The translations under genes and the position numbers were made by a program. From positions 1,116,001-1,180,000 of the forward strand of contig NZ_CP038157.1 in assembly GCF_007641235.1 (NCBI RefSeq): 64,000 nt of DNA, written 5' to 3'. The notes below the pieces were generated by a model that ran no database searches, had not been told where the DNA came from, and was given only the letters and a program-made list of their open reading frames with translations. This document shows positions 1-64,000 of this stretch, in pieces. Numbering within the stretch: the first letter of the stretch is position 1; each line of letters begins with the position of its first letter. The DNA comes from Corynebacterium sanguinis (GTDB lineage Bacteria > Actinomycetota > Actinomycetes > Mycobacteriales > Mycobacteriaceae).

Positions 1-612
1 CTTGCCTTTGAGCATCTTGGCCACGTCCACCGGGCGGATGCCCATCAGCCGCAGGTTCTTGTTCACGAGCTCGGTGTCACCGGGGGCGATAGCGACGGTG
101 GCCAACAAGTTGTCTGCGGGGGCGTCGGCGGCGGCAAGCGCAGCGTAGCCGCCTTGGCTAAAGCCCACGTTGACCCAGTTCGCGCCGGGGGAGAACTTTG
201 CGGCGGTTTCCTCCACGAGGCGGTTGATTGCCGACGCCAGCGAGCCGCGGTGCATGTAGGTGCCGCCAACTTCCTCGACACCAAGGCCCTCATAGTCTGG
301 CTGAGTGACGATGTACCCGGCATCCAGCCAGCCTTGCAGGAAGCGTGTCCAGTGCGGGATGTAGCGCTCAATCGGGTCGCCCTCCGCATACAGTGACGGA
401 GCACTCGAGGTGGACAGCCCCGTGGTGCCGTGCGCCCAGCTCACGATCGCGCCGTCCGGGCGTGGGTTAGCTGGGATGGTGACCAACCCGGTCATGGGCA
501 CCTCGGCGCGGGCACCCTGGGCTTGGTAGCGAACCCGGTACGTCGTACCGCCGCTCGGGGCTGCGGGCACGTCACCTTCTGGAGCTTTAACCCATTGGGT
601 TTCAGTGGTCAT
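1..612 (-). CDS. LIP-family alpha/beta hydrolase (secretory-lipase-like), 3' end cut by window
   Basis: The frame reads leftward from an ATG at 612-610 and stays open to the window edge (204 codons seen), so the C-terminus is missing. The nucleophile elbow GFSQGG, an upstream SWAHGTTG oxyanion-hole-like stretch and the start TGLVTIPANP resemble the secreted lipase encoded at 32304-33659, so both probably belong to the LIP/secretory lipase family of serine esterases. Unlike that paralogue this copy has no signal peptide, so it is probably cytoplasmic. A GAGGAG ribosome-binding site lies just upstream of the ATG. It is divergent from the porH/porA genes. The substrate is unknown. Confidence 0.8.
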   Translation of the reverse strand, partial: MTTETQWVKAPEGDVPAAPSGGTTYRVRYQAQGARAEVPMTGLVTIPANPRPDGAIVSWAHGTTGLSTSSAPSLYAEGDPIERYIPHWTRFLQGWLDAGYIVTQPDYEGLGVEEVGGTYMHRGSLASAINRLVEETAAKFSPGANWVNVGFSQGGYAALAAADAPADNLLATVAIAPGDTELVNKNLRLMGIRPVDVAKMLKGK

Positions 613-744
613 GCGTTAACTCCTCTTTACCGATTTAGCGAAAGCTTTTCGCAGTAAGTTGTGTACTCAAAAACACTTTAGATGGCTTCCGGCGCCAGCG
701 GAGAGGTTGGCCTCGGGCGGCAAGAGGGGGCCGACTCGAGGCGA

Positions 745-762
745 TACCCCTAGATGGGGGTA
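745..762. promoter_or_regulatory. TACCCC-N6-GGGGTA dyad (copper-box-like)
   Basis: Perfect 6-bp inverted arms around TAGATG. CsoR/RicR copper-sensor operators in actinobacteria are built on TACCC...GGGTA arms. No copper gene is adjacent, so the assignment is an inference from shape only. Confidence 0.35.
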
Positions 763-978
763 GATCTGGAGAATGGCGAGGGAAATATGCTGGTTAAAGA
801 ACTATCGGGATACCGCCCAAGAATGTCTCGAGATTAACACGTTGTTCAACTGTCGTTAATTTCTACCAGAGTGTATTTCCTGTTCGCCGTTGTCCGGTTG
901 GCTAAGTATTAACCTTCGATGATTCATTTTGATTACAGAACCATCTCGATTGCATGGAAAATCACTTGGAGCCAGGGG

Positions 979-1006
979 TTGACGGGCTTGGAATCTGTGG
1001 CAATAT
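979..1006 (+). promoter_or_regulatory. Probable porH/porA promoter
   Basis: A TTGACG -35 box at 979-984 is followed after 16 bp by CAATAT at 1001-1006. It is the only near-consensus -35/-10 pair upstream of porH and implies a leader of about 75 nt. Confidence 0.45.
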
Positions 1007-1088
1007 GTCTCCTGTGACGCCCTGAAGTGGGGTGTCAAACACCGTCAGACGCCAGGTACCTGGCACCTACTCTACAAGGGGATTTCAC

Positions 1089-1319
1089 ATGGATCTCGAT
1101 ATGATCATCACTCACCTCGACAACTTCGTTGACACCTGGAAGGGCTGGGGCAAAGTGCTCGGCGGCCTCAACGATCTCGTCAACTTTGAACTCGGCTCCA
1201 TCCTCCAGCTGTCCTCCGGCTTCGACGAAGCAAGCTCTGACATCATCACGACCTCTTCCAACGGTGTTGAGCTCAGCAGCGGCCTGATCCAGTTCAACGA
1301 CATCGAGTCCAACGACTAA
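1089..1319 (+). CDS. porH: PorH-like mycomembrane channel subunit
   Basis: A 76-residue acidic, amphipathic protein without a cleavable signal peptide, preceded by an AAGGGG ribosome-binding site 8 nt before the ATG. In C. glutamicum, PorH and PorA are tiny proteins that together form the main outer-membrane channel and are O-mycoloylated. They are encoded side by side next to a PPK2 gene, exactly as here. Composition (NDLVNFELGSILQL and a Ser/Asp-rich C-terminus) fits PorH better than PorA. An in-frame upstream start at 1032 has no ribosome-binding site. The call rests on size, order and neighbours, because these proteins diverge quickly. Confidence 0.65.
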   Translation: MDLDMIITHLDNFVDTWKGWGKVLGGLNDLVNFELGSILQLSSGFDEASSDIITTSSNGVELSSGLIQFNDIESND

Positions 1320-1353
1320 TCCTCCCCCCACGTCACCTCTTAAGGAGAACATC

Positions 1354-1524
1354 ATGCAGACCCTCGGAACCCTCTCTTCCCTCGTTGACGGCTCCTCCGC
1401 CCTCAACCTCGGCTCCTCCCTCGCTGGCATCGCTCTCGACCCGGCCCTCGCTCTGGTCACGTTCATGAAGCCGTTCGTCGACATCGCTGACGGCCTTGCT
1501 ACCCTCCTCGGCCTGATCGCTTAA
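1354..1524 (+). CDS. porA: PorA-like mycomembrane channel subunit
   Basis: A 56-residue hydrophobic protein 34 nt after porH, with TAAGGAG as ribosome-binding site. Its end, FVDIADGLATLLGLIA, has the same build as the C-terminus of C. glutamicum PorA, which ends in a similar hydrophobic stretch with LIGLLG. It lacks a signal peptide, as known PorA proteins do. It probably pairs with the product at 1089-1319 in a hetero-oligomeric cation channel. It is followed at once by an intrinsic terminator, so porH-porA is a two-gene unit. Confidence 0.65.
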   Translation: MQTLGTLSSLVDGSSALNLGSSLAGIALDPALALVTFMKPFVDIADGLATLLGLIA

Positions 1525-1554
1525 GCGACTCGCCCCAAAAAGCCCACAATGCTT

Positions 1555-1581
1555 CTCCACCCTCCGGGGTGGAGTTTTTTT
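1555..1581 (+). terminator. Rho-independent terminator after porA
   Basis: Stem CTCCACC (1555-1561) pairs with GGTGGAG (1568-1574) around a 6-nt loop and is followed by a run of seven T. Confidence 0.9.
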
Positions 1582-1629
1582 ATGCCTACCTGGGGTCAAT
1601 CTCGCCCAGCGCACGTGGTGTCGCGGCGC

Positions 1630-1635
1630 TAAGAT
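1630..1635 (+). promoter_or_regulatory. -10 box TAAGAT, leaderless ppk2
   Basis: TAAGAT ends 7 nt before the ATG at 1643, so transcription should begin at the start codon. This favours 1643 over the in-frame ATG at 1634, which overlaps the -10 box. Confidence 0.6.
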
Positions 1636-1642
1636 GTGCTTC

Positions 1643-2545
1643 ATGGCACAAGACCACAAAGAAGACGACCTGCCAATGATCAACCTCGCCGAAATCGAGG
1701 GCTACTGGGTCGACGACTCCGACGACGACGACCCGGTTCTGCTCAAGTCCGACGGCACCCCGATTGAAACGTGGCGCGAAAACTACCCGTACGACGAACG
1801 CATGTCGCGCGACGAGTACGAAAAAACCAAGCGCGCCCTGCAGATCGAGCTTCTGAAGTGGCAGAACTGGACCAAGGACACCGGCCAGCGCCACATCATC
1901 CTCTTCGAGGGCCGCGACGCCGCCGGCAAGGGCGGCACAATTAAGCGCTTCAATGAGCACCTCAACCCGCGCGGAGCGCGCACGGTCGCGTTGGAGAAGC
2001 CGTCGCCACGCGAAAGCACCTCCTGGTACTTCCAGCGCTACATCGAGCACTTCCCGTCGGCAGGCGAGATCGTGTTCTTCGACCGCTCCTGGTACAACCG
2101 CTCCGGCGTGGAGCGCGTCATGGGTTTCTGCACTGAGTCGCAACACGCAGAGTTCCTGCGTGAGGTGCCCATGCTGGAGAATATGATCTTGGGCTCCGGC
2201 ATCTCGCTGACCAAGTTCTGGTTCTCCGTGACGCAAAAGGAGCAGCGCACCCGCTTCGCCATTCGCCAGGTCGACCCCGTGCGCCAGTGGAAATTGTCCC
2301 CGATGGACCTGGCCTCGCTGGATAAGTGGGACGACTACACCCGCGCGAAAGAGGAGCAGTTCCGCTACACCGACACCGACGAGTCGCCCTGGATCACGAT
2401 TAAATCCAACGACAAGAAGCGCGCCCGCCTCAACGCCATGCGCTACATCCTGAGCAAGTTCGAGTACACCAACAAGGACCACGAGGTCGTCGGCGAGCCG
2501 GACCCGCAGATTGTCAAACGCGGCCGCGACCAGATCGGCGACTAG
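1643..2545 (+). CDS. ppk2: Polyphosphate kinase 2 family protein
   Basis: PPK2 enzymes move phosphate between polyphosphate and nucleotides, mostly making GTP or ATP from polyP. The Walker A motif GRDAAGKGG lies near residue 90 and the Walker B/lid region FFDRSWYNRSG near residue 150, both diagnostic; length (300 aa) is typical of one-domain PPK2. The position next to porA matches ppk2B of C. glutamicum. The start at 1643 is chosen because a -10 box sits at leaderless distance. It overlaps no neighbour, but the next gene begins 2 bp after its stop. Confidence 0.92.
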   Translation: MAQDHKEDDLPMINLAEIEGYWVDDSDDDDPVLLKSDGTPIETWRENYPYDERMSRDEYEKTKRALQIELLKWQNWTKDTGQRHIILFEGRDAAGKGGTIKRFNEHLNPRGARTVALEKPSPRESTSWYFQRYIEHFPSAGEIVFFDRSWYNRSGVERVMGFCTESQHAEFLREVPMLENMILGSGISLTKFWFSVTQKEQRTRFAIRQVDPVRQWKLSPMDLASLDKWDDYTRAKEEQFRYTDTDESPWITIKSNDKKRARLNAMRYILSKFEYTNKDHEVVGEPDPQIVKRGRDQIGD

Positions 2546-2546
2546 C

Positions 2547-3266
2547 GTGCTGGTTACCTCCTCGGCCCACGGCAGCGTCGTGGTGGTCACCCTCAACCGG
2601 GATGAAAAGCGCAACGCCCTGTCCACTGAGTTGATACGCGAGCTCGGCAGCGCGCTCGATGACGCGCAGCACAGCGCCCGCGCCATCGTGCTCACCGGCG
2701 CTGGCTCCGTCTTTAGCGCCGGCGCGGACCTGGACGAAAACGAATTTCAGGGCAGCTTCTTCGACGACTTCTTCACAGTCATCCGCGCCCTGCGCACCGC
2801 AGCTGCACCCATCATCGCCCACGTCAACGGTCTCGCCATCGGCGCCGGCATGATGCTGACCATGGCGTGCGACATCCGCGTCGCGGCGCAAAGCGCGCGC
2901 TTTGTTCTGCCCGTCGGGGACATGGCCATCGGCGTCAACGAATGGGTCGTGCGCACGCTGACAGAACTGCTCGGCGGCTCACGAGCCCGGGCGATGCTGC
3001 TGGCAGGCGCTGCGCTGGATGTCGATACCGCCGTCACCAGCGGGTACGCCACCGCCGGTTCCTTCGAGCAGGCGATGGAGCTTGCAGAACTGGTGGCCGG
3101 GAAAGCGCCGTTAACCCTGCGCAACGTAAAAGCGGAGTTCGCGCCCGATCTGTTCACCGCAGCCGAGCGCGAAGCCGCGCTGCGTGCACCATTCGAATCG
3201 GACGACATCAAAGAGGTGGGCCGCGCCCGCTCAGAGGGGCGACCGGTGCTGTTCAGGGGGCTCTAG
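2547..3266 (+). CDS. Enoyl-CoA hydratase/isomerase (crotonase) family protein
   Basis: A crotonase-fold protein of about 239 residues starting at the GTG right after the ppk2 stop. Oxyanion-hole segments are visible: FSAGADL (near residue 58) and NGLAIGAGMMLTMACD (near residue 93). These stabilise the CoA-thioester enolate. The usual catalytic Glu positions are not clearly conserved, so hydratase activity cannot be assumed. An earlier in-frame start at 2511 would overlap ppk2. It is probably cotranscribed with ppk2. The substrate is unknown. Confidence 0.85.
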   Translation: MLVTSSAHGSVVVVTLNRDEKRNALSTELIRELGSALDDAQHSARAIVLTGAGSVFSAGADLDENEFQGSFFDDFFTVIRALRTAAAPIIAHVNGLAIGAGMMLTMACDIRVAAQSARFVLPVGDMAIGVNEWVVRTLTELLGGSRARAMLLAGAALDVDTAVTSGYATAGSFEQAMELAELVAGKAPLTLRNVKAEFAPDLFTAAEREAALRAPFESDDIKEVGRARSEGRPVLFRGL

Positions 3267-3627
3267 CAGGGTTCAGCTGTGTTGCTTTCCTGCTTTGATG
3301 GGGACTGCTTGCATGAAGTTTCAAATACTGCCGGCGTAGACGGACTGGCCTTGGCGCCAATGCGCGGGTGGTAGATGGCGGCGTCACAGCAGTGAGTATT
3401 TTAACAATGGTCTTACGACAACTTGCCCGATGCGGACGATGGACGAACAATTCTCGGAGATCAACGTGCTGTTCGGTGAGAGCAAACCTTAACCGCCGGC
3501 GATTCGGGCGGTCCCGTTTCCCCGGAGGGCAGGGAGGAAGTGTTCGCGGTTTACTCCCTGCACCGCTGACCGTCAGGATCGTGCACGGTTAAGTTGCGCG
3601 GGTGCGCCGCACATAACCCAGCCGATG
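3267..3627. other. Gene-free stretch between crotonase and repeat array 1
   Basis: No supported gene was found. A short frame ending at 3490 (DEQFSEINVLFGESKP) has an unremarkable start and no recognised family; it could be decayed coding DNA. A weak stem (ACCGCC/GGCGGT near 3491-3513) lacks a T-run. Confidence 0.4.
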
Positions 3628-3931
3628 CCATAGGCCACCGTTGCTGGGCCAGATGTCACGGTGAACGGTTAAAGGGCTGCGATTTCCCAGGTCGCGGGGC
3701 GGGGTGGGGCGTTGACTGTGATATTTCGGCGGGTGAGATGTCACGGTGAAGTCCCGGCCCCGGACAAAACCCCAGGTGGGCACCGGCCTGAATCCGTTGA
3801 CTGTGACATTCCACCCGCCGAGATGTCACGGTGAAGCCCCGGCCCCGGGTAAAACTGCAGGTGGGCACCGGCCCGTAACCGTTGACCGTGACATTCCACC
3901 CCCGAGATGTCACACCCAACCGCGACGCGAC
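3628..3931 (-). repeat. 85-bp repeat array 1 (about 3.5 units)
   Basis: TGAC-type dyad starts lie at 3713, 3798 and 3883, exactly 85 bp apart, with a degenerate half-unit before them. Each unit has the arms TTGACYGTGAYAT and ATGTCACGGTGAA plus a linker containing AAAACCCCAGGT or AAAACTGCAGGT, the complement of the linker core in arrays 2 and 3. The array therefore reads in the minus direction and abuts the stop codon of the minus-strand NRPS gene at 3932. Confidence 0.92.
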
Positions 3932-6900
3932 CTACCCCCGCGGCTCGATCGGGTTGCCCTGCCACGCAGTGGACCCGGGCACCTGATCGCCGCGCATCAT
4001 CAGTGAGCCCGGCCACACGGTTGCGCCGGGCCCAATCACCGCGGCGGGCAGCGCCACGGAGTGTGCGGCGAGCGTCGCGCCGTCGCCGACGGTGACCGTG
4101 TCCAGAGACATCACGCGGTCCTGGAACAGGTGGGTTTGCACCACCGTGCCGGGTCCCACGGTCGCGCCCGCGCCCACGACGCACAGATCTGTTTCGGGGA
4201 ACCAGTAGGAGTCGATCCACGCCCCGCGCCCGACCTTCACTCCGAGGATGCGCAGCGCGACGTTGAGCTCGCCCGTGCCGTAGGCGTGGGTGAAAAACCA
4301 GGGTGCGGCGACCATCTCCACGAACTGGTCTTGCAGCTCGTTGAGCCAGACGAACCAGCTGTACAGCGGGTGCTCGCCAGGCCGGTGGCGGCCCACGCAG
4401 ACCCACTTGACCAGCGCGGTCATCAACACCGCAGCAATACCGACGGCCATGAACGCCAGCCCGCCCAGCGCGTAGGCCCACCACCCGAGCTGCACCAGCG
4501 CGAAGTGCACCAGCGCGATGAACGCGGCGGCGAGCACGGCATGTCCCATGGGTGCGAGCAGCCGCAGCGTCTCCACCGCACCGCGCTTGCGCTTCACGCT
4601 CGCGGACGGCCTGTACGTCAACGCCTCACCACCCAGCGCCGTGACCTCAACCCTGCGCATCCGCTCGGGCGGGGAGCCCCACCAGTTCGAACCGGATTTG
4701 GACTTCTTCGGCGTCGACGACAACACCGCCACGAGGGAGTTCTTGGCCAGCTTGCGGCCCGGTTGGGTGATACCGGAGTTGCCCACGAAGGCACGTTTGC
4801 CAATCGTGGTCTCGCCGGTGCGCATCCAGCCGTGGCCGAGCTCGTAGGTGCCCACGAGGGTGTCGTCGGCGAGGAATGCGCCATCCTTGATGGTGGTCAG
4901 CTTCGGAATCATCACCGCGGTGGAGACTTCCACGTCGTTGCCGACGGTGGCGCCGAGCAAGCGCAGCCAGGCCGGGGTGAGACCACCTGCGTAGACGGGG
5001 AAGAAGCGGGTGCGGGCGTCGTCCAGCAGGCGCGTGATAGTCCACAGTCTCCAGCCCTGCGCGGAGCGCACAGGTGTCACGCCGGGTCGCAGACCCAGCG
5101 AGCACAGCCGCACGCCAGCCCAGGTTAAAGTCGCGTACAGCGCGAGGTAGACAAGCGCGCCGACGGGGGCGAACAGCAGCGCACCGACGTACGGGCTGCC
5201 GGCGGTGAGCCGGATCAGTCCCACCACGGCGGCCACGCCGGCCAGCGCGGAGGCGACCGGAACGGCGGCTAAGAGCAGCGCGGTTGCCCCGTACAGCCAC
5301 GCCCAGTAGCGGCGTCGCGGCGGGTGGTAGTCGGGGAAGCGCTGTTTCGAGCGGCCCACCTTGCGGGCGGGGGACCCGGCCCATCGCGCACCCTTCTTCA
5401 CCGGCTTATCGCCGGTCACGGTGGAGCCGGGTTCGATGTGCGCGCCGGCGTGGATGTCCGCACCGGGCAGTAGGGTGGAGCGGGCCCCGACGCGCGCGTC
5501 TTTGCCGATGGTGACGGTCCCAACGCGCAGGATGTCACCGTCGAGCCAGTATCCGCTCAGATCCACCTCGGGCTCGATGGCGGCATTGTCGCCCAGGGTG
5601 AGAAGGCCGGTCACGGGCGGCACCGTGTGCAGGTCCACGCCGCGCCCGACCTGCGCCCCGAGCAGCCGCGCGAAGTACGCCACCCACGTCGAGCCCGAGA
5701 TATTCAGCGCACCGGTTGCCGCGACCCAGCGCTCGGCCGCCCACAGGCGCACATGAACCCGCCCACCGCGCGGGTAGTTGCCGGGTTGTAGCCGCCCGCG
5801 GATCGCGCGCGCACCGAGCGCTGCGAGGGGAAGGCGCCCCAGCGGGGTGCACACCACGATGAAGAGGACCGCGAGCGCGACCCAGTTCAGCGACACCCAG
5901 CCCAGCGCGGTGGCGATGATCGCCCACCACGTGACAAAGGTCGCGGCGTGCAGTGTCATCACCGGGACCTGGATCAGAGTCTGCGCCACCCGCGTGCCGC
6001 GCCCGACCGGGGCGACATCGCGCGTGACCACTTCTGCGGCAACGCCGTGGGCGTCGATGACACCCGCGAGGGCTTCGAGGCGGGGGTGGTCGTAGAGATC
6101 GCGCACGGCGATCGTCGGCACGCGCTCACGCAGGCGCGCCACCAGCGAAGCCGCCGCGAGCGAGGAGCCGCCGAGCTCGAAAAAATCCGCGTCGCGCGAC
6201 TCGGCCGGCAGACCGAGGACGTCGAGCCACACCTCGGCGAGCCACAACTCCGTCGGCGTCATCCCGGTGACCTCCACGGAGGCGGGAAGCGGCCACGGCA
6301 GGGCTTTCTTGTCCACCTTGCCGGAGGTGCGAATCGGCAACTCCTCCATGACGTGCAGGCGGGGCACGAGGGCGGCGGGCATGACCTCGGCGAGGCGCTC
6401 GCGCAACTCGGCGACGTCAAGGTCCGTGCCCGCCTCAGGGGAGAGGTAGCCGACGAGCACCGTGTCGCCGGCGCCGGTGGTCTGAACCGCCACGGCGGAG
6501 TTGTACACCCCGGGCAGCGCGGCGACGTTGGCCTCGACCTCGCCGAGCTCGATGCGGCGTCCGCCGATCTTGACCTGGTCGTCGGCGCGGCCGATAAAGG
6601 CCAGACCGTCGTCGGTGAGGCGGACGTTGTCGCCGGTGCGGTAGGCGCGATCCCAGTCGAGGCCGGGCACGGGGGCGTACTTCTCGGCGTCTTTTACCGG
6701 GTCGAGGTAGCGCGCCAGGCCGACCCCGCCGATGATCAGCTCCCCGTCGTCGGCGACGTGGAGGTCCCAGCCGTCGAGCGCGAAGCCGATGGTCACGTCC
6801 TTGCCGGGTTCCAGGCGCGCGGCGGAGGCGACGACGGTGGCCTCGGTGGGGCCGTAGGTGTTCCACATCTCGCGGTCCGGGGTGGCCAGGCGCTCGACGA

Positions 6901-7711
6901 GCTCTTGCGAGCATGCCTCGCCGCCGACGATGAGCAGGCGCACGTTGTCGAGGGCTTCGGCGGGCCAGAGCCCGGCGAGCGTGGGCACGGTGGAGACGAC
7001 GGTGATGTCGCGGCGGATCAGCCAGGGGCCCAAGTCCTGGCCGGAGCGCACGAGCGAGCGCGGCGCCGGCACGAGGCAGGCGCCGTGGCCCCAGGCCAGC
7101 CACATCTCCTCGCACGAGGCGTCGAAGGCCACCGAGAGCCCGGCGAGCACACGATCGTCGGGGCCGAGCGGGGCGTCCTGGCAGAACAGTCTCGCCTCGG
7201 CGTCGACGAACGCCGCGGCCGAGCGGTGGGTCACCGCCACTCCCTTCGGCGTGCCGGTGGAGCCGGAGGTGAAGATGATCCAGCAGTCGTCGTCAAGGTG
7301 TGGCAGGTCGGTATCGCCCGGGCGCGCCGGGGCGAGGACGCGGAAGCCCTCGTCGCTGAACAGCCCGCTGATGCCCGCCTCTCCGAAGACCAGTTCGGCG
7401 CGCTCCTCGGGGTCGTCGGCGTCGACCGGCACGTAGGCGCAGCCCGCCCACATGGTGGCCAAGATGGCGATGTAGAGCTGCCTGCTTCCCGACGCCATCC
7501 GCACGCCAATCCGATCCCCGCGGCGGATCCCGCTGCGGTGCAGCTCCGCAGCCAGGTCGCTGACCTGGTCAATGAGCTCGGCATAGGTCAGCACGTCACC
7601 GGAGCCGTCGTCGATGGCGGCGGCGTCCGGGTGGGTTTCGGCGGTGGCGGTGAGGACGTCGATAAGCGTGCGTGGGGCGGGGGCAAGCTGGGCGCGCAGT
7701 AGCGAACTCAA
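3932..7711 (-). CDS. Pls/PosA-family membrane nonribosomal peptide synthetase
   Basis: A 1259-residue protein with an adenylation domain (A3 FTSGSTGTPKG ~147, A4 FDAS with Asp197, A5 YGPTEA ~286, A7 YRTGD ~357, A8 ~374-392, A10 Lys465), a thiolation domain (LGGSS, phosphopantetheine Ser516), then three blocks of transmembrane helices alternating with hexapeptide left-handed-helix acyltransferase-like domains. This A-T-TM layout without a classic condensation or thioesterase domain is that of epsilon-poly-L-lysine synthase Pls and its relatives, which make homopolymers or small amides of basic amino acids at the membrane. The pocket carries a Glu pair after FDAS, compatible with a basic substrate (inference). 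It starts at TTG 7711 with AGGAGG overlapping the marR stop, so it is in an operon with marR. Confidence 0.9.
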   Translation of the reverse strand: MSSLLRAQLAPAPRTLIDVLTATAETHPDAAAIDDGSGDVLTYAELIDQVSDLAAELHRSGIRRGDRIGVRMASGSRQLYIAILATMWAGCAYVPVDADDPEERAELVFGEAGISGLFSDEGFRVLAPARPGDTDLPHLDDDCWIIFTSGSTGTPKGVAVTHRSAAAFVDAEARLFCQDAPLGPDDRVLAGLSVAFDASCEEMWLAWGHGACLVPAPRSLVRSGQDLGPWLIRRDITVVSTVPTLAGLWPAEALDNVRLLIVGGEACSQELVERLATPDREMWNTYGPTEATVVASAARLEPGKDVTIGFALDGWDLHVADDGELIIGGVGLARYLDPVKDAEKYAPVPGLDWDRAYRTGDNVRLTDDGLAFIGRADDQVKIGGRRIELGEVEANVAALPGVYNSAVAVQTTGAGDTVLVGYLSPEAGTDLDVAELRERLAEVMPAALVPRLHVMEELPIRTSGKVDKKALPWPLPASVEVTGMTPTELWLAEVWLDVLGLPAESRDADFFELGGSSLAAASLVARLRERVPTIAVRDLYDHPRLEALAGVIDAHGVAAEVVTRDVAPVGRGTRVAQTLIQVPVMTLHAATFVTWWAIIATALGWVSLNWVALAVLFIVVCTPLGRLPLAALGARAIRGRLQPGNYPRGGRVHVRLWAAERWVAATGALNISGSTWVAYFARLLGAQVGRGVDLHTVPPVTGLLTLGDNAAIEPEVDLSGYWLDGDILRVGTVTIGKDARVGARSTLLPGADIHAGAHIEPGSTVTGDKPVKKGARWAGSPARKVGRSKQRFPDYHPPRRRYWAWLYGATALLLAAVPVASALAGVAAVVGLIRLTAGSPYVGALLFAPVGALVYLALYATLTWAGVRLCSLGLRPGVTPVRSAQGWRLWTITRLLDDARTRFFPVYAGGLTPAWLRLLGATVGNDVEVSTAVMIPKLTTIKDGAFLADDTLVGTYELGHGWMRTGETTIGKRAFVGNSGITQPGRKLAKNSLVAVLSSTPKKSKSGSNWWGSPPERMRRVEVTALGGEALTYRPSASVKRKRGAVETLRLLAPMGHAVLAAAFIALVHFALVQLGWWAYALGGLAFMAVGIAAVLMTALVKWVCVGRHRPGEHPLYSWFVWLNELQDQFVEMVAAPWFFTHAYGTGELNVALRILGVKVGRGAWIDSYWFPETDLCVVGAGATVGPGTVVQTHLFQDRVMSLDTVTVGDGATLAAHSVALPAAVIGPGATVWPGSLMMRGDQVPGSTAWQGNPIEPRG

Positions 7712-7721
7712 GCGGGCCTCC

Positions 7722-8177
7722 TTACTTGGACACGGTCGCCGGGTCGGTCTCCTGCAAAATTGCCTTGGACAGCTTCTTCAAGCTCTTGAGCTGCTTCGTG
7801 GTGGAGACATCCAGGGCGCGGTCCTCTGCGGCCGCGACTTCGCTGGCGAGCAGGGCCTGCGCCTTGGACCCCTTTTTGGTGGGTGTGACTATCTGGCGGC
7901 GGCGATCCTTAGGGTCGCGCTCGCGGGTGACCCAGCCGTGGGCTTCCAAGGAATCGATCAACCGCACCATGTCGGAAGCATCGATGGCGAGCAGCTCCGC
8001 GAGCTGGGTCTGCGAAACGGACTGCTCGGTGACACAGGTGAGAATCCAAAACTCGCGCATGGTCGCGCCTTGATTGTTCAGCGCCCGTTCGACCTCATCC
8101 TTGGTGTGTCGGCGCACACGTTCGATCTGAAACGAGGGGGACTTAATAAGGGCGCTGGGAAGTTCGATCTGAAGCAT
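7722..8177 (-). CDS. MarR-family transcriptional regulator
   Basis: A 151-residue winged-helix protein. SQTQLAELLAIDASDMVRLIDSLEAHG (about residues 55-81) spans the recognition helix, and RDPKDRRRQIVTPTKKG (about 87-103) is the wing. These regulators usually repress neighbouring genes and release DNA on binding small phenolic or antibiotic-like ligands. It is the first gene of a two-gene unit with the Pls/PosA synthetase and presumably controls it. Transcription looks leaderless from TATTCT. Confidence 0.93.
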   Translation of the reverse strand: MLQIELPSALIKSPSFQIERVRRHTKDEVERALNNQGATMREFWILTCVTEQSVSQTQLAELLAIDASDMVRLIDSLEAHGWVTRERDPKDRRRQIVTPTKKGSKAQALLASEVAAAEDRALDVSTTKQLKSLKKLSKAILQETDPATVSK

Positions 8178-8183
8178 GTGACC

Positions 8184-8189
8184 AGAATA
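8184..8189 (-). promoter_or_regulatory. -10 box TATTCT, leaderless marR
   Basis: TATTCT on the minus strand ends 6 nt before the ATG of marR and would drive the marR-NRPS unit. Confidence 0.6.
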
Positions 8190-8233
8190 GGTCTACCTTG
8201 TGGTGGAGCCAAAAAGTTGGCCCGCCCAATAAC

Positions 8234-8533
8234 TTAGCCGCGCTGGTGTGGTAGATCGGCCTCGACCCAGGCGGTGGTGCCGCCCTCGACGTTGACCACG
8301 TTGTCCAGCCCGCGCGCCTGCTCCAAGTATTCGGCGGCCTGGGCGGAGCGCCCGCCCGACTTGCAGATGACGTAGATGTCCTCGTCGGTGTTGATCTTTC
8401 CGGCCTGCGCAGCGAAGTCGCTCAGCGGCAGGTTGACAGCGCCTTCGGCGCGGACCTCGGTGAACTCGTCGGGCTCGCGGACGTCGATAAGCTGTGCGCC
8501 GGCGGGAACTTCGGTTACTTTGACTGTCTTCAT
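8234..8533 (-). CDS. Rhodanese-like domain protein
   Basis: A single-domain rhodanese of 99 residues with the active-site loop CKSGGRSAQAA (Cys near residue 62) and the family start IDVREPDEF. Stand-alone rhodaneses carry persulfide sulfur. Start ATG 8533 is chosen because a -10 box stands 7 nt upstream; a longer frame to 8599 would run through that promoter. It is divergent from the sortase gene, with 35 bp between the start codons. Confidence 0.9.
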   Translation of the reverse strand: MKTVKVTEVPAGAQLIDVREPDEFTEVRAEGAVNLPLSDFAAQAGKINTDEDIYVICKSGGRSAQAAEYLEQARGLDNVVNVEGGTTAWVEADLPHQRG

Positions 8534-8540
8534 GCGTGTC

Positions 8541-8546
8541 AGTCTA
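8541..8546 (-). promoter_or_regulatory. -10 box TAGACT, leaderless rhodanese gene
   Basis: TAGACT ends 7 nt before the ATG. It lies back-to-back with the plus-strand -10 box of the sortase gene (8556-8561), a compact divergent promoter. Confidence 0.6.
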
Positions 8547-8555
8547 CGCGTCCGA

Positions 8556-8561
8556 TAGCGT
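8556..8561 (+). promoter_or_regulatory. -10 box TAGCGT, leaderless sortase gene
   Basis: TAGCGT ends 7 nt before the GTG at 8569, deciding that start against the in-frame ATG at 8536. Confidence 0.5.
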
Positions 8562-8568
8562 GTCAACC

Positions 8569-9285
8569 GTGCCCGAGCAATACCACCCGCGCAGACCACC
8601 GGCGGTCGCGCCCGCGCCGCGCCGCGCGCTGCCCCGGGAGATTTACGTGCGCCGCCGCGTCGCCGCGCTGGTGCTGCTCGGGCTGGTGATCATCCTCGTT
8701 TTCGCCGTGGCGCGCCAATGCGCGGTCTCGGAGCCCGCGCCTGCTGAACAGCCCGTGCCTGCTGATGTTCCGCAGGAGATCGCGCAAAGTCGACCGGTGG
8801 CGTTGGTGGTGCCGTCGATAAGCTTGAGCGCGGAATTCGAGCAGGCTGACTGCCGTGTCAAAGACGGCGCGATCAACCCCGCGACGATGGGCCTGGCCTG
8901 CGCTTACACGGCGCCGGATCGGCCGTACGAGCTGCCCGGGTCGGACGCGGGGGATGTGGTGGTCATTGCCGGGCACACGGGCGCGGGGCTGCCGGGCGTC
9001 TTCGATCAGCTTTACGACGCCCGCGCCGGTGCCCACACCGTGGCAGAAGGCGACGCGCTGTACGTGCGCACCGAAACATCCGGCGAGAACTGGTTGAAGT
9101 ACGTGGCCACAGACCTGCACGACCCCACGAAGGATGCGCTGGCGCAGGACCCGGCGGTGTGGGGGACGGGGCCGACGCCGGGGCGGCTACTGACGATTAG
9201 TTGTATCCAGCCGCTGCTGTCGGATTCGGTGCGCAACGCTGTGGTGGGGTGGCAGTTCGCGGAGGTGGTTGCGGGGGTGCCCTAA
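8569..9285 (+). CDS. Sortase (class E/F-like) with N-terminal membrane anchor
   Basis: A 238-residue protein with a Pro/Arg-rich cytoplasmic head, one transmembrane helix (about 30-48) and a sortase domain. The catalytic triad is visible: His136 in AGHTG, Cys212 in LLTISC and Arg222. Sortases cut a C-terminal signal and join the protein to the cell wall or to another protein. The next gene encodes a protein with an LPXTG-like signal, a plausible substrate. The sequence before the helix, LPREIYVRRRVAALV, recurs in the unrelated protein at 36304-37017. The GTG start is set by the -10 spacing. Confidence 0.88.
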   Translation: MPEQYHPRRPPAVAPAPRRALPREIYVRRRVAALVLLGLVIILVFAVARQCAVSEPAPAEQPVPADVPQEIAQSRPVALVVPSISLSAEFEQADCRVKDGAINPATMGLACAYTAPDRPYELPGSDAGDVVVIAGHTGAGLPGVFDQLYDARAGAHTVAEGDALYVRTETSGENWLKYVATDLHDPTKDALAQDPAVWGTGPTPGRLLTISCIQPLLSDSVRNAVVGWQFAEVVAGVP

Positions 9286-9386
9286 GGGTTTTTGTGTCGC
9301 TGCCTTGTTTCCTCTGTGAAAACTGTTAAAGTTGAGGCTGAAACCTAAAGTTGCAATTGAGACTTGAACCCTGGAGTGACACCCTT

Positions 9387-10211
9387 ATGAAGCGCAACCG
9401 TACGACCCTCATCGCCGCCACTCTCACCGGTGCCCTTGCCATCGCCACCGTTCCCGCAGCCCACGCCGAGGACTACCCGAGCGTGACCTCGGACGCGCAG
9501 GGCAACGAGTACTTCCTCAACAACGAGGGCACCCATTACCTGCCCGAGCGCGAGCTCGCCGACATCGCGTTTACCGCCCTGACCTCTGAAGACCGCGAAA
9601 AGGCCGTCGAGGTCTCCCGCTCCGCGGTTGCCGGACTGATCGACACCGGAGAGGCCATTGCCCCGTCGAACGCGGACGCGCCGACCGAATCGGCGGCCGA
9701 GATCGCCGACGACGTCACCCACGAGGTGCAGAACGAAGAGGTCTTCGGCCCCGAGCACGTCGACCCCGCCTCCGAGGACCCGATCGCAGCGGGCCTGCTG
9801 GCCCTGCCGCCGGTACTTTCCATCGCGGACAAGACCTACTACCTCAACGCCGACGGCAAGACCTACGTCAGTGACGTGGAGCGAGTGTCCGCGGCCCCGA
9901 GCGAGGAAGAGGCCACCGCGTCGCAGGAGCTGCTGGCGCACAACGGCGCAGAGGTCGCGCGCCAGGCGATTGAGGCTGCCCGTGCCGCAGGCGAGCCGGT
10001 GGCTTACGCCGCCGAGGGTGCCCCGGCCGAGGCCGCCGAGATCGCTGAGGACGCACCGGCAGCGGCAACTGCCGAGCCTGTGGCCACCACCCAACGCGGC
10101 ATGGCCGCCGAGACCGGCAACAACACCATCTCCAAGGCGCTATTCGCCCTGGTGATCGCGTCGGCGTTGGGAGCCGCGGCCTTCGCCTACGGCCGCCGCT
10201 TCTTGGTCTAA
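9387..10211 (+). CDS. Secreted, probably cell-wall-anchored acidic protein
   Basis: A 274-residue protein with a signal peptide (residues 1-27, cut after AHA), an acidic Ala/Glu-rich body with two short related blocks (EYFLNNEGTHYL near 41 and YYLNADGKTYV near 151), and a C-terminus of AAETG (240-244), a hydrophobic helix (about 247-268) and a RR tail. That tripartite end is the build of a sortase signal, with AA in place of LP. Together with the sortase gene 100 bp upstream this suggests an enzyme-substrate pair. No family was recognised. The ATG at 9387 starts the signal peptide; the upstream frame from 9351 would spoil it. Confidence 0.75.
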   Translation: MKRNRTTLIAATLTGALAIATVPAAHAEDYPSVTSDAQGNEYFLNNEGTHYLPERELADIAFTALTSEDREKAVEVSRSAVAGLIDTGEAIAPSNADAPTESAAEIADDVTHEVQNEEVFGPEHVDPASEDPIAAGLLALPPVLSIADKTYYLNADGKTYVSDVERVSAAPSEEEATASQELLAHNGAEVARQAIEAARAAGEPVAYAAEGAPAEAAEIAEDAPAAATAEPVATTQRGMAAETGNNTISKALFALVIASALGAAAFAYGRRFLV

Positions 10212-10232
10212 GAAGCCCTAAAGCCTTAAGAC

Positions 10233-10766
10233 CTAGTTCTCGGTCTTAGCTTCCTTATCCTCCTCCAGGCGCTCGCGGGAGTTGTCGCCGGTCTTCTCGT
10301 AGGCGTCAAGCGCGGCCTGGAGGATCTTTTCTGCCTCAGCGCGGTCGCCCCAGCCAGAACCGGTGGCCTCCTTGCCCGGCTCAAGATCCTTGTAGTGCAT
10401 GAAGAAGTGCTCGATCTCGTCCTTGGTGAAGTCGTCGATGTCGTCGATGTCCTGGAAGGACTCGTAGCGGACGTCGTCAAGCACGCAGAGCAGTTTATCG
10501 TCGCCACCGGCCTCGTCGGTCATCTTGAACACGCCGACCGGGCGCGCGATCACGGTCACGCCGGGGAAGACGGGTTCAGGGGTGACCACCAGGGCATCGA
10601 GCGGGTCGCCGTCGTCGCCCAGGGTGTGGTCGATAAAGCCGTAGTCCGCCGGGTACGCCATCGGGGTGAACAGGTAGCGGTCCAGGAAGATCTTGCCGGA
10701 CTCGTGGTCCACCTCGTACTTGTTGCGGGAACCCTTCGGGATCTCGATGATGACCTCAATAGCCAT
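10233..10766 (-). CDS. ppa: Inorganic pyrophosphatase (family I)
   Basis: A 177-residue soluble PPase that hydrolyses pyrophosphate with Mg2+. The signature DGDPLD lies near residue 52, and the metal/PPi site residues around YPADYGFI are in place. The C-terminal tail is charged and longer than the E. coli core. A strong AGGAG ribosome-binding site precedes the ATG. It is divergent from dacB, as in mycobacteria. A stem of TAAGACC/GGTCTTA overlaps its stop codon but has no T-run. Confidence 0.97.
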
Positions 10767-10821
10767 GAAAACTCCTTTGTGCGCATGTGCGGGATATCAA
10801 CGTGGCTCATCATACGTGCAT

Positions 10822-10827
10822 TAGAGT
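10822..10827 (+). promoter_or_regulatory. -10 box TAGAGT upstream of dacB
   Basis: TAGAGT ends 8 nt before the ATG, implying a leader of 0-2 nt. Confidence 0.5.
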
Positions 10828-10835
10828 AAGCGCCG

Positions 10836-12089
10836 ATGAAAGTGTGGACTTCGGTAATGGCGGCGGTGGCGCTCGCCGCTGTGGGCGGCGTCGCCGGTTT
10901 CGGTGTGGTGGCCCAGCGCGAACTCGCCGAGCTCACCGTCGCGCCGGCCTACGCGCTTCCAGCGGTGACGCCGGTGCTGGAGCCCGCAACACCGCAGCCA
11001 GTCGATACTGCGGCGCGGGCAGCGGAGGTCGCCGCGCTCGCGGCCGATGAAGCGTTGGGCACGTTCCACGCCCGCATTACCGACGCCGCCACGGGTGAAA
11101 CCGTATTCGAGTCCGCGCCGAACGACGCGCTGCGGCCTGCCTCCAGCACGAAGCTGCTCACCGGCTCGGCCGCGATCGTCGAGCTCGGCGCGACCGACAC
11201 GATCACCACCGAGGTCGTGCGTGGGTTGAACCCCGGGGAGGTGGTGATCAAGGCCGCGGGTGACGTGTGGATGAACCAGGAAAGCATCGACTCCCTCGCC
11301 GAGCAGATCGGCTCCGCCGACACGGTGCTCATCGACACCTCCCTGTGGACGGGCGAAACGATGCTGCCCGGGTGGAACCCGGTGGACATCGACGCCGGCT
11401 TCATCGCCCCGCTTGAGCCCGCGATGCTCAACGGCGGCCGCGGGCTTGGTGCCGAATCGGGCGACGTGCCGCGCTCCCACACCCCGGCGATCGATGTCGC
11501 CCAGGCGCTGGCCGATAGCGTTGGCGCCACCACCGTCGGGCCGGGCACCGCGCCGGCGGGGGCGGAGGTCGTGGCAACGACAACCTCGCCGGACCTGGTC
11601 GCGCGCCTGCGCGCGATGATGAAGGACTCCGACAACGTCATGGCCGAGGCCATTGGCCGCGAGGTGGCGATCCACCGCGGCTCCACCGCGCCCCAGGCCA
11701 CCCTCGACGTGCTCGCCGAGCACGGTTTCACCACCGCCGGCACCACCCTTACCGACTCCTCGGGCCTGTCCACCCTGAACCTGATCACGCCCGCACTGCT
11801 CGACGCGGTGCTTCTCTCAGCAGCCCAGGGCGGGGAGATCGCGCCGCTGCTCGACACCTTGCCCGTCGCCCACGGCGAGGGCACGTTGTACGATCGCTTC
11901 GAGGACTTACCTGGCCGCGGCTGGGTGCGCGCGAAAACCGGCACACTCGACTACACCAGCGCGCTCGTGGGCACCGTGACCAGCGAGAACGGCAACGTGT
12001 ACACGTTTGCTCTGCTGTCCAACGACTCCGAAATCCTCCCCGCGCGCCGCGCGATGGACACCTTGACCTCGGCCCTGAGGAAGTACTAG
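10836..12089 (+). CDS. dacB: D-alanyl-D-alanine carboxypeptidase/endopeptidase, PBP4 family
   Basis: A 417-residue penicillin-binding protein of family C with an N-terminal signal anchor (about 5-25). The three active-site motifs are present: SSTK (near 105, nucleophile Ser), SDN (near 267) and KTG (near 368). It trims or cleaves peptidoglycan cross-links outside the membrane. It is short for PBP4 because the insert domain is small, as usual in actinobacteria. Its TAG stop overlaps the GTG start of tilS, so the two are translationally linked. Confidence 0.95.
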   Translation: MKVWTSVMAAVALAAVGGVAGFGVVAQRELAELTVAPAYALPAVTPVLEPATPQPVDTAARAAEVAALAADEALGTFHARITDAATGETVFESAPNDALRPASSTKLLTGSAAIVELGATDTITTEVVRGLNPGEVVIKAAGDVWMNQESIDSLAEQIGSADTVLIDTSLWTGETMLPGWNPVDIDAGFIAPLEPAMLNGGRGLGAESGDVPRSHTPAIDVAQALADSVGATTVGPGTAPAGAEVVATTTSPDLVARLRAMMKDSDNVMAEAIGREVAIHRGSTAPQATLDVLAEHGFTTAGTTLTDSSGLSTLNLITPALLDAVLLSAAQGGEIAPLLDTLPVAHGEGTLYDRFEDLPGRGWVRAKTGTLDYTSALVGTVTSENGNVYTFALLSNDSEILPARRAMDTLTSALRKY

Positions 12090-12991
12090 TGGAGCCGTTC
12101 TGGCCGCGCTACTCCCCGCACTTCCTCGCTTGTCGACGCTCCCTGCGTGCCCTGCATGACCCAGCGGTAATCGGGCTGTCCGGGGGCGCGGACTCCCTCG
12201 CCCTCGTCGCCGCGGCCGCGGCCGAGGACAAGGATGTGCGCGCGGTGATCGTCGACCACCAGCTCCAGGAAGGGTCCGACCAGGTGGCGCGGTGTGCCGC
12301 GGAGCAGGCCGACGCCTGGGGAGTGGAGGCGTCGGTCATTGCGGTCAACGTTGGCGGGGACAACCTGGAGGCGGCCGCACGCGAGGCGCGCTACGCCGCA
12401 CTGCTGTCCTTCGGCGTCGACGTCTGGGTCGCGCACACCGCCGACGACCAGGCCGAAACGCTTCTGCTCGGCGCGCTGCGAGGCAACCCCTCGGGCATGG
12501 CCGCGCGCGGGGGAATCGACAACAGAATCCTGCGCCCGTTTCTAGGAATCCGCCGCGCCGACACCCGCGGCGCCTGCGCAGAGCTGGGGGTCACCCCGTG
12601 GGAGGATCCGATGAACGTCGACGAAAACTACCGCCGGGTCGCCGTGCGCCGCCGGGTGATCCCGCAGCTCGACGAACTCATCGGCGGCGACTGCGTTGCG
12701 GCGCTCGCCGCGACCGCCGGGCGCATCGCGGCGGATAGGGAACTGATTGAGGAACTGTGCGACACATCAGCCACATCCGACTGCGTCGAACTGGCCAATG
12801 ATGCTGCACCACTGCGCCGCCGCCGGATCGTTGCCTGGCTCCACGATTCAGGCGTGCGTGTCGACGGCGCGCAACTGCGCTCCATCGAGCGGCTCATCAC
12901 CGACTGGCACGGGCAGGCGGGCATTGACGTCGGCGGGAGTCGACGTGTGCGCCGGGTTGCCGGCAGGCTGGTGCTAGACGAACTTCGGTGA
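12089..12991 (+). CDS. tilS: tRNA(Ile)-lysidine synthase
   Basis: TilS converts C34 of tRNA-Ile(CAU) to lysidine using lysine and ATP, switching the anticodon from Met to Ile. The PP-loop SGGADS is near residue 31, and HTADDQAETLL (about 112-122) is typical. At 300 residues it is the short actinobacterial form without the long C-terminal domain. Start GTG 12089 shares one base with the dacB stop. A copy of the 13-mer CGCTTGTCGACGC lies in codons 13-17. The repeat array begins right after the stop. Confidence 0.95.
   Translation: MEPFWPRYSPHFLACRRSLRALHDPAVIGLSGGADSLALVAAAAAEDKDVRAVIVDHQLQEGSDQVARCAAEQADAWGVEASVIAVNVGGDNLEAAAREARYAALLSFGVDVWVAHTADDQAETLLLGALRGNPSGMAARGGIDNRILRPFLGIRRADTRGACAELGVTPWEDPMNVDENYRRVAVRRRVIPQLDELIGGDCVAALAATAGRIAADRELIEELCDTSATSDCVELANDAAPLRRRRIVAWLHDSGVRVDGAQLRSIERLITDWHGQAGIDVGGSRRVRRVAGRLVLDELR
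12127..12139 (+). repeat. 13-mer CGCTTNTCGACGC, exact copy
   Basis: Plus orientation, inside tilS codons 13-17, where it encodes the unusual run Ala-Cys-Arg-Arg. Confidence 0.7.
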
Positions 12992-13600
12992 TGCGTGTTG
13001 TCTGTGCTGTATTTTGTTCGGTGCAATGTCACGGTCAGCGTTTGTTGGGCGATCGCGACCTGGGGTTATGGACTCGGCTGCGCCTTGACCGTGACATCTC
13101 ACCCGGTGCAATGTCACAGTCAACGGTTGTTCGGTGGTTGCGACCTGGGGTTTTGCACTCGGCTGCACCTTGACCGTGACATCTCACCCGGTGCGACGTC
13201 ACGGTCAGCGTTTGTTGCGCGATCGCGACCTGGGGATATGCACTCGGCTGCGCCTCGACCGTGACATCTCACCCACCGCAATGTCACGGTCAACCTTCCT
13301 ACCCCAGCCGCGACCTGCAGTTTTGCCCCCACAAACACCCTGACCGTGACATCTCACCCAGCACAATGTCACAGTCAAAGTTTGTTGGGCGATCGTGACC
13401 TGCGGTTTTGCACTCGGCTGCACCTTGACCGTGACATCTCACCCAGCACGATGTCACAGTCAACGTGCCCACCGGCATCGCGACCTGCAGTTTTGCCCCC
13501 ACAAACATCCTGACCGTGACATCTCACCCAGCGCAATGTCACCGTCAACGCCTCCACCGGCACCGCGACCTGCGGTTTTTACCCCTCAACACTCCGACGC
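12992..13600 (+). repeat. 85-bp repeat array 2 (about 7 units)
   Basis: Dyad starts at 13086, 13171, 13256, 13341, 13426 and 13511 are each exactly 85 bp apart, after a partial first unit starting near 13001. Each unit is TTGACCGTGACAT, 13 bp, ATGTCACRGTCAA, then a 46-bp linker with the core GCGACCTGGGGTTTT. Linkers come in two types: A, ending CACTCGGCTGCACC, and B, ending CCCCCACAAACATCC, in the order A A A B A B B. The array lies between tilS and hpt and reads in their direction. Confidence 0.95.
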
Positions 13601-13634
13601 ACAAGAATCCCGGGCACCAGCCACCGGGGTGCGG

Positions 13635-13664
13635 TTGTCCAACGGGCTTGGTCAATGGCAAGAT
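13635..13664 (+). promoter_or_regulatory. Possible hpt promoter
   Basis: TTGTCC (13635-13640) and CAAGAT (13659-13664) are 18 bp apart between array 2 and hpt. The -10 is weak. Confidence 0.3.
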
Positions 13665-13699
13665 GAGGGAGTTACGCCTCGGGCTGAGAAAGGGCACCC

Positions 13700-14353
13700 A
13701 TGACTGAGATGCACGATACCTTGGACGCTAACGTCCCGGCACATCCCTACGGTGATGATGTTGAATCGATCCTCATCTCCGAGGATCAGCTGGGCGCCCG
13801 CGTGCAGGAGCTGGCCGACTTGGTCTCAGAGAAGTACCGCGACGCCGACGACGACCTGATCCTGGTGTGCGTGCTCAAGGGCGCGGTGTTCTTCCTCACC
13901 GACTTCGCGCGGCGGCTCTCCATTCCGTGCCAGCTGGAGTTCATGGCGGTGTCGTCCTACGGCTCGTCGACAACCAGCTCGGGCGTGGTGCGCATCCTCA
14001 AAGACTTGGACAAGGACATTGCCGGGCGCGACGTGCTCATCGTCGAGGACATCATCGACTCCGGCTTGACGCTGTCCTGGCTGATGAAGAACCTCAATGG
14101 CCGCGGCCCGAAGTCGTTGAACGTGATCACTTTGCTGCGTAAGCCTGAGGTGCAGACTGCCAAGGTGGACTTGCTCGATATCGGTTTCGATATCCCGAAC
14201 GAGTTCGTCGTCGGCTACGGCCTAGACTATGCGGAACGCTACCGCGACCTGCCGTTCGTGGGCATGTTGCACCCGCGCGTTTATTCGGACGTCGACAATG
14301 GTGAGCAGCCCACCCCGGGGCGTGCCACCGGGCCCGAATCCGTCGAAATCTAA
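13700..14353 (+). CDS. hpt: Hypoxanthine-guanine phosphoribosyltransferase
   Basis: A purine-salvage enzyme joining hypoxanthine or guanine to PRPP. The PRPP loop [14 protein letters not shown] lies near residues 112-125. At 217 residues it has an N-terminal extension of about 20 residues over the usual enzyme, so the ATG at 13709 is an alternative start. AAAGG stands 6 nt before 13700. It heads the hpt-ftsH-folate cluster conserved in mycobacteria and corynebacteria, with ftsH 14 nt downstream. Confidence 0.95.
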
Positions 14354-14367
14354 GACAACAGGAATAC

Positions 14368-16785
14368 ATGGACAACAACAAAGTACTGCGGTGGGGCATC
14401 TTCGGCGCCACCGCCCTAATCGTGCTCTACTTGTTCACGCTGATCGGCGATGAAACCCGCAGCTACCAAACGGTGGACACCTCCGTGGCCCTGGAGCAGT
14501 TGCAAAACAACAACGCCCAAGAGGTCCAGATCGACGACCGCGAGCAGCGCGTGCGCATCGACCTGCGCGAACCGATCACCGTCGACGAGCGCGAGGGCGT
14601 GGAAAGCGTCATGGCGCAGTACCCAGCGCGAACTTCGCCGGAGATTTTCAACGCGGTGCGTTCCTCGGGCGCGGACAGTTTTGAAACCAACGTCACGCAG
14701 GACTCATTCCTGCTGTCCATGCTCGGTTTCATGCTGCCGATGATTCTGATCTTCGGCTTACTGTTCTACTTGATGTACCGCATGCAGGCCGGTGGCGGCA
14801 TGTTCGGCATCGGCGGCTCGCGGGCAAAGCAGCTGACCAAGGACAACCCGACGAACACGTTCGCCGACGTCGCCGGCGCCGACGAGGCGGTCGACGAGCT
14901 TCAAGAGGTCGTGGACTTTTTGCAGGACGCGGAGATTTACGAGCAGCTCGGCGCGAAGATCCCGCGCGGCGTGCTGCTCTACGGCCCTCCCGGCACCGGT
15001 AAGACCCTGCTCGCCCGCGCCGTGGCCGGCGAGGCCGGGGTGCCGTTTTACTCCATCTCGGGTTCCGACTTCGTGGAAATGTTCGTCGGTGTCGGCGCCT
15101 CGCGCGTGCGCGACCTGTTTAAGCAAGCCCGCGAGAACGCCCCGTGCATCATCTTCGTCGACGAGATCGACGCCGTTGGCCGCCAGCGCGGCTCTGGCAC
15201 CGGCGGCGGCCACGACGAGCGCGAGCAGACGCTCAACCAGCTGCTCGTGGAGATGGACGGTTTCGGCCCCCGCGAGGGCATTATCCTCATCGCGGCGACG
15301 AACCGCCCCGACATCCTCGACCCAGCGCTGTTGCGCCCGGGACGTTTCGACCGCCAGATCCCGGTGACCAACCCGGACCTGGCCGGGCGCCAGCAGATTC
15401 TCAAGGTCCACGCCAAGGACAAGCCGCTCGGCCCCGACGCTGACCTGGACGCGCTGGCTAAGCGCACCGCCGGCATGAGCGGCGCGGATCTGGCCAACGT
15501 GCTCAACGAGGCGGCGCTTCTCACCGCGCGCATCGGCGGCAACGTAATCACCGCCGACGCGCTCGAGGAGGCGACCGACCGCGTGATCGGCGGGCCGCGG
15601 CGCAGCTCGAAGATCATCTCCGAGAAGGAAAAGAAAGTCACCGCCTACCACGAGGGCGGGCACACGCTCAGCGCGTGGGCGCTCAAAGACATCGAGCGGG
15701 TCTACAAGGTCACCATCCTCGCGCGCGGCCGCACCGGCGGGCACGCCATGACCGCGCAGGAAGACGACAAGGGCATGTACAACCGCGACGAGCTGTTCGC
15801 ACGCCTTGTCTTCGCCATGGGCGGCCGCGCCGCCGAGGAGCTCGTCTTCGGCGAGCCCACCACGGGTGCGAGCTCGGACATTGAGCAGGCGACGAAGATC
15901 GCCCGCGCAATGGTCACTGAGTACGGCATGTCCAGCGTGCTCGGCGCCGTCAAGTACGGAACCGAGCAGGGCGATCCTTTCTCCATGTACGGTGCGGGCA
16001 ACAAGGCCGAGTACTCGCCCGCGGTCGCGGAGACCATCGACCGCGAGGTGCACGAGCTTATCGACGTCGCCCACCAGCGCGCCTACTCCATCCTCGCCGA
16101 CAACCGCGACTACCTCGATACCCTGGCGACGAAGTTGCTGGAGAAGGAGACGCTGCGCCGCCCGGACTTGGAGGCGATTTTCGACGGCATCGAGCCGCGC
16201 GAATCGGGCCTGCCGGTTGTCGACGAGCGCTTTGTCGCCCAGGCCGGCCGTGAGCCGGTGAAAACCCCGGTGGAGCTGGCCAAGGAGCGCGGCGAGGAGC
16301 CGCCGGCGAAGGTCTCCCTGCTGGAGATGTCGCGCAACGCGCGCAAGCGCCGCATGGCCGAGCGTGAGGCGGAGAAGAAAAACGACAAGACCGGTTCGAC
16401 GAAGTGGCGTCCGGGTGACAAGCGTGTGGTGGAGCAGCCGCGCTACGGCGGTCCGACACCGCCGCCGAACTGGACCTATCCGGGTGCGGGCCGCCACGCA
16501 CAGCCTGAGCCGCAGGCCCAGCCTGAGCCACAGCCCACGGTAACCAACGAGCACCCGGGTATGCGGAACTACGCGCAGCCGGACACCCCGATCGGCTTCA
16601 AGCTGCCGGAGAACGAGCAGCCGGATCACCCGTGGACCGACGCGGAAAAGACGACGGAGTCTGCGCGCCACGCAACGCCGGAGGAGACCCCGAAGCGCGA
16701 TGCGGCGGACGTCGCTAAGCCAGACAGCCCGGGTAGCGCAGAGACGACGGAGATCCCCAGGGTGAGGGACGACAATGAGCGCTAG
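14368..16785 (+). CDS. ftsH: ATP-dependent zinc metalloprotease FtsH
   Basis: A membrane-anchored AAA+ protease (805 residues) that unfolds and degrades membrane and regulatory proteins. There are two transmembrane helices (about 7-25 and 115-135), Walker A GPPGTGKT near 206, the second region of homology with RPGRFDRQ near 325, and the zinc site HEGGH near 428. A long hydrophilic Pro/Gln/Glu-rich tail (about 690-805, with repeated PEPQ) is a corynebacterial addition. The last 11 nt overlap folE, so folate genes are cotranscribed with it. Confidence 0.97.
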
Positions 16786-17350
16786 GGCTTTTAATCGTGA
16801 TCGCGCCGAGGCCGCGGTGCGCGAGCTGTTAATCGCCGTCGGCGAGGACCCCGACCGCGAGGGCCTGGCCGAAACCCCGGCGCGCGTGGCCCGCGCCTAC
16901 GAGGAGGTCTTCGCGGGCCTGCACTCGGAGCCGACCGACGTGCTGGAAAAGACGTTCGCGGAAAACCACCAGGAACTCGTCCTGGTGCGCGACATCCCGA
17001 TCTACTCCACGTGCGAACACCACCTCGTGCCCTTCTTCGGCACGGCCCACATCGGCTACATCCCCGGCCCGGACGGCAAGGTCACCGGGCTGTCGAAGCT
17101 GGCGCGCCTGGCGGACCTCTACGCCAAGCGCCCGCAGGTTCAGGAACGCCTCACCGGACAGATCGCCGACGCGCTGGTGGATAAGCTCGACGCGCAGGCT
17201 GTCATCGTCGTCATCGAGTGCGAGCACCTGTGCATGGCCATGCGCGGCATCCGCAAACCGGGCGCGGTGACCACGACCTCCGCGGTGCGCGGCGGCTTCC
17301 AACACAACGCAGCCTCACGCGCCGAGGTGCTCAGTTTGATCAGGAGGTAG
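16775..17350 (+). CDS. folE: GTP cyclohydrolase I
   Basis: First enzyme of tetrahydrofolate synthesis: GTP to dihydroneopterin triphosphate. Zinc ligands are seen in STCEHH (near 77) and in ECEHLCM (near 148), and the family end TSAVRG is present. At 191 residues the length is normal. It starts inside the end of ftsH and lies 3 nt before folP, in a tightly packed folate operon. Confidence 0.97.
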
Positions 17351-17353
17351 CTC

Positions 17354-18205
17354 ATGACCACCGTGCAGGAGCTGACGGTGCCCGGCCGTGCACTCGTGAT
17401 GGGCATTGTGAACGTCACGTCCGACTCCTTTTCCGACGGCGGGCGCTGGCTCGACCTCGACAGCGCGCTGGATCACGCCCGCACGCTCGTCGCCCGCGGT
17501 GCGGACATCATCGATGTCGGGGCGGAGTCGACGCGCCCCGGCGCGGTCCGGGTGCCAGCCGAGGTAGAAGCCGAGCGCGTGCGCCCCGTCATCGAGCACC
17601 TGCACGCCGAGGGGATTCGCACCTCCGTGGACACGATGCGCGCCTCGACGGCGCGCGTCGCCGCGGCCGCCGGGGTGGACATGATCAACGACGTCTCCGC
17701 CGGCCTGGCTGACCCGGACATGTACCGCGTGATGGCGGACGCGAACGTGCCGGTGTGCCTGATGCACTGGCGCACCGACGTCTTCGGCGACGCAGCGGGT
17801 GCCTCCGACCACGGCGGCGACGTCACAGGCGACGTGCACGCGCTGCTCAACCAGTGCATCGACGGTGCGCTCGCCGCCGGCGTCAAGCGCGACCAGATTG
17901 TCGTCGACCCGGGCCTGGGTTTCGCGAAAACCGCCCACGAGAACTGGCGCCTGCTCGCAACGCTTCCGGAGTTCATCGCGGGGCCCTACCCGGTGCTCGT
18001 CGGGGCGTCGCGCAAGCGCTTTCTCACCGCGATCCGCGCCGAGCGCGGCCTGGAACACGGCCCCGAGGACGCTGATCCGGCGACCGCCGCAGTGACCGCG
18101 ATTGCTGCGCAGATGGGCGCGTGGTGCGTGCGCGTGCACGAGGTTGCCGCCTCGCGCGACGCCGTCGACGTCGCCGCCGCCTGGAACGGGGCTTCCCGTG
18201 GCTGA
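17354..18205 (+). CDS. folP: Dihydropteroate synthase
   Basis: Joins p-aminobenzoate to dihydropterin pyrophosphate; the sulfonamide target. A TIM-barrel enzyme of 283 residues with the first signature MGIVNVTSDSFSDGG near residue 17 and the pterin-site loop IDVGAESTRPGA near 51, plus SVDTMR near 91. The folate-operon position identifies it as the folate enzyme rather than the divergent second actinobacterial FolP. It overlaps folB by 8 nt. Confidence 0.97.
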   Translation: MTTVQELTVPGRALVMGIVNVTSDSFSDGGRWLDLDSALDHARTLVARGADIIDVGAESTRPGAVRVPAEVEAERVRPVIEHLHAEGIRTSVDTMRASTARVAAAAGVDMINDVSAGLADPDMYRVMADANVPVCLMHWRTDVFGDAAGASDHGGDVTGDVHALLNQCIDGALAAGVKRDQIVVDPGLGFAKTAHENWRLLATLPEFIAGPYPVLVGASRKRFLTAIRAERGLEHGPEDADPATAAVTAIAAQMGAWCVRVHEVAASRDAVDVAAAWNGASRG

Positions 18206-18575
18206 CCGCATTGAACTCAAAGGCCTGCGCATCCACGCGAACCACGGCGTGCTCGAGCACGAAACGCGCCATGGCCAGGGGTTTAGCTTGGACATTGTGT
18301 GCTGGCTCGACTTTGCCGACGCCGCCGCCACCGATGACCTGACGCTCACCGTCAACTACGCCGAACTGGCTCAGCTCGCGCACGACATCGCCGCGGGCGC
18401 GCCGCGCCAGTTGATTGAAACCGTCGCCTCCGAGATCGCCGACGCCGCGCTGCGCTCGTTTGAGGCCCTGCACGCGGTCGAGGTCACGGTGCACAAGCCG
18501 CACGCGCCGATCCCGCTGCTTTTCGACGACGTCGCCGTCGTCGCGCGCCGCTCCCGGAAGAACCTCAAGGCCTAA
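18198..18575 (+). CDS. folB: Dihydroneopterin aldolase
   Basis: A 125-residue enzyme cutting dihydroneopterin to 6-hydroxymethyl-dihydropterin and glycolaldehyde. The family start IELKGLRIHANHGVLEHE and the later VTVHKPHAPIP are typical. Start GTG 18198 overlaps the folP stop by 8 nt. folK follows after 3 nt, so product and next enzyme are encoded together. Confidence 0.95.
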   Translation: MADRIELKGLRIHANHGVLEHETRHGQGFSLDIVCWLDFADAAATDDLTLTVNYAELAQLAHDIAAGAPRQLIETVASEIADAALRSFEALHAVEVTVHKPHAPIPLLFDDVAVVARRSRKNLKA

Positions 18576-18578
18576 GCC

Positions 18579-19037
18579 ATGCGCGCTGTGCTCTCGACCG
18601 GCTCCAACATGGAGGATTCCCGCGCGCACTTGGCGAGCGTCGTCGACGAGTTCGCCGCCGAGCTCGTCGCCGCGTCCTCCCTCTACGCCACCGCGCCGTG
18701 GGGCGGGGTTGAGCAGGACGACTTCCTCAACCAGGTGCTCATCGTCGACGTCGAGCAGAGTCCCCGCGAGCTGCTGCGACGCTGCCAGAGCCTCGAGCAG
18801 CGCGCGCGCCGCGTCCGTAAGAAGCGCTGGGGCCCGCGCACGTTGGATGTGGATATCGTGCTTATCGACGGCTTCTTCTCACGTGATCCCGAGCTCACCG
18901 TGCCCCACCCCCGCGCCCACGAACGCGCCTTCGTGCTCGTGCCCTGGCTAGAGATCGACCCGGATGCCCATCTTGGGGACCGAAGCGTTGCGGGGATCGT
19001 CGATATGCTGGGTGCGGAAGGGGTGAGAAAGCTGTGA
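18579..19037 (+). CDS. folK: 6-hydroxymethyl-dihydropterin pyrophosphokinase
   Basis: A 152-residue HPPK that pyrophosphorylates the pterin for FolP. The signature RWGPRTLDVDIVLID (near 87) carries the Mg-binding Asp pair, and the N-terminus has the STGSNM form of the usual LGSN start. It ends in a GTGA overlap with the next gene. Confidence 0.96.
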   Translation: MRAVLSTGSNMEDSRAHLASVVDEFAAELVAASSLYATAPWGGVEQDDFLNQVLIVDVEQSPRELLRRCQSLEQRARRVRKKRWGPRTLDVDIVLIDGFFSRDPELTVPHPRAHERAFVLVPWLEIDPDAHLGDRSVAGIVDMLGAEGVRKL

Positions 19038-19501
19038 CGAGGATCTCCATACCCGCGCTCGTGGCGCTCGCCGGGTTCATGGCCGCGGCGGTGTTCATTC
19101 TCGTGCGCAGGTTCTACGGGGCGCTGAGCACCATCGGGCTGAGCGCCTCGATGCCGCTGTGGATCGTCGCCGCCGTGTGCCTGTTTGTGGCCTACATGGT
19201 GAAAAAGCGACGCGAGGAAGGCAAGGTGGGCTTGGACCGCTCCCAGCTCAACCCGATGATGGCGGCGAACTTCATGCTGCTGGGCAAAGCCAGCGCCTGG
19301 GCCGGAGCCGTGTGCGCCGGGGCGTTCGCGGGCCTGCTCGTCTACATCGCACCGCGCCTCGACCTGCTTGCGGCCGCCCAAGCGGACCTGCCCGGCACGC
19401 TGTCCGGAACCCTCGGGGGGCTCGCGCTGGCGGTCGCCGGGGTCGTGTTGGAGCGCGCCTGTGAGGTGTCGCCACCTACTCAGGGCGAGGCGGTTGGTTA
19501 A
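19034..19501 (+). CDS. DUF3180 membrane protein
   Basis: A 155-residue protein with four predicted transmembrane helices (about 7-27, 38-57, 85-107, 120-140) and a conserved cytoplasmic loop after the second helix. DUF3180 proteins are always found just after folK in mycolata (Rv3605c position) and have no known function. Start GTG overlaps the folK stop. Confidence 0.88.
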   Translation: MTRISIPALVALAGFMAAAVFILVRRFYGALSTIGLSASMPLWIVAAVCLFVAYMVKKRREEGKVGLDRSQLNPMMAANFMLLGKASAWAGAVCAGAFAGLLVYIAPRLDLLAAAQADLPGTLSGTLGGLALAVAGVVLERACEVSPPTQGEAVG

Positions 19502-19505
19502 GGTG

Positions 19506-20513
19506 ATGACCATGAATGCCGAGAACACGAAACGCGACAACGCTACATTGTGGATCGTCGTGCCCTTCGCACTCGCCATCGTGGGCACCGTGGTGATGCT
19601 GTTCACCAACTCGGCGAACGTCCTCAAAGTTTCCCTCATCCTCGCTTTGTGGGCGGCCGTTGCCGGGATCATCCTGGTTACCCGGCTGCGCCGCGACCGC
19701 GATCAGGCGCAGCGCGAACTGGTGGCCCGTTCCGAACGCTTCGAGGCCGAGCTCGACGCCGCGCAGGCGCGCGGCGAGGCGGACCGGGTACTGCTCGAGC
19801 GCGCGCGCAGCGGTTCTGACACCGCAAGCAGCATCGATGTCGAGGTGCTGCGCGAGATTCAGGCCGAGCTCGCCCGGCTGCGCGCGCAACTCGAAGAACT
19901 GTCCGGGAGGTACTTCGAGTACGAGCCCGCCGCGCTGCGCGCCCAGGCCCGGCGCATCGCCGAGCTGGAGGAAGCAGCCGGGTCGTCGAAGGTGGAGCCG
20001 GAGCCAGTGGCGCCGGAGCCTGAGCCGGTGGCGGTGGTCGCGGAGCCTGAGCCGATGGAGCCTGAGCCCGAGCCTGAGTCGGTGGCCGCCAAGCCTGCCT
20101 CGGGCCCGTCGACCGATGACACCGCGAAACTGCAGCGCGTGCGTGAATCGGCCCCGGCGGCCAAGCGCACGACACCCGCGCCTGGGCCGTCGCGCCCGGC
20201 GGGAGCGCCGACGTTCGATGCGGTCGCGGGCTGGGTCGGCGAGCGCCGCGAGACGATCAATGACGCCCACAATCCCCTGTCGAAGCTCATCAGCGAGCGG
20301 CAGGCGGAGAAGTTCGAAGAACCAGCGCAACCGGCGCCCAAGCCGGCGCCCAAGCCAGCTCCCAAACCGGCACCCGAACCCGCACCGAAGCCTGCTGCCG
20401 AGCCCGCACAGAAGCCAGAGACACACGGGGGCCGCCGTCGCCGCGACGAGCACGGCCGTAGCTCGCTGACCGTGGCGGAGCTTCTGGCGCGGGCCGAAAG
20501 GAACGCTGAATAG
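19506..20513 (+). CDS. Membrane protein with long Pro/Glu/Ala-rich cytoplasmic region
   Basis: A 335-residue protein with two transmembrane helices near the N-terminus (about 13-33 and 39-58), an Arg/Glu-rich, probably coiled-coil segment (about 60-155) and a low-complexity tail with repeated PEPEP and PAPKPAPK blocks (about 160-320). It matches in position and build the conserved gene following DUF3180 in corynebacteria (perhaps DUF6779). A GTG at 19503 is an equal start choice. Function unknown; the tail suggests a periplasm-independent scaffold. Confidence 0.75.
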   Translation: MTMNAENTKRDNATLWIVVPFALAIVGTVVMLFTNSANVLKVSLILALWAAVAGIILVTRLRRDRDQAQRELVARSERFEAELDAAQARGEADRVLLERARSGSDTASSIDVEVLREIQAELARLRAQLEELSGRYFEYEPAALRAQARRIAELEEAAGSSKVEPEPVAPEPEPVAVVAEPEPMEPEPEPESVAAKPASGPSTDDTAKLQRVRESAPAAKRTTPAPGPSRPAGAPTFDAVAGWVGERRETINDAHNPLSKLISERQAEKFEEPAQPAPKPAPKPAPKPAPEPAPKPAAEPAQKPETHGGRRRRDEHGRSSLTVAELLARAERNAE

Positions 20514-21221
20514 ATGGCGCCACGCCTCACCATTGGTGCGGTTGTCACGGAAACGGAACTCTCGCGCGCGCTCGCTCGCGCGGGCCACACGGTGCGCGGC
20601 CTCGACGCGCGCAACCCCGGCAGCGTCGCGGATGTCGACGCGGTGCTTCTCGACATGTCCGACACCGTGCGCATCGCGGAACTCGCCGACGCGTTCGCCG
20701 CCTACGTCCGGCCGCGCCAGATGTTCATCCACACGGCGCTTGCGCAGGGAGCGCAGCTTCTCGACGCCGTCGAGACGCGCGGGGCGATCGTCATGGCGGC
20801 GCACAACGTGTTTTCCAACCATTGGGTGACATCGGCCGCCGACGAGCTCGGGGAAACGGTGATCGGCCTGCTCATCGCGGAGATCGGCGGGATGTCGCAC
20901 ACAATCGCGGACAGTCAGCGGATGCGCGCCGCCGCCGCACTGCGCATCCAGGCGCACGAAAGTGTGCTGCGTGCCGACTCCTTCGACCTCCTGTCTTCTG
21001 CCGTGGAGTCGTTGGAGGCGTTCGGCCACGAGTACAGTGTGGCGCCGCGTGGGAGCGTCGATAAGCTAAGCCCCGCGGAGCTGGAACGGATGCGCCAGGC
21101 GATTGATGACCCGGGCGTGGCCGCTTTGTTCGTGGAGCTGCAGAGGCGCTCGGCGCAGCAGCTTGGCGACGCCGAGACCGAGCTGTGGTCGATGTTTACA
21201 ACGAATCAGGAAGGAAAGTAA
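20514..21221 (+). CDS. Rossmann-like / 6PGD-fold domain protein (DUF2520-like)
   Basis: A 235-residue protein equivalent by position to Rv3603c, between the folate genes and panC. The N-terminus TIGAVVTETELSRALARAGHTV replaces the normal glycine-rich dinucleotide loop, so cofactor binding is doubtful. The C-terminal helical half resembles DUF2520. Stop and the start of the PanC-like gene are adjacent (TAA GTG), with AGGAAGG as ribosome-binding site. Function unknown. Confidence 0.7.
   Translation: MAPRLTIGAVVTETELSRALARAGHTVRGLDARNPGSVADVDAVLLDMSDTVRIAELADAFAAYVRPRQMFIHTALAQGAQLLDAVETRGAIVMAAHNVFSNHWVTSAADELGETVIGLLIAEIGGMSHTIADSQRMRAAAALRIQAHESVLRADSFDLLSSAVESLEAFGHEYSVAPRGSVDKLSPAELERMRQAIDDPGVAALFVELQRRSAQQLGDAETELWSMFTTNQEGK
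21055..21067 (-). repeat. 13-mer CGCTTNTCGACGC, one-mismatch copy
   Basis: Reads AGCTTATCGACGC on the minus strand, inside the Rossmann-like gene. Confidence 0.45.
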
Positions 21222-22013
21222 GTGGCTTTCGAACCAGGCGCGGCCGTGGTGGTGACGGACCCGGTGCAGCTAGCCACCTACGGCAGGGCGTTTCGCAAGG
21301 TGGGCAAGTCCGTCGTGGTCGTGCCGCTGGGCGAGGGGATCCACGCCGGGCACGTGCAGCTCATCCGCGCGGCGCGTGCGCTGCTCGGGGCAGTGGTGAT
21401 GGTGACCTACTCCGGCGAAAAGGTCCCGGAGGTCTTCGCCGCGGAGAAGGTTGACGTGGTGTTTCACGGTTGCCTCGGCGGCGGCGTGTGCGTATCCACC
21501 GGCATCGACCACCTCGAGGACGCCGGGGAGATCGACGCGGCGGTCGGCAGCGTCATCGCCGCGGCGGGTGCGACGCACGCGACCGACATCGTGCTGGGGG
21601 AGAAGGACTTCGAGCTGCTCGTCGCGCTGCAGCGGGCGGTGACGGCGCTGCGCATGGAGGTCAAGCTGCACAGTGTGCCGATCGTGCGGGCGTCGTCAGG
21701 CGTGGCGATGTCGCTGCGCAACGATCGCCTCGCGCAGATAGATTGCGAGAGGGCGCTGGCGCTGTCGGCGGCGCTGACCGCCGGGGCCCACGTCGCCGAG
21801 CGCGGCGCGGACGAGGTGCTCGCCACCGCACGCGGGGTGCTCGAGGCGGCCGGTGTTTCGCACGACTACCTCCAGCTGCGCTCGCTGGGCTTTGGGCCGG
21901 CGCCCGCGCAGGGCGACGCCCGCCTGCTCGGCGCGATCACTCTGGGCGGGGTCCGGCTGATTGACAACGTCGGCGTTCCTGTTGGGGTGGGGTTTAAAAA
22001 CATCGGGGGATAG
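21222..22013 (+). CDS. PanC-like nucleotidyltransferase, pantoate-binding residues missing
   Basis: A 263-residue member of the pantothenate synthetase family: HIGH-type motif HAGH near residue 41, GEKDFELL near 126, and a C-terminal KMSKS-type stretch MSLRN. True PanC binds pantoate with two glutamines, in NPxQF and in GEKDYQQ. Here the NPxQF loop of about 35 residues is replaced by an unrelated segment and the second Gln is Leu. The usual DGLAMSSRN is [10 protein letters not shown]. It probably keeps an adenylating fold but not pantoate ligation. It sits where panC lies in mycobacteria. Confidence 0.8.
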
Positions 22014-22050
22014 CTGCGAGGTCGAGTTCGCCCCGCCGCGTCGCCCCGAC

Positions 22051-22056
22051 TACCCT
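22051..22056 (+). promoter_or_regulatory. -10 box TACCCT, leaderless lysS
   Basis: TACCCT ends 7 nt before the GTG at 22064. Confidence 0.55.
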
Positions 22057-22063
22057 TGAGCAG

Positions 22064-23626
22064 GTGACTAACCAGAGCCAGGACATCAGTGAGCAGCAGC
22101 AGTTTCGGCGGGCAAAGCGCCAAAAGCTTATCGACGACGGACGTGGCGCCTACCCCGTCTCGGTCGACCGCACGACGTCTTTGAAGGACCTCCGCTCAGC
22201 TTATGTCGTCGTGGCCGAGGACGATGAACACACCCCGCCGGAGGGCGTGACTGCCCTGGGCCCGGGTGAGGAAACCCAGGATGTGGTCTCCGTCGCCGGG
22301 CGCATCATGTTCAAGCGCGACACCGGTAAGCTGTGCTTCGCGTCCCTGCAGGAGGGCGACGGCACCCAGCTGCAGGTCATGCTCTCGCTCGCCGAGGTCG
22401 GCGCCGATGCGCTGGCTAGCTGGAAGGACGACGTCGACCTCGGTGACATTGTGTCGGTGACCGGGCGCGTGATCGCGTCGAAACGCGGCGAACTTTCGGT
22501 GATGGCGTCGTCGTGGCAGATGGCGTCGAAGGCGCTGCGCCCGCTGCCGGTCGCGTTCGCCGAGATGAACGAGGAGCAGCGCGTTCGCCACCGCTACACG
22601 GACCTGATCATGCGCTCCGCCGCGCGCGACAACGCGATGACCCGTATCAAGGTCATCGCGGCGGTGCGCAAGTACCTCACCGGCCTGGATTTCGTCGAGG
22701 TCGAGACCCCGATGCTGCAGACGCTGCACGGCGGGGCGGCGGCGCGCCCCTTCGTCACCCGCTCCAACGCCCTCGACATAGACCTCTACCTGCGCATCGC
22801 TCCCGAGCTGTACCTGAAGCGCTGCGTCGTCGGCGGCATCGAGCGGGTCTTCGAGATCAACCGGAACTTCCGCAACGAGGGCGTGGATTCCTCGCACTCG
22901 CCGGAGTTCACCATGTTGGAGACCTACCAGGCGTGGGGCACCTACGCCGATGGCGCGAAGTTGACGAAGGGCCTCGTGCAGTTCTGCGCCGAGGAAGTCT
23001 TCGGCTCGCAGAAGGTCACGCTTGCCGACGGCACCGTCTACGACTTCTCCGGCGAGTGGAAGGTGCTTCAGATGTACCCCTCGCTCAACGAGGCGCTGGC
23101 CCGGAAGTTCCCCGGCCAACCAGAGGTGACCATTGATTCCACGGTCGAGGAGCTGACCGCGATCGCCGAGGCCATTGGGCTGAAGGTACCCGCCAATGCG
23201 GGCTGGCTGCACGGCAAGCTCGTCGAGGAGATTTGGGAGGAGTTGTGCTCTGATCAGCTCTACGAGCCGACGTTTGTGACCAACTTCCCCGTGGAGACCT
23301 CGCCGTTGACCCGCGACCACCGCGATCAACCCGGGGTGACCGAGAAGTGGGACCTCTACATCCGCGGCTTCGAGCTGGCCACCGGGTATTCGGAACTGGT
23401 GGATCCGGTGATCCAGCGCGAGCGCTTCGTCGACCAGGCGCGCCTTGCCGCGCACGGTGACGACGAAGCCATGGTGCTCGACGAGGACTTCCTCGCCGCG
23501 ATGGAGCAGGGGATGCCGCCGACCGCCGGAACCGGCATGGGTGTCGACCGCCTGCTCATGGCCCTGACCGGCCTGGGAATCCGGGAGACGGTGCTGTTCC
23601 CCATGGTCAAGCCTGAAACTAATTAG
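22064..23626 (+). CDS. lysS: Lysyl-tRNA synthetase (class II)
   Basis: Charges tRNA-Lys. A 520-residue enzyme with an OB-fold anticodon domain (about 75-185), class II motif 2 [18 protein letters not shown] (near 269) and motif 3 [15 protein letters not shown] (near 487). The start is GTG because the -10 box TACCCT sits 7 nt upstream. The gap of 50 bp to the PanC-like gene contains this promoter, so it is expressed separately from the folate operon. Confidence 0.97.
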
Positions 23627-23660
23627 GTTTGCGAAATTAAAACCGGTTTACGGCTCGCAT

Positions 23661-23673
23661 CGCTTGTCGACGC
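23661..23673 (+). repeat. 13-mer CGCTTNTCGACGC, exact intergenic copy
   Basis: CGCTTGTCGACGC in the promoter region between lysS and the TM2 gene; the only exact copy outside coding sequence. Confidence 0.75.
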
Positions 23674-23724
23674 GGTAGGGTTGCGTACGGCTTTTCATAA
23701 CACTCGTACAAAAGGATAAATCTC

Positions 23725-24210
23725 GTGAGCACCATCTACCCCGGCCCCAACCATGAGGAATTCGACCGCGACGGTCTGCCCATCCGCAAGAAGGGTTCCG
23801 CCGGCGCGCAGCCGTCCAACCCGTTCGCGCAAACATACGCGGCAGCGGATCCGTACGCAGCGGCGGATCCTTTCGTGACCGTGCAGCCGCAGTACCCCGT
23901 GCAGCCGAGCGCGTACCCTCCGGTGCCCTACGCGCAGACCCCGTACGCCGTGGCCCCGAAGAGCAAGATCGTGGCTGCGTTGCTGTTTTTCTTCCTCGGA
24001 TCCTTCGGTATTGGTAACTTCTACCTGCACCAGAACAAGCGGGGTATTGCGAAGCTGATACTCACCTTCGTGGGCTTTATTACGGCGATCATCCTGATCG
24101 GATTCGTTATCCTGGCGGCGGTTGGTTTCTGGGCGCTGATCGAGACGATCCTGGTGCTCGTCGGCGCCGGCGGATACGACCGCGACGGCAGGGGAGTGCC
24201 GCTGGACTAG
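23725..24210 (+). CDS. TM2 domain-containing membrane protein
   Basis: A 161-residue protein with a Pro/Tyr/Ala-rich cytoplasmic head containing a short repeat (AAADPYAAADPF near 39), then the TM2 domain: KSKIVAALLFFFLGSFGIGNFYL (a helix with the conserved G-FG-H/N-FY turn), a charged link and a second long helix pair. TM2 proteins are small bacterial membrane proteins of unknown role. GTG 23725 follows AAAGGA. Array 3 starts within 10 bp of its stop. Confidence 0.85.
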   Translation: MSTIYPGPNHEEFDRDGLPIRKKGSAGAQPSNPFAQTYAAADPYAAADPFVTVQPQYPVQPSAYPPVPYAQTPYAVAPKSKIVAALLFFFLGSFGIGNFYLHQNKRGIAKLILTFVGFITAIILIGFVILAAVGFWALIETILVLVGAGGYDRDGRGVPLD

Positions 24211-24645
24211 GCCGAGACCTTTGGGTTTCGCTGGTGACCTAGGGTTTTCGCCTGGGTATTCTTTGACCGTGACATTTCGTCGGCTGAGATGTCACGGTCA
24301 AGCCGTTTCTGGCCGCGCCGACCTGGGGTTTTGCACCACGGCGTCCGTTGGCCGTGACATTTCACCGCCCGAGATGTCACGGTCAACCCAGAACCGCGAC
24401 AACTGACCTGGGGTTTTACACTGGGCAACCCGTTGACCGTGACATTCCACCGCCCGAGATGTCACGGTCAACCCAGAACCGCGACAACTGACCTGGGGTT
24501 TTACACTGGGCAACCCGTTGACCGTGACATTCCACCGCCCGAGATGTCACGGTCAAGCCGTTTCGGTACCCGGCAACCTGGGGTTTTGTGCCTCGGAACC
24601 CCCGACCGTGACATTCCACCGACCCACAACCGCCGACCAGGGGGC
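24211..24645 (+). repeat. 85-bp repeat array 3 (about 5 units)
   Basis: Dyad starts at 24264, 24349, 24434, 24519 and 24603 are spaced 85, 85, 85 and 84 bp, after two degenerate linker remnants right behind the TM2 stop. The arms are TTGACCGTGACAT and ATGTCACGGTCAA, a perfect 13-bp inverted repeat in several units, with a TCCACCGCCCGAG centre. Linkers contain GACCTGGGGTTTT. Two neighbouring units (24434 and 24519) are nearly identical, suggesting recent duplication. The linker reads in the TM2 gene's direction. Confidence 0.95.
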
Positions 24646-24664
24646 GTCGAGAAGCAAACGCGTA

Positions 24665-24693
24665 TTGCGATTTTGTTTTTCTATTACTAACAT
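24665..24693 (+). promoter_or_regulatory. PTS operon promoter
   Basis: TTGCGA (24665-24670) and TAACAT (24688-24693) are exactly 17 bp apart. The transcript would start near 24700 and carry the antitermination element. Confidence 0.65.
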
Positions 24694-24712
24694 CACCGAT
24701 AACACCAACCAA

Positions 24713-24750
24713 GGGTTGTTACCCGCCGCAGAAGCTGGCGGGGCAAGACC
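24713..24750 (+). promoter_or_regulatory. RAT: ribonucleic antiterminator for the BglG-type protein
   Basis: GGGTTGTTACCCGCC pairs imperfectly with GGCGGGGCAAGACC. This is the shape and partly the sequence of BglG/LicT RAT elements (GGxTTGTTACTG...CAGGCAAAACC). It overlaps the terminator that follows, so the two folds exclude each other. Confidence 0.82.
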
Positions 24751-24788
24751 TGGAGAGGTCGCGGTTTCGCGTTGTCTCCGGGTCTTTT
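24745..24788 (+). terminator. Conditional terminator in the PTS leader
   Basis: AAGACCTGGAG (24745-24755) can pair with CTCCGGGTCTT (24776-24786), followed by TT. The 5' arm shares six bases with the RAT, as in the E. coli bgl leader. Confidence 0.78.
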
Positions 24789-24811
24789 CGCATTTCGAAA
24801 GGAAGTGAACA

Positions 24812-26821
24812 GTGTCCACCACAACGTCCAGCCTGAGCGCGCAGGCGAAGGACATCCTCGACGGCGTCGGCGGCGCCGACAACATTGCCACGCTTACCCA
24901 CTGCGCAACCCGTTTGCGTTTTGAGCTTAACGACGCCTCCCTGGCCAACAAGGCCGCCCTCGAGGCCGTGCCGAAAGTCATGGGCGCCGTGCCCCAGGGA
25001 GGCTCCCACTACCAGGTCATCGTCGGCGGGGACGTCGCCAACGTGTACACGGCCATGAACAACCTGCCGGAAATGCGTGAGCGCTCCAACTCCGCCGTCA
25101 AGGCGCAGCAGCGCGCGAAGGCGCAGGGAAAGCTGCCCTGGCTCGACGCGTTTTTCGAGTACCTGTCCGATTCCTTCCGCCCGATCCTCGGCGTGCTGTT
25201 GGGCGCATCGCTGGTCATCGCGTTCGCCGCGGTGATGGACGCGCTGGGCCTCGTCGATTTCCGCGCCGAGGTCAAGAGCCCGGGCTGGCAGTTCGTCGAC
25301 GCGATGTGGAGCTCGGTGTTCTTCTTCCTGCCGGTCATGGTGGCCTACAACGCGGGCAAGAAGCTGGGGATCGACCCCTGGGTCCCGGCGGCCGTGATGC
25401 TGGCGTTGTTCACCCCGAACTTCACCGGCTTGGCGGATCACCCGGACGCCGTGACAACCCAGAACGCCCTGCTGGGCAGCGAGGTCACGCGCGTGGATGT
25501 ATTCGGCCTGCCCATGTACCTGCCCGACTACAACGGCAACGTCTTCGTGCCGCTGATCATGGCGGCGATCGCAGCAGTTGTGTACAAGGGCCTGCAGAAG
25601 ATCATTCCCTCTGCTGTCCACATGGTCTTCGTGCCGTTTTTCACCCTGCTGGTGATGATCCCCCTGACCGCCCTGGCGATCGGGCCCTTCGGTTACGCCC
25701 TCGGCGCCTGGATCGGCACCGGACTCGCGTTCTTGAACACCAACGCCCCGTTCGTTTTCGCCATCGCCATCCCAATGCTGTACCCCTTCCTTGTCCCGCT
25801 CGGCCTGCACTGGCCGCTCAACGCGCTGATGCTGGTCAACATCCAGACGCTGGGCTACGACTTCATCCAGGGCCCGATGGGCGTGTGGAACTTCGCCTGC
25901 TTCGGCGCCACCGCGGCTGTGCTGGCCATCTCCATGCGGGAGAAGGACAACGTGATGCGCCAGACCTCCGGTTCGGCGCTGGCGGCCGGCCTGTTCGGCG
26001 GCATCTCGGAGCCCTCGCTCTACGGCATCCACCTGCGCTACAAGCGCATCTACCCGCGCATGCTCGTCGGCTGCTTCGTCGGCGGCGTCACCATCGCGAT
26101 CCTGTCCGCGCCGTTCGCCGGCGTGCAAACCAACGCCTTCGTGTTCACCTCGCTTCTGACCATCTCGGTGTTTAACCCGGCGTGGGTTTACATCATCGCC
26201 ATCGCCGTGGCCTTCTTCACCTCCTTCGCGCTGATCTATATCAGCGACTACCGCACCGCGGAGGAAAAGGCTGCCGCACGAGAAGGCGCAGCGCAGTCGG
26301 CTGAACCAGCGCCCGCCGCACAGGAGCCCGCCCAAGAACCCGCCGCAGAAAAACCCGCAGCAACCACGCGCGTCCTCGCCCCCGCAGCCGGAGAAATCGT
26401 CGCGATGGAGGCGCTTGCTGATCCCGCGTTTTCCGCCGGCGCGCTCGGCCAGGCGGTCGGGGTTATCCCGGAGGCCGGCGAGGGCACGGTTGTCTCCCCG
26501 GTGGCCGGCACGGTGATCTCCGTGGCCAAGACCGGCCACGCCTACGGCATCAAGACGGCCGACGGCATCGAAATCCTCGTCCACATCGGGATCGACACGG
26601 TCAAGATGAAGGGAGAGGGCTTTGAGCCGCTGGTGGACAAGAAGCAAGAGGTCACCGAGGGCACCGAGCTGGCGCGGGTCAATTTCGCCGCGGTCAAGGC
26701 CGCGGGGTTTGACCCGACGGTGATCACCACGGTGGTCAACACCAAGGCCATGGCCGGTGTCGCCGACGTCGCCGACGGCACCGTCGGTGCGGGCGATCCC
26801 GTGCTGGAAGTAACCAGGTAG
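24812..26821 (+). CDS. bglF: PTS beta-glucoside/glucose-type transporter, EIIBCA
   Basis: A 669-residue permease that imports and phosphorylates a sugar. EIIB comes first (phospho-Cys in THCATRLRF near residue 31), then EIIC (about 115-480, eight to ten helices, with the GITEP-like motif GGISEPSLYG), an Ala/Pro/Glu-rich linker (about 485-520) and EIIA (phospho-His in EILVHIGIDT near 591). The order B-C-A is that of both BglF and corynebacterial PtsG; the RAT leader and antiterminator next door favour a beta-glucoside-type, substrate-induced system. GTG 24812 follows AAAGGAAG. Confidence 0.9.
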   Translation: MSTTTSSLSAQAKDILDGVGGADNIATLTHCATRLRFELNDASLANKAALEAVPKVMGAVPQGGSHYQVIVGGDVANVYTAMNNLPEMRERSNSAVKAQQRAKAQGKLPWLDAFFEYLSDSFRPILGVLLGASLVIAFAAVMDALGLVDFRAEVKSPGWQFVDAMWSSVFFFLPVMVAYNAGKKLGIDPWVPAAVMLALFTPNFTGLADHPDAVTTQNALLGSEVTRVDVFGLPMYLPDYNGNVFVPLIMAAIAAVVYKGLQKIIPSAVHMVFVPFFTLLVMIPLTALAIGPFGYALGAWIGTGLAFLNTNAPFVFAIAIPMLYPFLVPLGLHWPLNALMLVNIQTLGYDFIQGPMGVWNFACFGATAAVLAISMREKDNVMRQTSGSALAAGLFGGISEPSLYGIHLRYKRIYPRMLVGCFVGGVTIAILSAPFAGVQTNAFVFTSLLTISVFNPAWVYIIAIAVAFFTSFALIYISDYRTAEEKAAAREGAAQSAEPAPAAQEPAQEPAAEKPAATTRVLAPAAGEIVAMEALADPAFSAGALGQAVGVIPEAGEGTVVSPVAGTVISVAKTGHAYGIKTADGIEILVHIGIDTVKMKGEGFEPLVDKKQEVTEGTELARVNFAAVKAAGFDPTVITTVVNTKAMAGVADVADGTVGAGDPVLEVTR

Positions 26822-26836
26822 AAGCACGGGCCCGGC

Positions 26837-26842
26837 TACACT
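26837..26842 (+). promoter_or_regulatory. -10 box TACACT, leaderless promoter for bglG-type gene
   Basis: TACACT ends 8 nt before the ATG at 26851, giving the antiterminator its own supply independent of the RAT. Confidence 0.5.
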
Positions 26843-26850
26843 TTCAACGC

Positions 26851-27714
26851 ATGCAGATATTGCGCGTGTTCAACAACAACGTCGTGCTCGCCCGCAGCGG
26901 TGAGCACGGCGGGGAAGTTGTTGCCACCGGCCGTGGGATCGGCTTCGGCAAGAAGCAGGGAGATGTGCTCGACCCCGCCGCGGTCACCCGCGTGTTTGTC
27001 CCCGCCGAGGGGCGCGACCCGGACCATTCGGCGCAGATGCTCGCCGGTTTGCCGGCTGAGCGCGTCGCCCAGGTTGCCGCGGCCCTCGAGGCCGTCGGTG
27101 CACCAGCGGACAGCCGCAACCGGTTGACGCTGGTCACCGCGATCTCTGATCACCTCGAGTTCGCCGCCGCCCGCGCCGCCTCGGGCGAGGAGCTCAACTA
27201 CCCGCTGCGCAGCGAGGTGCTGCACCTTTACCCGCGCGAGTACGAGATGGGTGTGGAGCTGCTTGCGGAGATCAACCGGCGCCAGCGCGCGGCGGGGGCG
27301 ACCGAACTGCCGGACTCCGAGACCACGGCCCTGGCTTTGCACCTCGTCAACGCCGGGTTCTCCACGGGGGATCTGGCCCAGACCTACCAAATGACGGGTG
27401 TGATCCAGCAGATGCTCGAGATCGTCGCGGCGGGGCTGTCGATCACGTTGAACACGGCGTCGATAAGCGTGGCTCGCTTTATCACACACGTGCGCTACCT
27501 CCTGGTCAGGCTCAGCCACGGTCGCCAACTCGACCACGGCCAATCACCGCTGACGCGCCAGCTTCTCGACGCCTACCCGCGCGAGGTCGCCTGCGCCCGC
27601 CAGGTCGCCACCGTTGTGGAACTGCGCTTCGACTGCGCACTTACCGAAGATGAAATCGCCTACCTCGGCCTGCACATTGTCAGGCTGGGAGAAACCCAAA
27701 GGATGAGCCAATGA
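26851..27714 (+). CDS. bglG: BglG/LicT-family transcriptional antiterminator
   Basis: A 287-residue protein with an N-terminal RNA-binding CAT domain (about 1-55, MQILRVFNNNVVLA and GRGIGFGKKQGD) and two PTS regulation domains, PRD1 (about 65-170) and PRD2 (about 175-280), carrying the usual regulatory His residues. In the absence of sugar EII phosphorylates and inactivates such proteins; when sugar is taken up, they bind the RAT and stop termination. The element at 24713-24788 is its obvious target. A copy of the 13-mer with a rare ATA codon lies near codon 205. Confidence 0.93.
   Translation: MQILRVFNNNVVLARSGEHGGEVVATGRGIGFGKKQGDVLDPAAVTRVFVPAEGRDPDHSAQMLAGLPAERVAQVAAALEAVGAPADSRNRLTLVTAISDHLEFAAARAASGEELNYPLRSEVLHLYPREYEMGVELLAEINRRQRAAGATELPDSETTALALHLVNAGFSTGDLAQTYQMTGVIQQMLEIVAAGLSITLNTASISVARFITHVRYLLVRLSHGRQLDHGQSPLTRQLLDAYPREVACARQVATVVELRFDCALTEDEIAYLGLHIVRLGETQRMSQ
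27457..27469 (-). repeat. 13-mer CGCTTNTCGACGC, exact copy
   Basis: Minus orientation (plus strand GCGTCGATAAGCG) inside the bglG-type gene, where it forces a rare Ile ATA codon. Confidence 0.7.
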
Positions 27715-29408
27715 CTGACCGATCAGTACTGCACGGAATCGGCGTGTCCGCCGGAACCGCTTCCGGCCCCGCCGCCGTAGTCACCCCGCCCACCGGCGTT
27801 GACGAGGCCGAGCCGCCCAGCGTCGACCCCGAAGCCGACGGCGAGCGCGTGCGCGAGGTGTTAGAGCAGGTGGCGGCGTCGCTGCGCGAGCGGGCGGGCC
27901 TTGCCAACTCCGAGACCTCAGCCGCCGTGCTCGAGGCCACCGCGGCCCTCGCCACGGACCGCGGCCTGATCAAGGGGGTAGCCAGGCAACTACAGAAGGG
28001 TTCCGGACCCACCCGGGCGATCTTCGACGCGGTCGAGGTCTACGCCGCGAAGCTGCGCAAGCTCGGCGGCTACATGGCCGAGCGCGTGACCGACCTCTAC
28101 GACATTCGTGACCGCGCCATCGCGCGCCTGCGCGGGGTGGCGGAACCGGGTGTGCCGGCGCTGAGCCGGCCGAGCGTGCTTGTCGCCCACGACCTCGCCC
28201 CCGCCGAGACCGCAACCCTAGACCCGGCGCTCGTGCGCGGCATCGTCACCGCCGGCGGGGGAGCGACCTCGCACACCGCGATCCTCGCTGCCCAGCTCGG
28301 CATCCCCGCAGCCGTGCAGGTCAAGGGAATTGACGCCCTTCTTGCGGGTGAAGGCGAGGTAGAGCTAGCCATCGACGGCGGCGTCGGTGAGGTCATCGTC
28401 GCGCCCACGCCCGACGACGTCGCCGAGCTCGAGGAGCGTTCGCGCCGCCGCGCTGCGGCGCTTGCGGGGTCTTCCGGTGAGGGTGCGACACGCGACGGGC
28501 ACCGGGTGAAATTGCTGGCGAATATCGGCACCGCCGCCGACGCGGCACAAACCGCCGCGGCGGACATCGAGGGCTCCGGATTGTTCCGTACCGAGTTTCT
28601 TTTCCTCGACCGCGAGGCCGCCCCGAGCGTCGAGGAGCAGACCGCGACGTACGCCGAGGTGTTGCGCTCTTTCGGCACCCGCCGCGTGGTCGTGCGCACC
28701 CTCGATGCCGGCGCCGACAAGCCGCTGAGCTTCGCCGACCTCGGGCCCGAGGACAACCCCGCGCTCGGCCGGCGCGGTCTGCGGCTGTCGCAGGCGCGCG
28801 AAGATCTTCTCGACGCCCAACTAAGCGCCCTGGCCGCCGCGCACAAACTCGTGCCGGAGGCGGACCTGTGGGTGATGGCACCGATGGTGACCACGGTGGA
28901 GGAAACGCAGTGGTTCGCCGAGAAGACCCGGGCTCACGGACTGCCCCGCGTGGGCGTGATGGTGGAAACCCCGGCGGCCGCTGTGCGCGCCAAACACCTG
29001 CTCGCGCTGGTGGATTTCGCCTCCATCGGCACCAACGACCTTTCGCAGTACACCATGGCCGCCGACCGCATGGAAGGTGAGCTCGCGCACCTGTTGAATC
29101 CGTGGCAACCGGCCGTCTTGTCCATGGTGCGCGCAACGTGCCGCGGTGGGGAAGCCACCGGCAAGCCCGTCGGGGTGTGCGGTGAGGCGGGCGGTGACCC
29201 GCTGCTCGCCCTCGTGTTGGTTGGCCTCGGCGTAACCTCGCTGTCGATGGCCCCGTCGCGGGTGGGCGCGGTGCGCGCCGCGTTGCGCAGCCACGACATC
29301 GACACCTGCCGCCAGATGGCGAACTTCGCCGAGGACGCTCCGACCGCGGCCGATGCGCGCGCTGCCGTGCTCGCTCTGGCTGACCCGGTGTTGCGCGACC
29401 TGCTCTAG
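27711..29408 (+). CDS. ptsI: PTS Enzyme I (phosphoenolpyruvate-protein phosphotransferase)
   Basis: A 565-residue EI that takes phosphate from PEP and passes it to HPr. The phospho-His lies in GGATSHTAILA near residue 187, and the PEP site has the family motifs FRTEFLF (near 286), GTNDLSQY (near 442) and a final GEAGGDPL (near 488). The ATGA overlap with the antiterminator gene shows cotranscription. No HPr gene is in the window. Coupling of general EI to one sugar operon is unusual. Confidence 0.95.
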   Translation: MTDRSVLHGIGVSAGTASGPAAVVTPPTGVDEAEPPSVDPEADGERVREVLEQVAASLRERAGLANSETSAAVLEATAALATDRGLIKGVARQLQKGSGPTRAIFDAVEVYAAKLRKLGGYMAERVTDLYDIRDRAIARLRGVAEPGVPALSRPSVLVAHDLAPAETATLDPALVRGIVTAGGGATSHTAILAAQLGIPAAVQVKGIDALLAGEGEVELAIDGGVGEVIVAPTPDDVAELEERSRRRAAALAGSSGEGATRDGHRVKLLANIGTAADAAQTAAADIEGSGLFRTEFLFLDREAAPSVEEQTATYAEVLRSFGTRRVVVRTLDAGADKPLSFADLGPEDNPALGRRGLRLSQAREDLLDAQLSALAAAHKLVPEADLWVMAPMVTTVEETQWFAEKTRAHGLPRVGVMVETPAAAVRAKHLLALVDFASIGTNDLSQYTMAADRMEGELAHLLNPWQPAVLSMVRATCRGGEATGKPVGVCGEAGGDPLLALVLVGLGVTSLSMAPSRVGAVRAALRSHDIDTCRQMANFAEDAPTAADARAAVLALADPVLRDLL

Positions 29409-29415
29409 CGGTGAC

Positions 29416-29448
29416 CAGCCCATGTTCGCTACTGGCGAACATGGGCTG
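29416..29448. promoter_or_regulatory. Perfect 14-bp inverted repeat: ClgR-like operator upstream of clpC
   Basis: CAGCCCATGTTCGC and GCGAACATGGGCTG flank TACTG. Positions 29423-29440 match the published C. glutamicum ClgR consensus WNNWCGCYNANRGCGWWS except at one central base. It lies 8 bp after the ptsI stop and could also act as a hairpin there, but no T-run follows. Confidence 0.65.
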
Positions 29449-29495
29449 TGACATGCCCTTTTCCTCCTTTTGTACGAAAGCACTCCAGAAAGTTG

Positions 29496-29520
29496 GGAAA
29501 GGTTGTCGCGCCCGCGCGTT
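29496..29520 (+). promoter_or_regulatory. SigH/SigE-type promoter of clpC
   Basis: GGAA (29496-29499), an 18-bp gap, then GTT (29518-29520): the ECF SigH consensus of corynebacteria and mycobacteria. Heat and oxidative stress control of clpC is known in C. glutamicum. Confidence 0.65.
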
Positions 29521-29568
29521 ATGGTGGAGGACAACTATTTTTACATAACTTTCTTAAGGGGTTGCCTG

Positions 29569-32307
29569 ATGTTCGAGCGGTTTACCGACCGAGCCCGCCG
29601 CGTTATCGTCCTGGCGCAGGAGGAAGCGCGCGCGCTGAACCACAATTACATGGGCACGGAGCACATCCTGCTCGGCCTGATCAAGGAGGGCGAGGGTGTC
29701 GCGGCCAAGGCGCTGGAGTCCATGGGCATCAACCTCGAGGACGTGCGCCGCGAGGTTGAGGAGCTCATCGGCCACGGCACCCAGCCCGTGACCGGTTACA
29801 TTCCGTTTACGCCGCGCGCCAAGAAGGTGCTTGAGCTGTCCCTGCGCGAAGGTCTGCAGATGGGGCACAAGTACATCGGCACCGAGTTCCTCCTGCTCGG
29901 CCTCATCCGCGAGGGCGAGGGCGTTGCCGCGCAGGTGCTGATCAAGCTGGGCGCCGACCTGCCGCGTGTGCGCCAGCAAGTTATCCAGCTGCTCTCCGGC
30001 TACGAAGGCGGCGAGGGCCAGGGCGAGGGCGGCGAGCAGGGGGGTCTCGCCGGTGCGGGCTCCGGCCCCGCAGCTTTCGGCGGTGGCGGCGGTTCCCGTG
30101 GCGGGCAGCAGGGTGAGCGTTCGAACTCGCTGGTGCTCGATCAGTTCGGCCGCAACCTCACCGCGGCCGCGCGTGAGGGCAAGCTTGACCCGGTGGTCGG
30201 CCGCGACAAGGAGATCGAGCGCATCATGCAGGTGCTCTCGCGCCGCACGAAGAACAACCCTGTACTCATCGGCGAGCCCGGTGTGGGCAAGACCGCCGTG
30301 GTGGAGGGCCTCGCACTCGACATCGCCAACGGAAAGGTCCCCGAGACACTGAAGGACAAGCAGGTGTACTCGCTCGACCTGGGCTCCCTGGTGGCGGGTT
30401 CGCGTTACCGCGGCGATTTCGAAGAGCGCCTGAAGAAGGTGCTCAAGGAGATCAACCAGCGCGGCGACATCATCTTGTTCATCGACGAGATCCACACCCT
30501 CGTCGGCGCGGGTGCCGCCGAAGGCGCGATCGACGCGGCCAGCCTGCTGAAGCCGAAACTGGCTCGCGGCGAGCTCCAGACCATCGGCGCGACCACTTTG
30601 GACGAGTACCGTAAGCACATCGAGAAGGACGCAGCGCTCGAGCGCCGCTTCCAGCCCGTCCAGGTAGACGAACCTTCCGTCGAAGACACCGTGACCATTC
30701 TCAAGGGTCTGCGCGACCGCTACGAGGCGCACCACCGCGTTTCCTACACCGACGACGCGCTCGTCGCCGCTGCGAACCTGTCGGACCGCTACATCAACGA
30801 CCGCTTCCTGCCGGATAAGGCCGTTGACCTGCTCGACGAGGCCGGCGCCCGCATGCGCATCAAGCGCATGACCGCGCCGGAGGGGCTGCGCGAGGTCGAC
30901 GAGCGTATCGCCGAGGTGCGCAAGGAAAAGGAAGCCGCGATCGACGCCCAGGACTTCGAAAAGGCCGCCGGCCTGCGCGATACCGAGCGCAAGCTCGGCG
31001 AGGAGCGCCGGGAGAAGGAAAAACAGTGGCGCTCCGGGGACCTCGAGGAGATCGCCGAGGTCGGCGAGGAGCAGATTGCCGACGTCCTGGCGAACTGGAC
31101 CGGAATCCCCGTGTTCAAGCTCACCGAGTCCGAGTCCTCGCGCCTGCTCAACATGGAAGATGAGCTGCACAAGCGCATCATCGGCCAGGACGAGGCCGTT
31201 CGCGCCGTCTCGCGCTCCATCCGTCGTACCCGCGCGGGTCTGAAGGACCCGAAGCGCCCGTCTGGCTCGTTCATCTTTGCCGGCCCGTCCGGTGTGGGTA
31301 AGACCGAGCTGTCCAAGGCGCTCGCCGAGTTCCTCTTCGGCGACGACGATTCGCTGATCCAGGTCGATATGGGCGAGTTCCACGACCGCTTCACCGCCTC
31401 GCGCCTGTTCGGTGCTCCTCCCGGATACGTCGGCTACGAAGAGGGTGGCCAGCTCACCGAGAAGGTCCGCCGCAAGCCGTTTAGCGTCGTGCTTTTCGAC
31501 GAGATCGAAAAAGCGCACAAGGAGATCTACAACACCTTGCTGCAGGTGCTCGAAGAAGGCCACGTCACCGACGGCCAGGGCCGTCTCGTGGACTTCAAGA
31601 ACACCGTGCTGATCTTCACCTCGAACCTGGGCACGAGCGACATCTCCAAGGCTGTCGGCCTCGGGTTCAGCGGCAGCACTGCCACGGATTCGGAGGCGCA
31701 GTACGACCGGATGAAGAACAAGGTCCACGACGAGCTGAAGAAGCACTTCCGCCCCGAGTTCCTCAACCGTATCGACGAGGTCGTTGTCTTCCGCCAGCTG
31801 TCCCAAGACGAGATCGTCCAGATGGTCGAGCTAATGATCGCCCGCGTGGACAAGAACCTCGCCGCCCAGGACATGGGCATCGAGGTCACCGACAAGGCGA
31901 AGGACCTGTTGGCCCTGCGCGGTTTCGATCCCGTGCTCGGTGCGCGCCCGCTGCGCCGCACCATCCAGCGCGAGATCGAGGACATCTTGTCGGAGAAGAT
32001 CCTCTACGGCGAGATCGGCGCCGGAGAAATCATCACCGTCGACGTCGAAAACTGGGACGGCGACGTCGAAGCCGCCAAGCGCGAGCGCGGCAAGGTTGCG
32101 GAAGAGGCTACCTTCACTTTCACCCCGCGGCCGAAGCCACTGCCAGCCGAAACCTTCGATGTGGAGCTCGAAGACGAGGTCCGCGACATCTCCCCGACAG
32201 ACGGCGAGGCCGATGCTCTAGTGCCGGATGTCCCGCCGGAGACGGAGGGATCGGAGGATGACGGCGGCGCGACCCCGCCGCCGGCTGGGGCTGGTCAGCC
32301 GCTCTAG
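29569..32307 (+). CDS. clpC: ATP-dependent Clp protease ATP-binding subunit ClpC
   Basis: A 912-residue HSP100 unfoldase that feeds ClpP. It has an N-domain with two repeats (about 1-145), a Gly-rich linker (about 150-185), AAA module 1 with Walker A GEPGVGKT (near 236), a coiled-coil M-domain with the UVR-type stretch (about 445-480), and AAA module 2 with Walker A GPSGVGKT (near 572). The start [12 protein letters not shown] at 29569 follows AAGGGG; the frame is open upstream to 29470, but that would cross the promoter. The stop overlaps the convergent lipase stop in CTAG. Confidence 0.97.
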
Positions 32308-33659
32308 AAGGTCCCGCAGTTCGAGCCGGCGGGGACCCCGTTGAAACGGTCCATAATCCACCTAAACGAGGTGGGGGACTGTGTGATGATGCCCGCGGCG
32401 TGGTTGACACCGAATTTGGTGCCCGGGGTCAGCGGCGGGATGTTCTCGTTGAACATTGTGGTGGTGACCCCCAGCGCGCAGTAATCGCGGGCGAGCTGGA
32501 CCACCTGCGGGGTGGGGACGAGGTCGTCGTTGCCGCCGGTGGACACCATGATCGGGGACGTCGGGGCCGTCTCGCCGAGCTTCTGGTCCACGAAGAGCTG
32601 CTTGATGTGCGGCAGCGAGTTCACGATTTCGTAGAGGGACTCGCCCGTGGAGGTCAGGTCGCTCGTGCTCGTGAAATGGCGGGTCAGAGCGTCGTCAACC
32701 ATGCAGGAACCCTTGGTGCCGTTGAGAAACTCCCAGCCACGGTCGTTGAGTTTGGCGTCCAGGACCGCGCCGAGCTCGGGGTAGCGCGCCAGGTAGCCGT
32801 TGGCGGCGTAGCCGAGCACCGAGGTGATGGTCGAGGTATCGACACCCTTGACCACCTCCATCAGGTCGGCCGGGGGCGCGCCGGCGAAGGTGCCCTTGAC
32901 ATTGAGTTCCGGGGCGTAGGTCGGCTGCAGTTCGGCGGCAGCGGCGGACGCGCCGCCTCCCTGGGAGTACCCGTAGAAGGCGACCGGGGAGCCGGCGGGG
33001 ACCACCGCGCGGGCGGCGTCGAGCATGGCGTGGCCCTCTTCGTCGTGGAGCACGTAGGTGTGTGCGCCGGGGGTGCCCAGGCCGATGTAGTCGACCACGA
33101 CGACGCGCATTCCGGCCAGTGCCGCGGCTTCGTAGAAGACAAGCTCGTAGTTGACGCCGAGCGCCGGCTGGGCTGCATCCAGTTGGGCGGTCAGCCACGG
33201 CCCGCGCGAAGGTGCGCACATGTCGCCTGCGCCGCGGGTGCCGGGGGCGAAGATCACCGTCGGGGTGGGGCCGTTGCCCTGCCACGGGTTGGCGGGTTCG
33301 ATGACGAAGCCGGAGGTGGCCACGGGATCCCCGTGGACCGTGGTTGAGGTGTAGAGGATTTTTTCGGCGTAGCCGGGGAAATCGGGGCCGAGGATGTTGA
33401 GCAGGTGCGGGGCGGGCTGGGTGCGAAGCAGGGTGCCCGGGGTGCCGAGGTTGTCCACGGGGTCGTCGTAGAAGGGGTCGTAGCCGTGGATAAAGGAGTC
33501 GGCCGGGGTCGTGGCGGCGTGGTGGACGCCGTCGGCAAGCTTCTGGGCTTCCCCGGAGCTTTGGGCATTAGCGGTGGTGATCGACGCGGTTACAGACGCG
33601 GTGGTCAGCGCGAGCGCAGCGCATGTTGTGGCAGCAGTTAGCTTGAGCAAATGTTTCAT
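32304..33659 (-). CDS. Secreted lipase, LIP family
   Basis: A 451-residue secreted serine esterase. Signal peptide of about 32 residues (cut after ANA), nucleophile elbow GYSQGG near residue 230, a later acidic residue in GGNDDLVPT (near 370) and His in NHAAG (near 420) complete a likely triad. The family includes triacylglycerol lipases of actinobacteria and fungi. Four Cys suggest disulfide bonds. A TAGGGT -10 lies 8 nt before the ATG. It converges on clpC and shares CTAG with its stop. Confidence 0.9.
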   Translation of the reverse strand: MKHLLKLTAATTCAALALTTASVTASITTANAQSSGEAQKLADGVHHAATTPADSFIHGYDPFYDDPVDNLGTPGTLLRTQPAPHLLNILGPDFPGYAEKILYTSTTVHGDPVATSGFVIEPANPWQGNGPTPTVIFAPGTRGAGDMCAPSRGPWLTAQLDAAQPALGVNYELVFYEAAALAGMRVVVVDYIGLGTPGAHTYVLHDEEGHAMLDAARAVVPAGSPVAFYGYSQGGGASAAAAELQPTYAPELNVKGTFAGAPPADLMEVVKGVDTSTITSVLGYAANGYLARYPELGAVLDAKLNDRGWEFLNGTKGSCMVDDALTRHFTSTSDLTSTGESLYEIVNSLPHIKQLFVDQKLGETAPTSPIMVSTGGNDDLVPTPQVVQLARDYCALGVTTTMFNENIPPLTPGTKFGVNHAAGIITQSPTSFRWIMDRFNGVPAGSNCGTF

Positions 33660-33667
33660 GTGTGGAA

Positions 33668-33673
33668 ACCCTA
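33668..33673 (-). promoter_or_regulatory. -10 box TAGGGT, lipase gene
   Basis: TAGGGT ends 8 nt before the lipase ATG; near-leaderless. Confidence 0.5.
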
Positions 33674-33749
33674 CTAATTTTCCAATGCAAAAACTAAATA
33701 ATAGCGATGAAAAGTATTGGGCACACCCAATTTTAGGGTGGGTTAACGC

Positions 33750-34562
33750 CTAGGCCAGCGCGACGAGGCTCGCCGCCATCAGCGCCATGCCCGCAATCAC
33801 CCCGTAAACCGAGTGGTGGTGCTCGCCCGTGGCGATAGCGCTGGGCAGGAGCTTGTCAAAGCTGATGAACACCATGATGCCCGCCACCGCGGCGAACGTG
33901 AGCCCCAAGGTTGCCGGGCCCATAAACGGCATGAGCAGCGCGAAACCGACGAGCGCGCCAACCGGCTCGGCGAGGCCGGACAGAGTCGCCCACCCGGCGG
34001 CAGTCCACTTCTTACCCGTCGCTTCACGCAGCGGCACCGCCACGGCAATGCCCTCCGGGATGTTGTGCACCGCGATCGCGAACGCAATCGGCAGGGCAAT
34101 CTTCGGGTCGCCCAGCGCGGTGACAAAGGTGGCAAAACCCTCGGGGAAGTTGTGGATCGCGATCGCAAAACCGGTGAGCAGGCCCGCGCGCTTCATCGCC
34201 GAGCGCGCCTGGTAGCGCCCGCCCTCATCCTGGAACTCGTGCGGGTTAATGGATTCAGGCACGAGCCGGTCGATCACAGCGATCACGGCCACGCCGGCGA
34301 AAAACGCCAACACACCATAGAGGCCGGCGCGGTGGCCATAAACCTCGGTGAGATCGTCGATGCCACCCGGAAGAAGCTCGACTAGTGATATGTATACCAT
34401 CACGCCGGCGGACAGCCCCAGCGAGCCAGCGAGGAACCGATTCGACGGGCTCGATTTCAACGCAACGAGCAGTCCGCCGAATCCGGTGGACGCGCCGGCC
34501 AGAAGCGTGATGGCGAAGGCAACGGCCACCGCCTGAGAATCAAAGGTAAGTGCGTGGTCCAC
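33750..34562 (-). CDS. zupT: ZIP-family metal transporter (ZupT-like)
   Basis: A 270-residue protein with eight transmembrane helices for uptake of Zn2+ and other divalent metals. The metal-site helices IHNFPEG (near 138) and VHNIPEG (near 166) are intact; the His-rich loop is short. GTG 34562 is chosen because TAAACT stands 8 nt upstream. No Zur-like box was seen here. It is divergent from the DUF4236 gene. Confidence 0.9.
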   Translation of the reverse strand: MDHALTFDSQAVAVAFAITLLAGASTGFGGLLVALKSSPSNRFLAGSLGLSAGVMVYISLVELLPGGIDDLTEVYGHRAGLYGVLAFFAGVAVIAVIDRLVPESINPHEFQDEGGRYQARSAMKRAGLLTGFAIAIHNFPEGFATFVTALGDPKIALPIAFAIAVHNIPEGIAVAVPLREATGKKWTAAGWATLSGLAEPVGALVGFALLMPFMGPATLGLTFAAVAGIMVFISFDKLLPSAIATGEHHHSVYGVIAGMALMAASLVALA

Positions 34563-34570
34563 GCTAACGC

Positions 34571-34576
34571 AGTTTA
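34571..34576 (-). promoter_or_regulatory. -10 box TAAACT, zupT
   Basis: Ends 8 nt before the GTG; forms a compact divergent pair with TAAGAT at 34590-34595. Confidence 0.5.
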
Positions 34577-34589
34577 GAGCGGGTGCCGA

Positions 34590-34595
34590 TAAGAT
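34590..34595 (+). promoter_or_regulatory. -10 box TAAGAT, DUF4236 gene
   Basis: Ends 6 nt before the ATG at 34602; leaderless. Confidence 0.6.
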
Positions 34596-34601
34596 TGCGC
34601 C

Positions 34602-34772
34602 ATGGGTCTCTACTACCGAAAGAAGAAAAAGCTCGGCCGCAACTCCTGGCTGAACCTGTCCAAGTCCGGCGGGTCAGTGTCCAAGAAGGTCGGCCCGATC
34701 ACCGTCAACTCCCGCGGCGGGCTGTGGGTGAATCTTCCCGGCGGGCTGAACTTCCGCGGCAAGTGGAAATAG
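34602..34772 (+). CDS. DUF4236 small basic protein
   Basis: A 56-residue, strongly basic protein starting MGLYYRKKKKLG, with LNLSKSGGSVSKKVG in the middle. That pattern, a basic start followed by NLSKSG-S-S, is DUF4236, often found as a short stand-alone protein or at the start of longer ones. Function unknown. Its leaderless promoter supports expression. It ends 14 bp from the convergent mutY stop. Confidence 0.82.
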   Translation: MGLYYRKKKKLGRNSWLNLSKSGGSVSKKVGPITVNSRGGLWVNLPGGLNFRGKWK

Positions 34773-34785
34773 AGCCGGCGCGCCT

Positions 34786-35643
34786 TTAACTGGGCAGCCG
34801 GAATGTGCCGTCGGCGTTCTGGGTCGCCAGGCCGTCGTCAAGCAGCGAAAACAGCGCGCGGGAGAGCTGCGCCGCGTCCGGCCACACGACGTCGATACGC
34901 TCCTGCGCAACGGGCCCGGGCGCCTCGCGCAGCACCTTCATGATTTTGCCGCGCACCTGGCGGTCTGTGCCGGCGAACTTTTGCACTTTCCTGCGCTTGA
35001 GCTCCGCCTCGCTCGGCGCGGGCTTGCCGGCGGCGACCCACGCGCACTGCCTTTCCAAGGGACAAGATCCGCACTCCGGGTTCGTCGCGGTGCACACAAG
35101 TGCGCCGAGCTCCATCAGCCCGGCGGAGAACACCGGCCCGTCCTGCGCCGGCAGTAGCGCCGCGACATCGGCGATCTCGCCCGCGCGGGGTTGCGCGAGA
35201 AACCTGCCTTCGACGGCGCGCGCGTAGACGCGGCGCACGTTCGTGTCCACCACCGCGACGTTGGCGCCATAGGCGAAGCAGGCCACCGCCCGGGCGGTGT
35301 ACGCGCCAATTCCCGGCAGGCTCAGAAGCGTATCGACGTCGCGCGGCACCTCTCCGCCGTGATCCGCGACGATCGTGCGCGCGCAATCGAGAAGCCTCAG
35401 CGCGCGGCGCGGGTACCCCAGCGAACCCCAGGCGCGCAGCACTTCGTCGCCGCTGGCGGCAGCGAAGTCGGCAAGGGTGGGCCAGCGCCTGATCCACTCC
35501 TGCCAGATCGGGGCGACGCGCGCGACCGGGGTTTGGTGGCTCATCACCTCGCTGAGAAGCACTCCCCACGCGCTCGTTCCGGCGCGGCGCCACGGCAGGT
35601 CGCGGGCGTTGGCGCGAAAATAGTCGATAACTTTCGTCTGCAT
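34786..35643 (-). CDS. mutY: A/G-specific adenine DNA glycosylase
   Basis: Removes A opposite 8-oxoG. A 285-residue enzyme with helix-hairpin-helix LPGIGAYTARAV (near 108), catalytic Asp in VVDTNVRRV (near 134) and four Cys of the iron-sulfur cluster (CTATNPECGSCPLERQC region, near 184-200). It lacks the full C-terminal MutT-like domain that reads 8-oxoG, as in many short actinobacterial forms. Start ATG 35643 begins MQTKVIDYFRANARDLPWR; the frame is open further up but overlaps the divergent carbonic anhydrase gene. Confidence 0.93.
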   Translation of the reverse strand: MQTKVIDYFRANARDLPWRRAGTSAWGVLLSEVMSHQTPVARVAPIWQEWIRRWPTLADFAAASGDEVLRAWGSLGYPRRALRLLDCARTIVADHGGEVPRDVDTLLSLPGIGAYTARAVACFAYGANVAVVDTNVRRVYARAVEGRFLAQPRAGEIADVAALLPAQDGPVFSAGLMELGALVCTATNPECGSCPLERQCAWVAAGKPAPSEAELKRRKVQKFAGTDRQVRGKIMKVLREAPGPVAQERIDVVWPDAAQLSRALFSLLDDGLATQNADGTFRLPS

Positions 35644-35671
35644 GTCCACAATGAGTGCCACAATAGTGGGC

Positions 35672-36292
35672 ATGACCGAGCCCACTACAGCCACTCCCGC
35701 CGACGTCTGGGAGCACATGCTCGCCGGTAACGACCGGTTTGCCACCGACAACGTCGAGCACCCCAACAGCACCGTCGAGCGCCGCCTCGAGCTGCGCGAA
35801 GGCCAGGCCCCCGTCGCCGCCGTGCTGGCCTGCTCCGACTCGCGCGTGCCCGTCGAGCTGCTTTTCGACGCCGGCCTCGGCGACATGTTTGTCATCCGCA
35901 CCGCAGGTGGCTGCGTGGATGCCGCCGTGTCGGGCTCCGTCGACTTCGCGGTCACCAGCCTCGGCGTGAAGCTGGTGATCGTGCTCACCCACGAGGCCTG
36001 CGGCGCGATCGGCGCGGCGCTGACCGCCGTGGAAAACGCCGAGATCCCCCTTGGCTTGCAGCGCGTGTTCGTGGAAAAGATCGCGCCGTCGGTGATCTGG
36101 TCGAAGGGCCATGGCAAAACCGGCCGCAACGACATTGAGCGCGAGCACGCCCGGATTACGGCGCAGCACCTCGTCGATCGCATCCCCGCGCTTCAGGACG
36201 GCACGGCCGACGGATCGATCGGGGTTGTCGCGGCGCGATACAGCCTGGCGGATGGCCGCGTCGAGACCGTCGCCACGCATTTCGCGCGCTAA
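35672..36292 (+). CDS. Beta-class carbonic anhydrase
   Basis: Interconverts CO2 and bicarbonate. A 206-residue enzyme with the zinc ligands and dyad in ACSDSRVP (Cys and Asp, near 53) and HEACGAIG (His and Cys, near 108). Start ATG 35672 gives the usual length; an in-frame ATG at 35642 overlaps mutY. Its TAA stop forms the first half of the next gene's -10 box. Confidence 0.94.
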   Translation: MTEPTTATPADVWEHMLAGNDRFATDNVEHPNSTVERRLELREGQAPVAAVLACSDSRVPVELLFDAGLGDMFVIRTAGGCVDAAVSGSVDFAVTSLGVKLVIVLTHEACGAIGAALTAVENAEIPLGLQRVFVEKIAPSVIWSKGHGKTGRNDIEREHARITAQHLVDRIPALQDGTADGSIGVVAARYSLADGRVETVATHFAR

Positions 36293-36295
36293 AGT
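36290..36295 (+). promoter_or_regulatory. -10 box TAAAGT, overlapping a stop codon
   Basis: Its TAA is the stop codon of the carbonic anhydrase gene. It ends 8 nt before the GTG at 36304. Confidence 0.5.
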
Positions 36296-36303
36296 TCTCA
36301 ATT

Positions 36304-37017
36304 GTGAACAACCAGCCCCACCAGAACCCAGACAGCAGGCCGCTCCCGCCAGAGATCTACATGCGTCGCCGCGTAGCCGCGCTCGTGATCCTCTTGGTGC
36401 TCGTTGCCCTGCTCGTGTGGGGGCTGACTGCGTGGGCCCGCTCGGGCTCCGACGCTGGTGAGGCGACGGAATCCACCGCGCCCGCAACGCCGACGGAGCA
36501 GATCACCACCGAGCCCACGGTCCCGGCCCCTAGCGACGAGGAAACCACCGCGTCCACTACGACGACCACCGAGGCCACCACGACTTCGGACACGGCCACG
36601 CCGACGGTCAACGCCGCGGGCAAGGGCACCTGCGAGCTGGCCGACCTCGAGATTGAGGCGCAGACCAGCGAGCCGAGCTACGCCGCTGGCGACCAGCCGG
36701 TGTTCTACATGAAGATCAACAACCCGACCAAGGCTGAATGCGGAATCAACCTTGATGACAACCAGCTGCGCTTCGAGGTCTACACCATGAGCGACAACCA
36801 GCGCGTCTGGTCGGACGTGGACTGCTACCCGCCCGTTGTTACCGGCGAGGAGACCTTCAAGCCGGGCGAGCCGCGCATGTTCGAGGCTCGCTGGTCGGCG
36901 ACCGGGTCGAAGCCCGGCCAATGCACGAACCGCCAGCCGGTGGCCCCGGGCGCCTACTACCTGCACGCCGTGGTCGGTGATTCCGCGTCGAACCCGGCCG
37001 ACTTCACCATCCGCTAG
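36304..37017 (+). CDS. Membrane-anchored extracytoplasmic protein of unknown function
   Basis: A 237-residue protein with a short cytoplasmic head, one transmembrane helix (about 25-45), a Thr/Glu/Pro-rich linker (about 50-105) and a compact extracytoplasmic domain with four Cys (about 110-237). The domain (beta-rich, QPVFYMKINNPTKAECGINL) looks immunoglobulin-like, but no family was recognised. The motif LPPEIYMRRRVAALV before the helix nearly matches the sortase at 8569. Start GTG is set by the -10 box. Its stop shares CTAG with the convergent disA. Confidence 0.75.
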   Translation: MNNQPHQNPDSRPLPPEIYMRRRVAALVILLVLVALLVWGLTAWARSGSDAGEATESTAPATPTEQITTEPTVPAPSDEETTASTTTTTEATTTSDTATPTVNAAGKGTCELADLEIEAQTSEPSYAAGDQPVFYMKINNPTKAECGINLDDNQLRFEVYTMSDNQRVWSDVDCYPPVVTGEETFKPGEPRMFEARWSATGSKPGQCTNRQPVAPGAYYLHAVVGDSASNPADFTIR

Positions 37018-38075
37018 GTCAGCCGCCGCAGTCCCTCGTAGATGTGGCGCGCCCACAGCGGAGAGACGTGCTCGGCGTCCGCGAGCCGCTCGGGCTCCGC
37101 GCCGAGCAGCTCCGGCAGCGAACCGAACTCGGAGACCACGTGGTCCATGAGGAAGCGCTGCACGCGCGGCACGCGTGAGAGCGCGCGGTAGCCGCGCGGC
37201 ACGACGTCGTGCATCAGGTTTTCCTCGGTGGCGGGCAGCCCCAGCGGGCGCGCTAGCGAGGCGGTGTTGAGCAGCTCGGAATCCGGCAGCTCACCCAACG
37301 TGGCGAGCGCCGCGGCTACCTGCTCGTCGGAGGGCACCGTCGGGCAGGCGATGTAGTCGCGCACGAGCATCTCAATGTCCTCTTCGATGCTGCCGCGCAG
37401 CTCGGTGAGCTGCAGGGCGAGCTGTCGCGAATCGACGCCCAATTCAACGATGCCCTCATCCATGTCGTTTGCCGCGCGGGCCAGCATGATCTGGCGCTGC
37501 AGGACGTTGAGCACGTCGGCGACCGTGGCGTAGTGGTTCATCTCGGCAACGAACAGGCGCTGGCCGGCTAGGTCGAGCCTGCTGCGGTAGCGCTCCACGG
37601 TCGACAACGCCTGGTTGGCGCGGGCGGTGAGCACCGCTGGCTCGTCGAGCAGGTGGCGCTTGCCGTTGGCGTAAAGCGTCAGCGTGTTCATCGACGCCGA
37701 TACTGACACGGTGGGTACGCCGGTCTGCAGCGCGGTGCGCTCGGCGGCGCGGTGGCGGGTCCCCGTTTCCACGGTGGGGTACGAGGGCGAGGGGACGAGC
37801 TGGACGTTGGCCCGCACGATGCGCGTAACGTCGCTGGAGAGGATCACCGCCCCGTCCATCTTGCTCAGCTCGCGCAGAAGCGTCGGCTGGAAGGCGACGT
37901 CGAACTCGATCCCGCCGTCGCAGATCTGGGTGACCTCCGGCCCGTCGCCGAGCACGATCAACCCGCCGGTGTGGCCGCGCTGGATGCGCTCGAGCCCGTC
38001 GCGCAGCGCCGTTCCTGGAGCGAGCAGCTCGAGTGTGTTGCGCAGCGATTTCGGTTCAGAGGAAGGGTCGGTCAT
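37014..38075 (-). CDS. disA: Diadenylate cyclase, DNA integrity scanning protein DisA
   Basis: Makes c-di-AMP from two ATP. A 353-residue protein with the DAC catalytic motifs DGAVIL (near 74) and GTRHRAAER (near 104), a helical spine and a C-terminal helix-hairpin-helix DNA-binding domain. In Bacillus DisA is stalled by branched DNA and couples repair to signalling. It lies directly after radA, a known repair partner, in the mycobacterial order. TAGAAT gives it a separate near-leaderless promoter at the radA stop. Confidence 0.96.
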   Translation of the reverse strand: MTDPSSEPKSLRNTLELLAPGTALRDGLERIQRGHTGGLIVLGDGPEVTQICDGGIEFDVAFQPTLLRELSKMDGAVILSSDVTRIVRANVQLVPSPSYPTVETGTRHRAAERTALQTGVPTVSVSASMNTLTLYANGKRHLLDEPAVLTARANQALSTVERYRSRLDLAGQRLFVAEMNHYATVADVLNVLQRQIMLARAANDMDEGIVELGVDSRQLALQLTELRGSIEEDIEMLVRDYIACPTVPSDEQVAAALATLGELPDSELLNTASLARPLGLPATEENLMHDVVPRGYRALSRVPRVQRFLMDHVVSEFGSLPELLGAEPERLADAEHVSPLWARHIYEGLRRLT

Positions 38076-38083
38076 GGTGGCTT

Positions 38084-38089
38084 ATTCTA
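38084..38089 (-). promoter_or_regulatory. -10 box TAGAAT, disA, overlapping the radA stop
   Basis: The TAG of TAGAAT is the radA stop codon. The box ends 8 nt before the disA ATG. Confidence 0.6.
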
Positions 38090-39466
38090 TCCCTCGGCAA
38101 CCATAGCGATGGCTTCGCCGAGCGTGGAGACTTGGCTCACCCGCATCCCTGGGATGTTGATCTTTTCCCCGGCAGGCGCGATGGCGTACTTGTAACCCAG
38201 GCGGGCGGCTTCCTGCAGGCGGCGAGACAGGTTGGGCACCCGGCGCAGCTCGCCGGCGAGGCCGACTTCTCCCACCACAACAGTTTTGTGCGGCAGCGGC
38301 TTCTCGTGCAGGCTCGACCAGGTGGCCAGGGCGACGGCGAGGTCGGTGGCTGTCTCGGTGATTTTCACCCCGCCGACGGTGGCGACGTAGGCGTCCTTGT
38401 CGTTGGTGCGCTCGTTGCAGCGCGCCTGCAGCACGGCGAGCACCATGGGTACGCGGTTGAAGTCGAGGCCGGTGACCACGCGTCGCGGGCTCTTGTTCAC
38501 TGGGTCGACGGTCAGGGCCTGGACCTCCGCCAGGATCGGGCGCACGCCGTCCATTGCGACGGTGACCGCGCAGCCGTCCGGGGTGTTTCCGCGGTGGGAG
38601 AGGAACAGCCCGGAGGGGTCGGAGACCTCGCGGATGCCCTCGGCAGTCTGCTCGAAGCAGCCGACCTCGTCGGTAGCGCCGAAACGGTTCTTGATGCCGC
38701 GCATCATCCGCAGGCTCGAGTGCCGGTCGCCCTCGAAGTTCAGAACTACGTCGACGAGGTGCTCGAGCACGCGCGGACCAGCGACGTTGCCGTCCTTGGT
38801 GACGTGGCCGACGAGCAGGATCGGCACGTTCGTGGTCTTCGCCAGCGTGGTCAGGGCTGCGGTGACCGCGCGCGACTGGGCGATACCGCCTGCCACGCCC
38901 TCGACCCCGGGCGCGTGCATGGTTTGCACCGAATCGACGATGAGCAGCGACGGCTTGATCTGCTCGACGTGGCCGAACACGACGTCGAGGTTGGATTCGG
39001 CGGCCAGGAACAGGCTGGGCTGCAGCGCCGCGGTGCGCTCGGCGCGCGAGCGGACCTGACCGGCGGACTCCTCGGCCGTGACGTAGAGGGCCTTGCGCTC
39101 GCCCAGCGCGGCCCACCGCGAGGCGACCTCGAGCAGCAGGGTGGACTTGCCCACGCCGGGCTCGCCCGCCATGAGCACGACGGAGCCGGGGATCACGCCG
39201 GAGCCGAGGACGCGGTCGAGCTCGCCGATACCGGAGGGCACGGCTGCTGTCTGGGCGGGGTCAATCGCGGTAATCGGCTGCGCCGGGGCGGCCGGGGCAA
39301 GCGCCTGCAGCCGCGTGGGGTTCGCCGAACTCGAGGCGGCTGCCGCGAGCGGCGTTTCCTCCTGGAGCGTGCCCCACGACCCGCACTCGGGGCAGCGCCC
39401 CAGCCACTTGGGGGAGGAGTAGCCGCATTCGGTGCAGGTGTGGACCACGCGCTGTTTCTTCGCCAT
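38087..39466 (-). CDS. radA: DNA repair protein RadA/Sms
   Basis: A RecA-like ATPase helping branch migration in recombination. 459 residues: an N-terminal zinc finger (CTECGYSSPKWLGRCPECG, Cys 11-28), Walker A GEPGVGKST (near 101), the RadA motif KNRFGATDE (near 260) and a C-terminal Lon-like domain. It is upstream of disA with no gap beyond the shared stop/-10. TAGAGT stands 6 nt before its ATG. Confidence 0.97.
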   Translation of the reverse strand: MAKKQRVVHTCTECGYSSPKWLGRCPECGSWGTLQEETPLAAAASSSANPTRLQALAPAAPAQPITAIDPAQTAAVPSGIGELDRVLGSGVIPGSVVLMAGEPGVGKSTLLLEVASRWAALGERKALYVTAEESAGQVRSRAERTAALQPSLFLAAESNLDVVFGHVEQIKPSLLIVDSVQTMHAPGVEGVAGGIAQSRAVTAALTTLAKTTNVPILLVGHVTKDGNVAGPRVLEHLVDVVLNFEGDRHSSLRMMRGIKNRFGATDEVGCFEQTAEGIREVSDPSGLFLSHRGNTPDGCAVTVAMDGVRPILAEVQALTVDPVNKSPRRVVTGLDFNRVPMVLAVLQARCNERTNDKDAYVATVGGVKITETATDLAVALATWSSLHEKPLPHKTVVVGEVGLAGELRRVPNLSRRLQEAARLGYKYAIAPAGEKINIPGMRVSQVSTLGEAIAMVAEG

Positions 39467-39472
39467 GCCGAC

Positions 39473-39478
39473 ACTCTA
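39473..39478 (-). promoter_or_regulatory. -10 box TAGAGT, leaderless radA
   Basis: Ends 6 nt before the radA ATG. Confidence 0.6.
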
Positions 39479-39512
39479 AGACACGGGTGTGACACGGCCC
39501 CTTCTGATACGC

Positions 39513-39543
39513 GAAAACCGCACCTCGCGGGGGCGAGGTGCGG
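39513..39543 (-). terminator. Rho-independent terminator of the lpqE-like gene
   Basis: On the minus strand CCGCACCTCGC pairs with GCGAGGTGCGG around a 4-nt loop, an 11-bp perfect stem, followed by TTTTC. Confidence 0.9.
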
Positions 39544-39561
39544 TCGTCGTCAAGCGCGGCT

Positions 39562-40113
39562 CTAGTGGCCCGAGTGGTCTTCGCCAAGCTCGCGGTTGGA
39601 CTCGCCGGAGGGCAGCAGCGGCGCGGAGACCGGAGCGTCGACAGCGACGGTTCCGGTGTCGAAGGTGAACGTGACACCGACGGTGCCGCCGTAGGCGAAC
39701 GCGTCGTTATCCAGGGAGGTCTCGACGTACTGGATGCAGTCGGTGTCGGCCTGCGGCAGGGCGTCGAGCCCCTCGGCGGAGTCACCCACCACGGAGCAGC
39801 GAGTCGGGATCTCGCGCGGGGCCGGGTTGAAGTCAACCTCTTGGTCACCAACCTGTGCGGAGACGAGGCGGTGCGGGTTCATGGAGGGATCCTGGTTGAT
39901 CGCGGTGAACTTCAGAGCGACGCGCCCGTCCTCATTGAGCACGACCGTTACGTCCTGGACCGCGACGGCGCCGTTCTCGCTGGAAACGCTCGCGCCGTCG
40001 ACGGCCGCGACCTGGGAGGAGGTCTGCGTGATCTGCCCGGCAGAGCACGAGGCGAGCAAAAGGGCGGACGCTGCGACGGCGGAGGCTGCGGCCACCGGCT
40101 TCAGGGACTTCAC
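39562..40113 (-). CDS. lpqE: LpqE-like lipoprotein
   Basis: A 183-residue secreted lipoprotein with lipobox LASC (Cys near residue 23), followed by a beta-rich domain resembling a copper-chaperone/PCu(A)C-like fold, and an acidic His-ending tail (EDHSGH). Position between radA and carD matches mycobacterial LpqE, implicated in copper or cell-envelope stress. GTG 40113 is preferred because GGAGGA is 7 nt upstream; that site covers the alternative ATG at 40128. A strong terminator follows. Confidence 0.8.
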   Translation of the reverse strand: MKSLKPVAAASAVAASALLLASCSAGQITQTSSQVAAVDGASVSSENGAVAVQDVTVVLNEDGRVALKFTAINQDPSMNPHRLVSAQVGDQEVDFNPAPREIPTRCSVVGDSAEGLDALPQADTDCIQYVETSLDNDAFAYGGTVGVTFTFDTGTVAVDAPVSAPLLPSGESNRELGEDHSGH

Positions 40114-40271
40114 TGTGATGTCCTCCATAATTAATCAACAAAGGGGATTTCTCTTCGCTAACACTACTGCGTGTCCCCCGGATTTTCCCAGTTTTACGTC
40201 TGTGGTGGGGGCAACGTCATAGTGTGGCGGGGGTAGCGGTAGTCGGCGCGGTGCCGTTGGAAAACAGGTGG

Positions 40272-40277
40272 TAGGGT
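40272..40277 (+). promoter_or_regulatory. Possible -10 box TAGGGT for carD
   Basis: TAGGGT is 37 bp before the carD ATG, with AAGGAG as ribosome-binding site. No good -35 was seen. Confidence 0.35.
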
Positions 40278-40314
40278 GGTGGGGTTGTAACCCCCGGTCC
40301 CGGCAAGGAGAAAC

Positions 40315-40932
40315 ATGGAATTCAAAGTCGGAGAAGTTGTTGTCTACCCGCATCATGGCGCGGCACGCATCGCCGACATTGAGGAGCGCGAGATGGGCGG
40401 GGAGACTCTCGACTTCCTCGTTTTGAAGATCCTCCAGTCCGACCTGGAGGTCCGCGTCCCCGTGAAGAACAGTGAGCTCGTCGGCGTGCGCGACGTGGTC
40501 AACGAGGACGGGCTTCGCAAGGTCTTCTCCGTGCTGCGCGAGACCGACGTCGAGGAGGCCGGCAACTGGTCGCGGCGCTACAAGGCGAACCAGGAGCGCC
40601 TCGCCTCCGGCGACATCAATAAGGTCGCCGAGGTGGTGCGCGACCTGTGGCGCCGCGACCAGGGCAAGGGCCTGTCCGCCGGCGAGAAGCGCATGCTGGG
40701 CAAGGCGCGCCAGATCCTCGTCGGTGAGCTCGCGCTCGCCCAGCCCGTTGACGAGGCCAAGGCCGAGGAGATGGAGAGCGGGATCAACGAGATCATCCAG
40801 CGCCAGGTGGCCGCCGGGATCTCGATCGATCCGCGCGACGAACTTGACGACGATGTCGACCTCGACGACCTGAGCTTCGATGACGTGGATGACGCGGACG
40901 AGGCAGAAGACACCAACTCCGACGAGGCCTAA
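40315..40932 (+). CDS. carD: CarD-family RNA polymerase-binding transcription regulator
   Basis: CarD binds the RNA polymerase beta subunit and stabilises open promoters, notably for rRNA. A 205-residue protein with an N-terminal Tudor-like RID domain (about 1-60, [17 protein letters not shown]) and a helical DNA-binding domain (about 70-165, with the WSRRYKAN stretch). The acidic tail (about 170-205) is longer than in M. tuberculosis. ispD starts on the base after its stop. Confidence 0.97.
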
Positions 40933-41661
40933 ATGAAGCGCAGGGTCATCGCCCTGATCGCGGCGGCGGGGCAGGGAACCCGGCTCGGCGCGGCCATGCC
41001 GAAGGCGTTCGTCCCCCTGCGCGGCCGCAGCCTCCTCGAGCGCTCCGTCACCGCGATGGAAACCTCGCAGATTGTCGACGAGATCGTCGTCGTGGTCAGC
41101 CCCGAGATGGAGGAACTGGCGCAAGCCGCGCTGCAGGGCAAGCGCGTGCGCTTCGTCCACGGCGGCGCCGAGCGCGCGGACTCGATCTGGGAGGGGCTGA
41201 AAACCATTGCTGACGACGACGCCGTGGTGCTCATCCACGACGCCGCCCGCGCGCTGACCCCGCCCGGCATGATCGCCCGCGTCGCCCGCGCGGTGCTCGA
41301 CGGCAACCAGGCGGTCGTGCCCGTGGTGCCGGTCGCCGACACCATCAAGGTCGTCGACGGTGAGCGGGTGACGGCGACGCCGGACCGGGCGTCGTTACGC
41401 GCCGTGCAAACCCCGCAGGGCTTTGACCTAAAGGTTCTGCGCGCGGCGAACGAGGCCTACCTCGCGGCCCAGGACGCGGGCTTTACCGCGACCGACGACG
41501 CGAGCCTGGCCGAGTGGCACGGTGTGGACGTGGTCACGGTCCAGGGCGACCCGATGGCGTTTAAGATCACCACGCCTATCGACATGCGCCTGGCGGCAAG
41601 CATTACCGATGAGGCCGAACCGACGATCTTCGAGGTCCCCGGCACCGTGAGGAAGGACTAA
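40933..41661 (+). CDS. ispD: 2-C-methyl-D-erythritol 4-phosphate cytidylyltransferase
   Basis: The third step of the MEP isoprenoid pathway. A 242-residue nucleotidyltransferase with the CTP loop AAAGQGTRLG (near 11-20), HDAARAL (near 103) and TDDASLAE (near 187). It starts directly after the carD stop and is 3 nt from ispF; carD-ispD-ispF is a conserved actinobacterial order. Confidence 0.96.
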   Translation: MKRRVIALIAAAGQGTRLGAAMPKAFVPLRGRSLLERSVTAMETSQIVDEIVVVVSPEMEELAQAALQGKRVRFVHGGAERADSIWEGLKTIADDDAVVLIHDAARALTPPGMIARVARAVLDGNQAVVPVVPVADTIKVVDGERVTATPDRASLRAVQTPQGFDLKVLRAANEAYLAAQDAGFTATDDASLAEWHGVDVVTVQGDPMAFKITTPIDMRLAASITDEAEPTIFEVPGTVRKD

Positions 41662-41664
41662 AAC

Positions 41665-42162
41665 ATGGGCACTTTGCGTGTGGGCACAGCCTTTGACGCC
41701 CACCAGATTCAGGCGGGCAAGGAGTGCTGGATCGCCGGCATCCTCCACGACGGCGTCGACGGCTGCGAGGGCCACTCCGACGGCGATGTGGTCAGCCACG
41801 CGGTCGTCGACGCGGTGCTCTCCGCGGCCGGTCTGGGCGACCTCGGCTCGTTCGTCGGCGTCGGTAGGCCCGAGTACGACGGGGTGCGCGGCCTGCAGCT
41901 TTTAAAAGAGCTGCGCGAGCTTGTCGACGCCCACGGCATCGTAATCCACAACGTCTCCGCGCAGCTCATCGCACAGACCCCGCGCATGGGTGCGGTGCGC
42001 GAGGAGGCGGAGCGCGCGTTGACCGAGGCGCTCGGGGCGCCGGTGAGCGTCTCAGCCACGACGACCGACCACATGGGCTTTACCGGCTCCGGGCAGGGCC
42101 GCGCCGCGGTGGCGACCGCGCTGGTAGAGCTGGCGGGCGGGCCTGGACCGGCCAACGGCTAG
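41665..42162 (+). CDS. ispF: 2-C-methyl-D-erythritol 2,4-cyclodiphosphate synthase
   Basis: The fifth step of the MEP pathway. A 165-residue trimeric enzyme; metal ligands are in FDAHQI (Asp and His near residue 10) and in [13 protein letters not shown] (near 38), and the final [14 protein letters not shown] is typical. It is in an operon with ispD. Its TAG stop is also the first half of the cysS -10 box. Confidence 0.96.
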
Positions 42163-42165
42163 ACT
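42160..42165 (+). promoter_or_regulatory. -10 box TAGACT, leaderless cysS, overlapping the ispF stop
   Basis: The TAG is the ispF stop codon. TAGACT ends 7 nt before the GTG at 42173. Confidence 0.6.
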
Positions 42166-42172
42166 GGCCTGC

Positions 42173-43588
42173 GTGACTTCCGGTATCCAACGCATCTTTG
42201 ATACGTCCGCGCGTGAGCTGCGGGTTTTCGAGCCGGTCCGCGAGGGCCACGTCTCGATCTACCTCTGCGGCGCGACGCCTCAATCCTCGCCGCACATCGG
42301 CCATCTGCGTTCCGGCGTCGCCTTCGACATCGTGCGCCGCTGGTTTCTGGCCAAGGGCTTTGACGTGGCGTTCGTGCGCAACGTCACCGACATCGACGAC
42401 AAGATCTTAACCAAGGCCGCCGAGAACGGTCGGCCCTGGTGGGAGTGGGTGTCCACCTACGAGCGCGAGTTCACCCGCGCCTACAACCTGCTCGGGGTGC
42501 TGCCGCCGTCGGTGGAGCCGCGCGCGACGGGGCACGTCACCCAGATGGTCGACTACATGCACCGGTTGATTGACAGGGGCTTCGCCTACGAGGCCGCCGG
42601 GTCGGTCTACTTCGACGTCGCGGCCTGGGTGCGCGCCGAGGGCAGCGACTACGGCTCGATCTCGGGCAACCGGGTCGAGGAGATGGAGTCCGGTGAGCCC
42701 GATAACCGCGGCAAGCGAGGCCCGCACGATTTCGCGCTGTGGAAGGCCGCGAAGCCGGGTGAGCCGAGTTGGCCGACGCCGTGGGGCGAGGGCCGCCCGG
42801 GCTGGCACATCGAGTGCTCCGCCATGGCGACCTGGTACCTCGGCGGCTCCTTCGACATCCACGGCGGCGGCCTTGACCTGCGGTTCCCGCACCACGAGAA
42901 CGAGCAGGCGCAGTCGCACGCCGCCGGCGACGGGTTTGCCAACTACTGGATGCACAATCACTGGGTGACCATGGCCGGGGAGAAGATGTCCAAATCGCTG
43001 GGCAATGTGCTCTCGATCGACAACATGCTGGCCACCGTGCGCCCGGTGGAGCTGCGTTACTACCTCGGCTCCGCCCATTACCGCAGCGTGCTGGAGTACT
43101 CCCCGGAGGCCTTGAGCGAGGCAGCCGCCGGCTACCGCCGCATCGAAGACTTTGTCGCCCGCGCCGGCACCCCGGAAAAGACCACGTGGACCCCACAGTT
43201 CGAGCAGGCGCTTAACGACGACTTCGGCGTCCCGAAAGCCCTGGCGGAAATCCACAACCTCGTGCGCGAGGGGAACAAGGCGCTCGCCGCGGGCGACGCA
43301 GCTCGGGCCGCAGAGATCGCCGGCACCGTCCGCGCGATGGCCGCCGTGCTGGGCGTAGACCCTGGGGAGTGGTCGCGCGCTGCTGGTGGGGGCGCGCAGG
43401 GGGCGTCGTCAAGCGAGGCGGCGGACAAGGCGCTCGACGTGCTTGTGGCGGCGGAGCTCGACAGGCGCAGCGCCGCGCGCGCGGAGAAGGACTGGGCCAG
43501 CGCGGACGCGGTGCGCGACAGACTCGCCGCAGCGGGAATTGAGATTACTGACACCGCCGACGGCCCGCAGTGGGCCCTGAAAGACTAA
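42173..43588 (+). CDS. cysS: Cysteinyl-tRNA synthetase
   Basis: A 471-residue class I synthetase with the HIGH-type motif PHIGHLRS (near 41), the zinc-site His residues in [17 protein letters not shown] (near 232) and KMSKS (near 268). MshC, the mycothiol paralogue, lacks the anticodon domain; the full length and C-terminal domain here favour CysS. Start GTG is set by the -10 box. Confidence 0.96.
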
Positions 43589-43601
43589 GGAATAAAAACT
43601 C

Positions 43602-44546
43602 ATGGCGAAACCGTACAGGCGACCCGACGTGATCAAGACGTCGAAAAAGGGCGCCACCAAGGGCTCCGGAGGCCAGCGCCGCCGCGGTCTGGAGGGCAAG
43701 AAGGCCACCCCGAAGGCGGAGGACCGCGTCTACCACTCCGCGCACAAGCGCAAGCTGGAGCGCCAGCGCCGCGACTCCGGCAGGCACGAAAAGGAAAAGG
43801 CGGACCTCGTTGTCGGCCGCAACCCGGTGGTCGAGTGCCTACACGCGAAGGTGCCGGCCGAGGCTCTCTTCGTCGCGCTCGGCACCGCGCATGACGACCG
43901 CCTTTCCGAGGCCGTCACCCTGGCCAACTCCAAGGGCCTGCCGGTGCACGAGGTGCCGCGCCACGATCTCGACAGCATGACGGGCAACGGCCTGCACCAG
44001 GGCATCGGGTTAAAGATCCAGCCCTACAAGTACGCCGATGTGTTCGACCTGATGGCCGGCGTGAAGGACCGCGGGCAAACCGGGATGTTCGTCGTTCTCG
44101 ACAACATCACCGACCCGCGCAACCTCGGCGCGGTGATTCGCTCCACCGCGGCCTTCGGCGGCCACGGCGTGGTCATCCCCGAGCGTCGTTCCGCGCAGGT
44201 CACGGGCGTGGCGTGGCGCACCTCGGCCGGTACGGCGGCGCGGTTGCCAGTGGCGAAGGCCGTCAACATCACCCGCACGATCAAGGAGTTCAAGGACAAC
44301 GGCTACATGGTCGTTGGGCTTGACGCGGGCGGCGATCATACGCTCGACACCTTCGACGGCGGCACGGACCCGGTGGTCATCGTCGTCGGCTCCGAGGGCA
44401 AGGGCATCTCGCGCCTGGTGCGCGAGAACTGCGACGTGCTCATGTCCATCCCCACCGAGGGTTGGGTGGAGTCGCTCAACGCCTCCGTTGCCGCGGGCGT
44501 TGTGCTCAGCGAGTTCGCCCGCCAGCGCCGCGCCGCGGCGAACTAG
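43602..44546 (+). CDS. rlmB: 23S rRNA (guanosine-2'-O-)-methyltransferase RlmB
   Basis: A SpoU/TrmH-family knot methyltransferase, 314 residues. The three motifs are [14 protein letters not shown] (near 167), [11 protein letters not shown] (near 262) and [12 protein letters not shown] (near 288). A Lys/Arg-rich extension of about 65 residues precedes the substrate-binding domain. It lies 13 bp after cysS with AAGGA, as in other actinobacteria. The TAG stop overlaps the convergent esterase stop in CTAG. Confidence 0.94.
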
Positions 44547-45346
44547 AGCGCGAAGAACCCTCTGACCAGCTCCGCGCCGACGACATGGTCGGTGCCGGGG
44601 CCGAGGCGGGGGTCGAGGCGCTTCGGGGCGGGCACGAGGTGGCCCATGCCCTCAATCGACCACAGCTCGACCGGTGCTGCGCCTGTGAATCTATCGACGC
44701 GCACCCCCTCGACGGGCCGGGTCGTCGAGTGCTCGCCCGCGTGGTTAAGCCGGGCGAAAAAGCGAGCGGAGTCGAGCGCCGAACGTGCTTTCCCGCGGTT
44801 GAACTCGGAGATGCCCGCCAGCCCGCCGTCGTAGGGGACGATCGGGTCCGCGGTGCCCTGGACGCTCAGAATCGGGGTGGGGACCCAGCGCTCGGTGGAG
44901 CAGATCATGTTGTCGTCGGTGGGCGCGGCGGAACCGAACAGCGCCACGCCCGCGAGCGTAGACGGGGCCTCGCACAGCATGCGCAAAAGCATCTGGCCGC
45001 CGTTGGAGAAGCCGCAGCCAATCACGCGCGCCGGGTCGTAGGCGGCGATGAGTTGGAGAAGGAAACCGACGTCGTCGACGCCGAGCGTGCGCGCCGATTC
45101 GCTAAAACCGCGCCGCAGGTCGTTGAAGTGGCGCCCCACCCCGTTGGGGTAGAGCACCGTGGTCGAGTCCGTGGCGAGGGCGTCGAAGGTGTGCGCCGTG
45201 AAGTTGCGCGCCACGCTTCCCGACTGCAGCGAGCCGTGCAGAAACAGCACGAGCGTCTCGGTCTTGGGCGCGGGGTTGTCGCCGGTGACTTCTGTGTAGC
45301 GGCGCTGGCGGCCCTGGTGCTCCAGCGTGCGGCGCGAAACTGCCAT
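44543..45346 (-). CDS. PHB-depolymerase/LpqC-type esterase
   Basis: A 267-residue alpha/beta hydrolase with [10 protein letters not shown] (oxyanion hole, near 34), the nucleophile elbow GFSNGG (near 112), an Asp in [13 protein letters not shown] (near 165) and His in GMGH (near 238). This layout is that of polyhydroxybutyrate depolymerase-like and feruloyl esterases (LpqC in mycobacteria). It has no signal peptide, so it is probably cytoplasmic. The substrate is unknown. Confidence 0.85.
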
Positions 45347-45352
45347 GGGTCT

Positions 45353-46195
45353 TTAAGCGTCCATCTTCTGCAGCCGCGAGACGCGGACGCGCTCCACCAG
45401 GCGGCACAGGATGTAGATGCCGAAGGAGATAAACGCCACGGTCACGCTGATCGGGATGCCGGGTGCCAGGGAGAAGATCAGGCCGCCGACGGCCGCTGCC
45501 TGGGCGAAGACCACCGACCAGACGATCGCGGCGACCGGGTTGTCCGTGATCGCCACCGCGGACGCGCCCGGGGTAATCAGAAGCGACATCACCAGCAGCG
45601 CTCCGACGACCTGGACCGCCTGGGCGGAGGCGATGCCGAGCAGCACGCCGAACGCGACGGCGAAGAAGCGCACTCGCACGCCCGTCGCCGCGGCCATCGC
45701 CGGGTCCACCGAGGCGAACATGAGCGGGCGCCACAGCACGGCGATCGCGACCAGGATGATCAGCGTTGAGACGGCGAGCACGACCAGGTTCATGTTGCTC
45801 ACCCCGGCGACCTGGCCGGTGAGCAGGCCGAGCGCCACCGTGGAGTTGCCAGGGTAGAGGTAGATGCACAGGACGGAAACGCCCATGCCGAAGCTCATCA
45901 CCGCGCCCACTGCGGAATCGTTGCCGCCGCGAAGGCCCAGCATGACAAACGCGATCGCAGCCGTGACCGATCCCGCCACCGCGCCGAGCGACAAGTTCAC
46001 GCTGGCGACTAGTGCGATTGCCGCTCCCATCAGAGCCAGCTCGGAGGTGGCGTGGACTGCGAACGCCATTTGGCGGATCACCACCAACGGCGCGAGCACG
46101 CCGGAGAGGAATCCCAAAAGCGCGCACGCAATCAGTGAGGCGATGACGAAATCAAAAGACAGCAGGTGCGCCGTCTCTTCGAAGAACTGCCGCAT
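45353..46195 (-). CDS. znuB: Metal ABC transporter permease (ZnuB/AztB-like)
   Basis: A 280-residue integral membrane protein with about eight helices of the ABC-3 family, which imports Zn2+ or Mn2+. MSLLITPGASAVAI (near 205) and the start of the ABC-3 domain are typical. Its start overlaps the ATPase stop by one base (TAATG), so the subunits are translated together. Confidence 0.92.
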   Translation of the reverse strand: MRQFFEETAHLLSFDFVIASLIACALLGFLSGVLAPLVVIRQMAFAVHATSELALMGAAIALVASVNLSLGAVAGSVTAAIAFVMLGLRGGNDSAVGAVMSFGMGVSVLCIYLYPGNSTVALGLLTGQVAGVSNMNLVVLAVSTLIILVAIAVLWRPLMFASVDPAMAAATGVRVRFFAVAFGVLLGIASAQAVQVVGALLVMSLLITPGASAVAITDNPVAAIVWSVVFAQAAAVGGLIFSLAPGIPISVTVAFISFGIYILCRLVERVRVSRLQKMDA

Positions 46196-46884
46196 TAGAC
46201 GATCACCGTCTTCCCGCGCACGGAGACGACGTCGACACGCGTGCCGTAGAGCTCGCTGAGCACGTCGGTGCGCAGCACCTCGCGCGCTGGGCCAACGACG
46301 TGGCCGTTGGGGCCGAGGTAGAGCACCTTGTCAACCACCTCGAGCACCGGGTCGATCGAGTGGGTCACCATCACGATCGCCGCGGGGGCCGCCGCTAGCC
46401 GACGCACGGTTTCGCGTTGGCGGGAGGCGTCGAGCGAGAGCAGGGGCTCGTCGGCAAGCACGAGCTCGGGGTTGTTCGCAAACGCCTGGGCCTGGCGCAC
46501 CAGCTGCTGCTGGCCGCCGGAGAGGATGCCCACGCGGGCGTTGGCCAGGTGGGACGCGCCGACGTTCGCGAGCGCGGCGTCGACCTGGGCTCGGCTCGCG
46601 GAGCGCTTACTTACCACCCCGTGGCGCAGCGTCAGCGAGACGACGTCACGCGCCCGGACCGGCATGTGCGGCGGGAACATCCGCTGCTGCGGGATGAAAC
46701 CGACGCGCTCGGGCAGCTCGACGCTGCCGCTTGTTGGGCGGCGGATGCCGAGCATGGTGTTGAGCAGGGTCGACTTGCCCGAGCCGTTGGGGCCGAGCAC
46801 CGCGATGAACTCGCCCTGGTTGATCTCTAAATCGATCCCTGACCAGAGCGGCTCGGCGGAAAGTCCGGTTAGACGCGCAATCAC
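46195..46884 (-). CDS. znuC: Metal ABC transporter ATP-binding protein (ZnuC/AztA-like)
   Basis: A 229-residue ATPase: Walker A GPNGSGKST (near 32), signature LSGGQQQLVRQAQA (near 122), Walker B LVLADEPLLSLD (near 142) and switch His in VTHS (near 175). GTG 46884 has TAACAT 7 nt upstream, so there may be a second promoter inside the operon. Confidence 0.94.
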   Translation of the reverse strand: MIARLTGLSAEPLWSGIDLEINQGEFIAVLGPNGSGKSTLLNTMLGIRRPTSGSVELPERVGFIPQQRMFPPHMPVRARDVVSLTLRHGVVSKRSASRAQVDAALANVGASHLANARVGILSGGQQQLVRQAQAFANNPELVLADEPLLSLDASRQRETVRRLAAAPAAIVMVTHSIDPVLEVVDKVLYLGPNGHVVGPAREVLRTDVLSELYGTRVDVVSVRGKTVIV

Positions 46885-46891
46885 TTCGGAA

Positions 46892-46897
46892 ATGTTA
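46892..46897 (-). promoter_or_regulatory. -10 box TAACAT, internal promoter before znuC
   Basis: Ends 7 nt before the GTG of the ATPase gene, in the 14-bp gap after the znuA stop. Confidence 0.45.
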
Positions 46898-46898
46898 C

Positions 46899-47849
46899 TT
46901 AAGAATTCGCGAGCTTATCGGTCAGCGTGTTCGCGATCTCGTCGAGGTAGTCGAAGAAGTCGACGCCGCCCTGCGGGGTCTCCGCGATGTCGATCACGGG
47001 GACGTCGTTCTGCTCGGCGGCGGCGAGGATGCGGTCGGTCAGCGCCGACGGGGTTTGCGGGTTATTGATAAGCAGATCCACCTCGCCGTTCTCAAGCTGC
47101 GTAATCAGGGCGGCGACGGCCGCGCTCGACGGCTCGGTGTGGTTGAGCGTGGCCTGGCGGTAGTCCTCGGGGGTGACGTCCTCGAGCGCGGAGTTCTCCA
47201 CGATCGAATCCGCAATCGGGTGGGTCTGCGCGATGCGCGCGACGGGCAGCGCATCAAGCTTGGCGTCGACGTCATCGAGGCGCTTGTTCAGCTCCGCGGT
47301 ATCCGCCTGCACGCCGTTGTCTTCCGCGGCCTTTGCCAGCTTGTCAGCGACTTCGCGCACGACCGTGGTGTCGTACCAGATGTGCTCGTTTTCGTCGTGG
47401 GCGTGGTCGTGGCCCGCGTGCTCACCCTCGTGCTCGTGCTCGTGGTCGTGGCCCTCGTGCTCGTGGTCGTGCTCCTCGCTTGACAGCGGCAGGGCGCTGA
47501 TCACGTTGGCGGGGTCGGCGGCGGTGTAGATCGCGTTGTCGTAGGTGCCGCCGTTGGCAACGAGGACCTTCGCCTGGGTGACCTTGGCCAGGTCGGCGGC
47601 GGCAGGCTCGAAGTCATGCGGGTCGGTGGCAGGGTTGGAGATCACCGCGGGCACGGCCTCGCCGAGCACGGAGCCGGCGACATCCGCCCAGACGTTTGTC
47701 GTGGCGACAACGGTGTCTGCCGCGGCCTCGGCCGGAGTGCCCGAGGCTGCGGTGGTGGTGGTGTCGGTCCCGCCGGTGGAGCAGGACGCGAGGAAGAGGG
47801 ACGTTGCGAAAACGGCTGCGCCAGCGCGCAGGGACTTGGTACCGATCAT
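46899..47849 (-). CDS. znuA: Zinc-binding lipoprotein of metal ABC transporter (ZnuA/AztC-like)
   Basis: A 316-residue substrate-binding lipoprotein with lipobox LASC (Cys near 23), a first metal His in DPHDFEP (near 78), a His/Glu-rich loop HDHEHEGHDHEHEHEG (about 127-142) and later His and Asp ligands (ENEHIWYD near 155, TIAQTHPIAD region near 208). Such His-rich loops mark zinc binders. Transcription is from a TTGAAA-N17-TTGAAT promoter overlapped by a Zur-like box. Confidence 0.93.
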   Translation of the reverse strand: MIGTKSLRAGAAVFATSLFLASCSTGGTDTTTTAASGTPAEAAADTVVATTNVWADVAGSVLGEAVPAVISNPATDPHDFEPAAADLAKVTQAKVLVANGGTYDNAIYTAADPANVISALPLSSEEHDHEHEGHDHEHEHEGEHAGHDHAHDENEHIWYDTTVVREVADKLAKAAEDNGVQADTAELNKRLDDVDAKLDALPVARIAQTHPIADSIVENSALEDVTPEDYRQATLNHTEPSSAAVAALITQLENGEVDLLINNPQTPSALTDRILAAAEQNDVPVIDIAETPQGGVDFFDYLDEIANTLTDKLANS

Positions 47850-47856
47850 GTCAACT

Positions 47857-47885
47857 ATTCAAGCACTAATGAAAAGCGATTTCAA
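47857..47885 (-). promoter_or_regulatory. znuA promoter with Zur-like operator
   Basis: On the minus strand TTGAAA (47885-47880) and TTGAAT (47862-47857) are 17 bp apart. The inverted repeat TGAAA-N5-TTTCA (47870-47884) overlaps the -35 box and resembles corynebacterial Zur sites. Confidence 0.6.
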
Positions 47886-47924
47886 TTCCGTGCAGGTAAG
47901 AGCGTTGCTGGCCCGCGGCGTGCC

Positions 47925-47930
47925 TACAAT
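47925..47930 (+). promoter_or_regulatory. -10 box TACAAT, leaderless LacI-family gene
   Basis: TACAAT ends 7 nt before the ATG at 47938. The long upstream reading frame through the znuA promoter is therefore not used. Confidence 0.6.
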
Positions 47931-47937
47931 AGCAGCC

Positions 47938-49011
47938 ATGTCACCTCGGTCCCGCCCCGCCAAAAACAGCACTCTGGCGTCCATCGCCGCCGAGGTGGGG
48001 GTGTCGCGCACCACGGTGTCCAACGCCTACAACCGCCCGGATCAGCTTTCCGACGAGCTGCGCTCGCGCATCCTCGCCGCCGCAGCGAAGCGGGGCTACG
48101 CGGGCCCGAACCCAACCGCCCGCTCGCTGCGCACCCGCCGGGCCGGTGCGGTAGGCGTCGTGCTCACCGAGCACCTGCACTACGCCTTCGAGGACCGAGC
48201 CAGCGTCGATTTCCTCGCCGGGCTGGCCCGCCAGACCGATTTCTCGCTCACCCTGATTCCCGCCGGGCCCGGTGAGAACAACCCCGCCCCGATCACGAGC
48301 GCGATTGTCGACGGCTTCGTGGTCTACTCGGTGCCCGCCGGCGACCCGCACCTCGCGGCTGCGCGCGAGCGCGGCCTGCCCGTGGTGGTGTGCGACCAGC
48401 CCGCGGACGAGGGCGTGGCGTACGTCGGCATCGATGACGCCGCCGCGATCACCCCGGCAGCGCAGGCGCTTGTCGCCGCCGGCCACACCCGCATCGGGAT
48501 CCTGGCCAAGCGCCTGTTCAGCACACCTCGCAACGGGCACGTGCGCCGCGAGGAGCTTGCCCAGGCCGACCTCCACGTGCAGCGCGCCCGCGTGTCCGGC
48601 GCGCTCGACGTGTTCGACGCCGCCGGGATCACCGACGTGCCGATCGTCGCCCGCCACTTCAACGACCGGTTAAGCGCGGCCGACGGCGCGGCCGAGCTCA
48701 TCGGCGCCCACCCCGACCTCACCGCCGCGCTGTGCACCACCGACTCGATGGCGCTCGGTGTGTTCGACCACTGCGGCGCGCGGATCCCCCACGAGCTGTC
48801 CGTGACCGGCTTCGATGGCATCGAATCCGCCCTCAACCTAGGGCTGACCACCGTCGATCAGCCGAACGTCGCCAAGGGCGAGGCGGCCGGTTCGATGCTG
48901 CGCTCGCTTATCGACGCCCCCACCCCGAGCCCCGCAGCCACCCCGCGCGAGATCCTGCCGACGCGCTTTATCACAGGGCGGACTGTCGCCGCGCCTCGGC
49001 GAGACGCGTAA
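47938..49011 (+). CDS. LacI-family transcriptional regulator
   Basis: A 357-residue regulator with an N-terminal helix-turn-helix (about 10-56, LASIAAEVGVSRTTVSNAYNRP) and hinge, then a periplasmic-binding-protein-like sugar sensor domain. Orthologues next to otsA/otsB suggest a sugar signal, but no operator can be named. The final 41 nt overlap the convergent otsB gene. A 13-mer copy lies near its end. Confidence 0.92.
   Translation: MSPRSRPAKNSTLASIAAEVGVSRTTVSNAYNRPDQLSDELRSRILAAAAKRGYAGPNPTARSLRTRRAGAVGVVLTEHLHYAFEDRASVDFLAGLARQTDFSLTLIPAGPGENNPAPITSAIVDGFVVYSVPAGDPHLAAARERGLPVVVCDQPADEGVAYVGIDDAAAITPAAQALVAAGHTRIGILAKRLFSTPRNGHVRREELAQADLHVQRARVSGALDVFDAAGITDVPIVARHFNDRLSAADGAAELIGAHPDLTAALCTTDSMALGVFDHCGARIPHELSVTGFDGIESALNLGLTTVDQPNVAKGEAAGSMLRSLIDAPTPSPAATPREILPTRFITGRTVAAPRRDA
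48905..48917 (+). repeat. 13-mer CGCTTNTCGACGC, exact copy
   Basis: CGCTTATCGACGC inside the LacI-family gene. Confidence 0.65.
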
Positions 49012-49729
49012 GCACCTGCGCCATCTCGTCCACGCCCGCGACCCGGTGTGTGGCCACCGTCGGCTTCGGCCCGACCTTGATGCCCAGGTCGGCGGGGCCG
49101 AGGGCGCGCAGCGCCGTCTCGTCGGTGGTGTCGTCGCCGGCGAAGAGGGTGGCCGCGAAGTCCTTCTTGTGCTCGCGCAGCCACGACCCTTTGGTCACCT
49201 CGATCGCGGAGAACTCCACGATGTTGTGGCCGCTGAGCACCGGGCGCCCGGGTGTTGCCAGGGCGCCGGTGCGGGCGAGGATATCCTCCGCCAGCTCGGG
49301 GTCGGTCTCAGCGAGCGCGGCGACGTGAATGACGCGCTGGTAGGGCTTGGACTCCACGAAGGCCGGCGGGGTCGCGATGGCCTCGAGCTGGCGCGCGATG
49401 TCATCGAGGTATGCGCGGTCGGCGGGGGCAAGCTGCGGGGCGCCAGCGGTCGTCTCCGCGCCGTGGGAGCCGACGAGCACCACCGGTTTCTCCAGCCCAA
49501 CGACGCGGCGCAGCCCCTCGAGGTGGCGGCCCGACAGCACGGCGACCTGGGTGCCCGGCAGCGCCATCAGCGTTCGCGCGGCGCGCAGCGCCTCGGGGTT
49601 GGGGGTCACCGCGTAGGCGTCCGGGCCGAGCTCGCAGATCGTGCCGTCGAAGTCGAGGCACACCAGCAGCGTGTCGGCGCGCGCGATGCGCTCAATCTCG
49701 TCCGCAAGCGCGCGGTGGCCGGCCGTCAC
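48971..49729 (-). CDS. otsB: Trehalose-6-phosphate phosphatase
   Basis: A 252-residue HAD-family phosphatase that makes trehalose. DFDGTI (near 26) holds the nucleophile Asp, GSHGAE (near 88) and GDDTTDE (near 198) are family motifs. Its GTG start overlaps the stop of the upstream lipoprotein gene (GTGA), so otsA, lipoprotein and otsB form one operon. Trehalose here serves as compatible solute and mycolate carrier. Confidence 0.95.
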   Translation of the reverse strand: MTAGHRALADEIERIARADTLLVCLDFDGTICELGPDAYAVTPNPEALRAARTLMALPGTQVAVLSGRHLEGLRRVVGLEKPVVLVGSHGAETTAGAPQLAPADRAYLDDIARQLEAIATPPAFVESKPYQRVIHVAALAETDPELAEDILARTGALATPGRPVLSGHNIVEFSAIEVTKGSWLREHKKDFAATLFAGDDTTDETALRALGPADLGIKVGPKPTVATHRVAGVDEMAQVLTRLAEARRQSAL

Positions 49730-50172
49730 AGCGCCATCACCCTGATCGAGGGCCTGTCGATCGCATCCGACACGACGGTGAGGGTTGCCTCCTTGTCGTT
49801 GAGTTTGCGCACGTCGAACGCCGCTCCGGGGGTCAACAGCGAGGTCAGCGTGTCGTGCACGTAGCGGGAGCCACCGATGCAGCCGTCGGCGTCGGCGACT
49901 TCGACGTCGACAAGCGTGAGCCGCTCGCTCGTCTGCTCCACCTTCGCGCGCAGGGGAGCGCAGCCCGTCATCGCGTTCATGGAATCGCCCGCGATGCGTA
50001 GCGACGCCTTCCCCGCCGCGTCGGCGGGCAACCCGCCCGGGGTGCCGGGGTCGGTGTACAGCGCCACGACCTGCCAGGTGGCTCCGCTGAGCCCGGTGGT
50101 GTCGGCGTCGCCGGCGCAGCCGCCCAAGGTGAGCGCGGCTGAGGCGAAGGCGGCGAGGGCGGCTTTCCTCAC
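49726..50172 (-). CDS. META/HslJ-like lipoprotein between otsA and otsB
   Basis: A 148-residue secreted lipoprotein with lipobox LGGC (Cys near 19) and a small domain starting GATWQVVALY and containing NAMTGCAPLRAKVE, the pattern of META/HslJ domains. GTG 50172 overlaps the otsA stop (GTGA) and its stop overlaps the otsB start. A conserved hypothetical gene occupies this place in C. glutamicum. Its role in trehalose metabolism is unknown. Confidence 0.75.
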   Translation of the reverse strand: MRKAALAAFASAALTLGGCAGDADTTGLSGATWQVVALYTDPGTPGGLPADAAGKASLRIAGDSMNAMTGCAPLRAKVEQTSERLTLVDVEVADADGCIGGSRYVHDTLTSLLTPGAAFDVRKLNDKEATLTVVSDAIDRPSIRVMAL

Positions 50173-51455
50173 AGCGCCTCCAGGAAGGTTCGCGCCCACC
50201 GCGCGACGTCGTGCTCGGTCACGCGCGCGTGCATCGCCCGCATCGCGTTGGCGTCGCCACCTAGAGCCGACAGGATCGCCTGCTCGATAGATTCCAGGTC
50301 GAAGGGGTTGCACAGATACGCCCGGTGTAGCTCCACTGCGGCGCCCGCGAACTCGGAGAGCACCAACGCTCCGTCGCCTAGCGGGTGGCAGGAGACGTAC
50401 TCCTTGGCCACCAGGTTCATCCCGTCCTTGAACGGGGTGACCAGCATGACGTCGGCCGCGGCGTAGTAGGTGCCCAGGTCCTTCTTTGGCACCGGGCGGT
50501 GGATGTAGTGGACCACGGGCCACCCGACCCGGCCGAAACGGCCGTTGATCCTGCCCACGGCTTCCTCCACGTCGCGGCGCGTCTGCCGGTAGTGCTCGAT
50601 GCGCTCGCGCGAAGGGGTGGCGAGCTGGACCACGGCGACGTCGTCAAGCAGGCCCTTTTCCAGCAGCTTCTCGACGGCGAGGAGGCGCTGCAGGATCCCT
50701 TTGGTGTAGTCCATGCGGTCGACGCCGAGCATGAGCGTGCGCGGGTTGCCCAGCTTTTCGCGCAGCGTGACGACGTCCTCCCGCGCGCCGGGCACAATCG
50801 CCGCCGGGTCGATCGAGATGGGAAACGTCCCCGTGCGCGGCCCGGCGTCGCCGACCAGGGCGCGGAAGTTCGCTTCGTCCTCCTCGCGCTGGAACCCCAC
50901 CAGGTCGCAGCCTTCGAGGCCGCGGGTGATCTCCTCGCGCCACGGCAACTGCTTGAACAGGTCGGGCGAGGGGAAGGGGATGTGCAGGAAAAACCCGATC
51001 TTCAGGTCGGGGCGGGAGCGCTTCAGCATGCCCGGCACGAGCTGGAGCTGGTAGTCCTGCACCCACACCGTCGCACCGTGGGCGGCAACGGACGCGACCG
51101 CGGCGGCGAAGGTAGCGTTTACCGTCTCGTAGGCCTCCCACCACTGCGCCACGTACTGCGGGGTGACAATCAGGTCGTGGTAGAGGGGCCACAGGGTGGA
51201 GTTGGAAAACCCCTCGTAGAAGTTCTCGAAATCCCAGCGGCTCAGCGCCACCGGGTGCAGCGAGATGCCCTCGAACTCGAACGGCTCCACGCGCGCGTCC
51301 GGCTCGCCGGGCCAACCGACCCAGCAGCCGGCGTGGGCGCGCAACACGGGAGCCAGCGCCGCGACCAGGCCCCCGGGGGACGCCTGCCAGCCCGACTCGG
51401 TGCGGTCAACCGGCAGCCGGTTGGCGACAACGACGAACTTGTTGTCCCCAGCCAT
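50169..51455 (-). CDS. otsA: Alpha,alpha-trehalose-phosphate synthase (UDP/ADP-glucose)
   Basis: A GT20 enzyme making trehalose-6-phosphate. VANRLP (near 9), WVQDYQLQLVPGMLK (near 128) and VDRMDYTKGI (near 244) are family motifs. At 428 residues it is shorter than the usual 470-490. It starts the otsA-lipoprotein-otsB operon, with overlapping stops and starts throughout. Confidence 0.94.
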   Translation of the reverse strand: MAGDNKFVVVANRLPVDRTESGWQASPGGLVAALAPVLRAHAGCWVGWPGEPDARVEPFEFEGISLHPVALSRWDFENFYEGFSNSTLWPLYHDLIVTPQYVAQWWEAYETVNATFAAAVASVAAHGATVWVQDYQLQLVPGMLKRSRPDLKIGFFLHIPFPSPDLFKQLPWREEITRGLEGCDLVGFQREEDEANFRALVGDAGPRTGTFPISIDPAAIVPGAREDVVTLREKLGNPRTLMLGVDRMDYTKGILQRLLAVEKLLEKGLLDDVAVVQLATPSRERIEHYRQTRRDVEEAVGRINGRFGRVGWPVVHYIHRPVPKKDLGTYYAAADVMLVTPFKDGMNLVAKEYVSCHPLGDGALVLSEFAGAAVELHRAYLCNPFDLESIEQAILSALGGDANAMRAMHARVTEHDVARWARTFLEAL

Positions 51456-51464
51456 GGCCCGCGC

Positions 51465-51899
51465 TTAGGCCTCGTCGCCGGCGGCGGAGGAGGACGTCGC
51501 CTTCTTCGCAGCCTTCTTGGTCGCCTTCTTCGTGGCCTTCTTCACTGTCTTCTTGGCGGCCTTTTTGGTTGCCTTCTTGGTGGCTTTCTTCGCGGTCTTT
51601 TTCGCGGCCTTCTTGGCAGTCTTCTTAGCGGCCTTTTTCGTGGTCTGCTTCGCCGCTGCTGCCGGGGCCTCGTCCGTCTCGGCCTCGGCTTCGCGCTCCT
51701 CGGCGTACTTCTTGTACACGAAGCCCTGCGGCTCGACACCGAGCATGGACATCAGGGTCACGCCGTCGAAGAAGTCGTCCGCGTAGGTGGCCACGATCCG
51801 GCGGGCATCCGCCGCCGTCTGCTCCTCAACCGCGTGGATGGCTTCGGGGGAGGGGCGAGAATCGGTGATCTTGGGTGGCACTGCAGGTGTCTCCTTCAT
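51465..51899 (-). CDS. Protein with histone-H1-like Lys/Ala-rich tail
   Basis: A 144-residue protein: an ordinary acidic N-terminal half (about 1-75), then a tail of about 12 repeats of four residues (KKAT, KKAA, KKTA), the pattern of eukaryotic H1 and of mycobacterial HupB tails, ending SSSAAGDEA. Such tails bind DNA or RNA. The repeat is mirrored in a 12-bp DNA periodicity over 51501-51660. It lies upstream of otsA in the same direction, as in C. glutamicum, and has its own TAGAAT box. The GTG at 51881 after AAGGAG is an alternative start. Function unknown. Confidence 0.78.
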   Translation of the reverse strand: MKETPAVPPKITDSRPSPEAIHAVEEQTAADARRIVATYADDFFDGVTLMSMLGVEPQGFVYKKYAEEREAEAETDEAPAAAAKQTTKKAAKKTAKKAAKKTAKKATKKATKKAAKKTVKKATKKATKKAAKKATSSSAAGDEA

Positions 51900-51923
51900 C
51901 CGGGGTGCGACGTCAAAAACACT

Positions 51924-51929
51924 ATTCTA
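51924..51929 (-). promoter_or_regulatory. -10 box TAGAAT before the Lys-rich gene
   Basis: TAGAAT on the minus strand is 24 nt before the ATG and 42 nt before the GTG at 51881; a transcript from here could use AAGGAG for the GTG. Confidence 0.45.
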
Positions 51930-51943
51930 CGCCACCGCGGCTG

Positions 51944-53467
51944 TCACGTGGGAGGGTGCGTGAGCTTCGTGGACCCGCCGCGCTTGGGTCGGGTCGCGCG
52001 CCGGGCCGCGGACTCCGCGCGGCGGATCTGCTCGAAGGTCAGCCGCCCGGCGCGCCTGAACGCGCTGTAGGGGTTGAACAGGCGCGGGCGGCGGATGCGG
52101 CGCGCCATCCACTCGCCGAAGACGACGCCGCCGGCCAGCGCCATGCACGTTCCCACCGCCACGATCAGGTTGGTCATGCCGACAACAAGCTGCTCGTTCA
52201 TGATCGCGTACATGCCGCGGTACACCCCGGAACCGGGGAGGAAGGGCGTCACCCCGGCCACGGCGGTGATCACCGGGTTGATCATGAAAAAGCGGGCGAT
52301 CAGGCCACCGGCAAGCCCGACGACGATCGCGCACGCCGCGGTGGCCATGAGCCTTCCTGTGCCCAGTGGGAGGAGAAAGACGTAGTACATGGCTGAGCCG
52401 GCGAACGCGGTGGCGGCTGAGACCAGCACGGCCGGTTTCTCGGCGAAGCAGGTCACCGCGAACGCTGCGGCGGCAATGGTGCCGCCGAGGACACGCGCCA
52501 GCGCGGAGCTGAAGGTGGGCGCGCCCAGCATCGTCTCCAGCGGCGGAAGTTGGATGCCCAGCATCTCGCCGAGCGAGATTCCCGTGGCGACGCCGGCGAC
52601 GATGCCTCCGGTGAACAGAAGCGTTTGGAAGAACCGCGCTGAGGCGGTGACGGGGGCGCCGGTGATGCCGTCGAGAAGCGATTGCACGAGCGTGAGGCCC
52701 GCGAGCAGGACGACGATGCCGGTGGCGATGACCTGGCTGGGCACGATCGTGATCCCGAGCTGGGCCGAGAAGTTGTAGAACAGAACGGCCGGCAGCGTCG
52801 CCAGGGTGCCGCCGAGGACGCAGTGGAAGAAGTAGGGCAGGTCGTTGCGCGAGAGCACCTTGTTGATGCCCATGATGAGAAACGCCGTCAGCCCGCCGAG
52901 GCCGGCCATAAAGAAGTCCCCGCCCAAAAGCGTTGCAATGGCGGCGCCCATCACCGCCCAGCCGAGCAGAAAGCGCAGGTTGCGGTAGGGGATGTGGCGG
53001 CGTTCGATGTCGTCGAGGATCTTCTCCGCGACCTCGGGCGGGGTGGCGCCGGAGCGGATCGAGCGGATCAGGCGGTCGACTTCCTGGAGCTTGTGGTAGT
53101 TCTCCGACATGTCGTTGACCACGCGGAACACGCTGACCGGGGTGCGGCGGTTGACGCCGATGATGGTGTGGATGGTCATGGTGTTGACCGTGATGTCGAT
53201 GTGGCAGTAGTGCAGGCCGTACGACGAGGTCACCGTATGGATCGACGCGCGCGCGTCCGAGCTGGTCGTGCCGTTGGCGATCAGGATGGACCCGATGCGC
53301 GCCGCGATGGTCATCACGGCTGCGACCTGCGCCGGGTCCGTCAGGTCGACGGGCGCGAGCACGGACGGGGGAGGGGAGGTGCGCACGTCGTCGATCGTCG
53401 CGACACCCCTGCGATTGCTGCCCAGGCTCTCCCGGAGCCTTCTCAACGCGTCTACCACATCCGACAC
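51944..53467 (-). CDS. thrE: Threonine/serine exporter ThrE
   Basis: A 507-residue exporter with an N-terminal soluble ThrE domain (about 60-200) and about ten transmembrane helices (about 210-445). The C-terminal stretch is basic. GTG 53467 is preferred: the frame is open to 53566, but that end lies inside the tRNA-Thr gene. The placement near otsA is that of C. glutamicum. The expelled amino acids are Thr and Ser. Confidence 0.9.
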   Translation of the reverse strand: MSDVVDALRRLRESLGSNRRGVATIDDVRTSPPPSVLAPVDLTDPAQVAAVMTIAARIGSILIANGTTSSDARASIHTVTSSYGLHYCHIDITVNTMTIHTIIGVNRRTPVSVFRVVNDMSENYHKLQEVDRLIRSIRSGATPPEVAEKILDDIERRHIPYRNLRFLLGWAVMGAAIATLLGGDFFMAGLGGLTAFLIMGINKVLSRNDLPYFFHCVLGGTLATLPAVLFYNFSAQLGITIVPSQVIATGIVVLLAGLTLVQSLLDGITGAPVTASARFFQTLLFTGGIVAGVATGISLGEMLGIQLPPLETMLGAPTFSSALARVLGGTIAAAAFAVTCFAEKPAVLVSAATAFAGSAMYYVFLLPLGTGRLMATAACAIVVGLAGGLIARFFMINPVITAVAGVTPFLPGSGVYRGMYAIMNEQLVVGMTNLIVAVGTCMALAGGVVFGEWMARRIRRPRLFNPYSAFRRAGRLTFEQIRRAESAARRATRPKRGGSTKLTHPPT

Positions 53468-53523
53468 CGTAGCCTGCGGTAGAAAATGTCGCACCCGCGG
53501 GCTTGCCGCCACCGGGCGCCGTG

Positions 53524-53529
53524 TAGAAT
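53524..53529 (+). promoter_or_regulatory. -10 box TAGAAT for tRNA-Thr
   Basis: Ten bases upstream of the mature tRNA 5' end. Confidence 0.45.
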
Positions 53530-53539
53530 CAGCCGCACT

Positions 53540-53615
53540 GCTGGAGTGGCGCAATCGGTAGCGCAACGCACTTGTAATGCGTAGGTTGCGAGTTCAAGTC
53601 TCGTCTCCAGCTCCA
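53540..53615 (+). tRNA. tRNA-Thr (TGT)
   Basis: A 76-nt cloverleaf: acceptor GCTGGAG pairs with CTCCAGC, D arm GCGC...GCGC, anticodon loop CTTGTAA with TGT at 53573-53575, T arm with GTTCAAGTC, and an encoded CCA end at 53613-53615. The 5' part overlaps the open frame upstream of thrE, not its real start. The MFS gene ends 5 bp after it on the other strand. Confidence 0.97.
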
Positions 53616-53619
53616 TGAG

Positions 53620-54972
53620 CTAACGCGCCGGGCTCTTCGGGTTGCCGCGAAACAGCCAGGCGCACGCGATCGCGCTGGCCAGAAGGATCCCGGCGGCGAT
53701 CGTCAGCACGGTGGAGTACGCCATGTCGTAGGCGGTAAGCGGGTGCGTGGTGGGGGCGTCGTAACGCGCGCGAGTGGCGCTCATGAGGGTGCCCAGTAAT
53801 GCCACGCCGGTGAGCGCGCCGAGCTCGAACGAGATCTCCTCCACGCTCGCGGCCATGCCCTCGCGGTGCGGCGGCGCTGAGCCGACGATCGCGGTCGACG
53901 CGACGCCGCCGACCGCCCCGATGCCCGCGCCGACGAACAGCATCGCGGTGAGGAAGACGGCGAGCGTGTGCACGCTCAGCGCCGCCACGAGGGTGCCGAG
54001 CGCGGCGACGAACAGCCCGCCGCTGATCAGCGGCAGGAACCCGACGCGGTGCAGCACCATCCCGCCGATAATCGACGACGGCAGCGACGCCACGACGACC
54101 GCCGAGATGATCGCGCCCGCCTCGAGCGGGCTGTAGCCTGCGACGATTTGGAAGCGTTGGGTGGTCAAAAGCTCCACGGCGGCGAGCCCGGTCAGCGCGA
54201 AGCCCGCTGCGACGACGCCGCCGCTGAAGATGCGGTTGCGGAAGATGTCGAATGTCAATAGCGGGTGCTCGAGCCTCGCTTGTCGACGCACAAACAGCCA
54301 CGCCCCGAGCCCCGCCGGCACCGCTGCGAGCAGGTGGCCCTTGATCACCAGCGTGAACCCGGTCAGCGTGAGGATGCTCAGCAGCGTCGATACCGCGTCC
54401 CAACGCGCCAGGGGGTAGGGGTGGTTCGCGGGGCGCAGGAGAGCAAGCGCCGCCAGGGCGGCCGCGACGATGGGGACGTTGACTAGGAAGATGGAGCCCC
54501 ACCAGAAGTGCTCGAGCAGGAACCCGCCGACGAGCGGGCCGGCCGCCGCGCCCACGGTGGCCACGGAGGCCCAGATGCCGATCGCCGTGTTGCGCTCGCG
54601 CTCGTTGGTAAACGTTTGCTGCACCAGCGCGAGCGTGGCCGGCATCATCACGGCCGCGCCGAGGCCGAGCGCGCCGCGCGCGGCGATGAGCAGCTCCGGC
54701 GTGGGGGCGTAGGCGCAGCAAAGTGAGGCCACCCCGAAGATGACCAGCCCCGTGGCGAACATGCGCGCGTGGCCCACCTTGTCGCCGAGGGTACCGGTGC
54801 CCAGCATCAGCCCCGCCACCACGAGCGGGTAGGCGTTGATGATCCACAGCCCCTGGGCCTCGTCGGCCCCGAGCTCGGCGCTGATGGTGGGCAGCGCCGT
54901 GTAGAGGATGGAGTTGTCTACCCCGATGAGTAGAAGGCCGGTGGAGAGGACGCTGAGCAACAACCAACGCAT
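53620..54972 (-). CDS. MFS drug efflux transporter (DHA2-like)
   Basis: A 450-residue major facilitator with about 12-14 helices. Motif A GDKVGHARMFATG lies near residue 62, motif C GPLVGG near 144, and the VDNSILYTALPTI start is typical of the DHA2/EmrB group that pumps out cationic dyes and drugs. TATACT stands 7 nt before the ATG, so it is leaderless. It is divergent from phoR; the substrate is unknown. Confidence 0.92.
   Translation of the reverse strand: MRWLLLSVLSTGLLLIGVDNSILYTALPTISAELGADEAQGLWIINAYPLVVAGLMLGTGTLGDKVGHARMFATGLVIFGVASLCCAYAPTPELLIAARGALGLGAAVMMPATLALVQQTFTNERERNTAIGIWASVATVGAAAGPLVGGFLLEHFWWGSIFLVNVPIVAAALAALALLRPANHPYPLARWDAVSTLLSILTLTGFTLVIKGHLLAAVPAGLGAWLFVRRQARLEHPLLTFDIFRNRIFSGGVVAAGFALTGLAAVELLTTQRFQIVAGYSPLEAGAIISAVVVASLPSSIIGGMVLHRVGFLPLISGGLFVAALGTLVAALSVHTLAVFLTAMLFVGAGIGAVGGVASTAIVGSAPPHREGMAASVEEISFELGALTGVALLGTLMSATRARYDAPTTHPLTAYDMAYSTVLTIAAGILLASAIACAWLFRGNPKSPAR
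54277..54289 (+). repeat. 13-mer CGCTTNTCGACGC, exact copy
   Basis: Plus orientation, antisense within the MFS gene. Confidence 0.65.
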
Positions 54973-54979
54973 TGCACGG

Positions 54980-54985
54980 AGTATA
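54980..54985 (-). promoter_or_regulatory. -10 box TATACT, leaderless MFS gene
   Basis: Ends 7 nt before the ATG; the best -10 match of the window. Confidence 0.7.
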
Positions 54986-55009
54986 CGGGTGGGGAAAAAG
55001 GAATCTCCC

Positions 55010-55042
55010 TTCAGAGGGCGTACAGGAAACGTTCAGGGAAGG
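55010..55042. promoter_or_regulatory. Three 11-bp direct repeats (PhoP/PhoR-box-like)
   Basis: TTCAGAGGGCG, TACAGGAAACG and TTCAGGGAAGG follow one another at 55010, 55021 and 55032. The 11-bp step (one helix turn) is the spacing of OmpR/PhoP-type regulators, and the site is just upstream of the regulator gene, so autoregulation is likely. The divergent MFS promoter is 25 bp away. Confidence 0.65.
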
Positions 55043-55065
55043 TGGGTTTACTGGTCCTCAGACAC

Positions 55066-55071
55066 TACCGT
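55066..55071 (+). promoter_or_regulatory. Possible -10 box TACCGT for phoR
   Basis: TACCGT is 15 nt before the ATG at 55087; transcripts would have a short leader with GGAGG. Confidence 0.35.
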
Positions 55072-55086
55072 TGGAGGAAAATACTC

Positions 55087-55794
55087 ATGCCTGACATGAA
55101 CGAGGGCGTTAAGGTCCTGGTCGTCGACGACGAGCCGAACATTGTCGAACTACTCACCGTCTCCCTGCGCTTCCAGGGATTCGAGGTCGAAAGCGTCAAC
55201 TCCGGTGCCGAGGCGCTTAAGGTCGCCCGCGAGTTCCGCCCCGACGCCTACATCCTGGACGTGATGATGCCCGGGATGGACGGCTTCGAGCTGCTGTCTA
55301 AGCTGCGTGCCGACGGGCTCGACGGCCCTGTGCTCTTCCTCACCGCAAAAGACGCGGTGGAGGACCGGATCCACGGCCTGACCATCGGCGCCGACGACTA
55401 CGTGACCAAGCCGTTCAGCTTGGAGGAGGTCATCACCCGCCTGCGCGTGATCCTGCGCCGCGGGCACGTCACCGACGACGCCGACTCCGACTCGACCCTG
55501 CGCTACGCCGACCTGACGCTTAACGACGACACCCACGAGGTGACCAAGAGCGGCGAGATCATCGACTTGTCGCCGACCGAGTTCAACCTGCTGCGCTACC
55601 TCATGCTCAACGCCGAGGTGGTGCTGTCCAAGGCGAAGATCCTCGACAACGTGTGGCATTACGACTTCGGCGGCGACGGCAACGTCGTCGAGTCCTACAT
55701 CTCCTACCTGCGCCGCAAGGTGGACACCGGCGACGTGCCGCTGATCCACACCGTCCGCGGCGTCGGCTACGTGCTGCGCACCCCGCGCCAGTAG
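55087..55794 (+). CDS. phoR: Response regulator PhoR (PhoP orthologue), OmpR family
   Basis: A 235-residue regulator. Receiver domain about 5-120 with acidic pocket VVDDEPN, phospho-Asp in LDVMMPGMDG (near 55) and Lys in VTKPFS (near 105); winged helix about 135-230 with SYISYLRRKVDT and a GVGYVLR end. The sequence is very close to mycobacterial PhoP, which is called PhoR in C. glutamicum and controls the phosphate-starvation response. GGAGG precedes the ATG at 55087. The sensor kinase is 4 nt downstream. Confidence 0.93.
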   Translation: MPDMNEGVKVLVVDDEPNIVELLTVSLRFQGFEVESVNSGAEALKVAREFRPDAYILDVMMPGMDGFELLSKLRADGLDGPVLFLTAKDAVEDRIHGLTIGADDYVTKPFSLEEVITRLRVILRRGHVTDDADSDSTLRYADLTLNDDTHEVTKSGEIIDLSPTEFNLLRYLMLNAEVVLSKAKILDNVWHYDFGGDGNVVESYISYLRRKVDTGDVPLIHTVRGVGYVLRTPRQ

Positions 55795-55798
55795 GTTT

Positions 55799-57181
55799 AT
55801 GATCCGCCCCCACCTCTCCACGCAGACGCCGACCAGCCAAATCCCGCTGCAGAAGCGTCTGTTGGCGATCGTGCTGCTCATCACCATCCTCGGCATGGCC
55901 TTGAGCTCAGTCGCGGTGTACGCCTTGATGCGTGGCCTGCTCTACCAGCGGGCGGATGATCAGCTGCGCGAAGGCTTGGACACGTGGGTAGGCCAGGCCA
56001 CCCCGTGGCCGTCGATGGGCGCGCCGAGCGAGTTCCGCCAGGCCGTGCGCTACCCGCAGCTGCCGGGCTACTACTATTACGGTTCGTACGCGGCGAGCCA
56101 ACCAGATTTCAGCGAGCTTGAGGGCTTTCACGCCCAGACGGTTGACTCCCTGCCGGGATCCGGCGGTGATATCGAGTGGCGCGCGATGGCGATAGCCAAC
56201 GACGACGGTTCCATTGAATTCGTCGCCAAGTCGCTCGAGGCCGAGCACCGCATGCTCGCCTCCTTGGCTATCGTCTCTGCAGGAATCGGAACCTTGACCG
56301 TGATCTGCATCGGGTTCGCGGGCAACTTCTTCATCCGCCGCGCCCTCGCCCCGCTGCGCGAGGTCGAGCAAACCGCGCTGGCGATTGCCGACGGCGACAT
56401 GGAACGGCGCGTGCCGGCCTGGTCGCGCGAGACCGAGGTGGGCAAACTGTCGTACGCGGTCAACACCATGGTGGGCCAGCTCCAGGAGTCCGTGGAGGAG
56501 TCGCGCGCCAAGGAGGAGCAGATGCGCCGCTTCGTCGGCGACGCCTCCCACGAGCTACGCACGCCGCTAACCAGCGTGCGCGGCTACACCGAGCTGTACC
56601 GCACCGGCATGGTCGACGACCCCGACATGGTGCTGTCGAAAATCGACGAGGAGTCCGGCCGCATGAAGCTGCTGGTCGAGGACCTGCTTGCCTTAACCCG
56701 CGCCGAGGGCGCGCGTCTCGACGCCCGCGAGGTCGACATGTTCGAGGTCGTCTCCTCAGTGCGCTCCACCGCCCGCGCCGCCTTCCCCGGCCGCGTGCTC
56801 AACGTCAACAACGAAGCGCTGAACGTGCCCATGGTCAAAGGCGACCCGGATCGCCTCCACCAGGTCATGCTCAACCTGGTCAGCAACGCCTTCAAGCACG
56901 GCGGCAGCGACAGCGAGGTGACGATCACGCTGCGCGAGAACCTGGACAAGGTATTCATTGACGTCGCCGACACGGGCGTTGGCATGTCGCCGGAAGACGC
57001 CGAGCACATCTTCGAGCGCTTCTACCGCGCCGACGCCTCCCGCAACCGCGCGTCCGGCGGCGGGTCCGGCCTGGGCCTGGCTATTACCAAATCGATCATC
57101 GAGGCCCACGGCGGCGCGATCTCGGTGCGCACCGCGCCCGGCGAGGGCTCAACGTTTACCTTGTCGCTGCCGATGGTCTAA
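55799..57181 (+). CDS. phoS: Sensor histidine kinase PhoS
   Basis: A 460-residue kinase partner of PhoR. It has two transmembrane helices (about 20-42 and 160-183) around an extracytoplasmic sensor loop with a Tyr-rich PGYYYYGSY stretch, HAMP (about 184-236), H-box FVGDASHELRTPL (His near 252) and ATPase with N, G1 DTGVGMS (near 385), F and G2 GSGLGLA (near 420) boxes. The two genes form one transcription unit. Confidence 0.94.
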   Translation: MIRPHLSTQTPTSQIPLQKRLLAIVLLITILGMALSSVAVYALMRGLLYQRADDQLREGLDTWVGQATPWPSMGAPSEFRQAVRYPQLPGYYYYGSYAASQPDFSELEGFHAQTVDSLPGSGGDIEWRAMAIANDDGSIEFVAKSLEAEHRMLASLAIVSAGIGTLTVICIGFAGNFFIRRALAPLREVEQTALAIADGDMERRVPAWSRETEVGKLSYAVNTMVGQLQESVEESRAKEEQMRRFVGDASHELRTPLTSVRGYTELYRTGMVDDPDMVLSKIDEESGRMKLLVEDLLALTRAEGARLDAREVDMFEVVSSVRSTARAAFPGRVLNVNNEALNVPMVKGDPDRLHQVMLNLVSNAFKHGGSDSEVTITLRENLDKVFIDVADTGVGMSPEDAEHIFERFYRADASRNRASGGGSGLGLAITKSIIEAHGGAISVRTAPGEGSTFTLSLPMV

Positions 57182-57208
57182 ACCCTTGACCCTGCCCCCG
57201 CAGTCACC

Positions 57209-57586
57209 ATGCATGCCATCAGCGAAGCAACCAGCTGGCTCGGTGCCACACCCAAAGCGTTGCGGCACTGGGAACCCGCGTGCGACGGCACCTACCGCAT
57301 CTATTCCGACGCAGACCTTGGGCGCTGGGCGAGATCGCATCGCTTTTCGACGCCCCCACCAACGCCACCGTGGGCGTCGCCCCAGGGCGAGTTGCTGCGT
57401 CGGCACCGGGCGTCGATAAGCGAGTGGTATGAGGTCACTGCCTCGCGGCAGCTGATTCTCGCGCGCATGTACGTTGCCGACGAGCGTTTCGGCGCGGTGT
57501 ACGGCGGGCAGCAGGACTACCTTCTGGAACTCGTCGAAGCCCAGGCCGCGGCCGAGGGCCTCGACGTGAAGAATCCGGCTTGGTAG
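57209..57586 (+). CDS. Short TipA/MerR-like protein, internally deleted
   Basis: A 125-residue protein that looks like the two ends of a TipA regulator joined: a MerR-type helix-turn-helix start (about 1-45, ATPKALRHWEP and RIYSDADLGRW) and the C-terminal part of a TipAS ligand domain (about 65-120, ARMYVADERFGAVY, cf. GEMYVSDERF in TipA). A normal TipA has about 250 residues, so a central part is missing. The join lies at a copy of the 13-mer. Whether it still binds DNA is doubtful; it may be a pseudogene. Its last codons are duplicated 733 bp downstream. Confidence 0.6.
   Translation: MHAISEATSWLGATPKALRHWEPACDGTYRIYSDADLGRWARSHRFSTPPPTPPWASPQGELLRRHRASISEWYEVTASRQLILARMYVADERFGAVYGGQQDYLLELVEAQAAAEGLDVKNPAW
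57341..57353 (+). repeat. 13-mer CGCTTNTCGACGC, exact copy
   Basis: CGCTTTTCGACGC at the junction between the MerR-like and TipAS-like parts. Confidence 0.75.
57410..57422 (-). repeat. 13-mer CGCTTNTCGACGC, exact copy, inverted
   Basis: Minus orientation, 56 bp after the copy at 57341, giving an inverted pair; uses a rare ATA codon. Confidence 0.75.
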
Positions 57587-57589
57587 TTA
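57561..57589 (+). repeat. 29-bp direct repeat, left copy
   Basis: TCGACGTGAAGAATCC... to ...TGGTAGTTA, the last codons and stop of the TipA-like gene. The right copy at 58294-58322 differs at two positions. Confidence 0.8.
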
Positions 57590-57642
57590 CGTTTGGGCGA
57601 AGGCTGGATGTACTTGCTGATGGGTTCCAAAGGAAAGATGTT

Positions 57643-58273
57643 ATGACTGACCACAACCCCGCCGACGACCTTGACCTCGGCGATGCCTCTTCGATTCTCC
57701 GCTTTGTGGAGAAGGCGCTGCTGGTGGATCCAGTTTTGCAGGAGAAGCGGCCGTGGCAGGGCTTTATCACCGTTGCTAGCTTCGACGACTCTCAATCAGC
57801 CGTCCAAATTTTTAAGTTCGACGGGATCCTCACGCTTCCTGGCGCGAAATCACCCAGGACGGCGAGAAAGGCCCGTGGCGGACCTGGATTCTGGTGTACA
57901 ACGAGCAGCAGCAGGGCTTCAGCCACACATTTCTTTGGCCCGACGAAGATGCTGAGTGGAGCGTCAACCCAATCGATCAGAGCTGCTCGACAGCCCTTTT
58001 AGCGCCACAGGGGCCCACTGGCTGTATGCACGATACTCCCGGCACAACGATATCCCGGGGAACCCCATGATCAAGGTTGGAGAATTTAGTGCTCACCGTC
58101 TCACAGGCGGTTGGCGAATCTACCGCCGGGCTGATGGGCAGCCGGCCAGCTCGTCTCTTGAGGCAATCAACGAGGACGCCGGTGGCATGGTGTTCCTCGT
58201 CTCGGACTCCACTGCCGTCGTACACACCACCGAGGACCTGGCGTCACACGAGCGTATTCTTTCCAGTCTGTAG
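57643..58273 (+). pseudogene. Frameshifted gene of unknown family
   Basis: From ATG 57643 (AAAGGA upstream) the frame gives MTDHNPADDLDLGDA... through FKFDG near 57830; sensible sequence then continues in a different frame (DPHASWREITQDGEKG... to ...FLWPDEDAEW), as if one base were lost in GACGGGATCC. A third frame from about GTG 57956 gives ELLDSPFSATGAHWLYARY to ILSSL, ending at 58273. So it is either one gene broken twice or a broken gene plus a second small gene. No family recognised. It lies between the two 29-bp direct repeats, suggesting an insert. Confidence 0.55.
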
Positions 58274-58293
58274 CGAGCGACGTGAATGCCGCG

Positions 58294-58322
58294 TCGACGT
58301 GAACAATCCGGCCTGGTAGTTA
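58294..58322 (+). repeat. 29-bp direct repeat, right copy
   Basis: TCGACGTGAACAATCC... to ...TGGTAGTTA. It overlaps the stop codon of the minus-strand HIT gene. Confidence 0.8.
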
Positions 58323-58742
58323 GGCGCGGCCATCCTCACCCACGCCGAGGCGCTCGCGCAGCGCGGCGGCGGCCTCGTCCATCTTCTCGGGGTCCGTCTG
58401 TTCGGCGCGCATGACGTTGGCCAGGCTGTAGCCGCTCATGTCGTCGGCGGGGAAGACGTGGATGTGGGCGTGGGGCACCTCGAAACCAGCGATGAGGTAG
58501 CCGGCGCGCGAGGAGCCGAAGGCGTCGATGACGGCGCCCCCGATCTTCTGGGCCAGATCATTCATGTGCGCCCATGTGGCCGGGTCGAGGTCGGTCCACT
58601 TGTCTACCTCGGCCACCGGCACGATCAGCGTGTGCCCGTAGGCGATGGGCTCGATGGTCAAAAACGCGGCCACGGTGTCGTCGCGGTAGACGAAGCGGCC
58701 CGGGATGTCTCCGTTGATGATTTTGGTAAACACGGTGCTCAT
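58320..58742 (-). CDS. HIT-family nucleotide-binding protein
   Basis: A 140-residue histidine-triad protein, with the active-site motif HAHIHVFP (near 95) and the GHTLIVP strand (near 37). HIT proteins hydrolyse adenylyl conjugates. Start ATG 58742 gives [19 protein letters not shown], the typical start, with TAGCCT 8 nt upstream. A longer frame would cross the divergent purD promoter. Confidence 0.93.
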
Positions 58743-58750
58743 GCTCCCCA

Positions 58751-58756
58751 AGGCTA
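58751..58756 (-). promoter_or_regulatory. -10 box TAGCCT, HIT gene
   Basis: Ends 8 nt before the HIT ATG; four bases from the divergent purD -10. Confidence 0.5.
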
Positions 58757-58760
58757 CCTG

Positions 58761-58766
58761 TAGATT
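58761..58766 (+). promoter_or_regulatory. -10 box TAGATT, leaderless purD
   Basis: Ends 7 nt before the ATG at 58774. Confidence 0.6.
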
Positions 58767-58773
58767 GGGGTGC

Positions 58774-60021
58774 ATGCGCATCCTCGTAATCGGCTCGGGC
58801 GGCCGCGAACACGCCCTGCTCAAAGGCCTAAAGGGCCACGACCTCTTCGTCGCGCCGGGCAACGCCGGGATGGCGCGGCTTGCGCAGGTGCACGCCGTCG
58901 ACGCGGCCTCGCCGGAAGCCGTCACTCAGCTCGCCCGCGAGGTAGACGCGGAGCTCGTGGTCATTGGCCCGGAGATCCCGCTCGTCGCGGGGGTGTCCGA
59001 CGTGCTGCGCGAGGCCGGTTTCAACGTGTTTGGCCCGTCCCAGGCGGCGGCCCAGCTGGAGGGCTCGAAGGCGTTCGCGAAAGACGTGATGGCTTCGGCC
59101 GGGGTGTTTACCGCGTCCGCGACGCAGGTTACCGCCCTCGATGAGATCGACGCGGCGCTCGACGGCTACGGCCCGCACTACGTGGTCAAGGACGACGGGC
59201 TCGCCGGGGGCAAGGGCGTGGTGGTCACCGACGACCGCGAGGCCGCCGCCGCGCACGCCCGCGCCGTGATCGAGGCCGGCAACCCTGTGCTTTTGGAGTC
59301 CTTCCTCGAAGGCCCGGAGGTGTCGCTGTTCTGCCTGGTCGACGGGGAGACGGTCGTGCCGCTGCTGCCTGCGCAGGACCACAAGCGCGCATACGACGGT
59401 GACTTGGGACCGAACACCGGCGGGATGGGCGCCTACACGCCGCTTCCCTGGCTGCCAGCTGATGGGGTGTCGCGCATCGTCGCCGAGGTGGTTGAGCCGG
59501 TGGCGCGCGAGATGGTGGCGCGCGGCATTCCTTACCAGGGCTTGCTCTACGCAGGCCTCGCGTGGGGCCCGGAGGGGCCCGCGGTGGTGGAGTTCAACGC
59601 CCGCTTCGGTGACCCGGAAACGCAGGCCGTGCTCGCGCTGCTCGAAACGCCGCTTGCCGACGCCCTCAACGCCGTTGCTACCGGAACACTGGCGCAGCTC
59701 GGCCCGCTGAGCTGGACCAAGGGTTACGCTGCGACGATCGTGCTCGCCGCCGAGGGGTACCCCGAGTCGCCGCGCGCGGGCGACGCGCTGAGCGGGGATA
59801 ACCTCGATGATCCGACAAAGGTGCTGCACGCGGGCACCGCCTCGCGCGACGGGGTGTACGTCTCCAACGGCGGGCGGGTTCTCAACGCTTTGGGCGTGGG
59901 TGGCACCCTTGCGGGGGCTGTCGAGACGGCGTACGCGCAGCTCGAGGGCGTTGAGCTGCAGGGCGCGTTCTACCGAAAGGACATTGCGCGCGCGGCGATT
60001 GAGGGAGCAATCTCCCTCTAG
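58774..60021 (+). CDS. purD: Phosphoribosylamine-glycine ligase (GAR synthetase)
   Basis: Second step of purine synthesis. A 415-residue ATP-grasp enzyme starting [15 protein letters not shown], with the ATP-grasp segment [16 protein letters not shown] (near 140) and the signature [11 protein letters not shown] (near 285). Leaderless start from TAGATT. It is followed by the convergent HNH gene, so the purine genes are not one operon here. Confidence 0.97.
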
Positions 60022-60029
60022 CGTTACTT

Positions 60030-61487
60030 CTAGGCAGGCGTGCGCCTACGCCGCTGCGGCGGGTGGAACATTGGCGGGTCGGGGGCTTGGCGGGATTCAA
60101 TCTTGTGGTCCCGTTGCCGTAGTTTCGCACCTGGCGATTGGTGGTACGAAACGGTGTCGTTGAAGGATACCGTACCGTCGGGTGCGACGACCGCGATCCG
60201 TCCTGTATCCGAGCACTTTGCCACGTGGGATTTGCCGCCTCGACCGTCTCGGTAGTCGTTGTTCCACGAGTGGTGCCGCCGACATAATCCGGTTAAGTTT
60301 GCCAAATCGGTTTTCCCGCCTTGGATGTAGGCCAGTATGTGGTGCATCTCGGTTTCCGACATGGGCACGTCGCAGCCGGTCCAGGCGCACACTCCCTGAA
60401 TCGCGAGCATCGCGATGCGCTGCTCGACGCTGGCCAGACGAGTGGAGCCCAACGCGATGGGCTCCCCGGTGACCCTGTCGATGTGGAGGATGAAGTCCTT
60501 CGTGTCACCCATGCCGAGACGCACTAGGTCGAAGCAGTCGACCTCGACACCAGTGTTGGTCATAAACGTTGTGTGCCAGTCGGCGTCGGCGAGGTCGTCG
60601 AGCGTGATGGCGAGCACGACGGAGGCCGCGCCGCGGTTTTTCACCTGCCGGTCGTTCTCGAATTGGGTGAGGATTCGCCAGAGCTGGTCGAAGCGGCGCT
60701 GGGTCGGTGTGCGGTAATCCTCCTTGGAGTCCGCGCTGATGTTGGACCCCGGGGCCGAGTCCGAGTCGAGGAGCGCCTTGAGCAGCGCCCAGTCGCCGGC
60801 CGTCATTGTCGCTGTGACGTCGAAGGTCCCGTCGGATTTCTTGCGCGATGCCCTGACGCCGCGCGAGGAAAAGCCCGCGTTGGGGTCCGCAGCTGGTTTG
60901 TGGGCCAGGTTGGCGCGATCCACGAGCCTGCACACGAACTTGCGGAGGTCACTGACGCTGCGCCCAGCGGCTTCCGCAAGGGCCTGGGCGAGGATGGAGG
61001 GACGCTCCTTCGAGGCCTCCTTCGACAGGGCGCGCAGTTCGTTGTCAATGGCTGCCTGCTTGTCGGGCCCGATGCCGCGCGCGTCATCACGCGCCTTCTT
61101 CTGCTGATTGCCGGGATCGGCGGTTTCGCCCCGACGCGGGGGAGCGCCAAAGTCGAAGGCCGGCTCCGACTCCGCATCATCTGCAGGGGGCGCGAACAGA
61201 TCCCGCCCGCGCTGGAGCCTGCGGGAAGCTTCGGCGCGCGAGAGGTCGAGGGCCTTTTCAAGGTAGTCGTTGGCGTATGTCGCCCCCACGCTGCGCCCAG
61301 CCCCGTCACGCTCGCACAGGTAGGCGAATGAAGCGTCGACGAGGCCTTTCTGATTCAATGATTTCTCGAGGCGCTCCATATCGGCGCGGGTTGAGTCGAA
61401 GGTGAGCGTGGAGGGGTCGTCGAAAAGCGAGCTGAGCTCGTTCATGGCGTCGGCGATGGCGTCGACAAGCGATGTGAGTGTTCTCAT
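60030..61487 (-). CDS. DUF222/HNH endonuclease-domain protein (13E12-like)
   Basis: A 485-residue protein with an N-terminal DUF222 region (about 1-330) and a C-terminal HNH domain: CAWTGC (near 388), the metal-site HHILAYIQGG (near 402) and LCRRHHSWNND (near 425). Such 13E12-family proteins are multicopy and often move between actinobacteria; their function is unclear. Start ATG 61487 follows AGGAGGGG. It separates purD from purB. A 13-mer copy lies at codons 6-10 (SLVDA). Confidence 0.85.
   Translation of the reverse strand: MRTLTSLVDAIADAMNELSSLFDDPSTLTFDSTRADMERLEKSLNQKGLVDASFAYLCERDGAGRSVGATYANDYLEKALDLSRAEASRRLQRGRDLFAPPADDAESEPAFDFGAPPRRGETADPGNQQKKARDDARGIGPDKQAAIDNELRALSKEASKERPSILAQALAEAAGRSVSDLRKFVCRLVDRANLAHKPAADPNAGFSSRGVRASRKKSDGTFDVTATMTAGDWALLKALLDSDSAPGSNISADSKEDYRTPTQRRFDQLWRILTQFENDRQVKNRGAASVVLAITLDDLADADWHTTFMTNTGVEVDCFDLVRLGMGDTKDFILHIDRVTGEPIALGSTRLASVEQRIAMLAIQGVCAWTGCDVPMSETEMHHILAYIQGGKTDLANLTGLCRRHHSWNNDYRDGRGGKSHVAKCSDTGRIAVVAPDGTVSFNDTVSYHQSPGAKLRQRDHKIESRQAPDPPMFHPPQRRRRTPA
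61459..61471 (-). repeat. 13-mer CGCTTNTCGACGC, exact copy
   Basis: Minus orientation, near the 5' end of the HNH gene. Confidence 0.65.
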
Positions 61488-61604
61488 GATGACCCCTCCT
61501 TTCGTAACTGCCCTTAGTCTAAAAACGCCTCGGACACCTACCCCCAATCGGGGGAACACGCATTCGAAACACCTGCTCAGGCCGTCCTTGACCACGCGTC
61601 GTGG

Positions 61605-61610
61605 AATAAT
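61605..61610 (+). promoter_or_regulatory. -10 box AATAAT, leaderless purB
   Basis: Ends 7 nt before the GTG at 61618; the first base departs from TANNNT. Confidence 0.45.
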
Positions 61611-61617
61611 CGAAGCC

Positions 61618-63048
61618 GTGTCTGAAAAGCCGATGAACCCCAACGTCCTGTCCAACCGCTACGCATCGCCCGACATGGCGTCGCTGTGGAGCGCCGAGCA
61701 CAAGATCGTGCTGGAGCGCCAGCTCTGGATCGCCGTGATGAGGGCCCAGCAGGGCCTCGGCGTCGACATCCCGGACGAGGCAATTTCCGCCTATGAAAGG
61801 GTCATCGACGACGTTGACCTGGACAGCATCGCCGCGCGCGAAAGGGTCACCCGCCACGATGTGAAGGCCAGGATCGAAGAGTTCAACGAGCTCGCCGGAC
61901 ACGAGCACATCCACAAGGGGATGACCAGCCGCGACCTGACGGAAAACGTGGAGCAGCTGCAGATCTACCGCTCGCTCGAGCTCGTGCGCAACAAGGCTGT
62001 CGCGCTGCTCAAGGCAATCGGCAACCGCGCTGAGCAGTACAAATCGCTGGTCATGGCGGGTCGCTCCCACAACGTCGCGGCGCAGGCGACCACCCTGGGC
62101 AAGCGTTTCGCCTCGGCCGCGGACGAGATCCTCATCGCCACCGAGCGCATCGAACAAGTCTTGGCCAGCTACCCGCTGCGCGGCATCAAGGGCCCGATGG
62201 GGACGGCCCAGGACATGCTCGACCTGATGGGCGGCGACGAAGCCAAGCTCCGCGAACTGGAGACCGAAATCGCCTCCCACCTGGGGTTTGAGCGCATTTT
62301 CGACTCCGTCGGACAGGTGTACCCCCGCTCGCTTGACTTCGATGTTGTCTCCGCGCTGGTCCAGCTCGGTGCGGGCCCGTCGAGCCTGGCCACGACGATC
62401 AGGCTGATGGCCGGCAACGAGACGGTCACCGAGGGCTTCAAGGAGGGCCAGGTCGGCTCTTCGGCGATGCCGCACAAGATGAACGCGCGCTCCTGCGAGC
62501 GCGTCGGCGGCTTCCAGGTAATACTGCGCGGCTACCTCACCATGGTCGCGGACCTCGCCGGCCAGCAGTGGAACGAGGGCGACGTGTTCTGCTCGGTCGT
62601 GCGCCGCGTCGCGCTGCCGGACGCGTTCTTTGCCATCGACGGCCAGCTCGAAACCTTCCTCACCGTCCTCGACGAGTTCGGGGCGTTCCCCGCGATGATC
62701 AACCGCGAACTGGACCGCTACCTGCCGTTTCTGGCCACGACCCGCATCCTCATGGCGGCGGTGCGCGCCGGCGTTGGCCGCGAAACCGCGCACGAGGTGA
62801 TCAAGGAGCACGCGGTGGCGATGGCGCTGGACATGCGCGAAACCGGCGCTGAGCAGAACCTCATCGAGCGCCTCGCGCGTGACGAGCGCCTCCCGCTCGA
62901 TCGCGCCGGGCTTGACGCCGCGCTCGCGGACCGCCACGCCTTCATCGGCGCCGCAGAGTCCCAGGTCGACGGCGTCCTCGCCCGCATTCAGCTGCTTATC
63001 GACGCCCACCCCAGCGCCGCCTCCTACACCCCGGGCGAGATCCTGTAG
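61618..63048 (+). CDS. purB: Adenylosuccinate lyase
   Basis: Acts twice in purine synthesis (SAICAR to AICAR and adenylosuccinate to AMP). A 476-residue fumarase-superfamily enzyme with the catalytic-loop signature GSSAMPHKMN (near 281) and the SRDLTENVEQ region (near 102). GTG 61618 is preferred over upstream in-frame starts because the -10 spacing fits and those would overlap the HNH promoter. Confidence 0.97.
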   Translation: MSEKPMNPNVLSNRYASPDMASLWSAEHKIVLERQLWIAVMRAQQGLGVDIPDEAISAYERVIDDVDLDSIAARERVTRHDVKARIEEFNELAGHEHIHKGMTSRDLTENVEQLQIYRSLELVRNKAVALLKAIGNRAEQYKSLVMAGRSHNVAAQATTLGKRFASAADEILIATERIEQVLASYPLRGIKGPMGTAQDMLDLMGGDEAKLRELETEIASHLGFERIFDSVGQVYPRSLDFDVVSALVQLGAGPSSLATTIRLMAGNETVTEGFKEGQVGSSAMPHKMNARSCERVGGFQVILRGYLTMVADLAGQQWNEGDVFCSVVRRVALPDAFFAIDGQLETFLTVLDEFGAFPAMINRELDRYLPFLATTRILMAAVRAGVGRETAHEVIKEHAVAMALDMRETGAEQNLIERLARDERLPLDRAGLDAALADRHAFIGAAESQVDGVLARIQLLIDAHPSAASYTPGEIL

Positions 63049-63057
63049 AACGCGGCG

Positions 63058-63759
63058 CTACTTCCAAGTAATCGACTGCCAGGGCTGAGCGCTGTTCTTC
63101 GGGCTCTGCACGGTGTTGAGCTCGACGGCCGTGCCCACGATCCCGGGGTCCGTGGCGCCGGTCCACGTAACAATGGCGCGCTTGTATTCGCGCCCTTCCT
63201 CCATGTCCCCCGTGAACGCGGGGACCTCGTCGTCAGGGTTGACGCCACAGTAGGCGTTGTCGCCGCGCTCGACGAAGTTGGCGTTGAGCCCGCCCGGGTC
63301 AAGGATCTTGAACCACGGCAGAGAGACGGAGTAGTTGCCCTCGCCGACCGCGACGGGCGTGAAGGTGACGATGAAGCAGGTGAAGCTGTCGTAGCGCTCC
63401 GGCTGCGGGGGGTCTTCGCCCTCCTCAGGCTCGGGCAACCCGATCTCGCCGGGGTCCTGGCCGATGTTCTCCTCAACTTCGGCGGACGTGAGCTTTTTCG
63501 GTTTTTCCACGGTGACGTCAAAGTACACGGGCTGGCCTGTGTCGAAGCCGGTGGTGACAACGTGGGCGGTCTCTCCAAATTCAAGCGCTTCGCCGCCCTC
63601 GGTGGGGGTGAAGTCGTCCGGCATGCCCGGCAGCTCGGTGAGCGTTTCCGCACTGTGACCGGCTGCGGCACTGCTATCCGCCTCGCTTGGGGCGCAGGCG
63701 CTCAGCGCTGCCGCCTGGGCCACTAACGCTAAGCCGAGTGCTGCGGTGCGTCGTTTCAT
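63058..63759 (-). CDS. Secreted lipoprotein of unknown function
   Basis: A 233-residue lipoprotein with lipobox LSAC (Cys near 22), an acidic Pro/Glu-rich stretch (about 105-125, EPEEGEDPPQPE) and a beta-rich domain with two further Cys. No family recognised. TAATCT stands 7 nt before the ATG. Its stop is 9 bp from the convergent purB stop. Confidence 0.8.
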   Translation of the reverse strand: MKRRTAALGLALVAQAAALSACAPSEADSSAAAGHSAETLTELPGMPDDFTPTEGGEALEFGETAHVVTTGFDTGQPVYFDVTVEKPKKLTSAEVEENIGQDPGEIGLPEPEEGEDPPQPERYDSFTCFIVTFTPVAVGEGNYSVSLPWFKILDPGGLNANFVERGDNAYCGVNPDDEVPAFTGDMEEGREYKRAIVTWTGATDPGIVGTAVELNTVQSPKNSAQPWQSITWK

Positions 63760-63766
63760 GGCCTCT

Positions 63767-63772
63767 AGATTA
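63767..63772 (-). promoter_or_regulatory. -10 box TAATCT, leaderless lipoprotein gene
   Basis: Ends 7 nt before the ATG. Confidence 0.6.
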
Positions 63773-63846
63773 GGCTATCGCCTGCAGTTTTCCGCGCGCG
63801 CCCACCTGCGCGCCCTCGCGCGATTCGCCCTCGCGCGCTGCGGGAC

Positions 63847-63852
63847 TACACT
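63847..63852 (+). promoter_or_regulatory. -10 box TACACT, purC
   Basis: Ends 8 nt before the ATG at 63861. Confidence 0.5.
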
Positions 63853-63860
63853 TGCACACC

Positions 63861-64000
63861 ATGCGCCCTGAGTTATCCGATTACGCTCACCTTTCTGGTG
63901 GCAAGGTCCGCGAGATTTACCAGGTGGACAGCGACACTTTGCTGATGATGGCCACCGACCGCATTTCGGCATTCGACTACTCCCTCGAGCCGGAAATTCC
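63861..64000 (+). CDS. purC: SAICAR synthetase, 5' part only
   Basis: The first 46 codons of purC are present: [20 protein letters not shown] and [17 protein letters not shown] are typical of the N-terminal part of phosphoribosylaminoimidazole-succinocarboxamide synthase. The enzyme ligates aspartate to CAIR, the step before purB. The gene runs off the window. purB and purC are separated only by the lipoprotein gene. Confidence 0.95.

Follow-up and report, generated by a model that had tools for sequence, protein, structure and literature searches.

Iteron-type origins of replication are found in phages, satellites and plasmids, with P1, F, lambda and SaPI as examples. The intergenic arrays described here share with such origins clustered short repeats that serve as half-sites around a centre, and the viral relatives of the arrays adjoin replicase genes; unlike those origins, however, the arrays have no adjoining replicase gene among the neighbours scanned, occur as 18 tandem arrays on one chromosome, and contain a 13-bp core that is common to otherwise different iteron sets. 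Incompatibility or titration loci, such as P1 incA and E. coli datA, serve the control of their own replicon. Like these loci, the arrays would offer initiator sites away from an origin and could sequester initiator, yet their target is presumably foreign and they fall into several arm families. REP/BIME arrays with their RAYT transposases, as usually described, are likewise built of intergenic alternating inverted units with two fixed linkers, whereas the three array genomes searched contain no RAYT (PF01797), the arms in the present genome are not stem-like, and the arrays have a conserved core that is not a dyad. PLE of Vibrio cholerae is also chromosomal DNA with phage-like origin features, and the arrays, like it, may hamper phage; PLE, however, is a mobile island with genes, and the arrays are gene-free. 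MITEs and insertion elements have terminal inverted repeats, target duplications and a related transposase; of the arrays, the ends look inverted relative to each other on inspection. CRISPR arrays have unique spacers, whereas the array units recur with shared linkers. The arrays resemble known iteron-type initiator sites, and their chromosomal, multiplied form is apparently undescribed among the literature matches listed. Neither the core nor the arrays are named in those matches, from a search that covers few subscription journals.

Arrays in the window and on the chromosome

The window is a stretch of 64,000 nucleotides, positions 1,116,001-1,180,000 of a genome of 2,362,885 bp (2.36 Mb) in one contig (G000). 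The initial annotation had placed three arrays in it, at 3628-3931, 12992-13600 and 24211-24645, and all three are confirmed by an arm scan and a period of 85 bp. With up to three mismatches allowed in the arms, they span 3653-3919, 13026-13548 and 24263-24614, and core copies reach slightly beyond. The arrays and their neighbours are as follows.

2547..3266, plus strand: left neighbour of array 1, enoyl-CoA hydratase family, PF00378 (gene call, Pfam)
3653..3919, minus strand: array 1 (arm scan, unit print-out, period 85, core positions); arms at 3653 (-), 3712 (+), 3738 (-), 3797 (+), 3823 (-), 3882 (+) and 3907 (-, weak); core in reverse, AAAACCCCAGGTG at 3766 and AAAACTGCAGGTG at 3851, with a diverged copy near 3681
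3932..7711, minus strand: right neighbour of array 1, protein with AMP-binding and PP-binding domains, convergent with the left neighbour
12089..12991, plus strand: left neighbour of array 2, PP-loop ATPase family, PF01171, which we take to be TilS-like
13026..13579, plus strand: array 2, the feature under study; arms alternating from 13026 (-) to 13536 (-); cores or variants at 13057, 13142, 13227, 13312, 13397, 13482 and 13567; linker types alternating
13700..14353, plus strand: right neighbour of array 2, phosphoribosyltransferase, PF00156, presumably Hpt-like
23725..24210, plus strand: left neighbour of array 3, TM2-domain protein (gene call, Pfam)
24236..24614, plus strand: array 3; arms from 24263 (+) to 24602 (+); cores at 24320, 24405, 24490 and 24575, with a diverged copy near 24236
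24812..26821, plus strand: right neighbour of array 3, PTS sugar transporter with EIIA, EIIB and EIIC

The pattern TTGACCGTGACAT-N8..20-ATGTCACGGTCAA occurs three times in the window and never in 100 dinucleotide shuffles, and most arms in the window scan carry one or two differences. Tandem Repeats Finder assigns period 85 to all three arrays, and in array 2 a period of 170 fits better than 85 (83% versus 77% match), consistent with alternating linkers, a feature that had been noted from the start. Tandem repeats are also present elsewhere in the window, at 51495-51653 (periods 12/36/48 bp) and 19992-20097 (21/27/48 bp), perhaps within genes.

With one unit as BLAST query, 90 places are found in the genome, which the arm scan sorts into 16 arrays with half-sites alternating at 26 and 59 bp. 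A covariance-model search adds two arrays, one of eight dyads near 1,409.3 kb and one of two dyads near 99.9 kb, giving 18 arrays and 98 dyads in total (88 + 2 at up to three mismatches per arm, eight at up to four); the three arrays first reported are therefore real, but fall short of the full count. In the 16 arrays, which lie in 14 stretches, the arm start-to-start distance is 26 bp across the centre in 88/90 pairs and 59 bp across the linker in 84/92, so that the near-exact 85-bp step holds; the linker exceptions of 60 bp (five) and 58 bp (one) are located at array ends. An 85-column MAFFT alignment of 74 of the 88 units contains no gap at all. In the 88-unit profile, a pair of 13-bp half-sites encloses a centre of 13 bp that is conserved in part; the linker is made up of the conserved core, GACCTGGGGTTTT, with a free stretch before and after it. 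The direction of the core is uniform within each array. As in an iteron origin, short repeats are clustered in a fixed arrangement, here phased half-sites around a core.

By a custom gene caller, the 16 arrays are all intergenic and occupy five convergent, five divergent and six co-directional gaps. Pfam searches of 30 of the 33 nearest called proteins reveal no replicase or transposase family; 28 of the 30 have a Pfam match and two have none, and the families include acetate kinase, PknG, RuvC, YebC, GlgE, histidinol dehydrogenase, a chaperonin and an SMC-like ATPase. An adjoining initiator or replicase gene, as expected of an iteron origin, is likewise absent among these 30 neighbours. An AAA_25 search of 14 array genomes gives two matches above the cut-off in G000 (462 and 500 codons), taken here for RadA and DnaB, with the rest below it. 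Six of the 18 arrays lie within 55 kb (G000 1,085,608-1,140,614; in the window, 3653-24614) at steps of about 8-13 kb, and this cluster is close to half the genome length.

The non-conserved positions of the arrays shift from G+T-rich on the left to C+A-rich on the right in 14/14 of the G000 arrays with at least three units, independently of core direction (Spearman -0.48 versus relative position). Under the usual strand-skew rule, outward bidirectional replication would leave the opposite skew, arguing that the arrays have probably never fired as origins.

A comparison with the sister species (G095) shows that the arrays are under constraint of sequence. Both flanks of 13/16 loci match G095 stretches, mostly at 86-99.7% identity and for some flanks at 79-84%; the stretches compared are those around model hits and account for these 13 loci. 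One or more steps of 26 or 59 bp survive at 11 of the 13 syntenic loci, whereas locus 1,098,668 has half-sites at other spacings in G095 and locus 1,119,653 a single weak half-site, and array copy number differs between the two species. Over the 23 best-matching same-locus unit pairs, compared ungapped (loci 55,973, 1,098,668 and 1,119,653 offering no comparable unit), the core differs at 0.030 of its sites, the arms at 0.062, the centre at 0.151 and the spacers at 0.202, so that divergence in core and arms is 3 to 7 times lower than in the spacers. Between different arrays of G000, spacer sites differ at 0.616, arms at 0.131 and the core at 0.187, with length kept. Plain recombination relics, one of the readings offered initially, fail to explain arms and core that are conserved against free spacers.

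The same comparison bears on the possibility that the arrays are selfish repeats derived from the origins of mobile replicons, gene-free and REP- or MITE-like, which spread by phage or plasmid replication or by recombination, expand in tandem and bring the host no benefit. Such repeats could account for array ends that appear inverted relative to each other by inspection, for arrays in gaps of every orientation, for copy numbers that change between sister species and for the several arm families per genome described below. However, arms, core and unit length are conserved while the spacers run free, and synteny with a model hit in G095 holds for 13/16 loci, suggesting that movement is not frequent. 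The RAYT Y1 transposase (PF01797) is also missing from all three array genomes searched (G000, G095 and G119; control genomes positive, 5/14), on which ground the RAYT/REP reading was rejected; nor do the units form REP-like palindromic stems, with no excess arm pairing in G000 and excess at few positions in G095. We regard selfish repeats as rather unlikely.

Relatives with other arms and a shared core

The dyad with at most three mismatches is present in 3/242 genomes of the genus (93, 30 and 1 copies), and the covariance model reaches 80/242 at E 0.01, many of them weakly. Arrays in related genomes have other periods: 62, 72, 83, 104 and 106 bp in G017, 72 and 84 in G218, 83-84 and 93-94 in G094, 77 and 85 in G119, and 69 bp in G067. 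In G017 and G218, the half-site contains GTCGAC, and neighbouring GTCGAC copies that enclose a core are separated by 62 bp in 73/77 cases (17 loci). Where no core intervenes, neighbours less than 50 bp apart are spaced by 10 (56 cases), 21-22 (33) or 42-44 bp (13), which together make up 102/118 and correspond to about one, two and four helical turns; some of the remaining 16 spacings come from copies that belong to no array. A single core in G010 may be flanked on either side by as many as six half-sites, all directed towards it, with same-side spacings of 20-22 bp in 22/25 (one 4-bp spacing left out). Whole-turn spacing is not universal, however: the periods of 69 (G067) and 77 (G119) are not whole turns, and a permutation over all distinct spacings, including those of non-array copies, gives 0.027, so a general rule was ruled out. 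An 85-bp-spaced pattern sought in named genomes gave 11 stretches, which on inspection look like other repeats or chance.

The part that stays constant across the genus is the core in the linker, while the arms vary, contrary to the initial emphasis on the dyad. The 13-mer GACCTGGGGTTTT occurs in 123/242 genomes, its reversed form giving 8 matches in 7 genomes. Inverted arms (score at least 11) flank 23 of 46 core copies, drawn from 40 loci chosen by the core alone from the list of 13-mer genomes, compared with 2 of 222 random positions. The armed copies come from 10/27 genomes, plus one doubtful case, and one of the 23 (L212) is low-complexity and doubtful. At least one sampled copy (L198) reads as coding by eye, and since half of the 46 copies have no arms, the count of 123/242 overstates the family. 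With further loci, partly picked by model hits, arms are found at 40 of 70 distinct core copies. Neither the presence of the core with other arms in 10/27 sampled genomes nor the 26- or 59-bp step kept at 11/16 loci in the sister species fits arrays confined to this assembly.

Arms agree within one family of one genome and differ between genomes, and more than one arm family is present in each of G010, G141 and G215, and also in G000. A single element with arms ACTGCGCAATTT lies in G000 near 874,229 (L394 8230), and G095 has a single element of another arm family (L397 5332); one of these two resembles the GTCGAC-type arms of G218. At the level of the order, the 13-mer is present in 68/298 genomes, which may be mostly armless copies, and among 20 contexts clear arms are seen only in L228, L230, L231 and L232 (3/15 genomes). 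In one order-level genome (G508, L222), the 13-mer is, by eye, the 3' half of an intrinsic-terminator-like sequence behind a tRNA-like sequence, so that the core alone is not diagnostic. Two copies in G432 (L243 5288 and L244 5179) have arms of about 21-23 bp with only 19 bp between them, and a pair that is A-T in one copy is C-G in the other, both arms having changed, by eye. Pairs of core elements flank one gene in three places, Abi_2 at L215 760-2049 (G059), Fic at L205 1083-2370 (G033) and a protein without a Pfam match at L213 1455-2788 (G056). The idea of a cassette was set aside as the main reading: in two of the three pairs (L215, L205) the repeated stretch continues well past the element, which suggests ordinary duplication.

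Do the units act as RNA or as DNA? The initial annotation had considered serial RNA hairpins in 3' UTRs, and one could imagine such hairpins as terminators or stability elements in untranslated regions, given that the dyads could fold. In G000, however, the arms pair below chance at variable positions, with pairing at arm position 3 in 36/88 dyads against 49.9 expected for independent arms and at position 6 in 40/88 against 48.8. Most arm positions in G095 behave as in G000, while three pair above expectation (25/32 versus 20.2 and, across the core, 29/37 versus 25.2 and 24/37 versus 20.5); these few positions and the two G432 arms, which change in a compensating way by inspection, are consistent with hairpins. 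Against them, loop-less perfect palindromes serve as arms in relatives, a tRNA is the only Rfam family at gathering score in nine loci searched, and only 5/16 arrays lie between convergent genes. RNA hairpins were rejected on the lack of arm covariation in G000 and of an Rfam match in the searched stretches, and a 3'-UTR or terminator role on the mixed gene orientations, leaving the RNA reading most improbable. Instead, the fixed or helical-turn spacing, together with the absence of arm covariation in G000, argues that a protein very probably binds the units as double-stranded DNA, in phase on one face of the helix. The phasing of a DNA-binding protein had been among the first suggestions, and it is the one now supported, by a unit length that stays fixed despite diverged spacers and by the helical-turn spacings of relatives; hairpins and relics fell away, and the link to phage replication genes presented below had been missed.

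The core at replication genes of viruses and mobile elements

Mobile elements in bacterial genomes carry the core beside replication genes. The prophage of G322 has two cores, with half-sites spaced by about 10 bp, at a distance of 86 bp from an AAA_25 gene; a gene for a phage capsid is close by, and core and AAA_25 are paired again on a second contig. In the integrative element of G345, only 32 bp separate a core module from a DUF3987 gene, and an integrase gene is also near.

A plain scan of viral contigs for the core finds 93 stretches, against 19 for the reversed core, an excess that we did not count as evidence, given that it may stem from use of the 13-mer in coding sequence. As to clustering of repeats, some 9-mer is present six or more times in the 130 bp to either side of the core in 12 of 79 distinct viral core contexts, compared with 3 of 288 random windows and none of 19 reversed-core contexts. 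These 12 strong-repeat contexts lie on 11 contigs, and in 9/11 the core is beside or inside a replicative helicase, primase or polymerase gene:

L338: Prim-Pol with AAA_25 at the core
L323: AAA_25 about 690 bp from the core
L284: Toprim with AAA_25 at the core
L265: D5_N with DUF5906 at the core
L302, L348, L350 and L305: DnaB_N with AAA_25; core inside the frame near its 3' end
L271: DUF5906 with DNA_pol_A; the frame contains the core

No replicase gene is seen in the frames scanned of L264, and L343 (1.5 kb) fell outside the gene scan. L353 and L355 stand outside the 9/11 count, having been retrieved by another scan in which GTGACA had to follow the core; both have Prim-Pol with D5_N and DUF5906 less than 200 bp from the core, amid TGTGACA repeats that resemble part of the G000 half-site. 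Since some contigs look related (L302, L348 and L350; also L353 and L355), they represent about eight lineages by eye. The inverted-arm test is weaker in viral contexts (5/68 versus 3/400), and two contexts with weaker repeats, L322 and L325, adjoin integrase genes. In the Streptomyces phage Xkcd426, a variant, GACCTGCGGTTTT, lies among short repeats about 480 bp before the annotated primase gene, and in Morrissey, Thonko and Rinkes, which have related replicases, there is no core (at most one mismatch) within 3 kb of the matched place. The G000 half-site dyad was found in no viral, phage or plasmid record, and neither half-sites of the GTCGAC family nor those of the AATGGAGC family were found adjoining a core, in collections that may lack the right phages.

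The position of the core among repeats at replicase genes suggests that the arrays follow the design of phage replication-origin (iteron) modules, and, judged by sequence and gene neighbourhood, it is likely that the two share ancestry or at least a plan. If so, the arrays might be relics of integrated phages or integrative elements that lost their genes and kept the origin region, later expanded by unequal crossing-over. Viral and integrative elements do carry the same module, and tandem arrays with shared arms could expand by recombination, but this would call for eighteen relics of one arm family between housekeeping genes, with no other mobile remnant among the 30 scanned neighbours, and with arms and core conserved; we consider it very unlikely. 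A core common to phages with unrelated replicases is also what one would expect of a site recognised by the host, and a host protein bound to the phased arrays might serve in organisation, segregation or insulation of the chromosome, the phages having borrowed its site. The strict phasing and the six arrays set at 8-13 kb steps in 55 kb near half the genome length agree with such an architectural role; however, arms that differ between and within genomes are unusual for a host architectural protein, and the G000-type dyad occurs in only 3/242 genomes of the genus, making this reading distinctly unlikely.

Arrays as possible decoys for replication initiators

The explanation that we favour, with a probability of roughly 0.4, is that the arrays are multiplied phage-origin-like modules acting as decoy (incompatibility) loci that bind replication initiators. 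Each array would be a row of double-stranded DNA binding sites of the form (P-core)n-P, in which P stands for a dyad whose two half-sites are particular to an element family and the core is GACCTGGGGTTTT. Half-sites that point at the conserved core from both sides would follow the plan also seen at phage and integrative-element replication genes, where it looks like an iteron origin; the viral module may thus be an origin whose initiators bind the half-sites. On the chromosome, the module would have been tandemly multiplied between ordinary genes, with no initiator gene among the scanned neighbours, at a spacing that would keep bound protein on one face of the helix. The arrays could then catch in trans the initiators of incoming phages or mobile replicons and would either titrate them or themselves couple to the origins of the invaders, by handcuffing of the kind known from iteron incompatibility; the presence of more than one arm family in a genome might answer to several kinds of invader. 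The decoy idea is favoured by the absence of an initiator gene among the scanned neighbours, by the strict phasing and by the presence of several arm families per genome, and is weakened by the failure of the searches to find this half-site dyad in any phage or plasmid, or either of two other arm families next to a core.

A broader proposal, which we hold to be speculative and rather unlikely, is that chromosomes of the genus and its relatives keep phased copies of the origin modules of phages and mobile replicons as a gene-free, sequence-specific immune store that would bind the initiators of invaders and block their origins, with arm families gained and multiplied over time and the arm sequence setting the specificity.

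If the link to phage origins is true, the 13-bp core would help to locate origins in many phages of this group of bacteria, and it would be new for one core to be common to origin-like regions of phages and integrative elements whose helicases and primases are unrelated. The phased arrays of several families would be either a protein-free anti-phage device or origin-derived repeats living on the chromosome, and helical-turn spacing in natural arrays of one family would amount to a natural experiment on phased protein assembly. Rows of chromosomal sites laid out on the plan of those at replication genes of viruses and mobile DNA may, finally, let the chromosome catch the replication proteins of its invaders.
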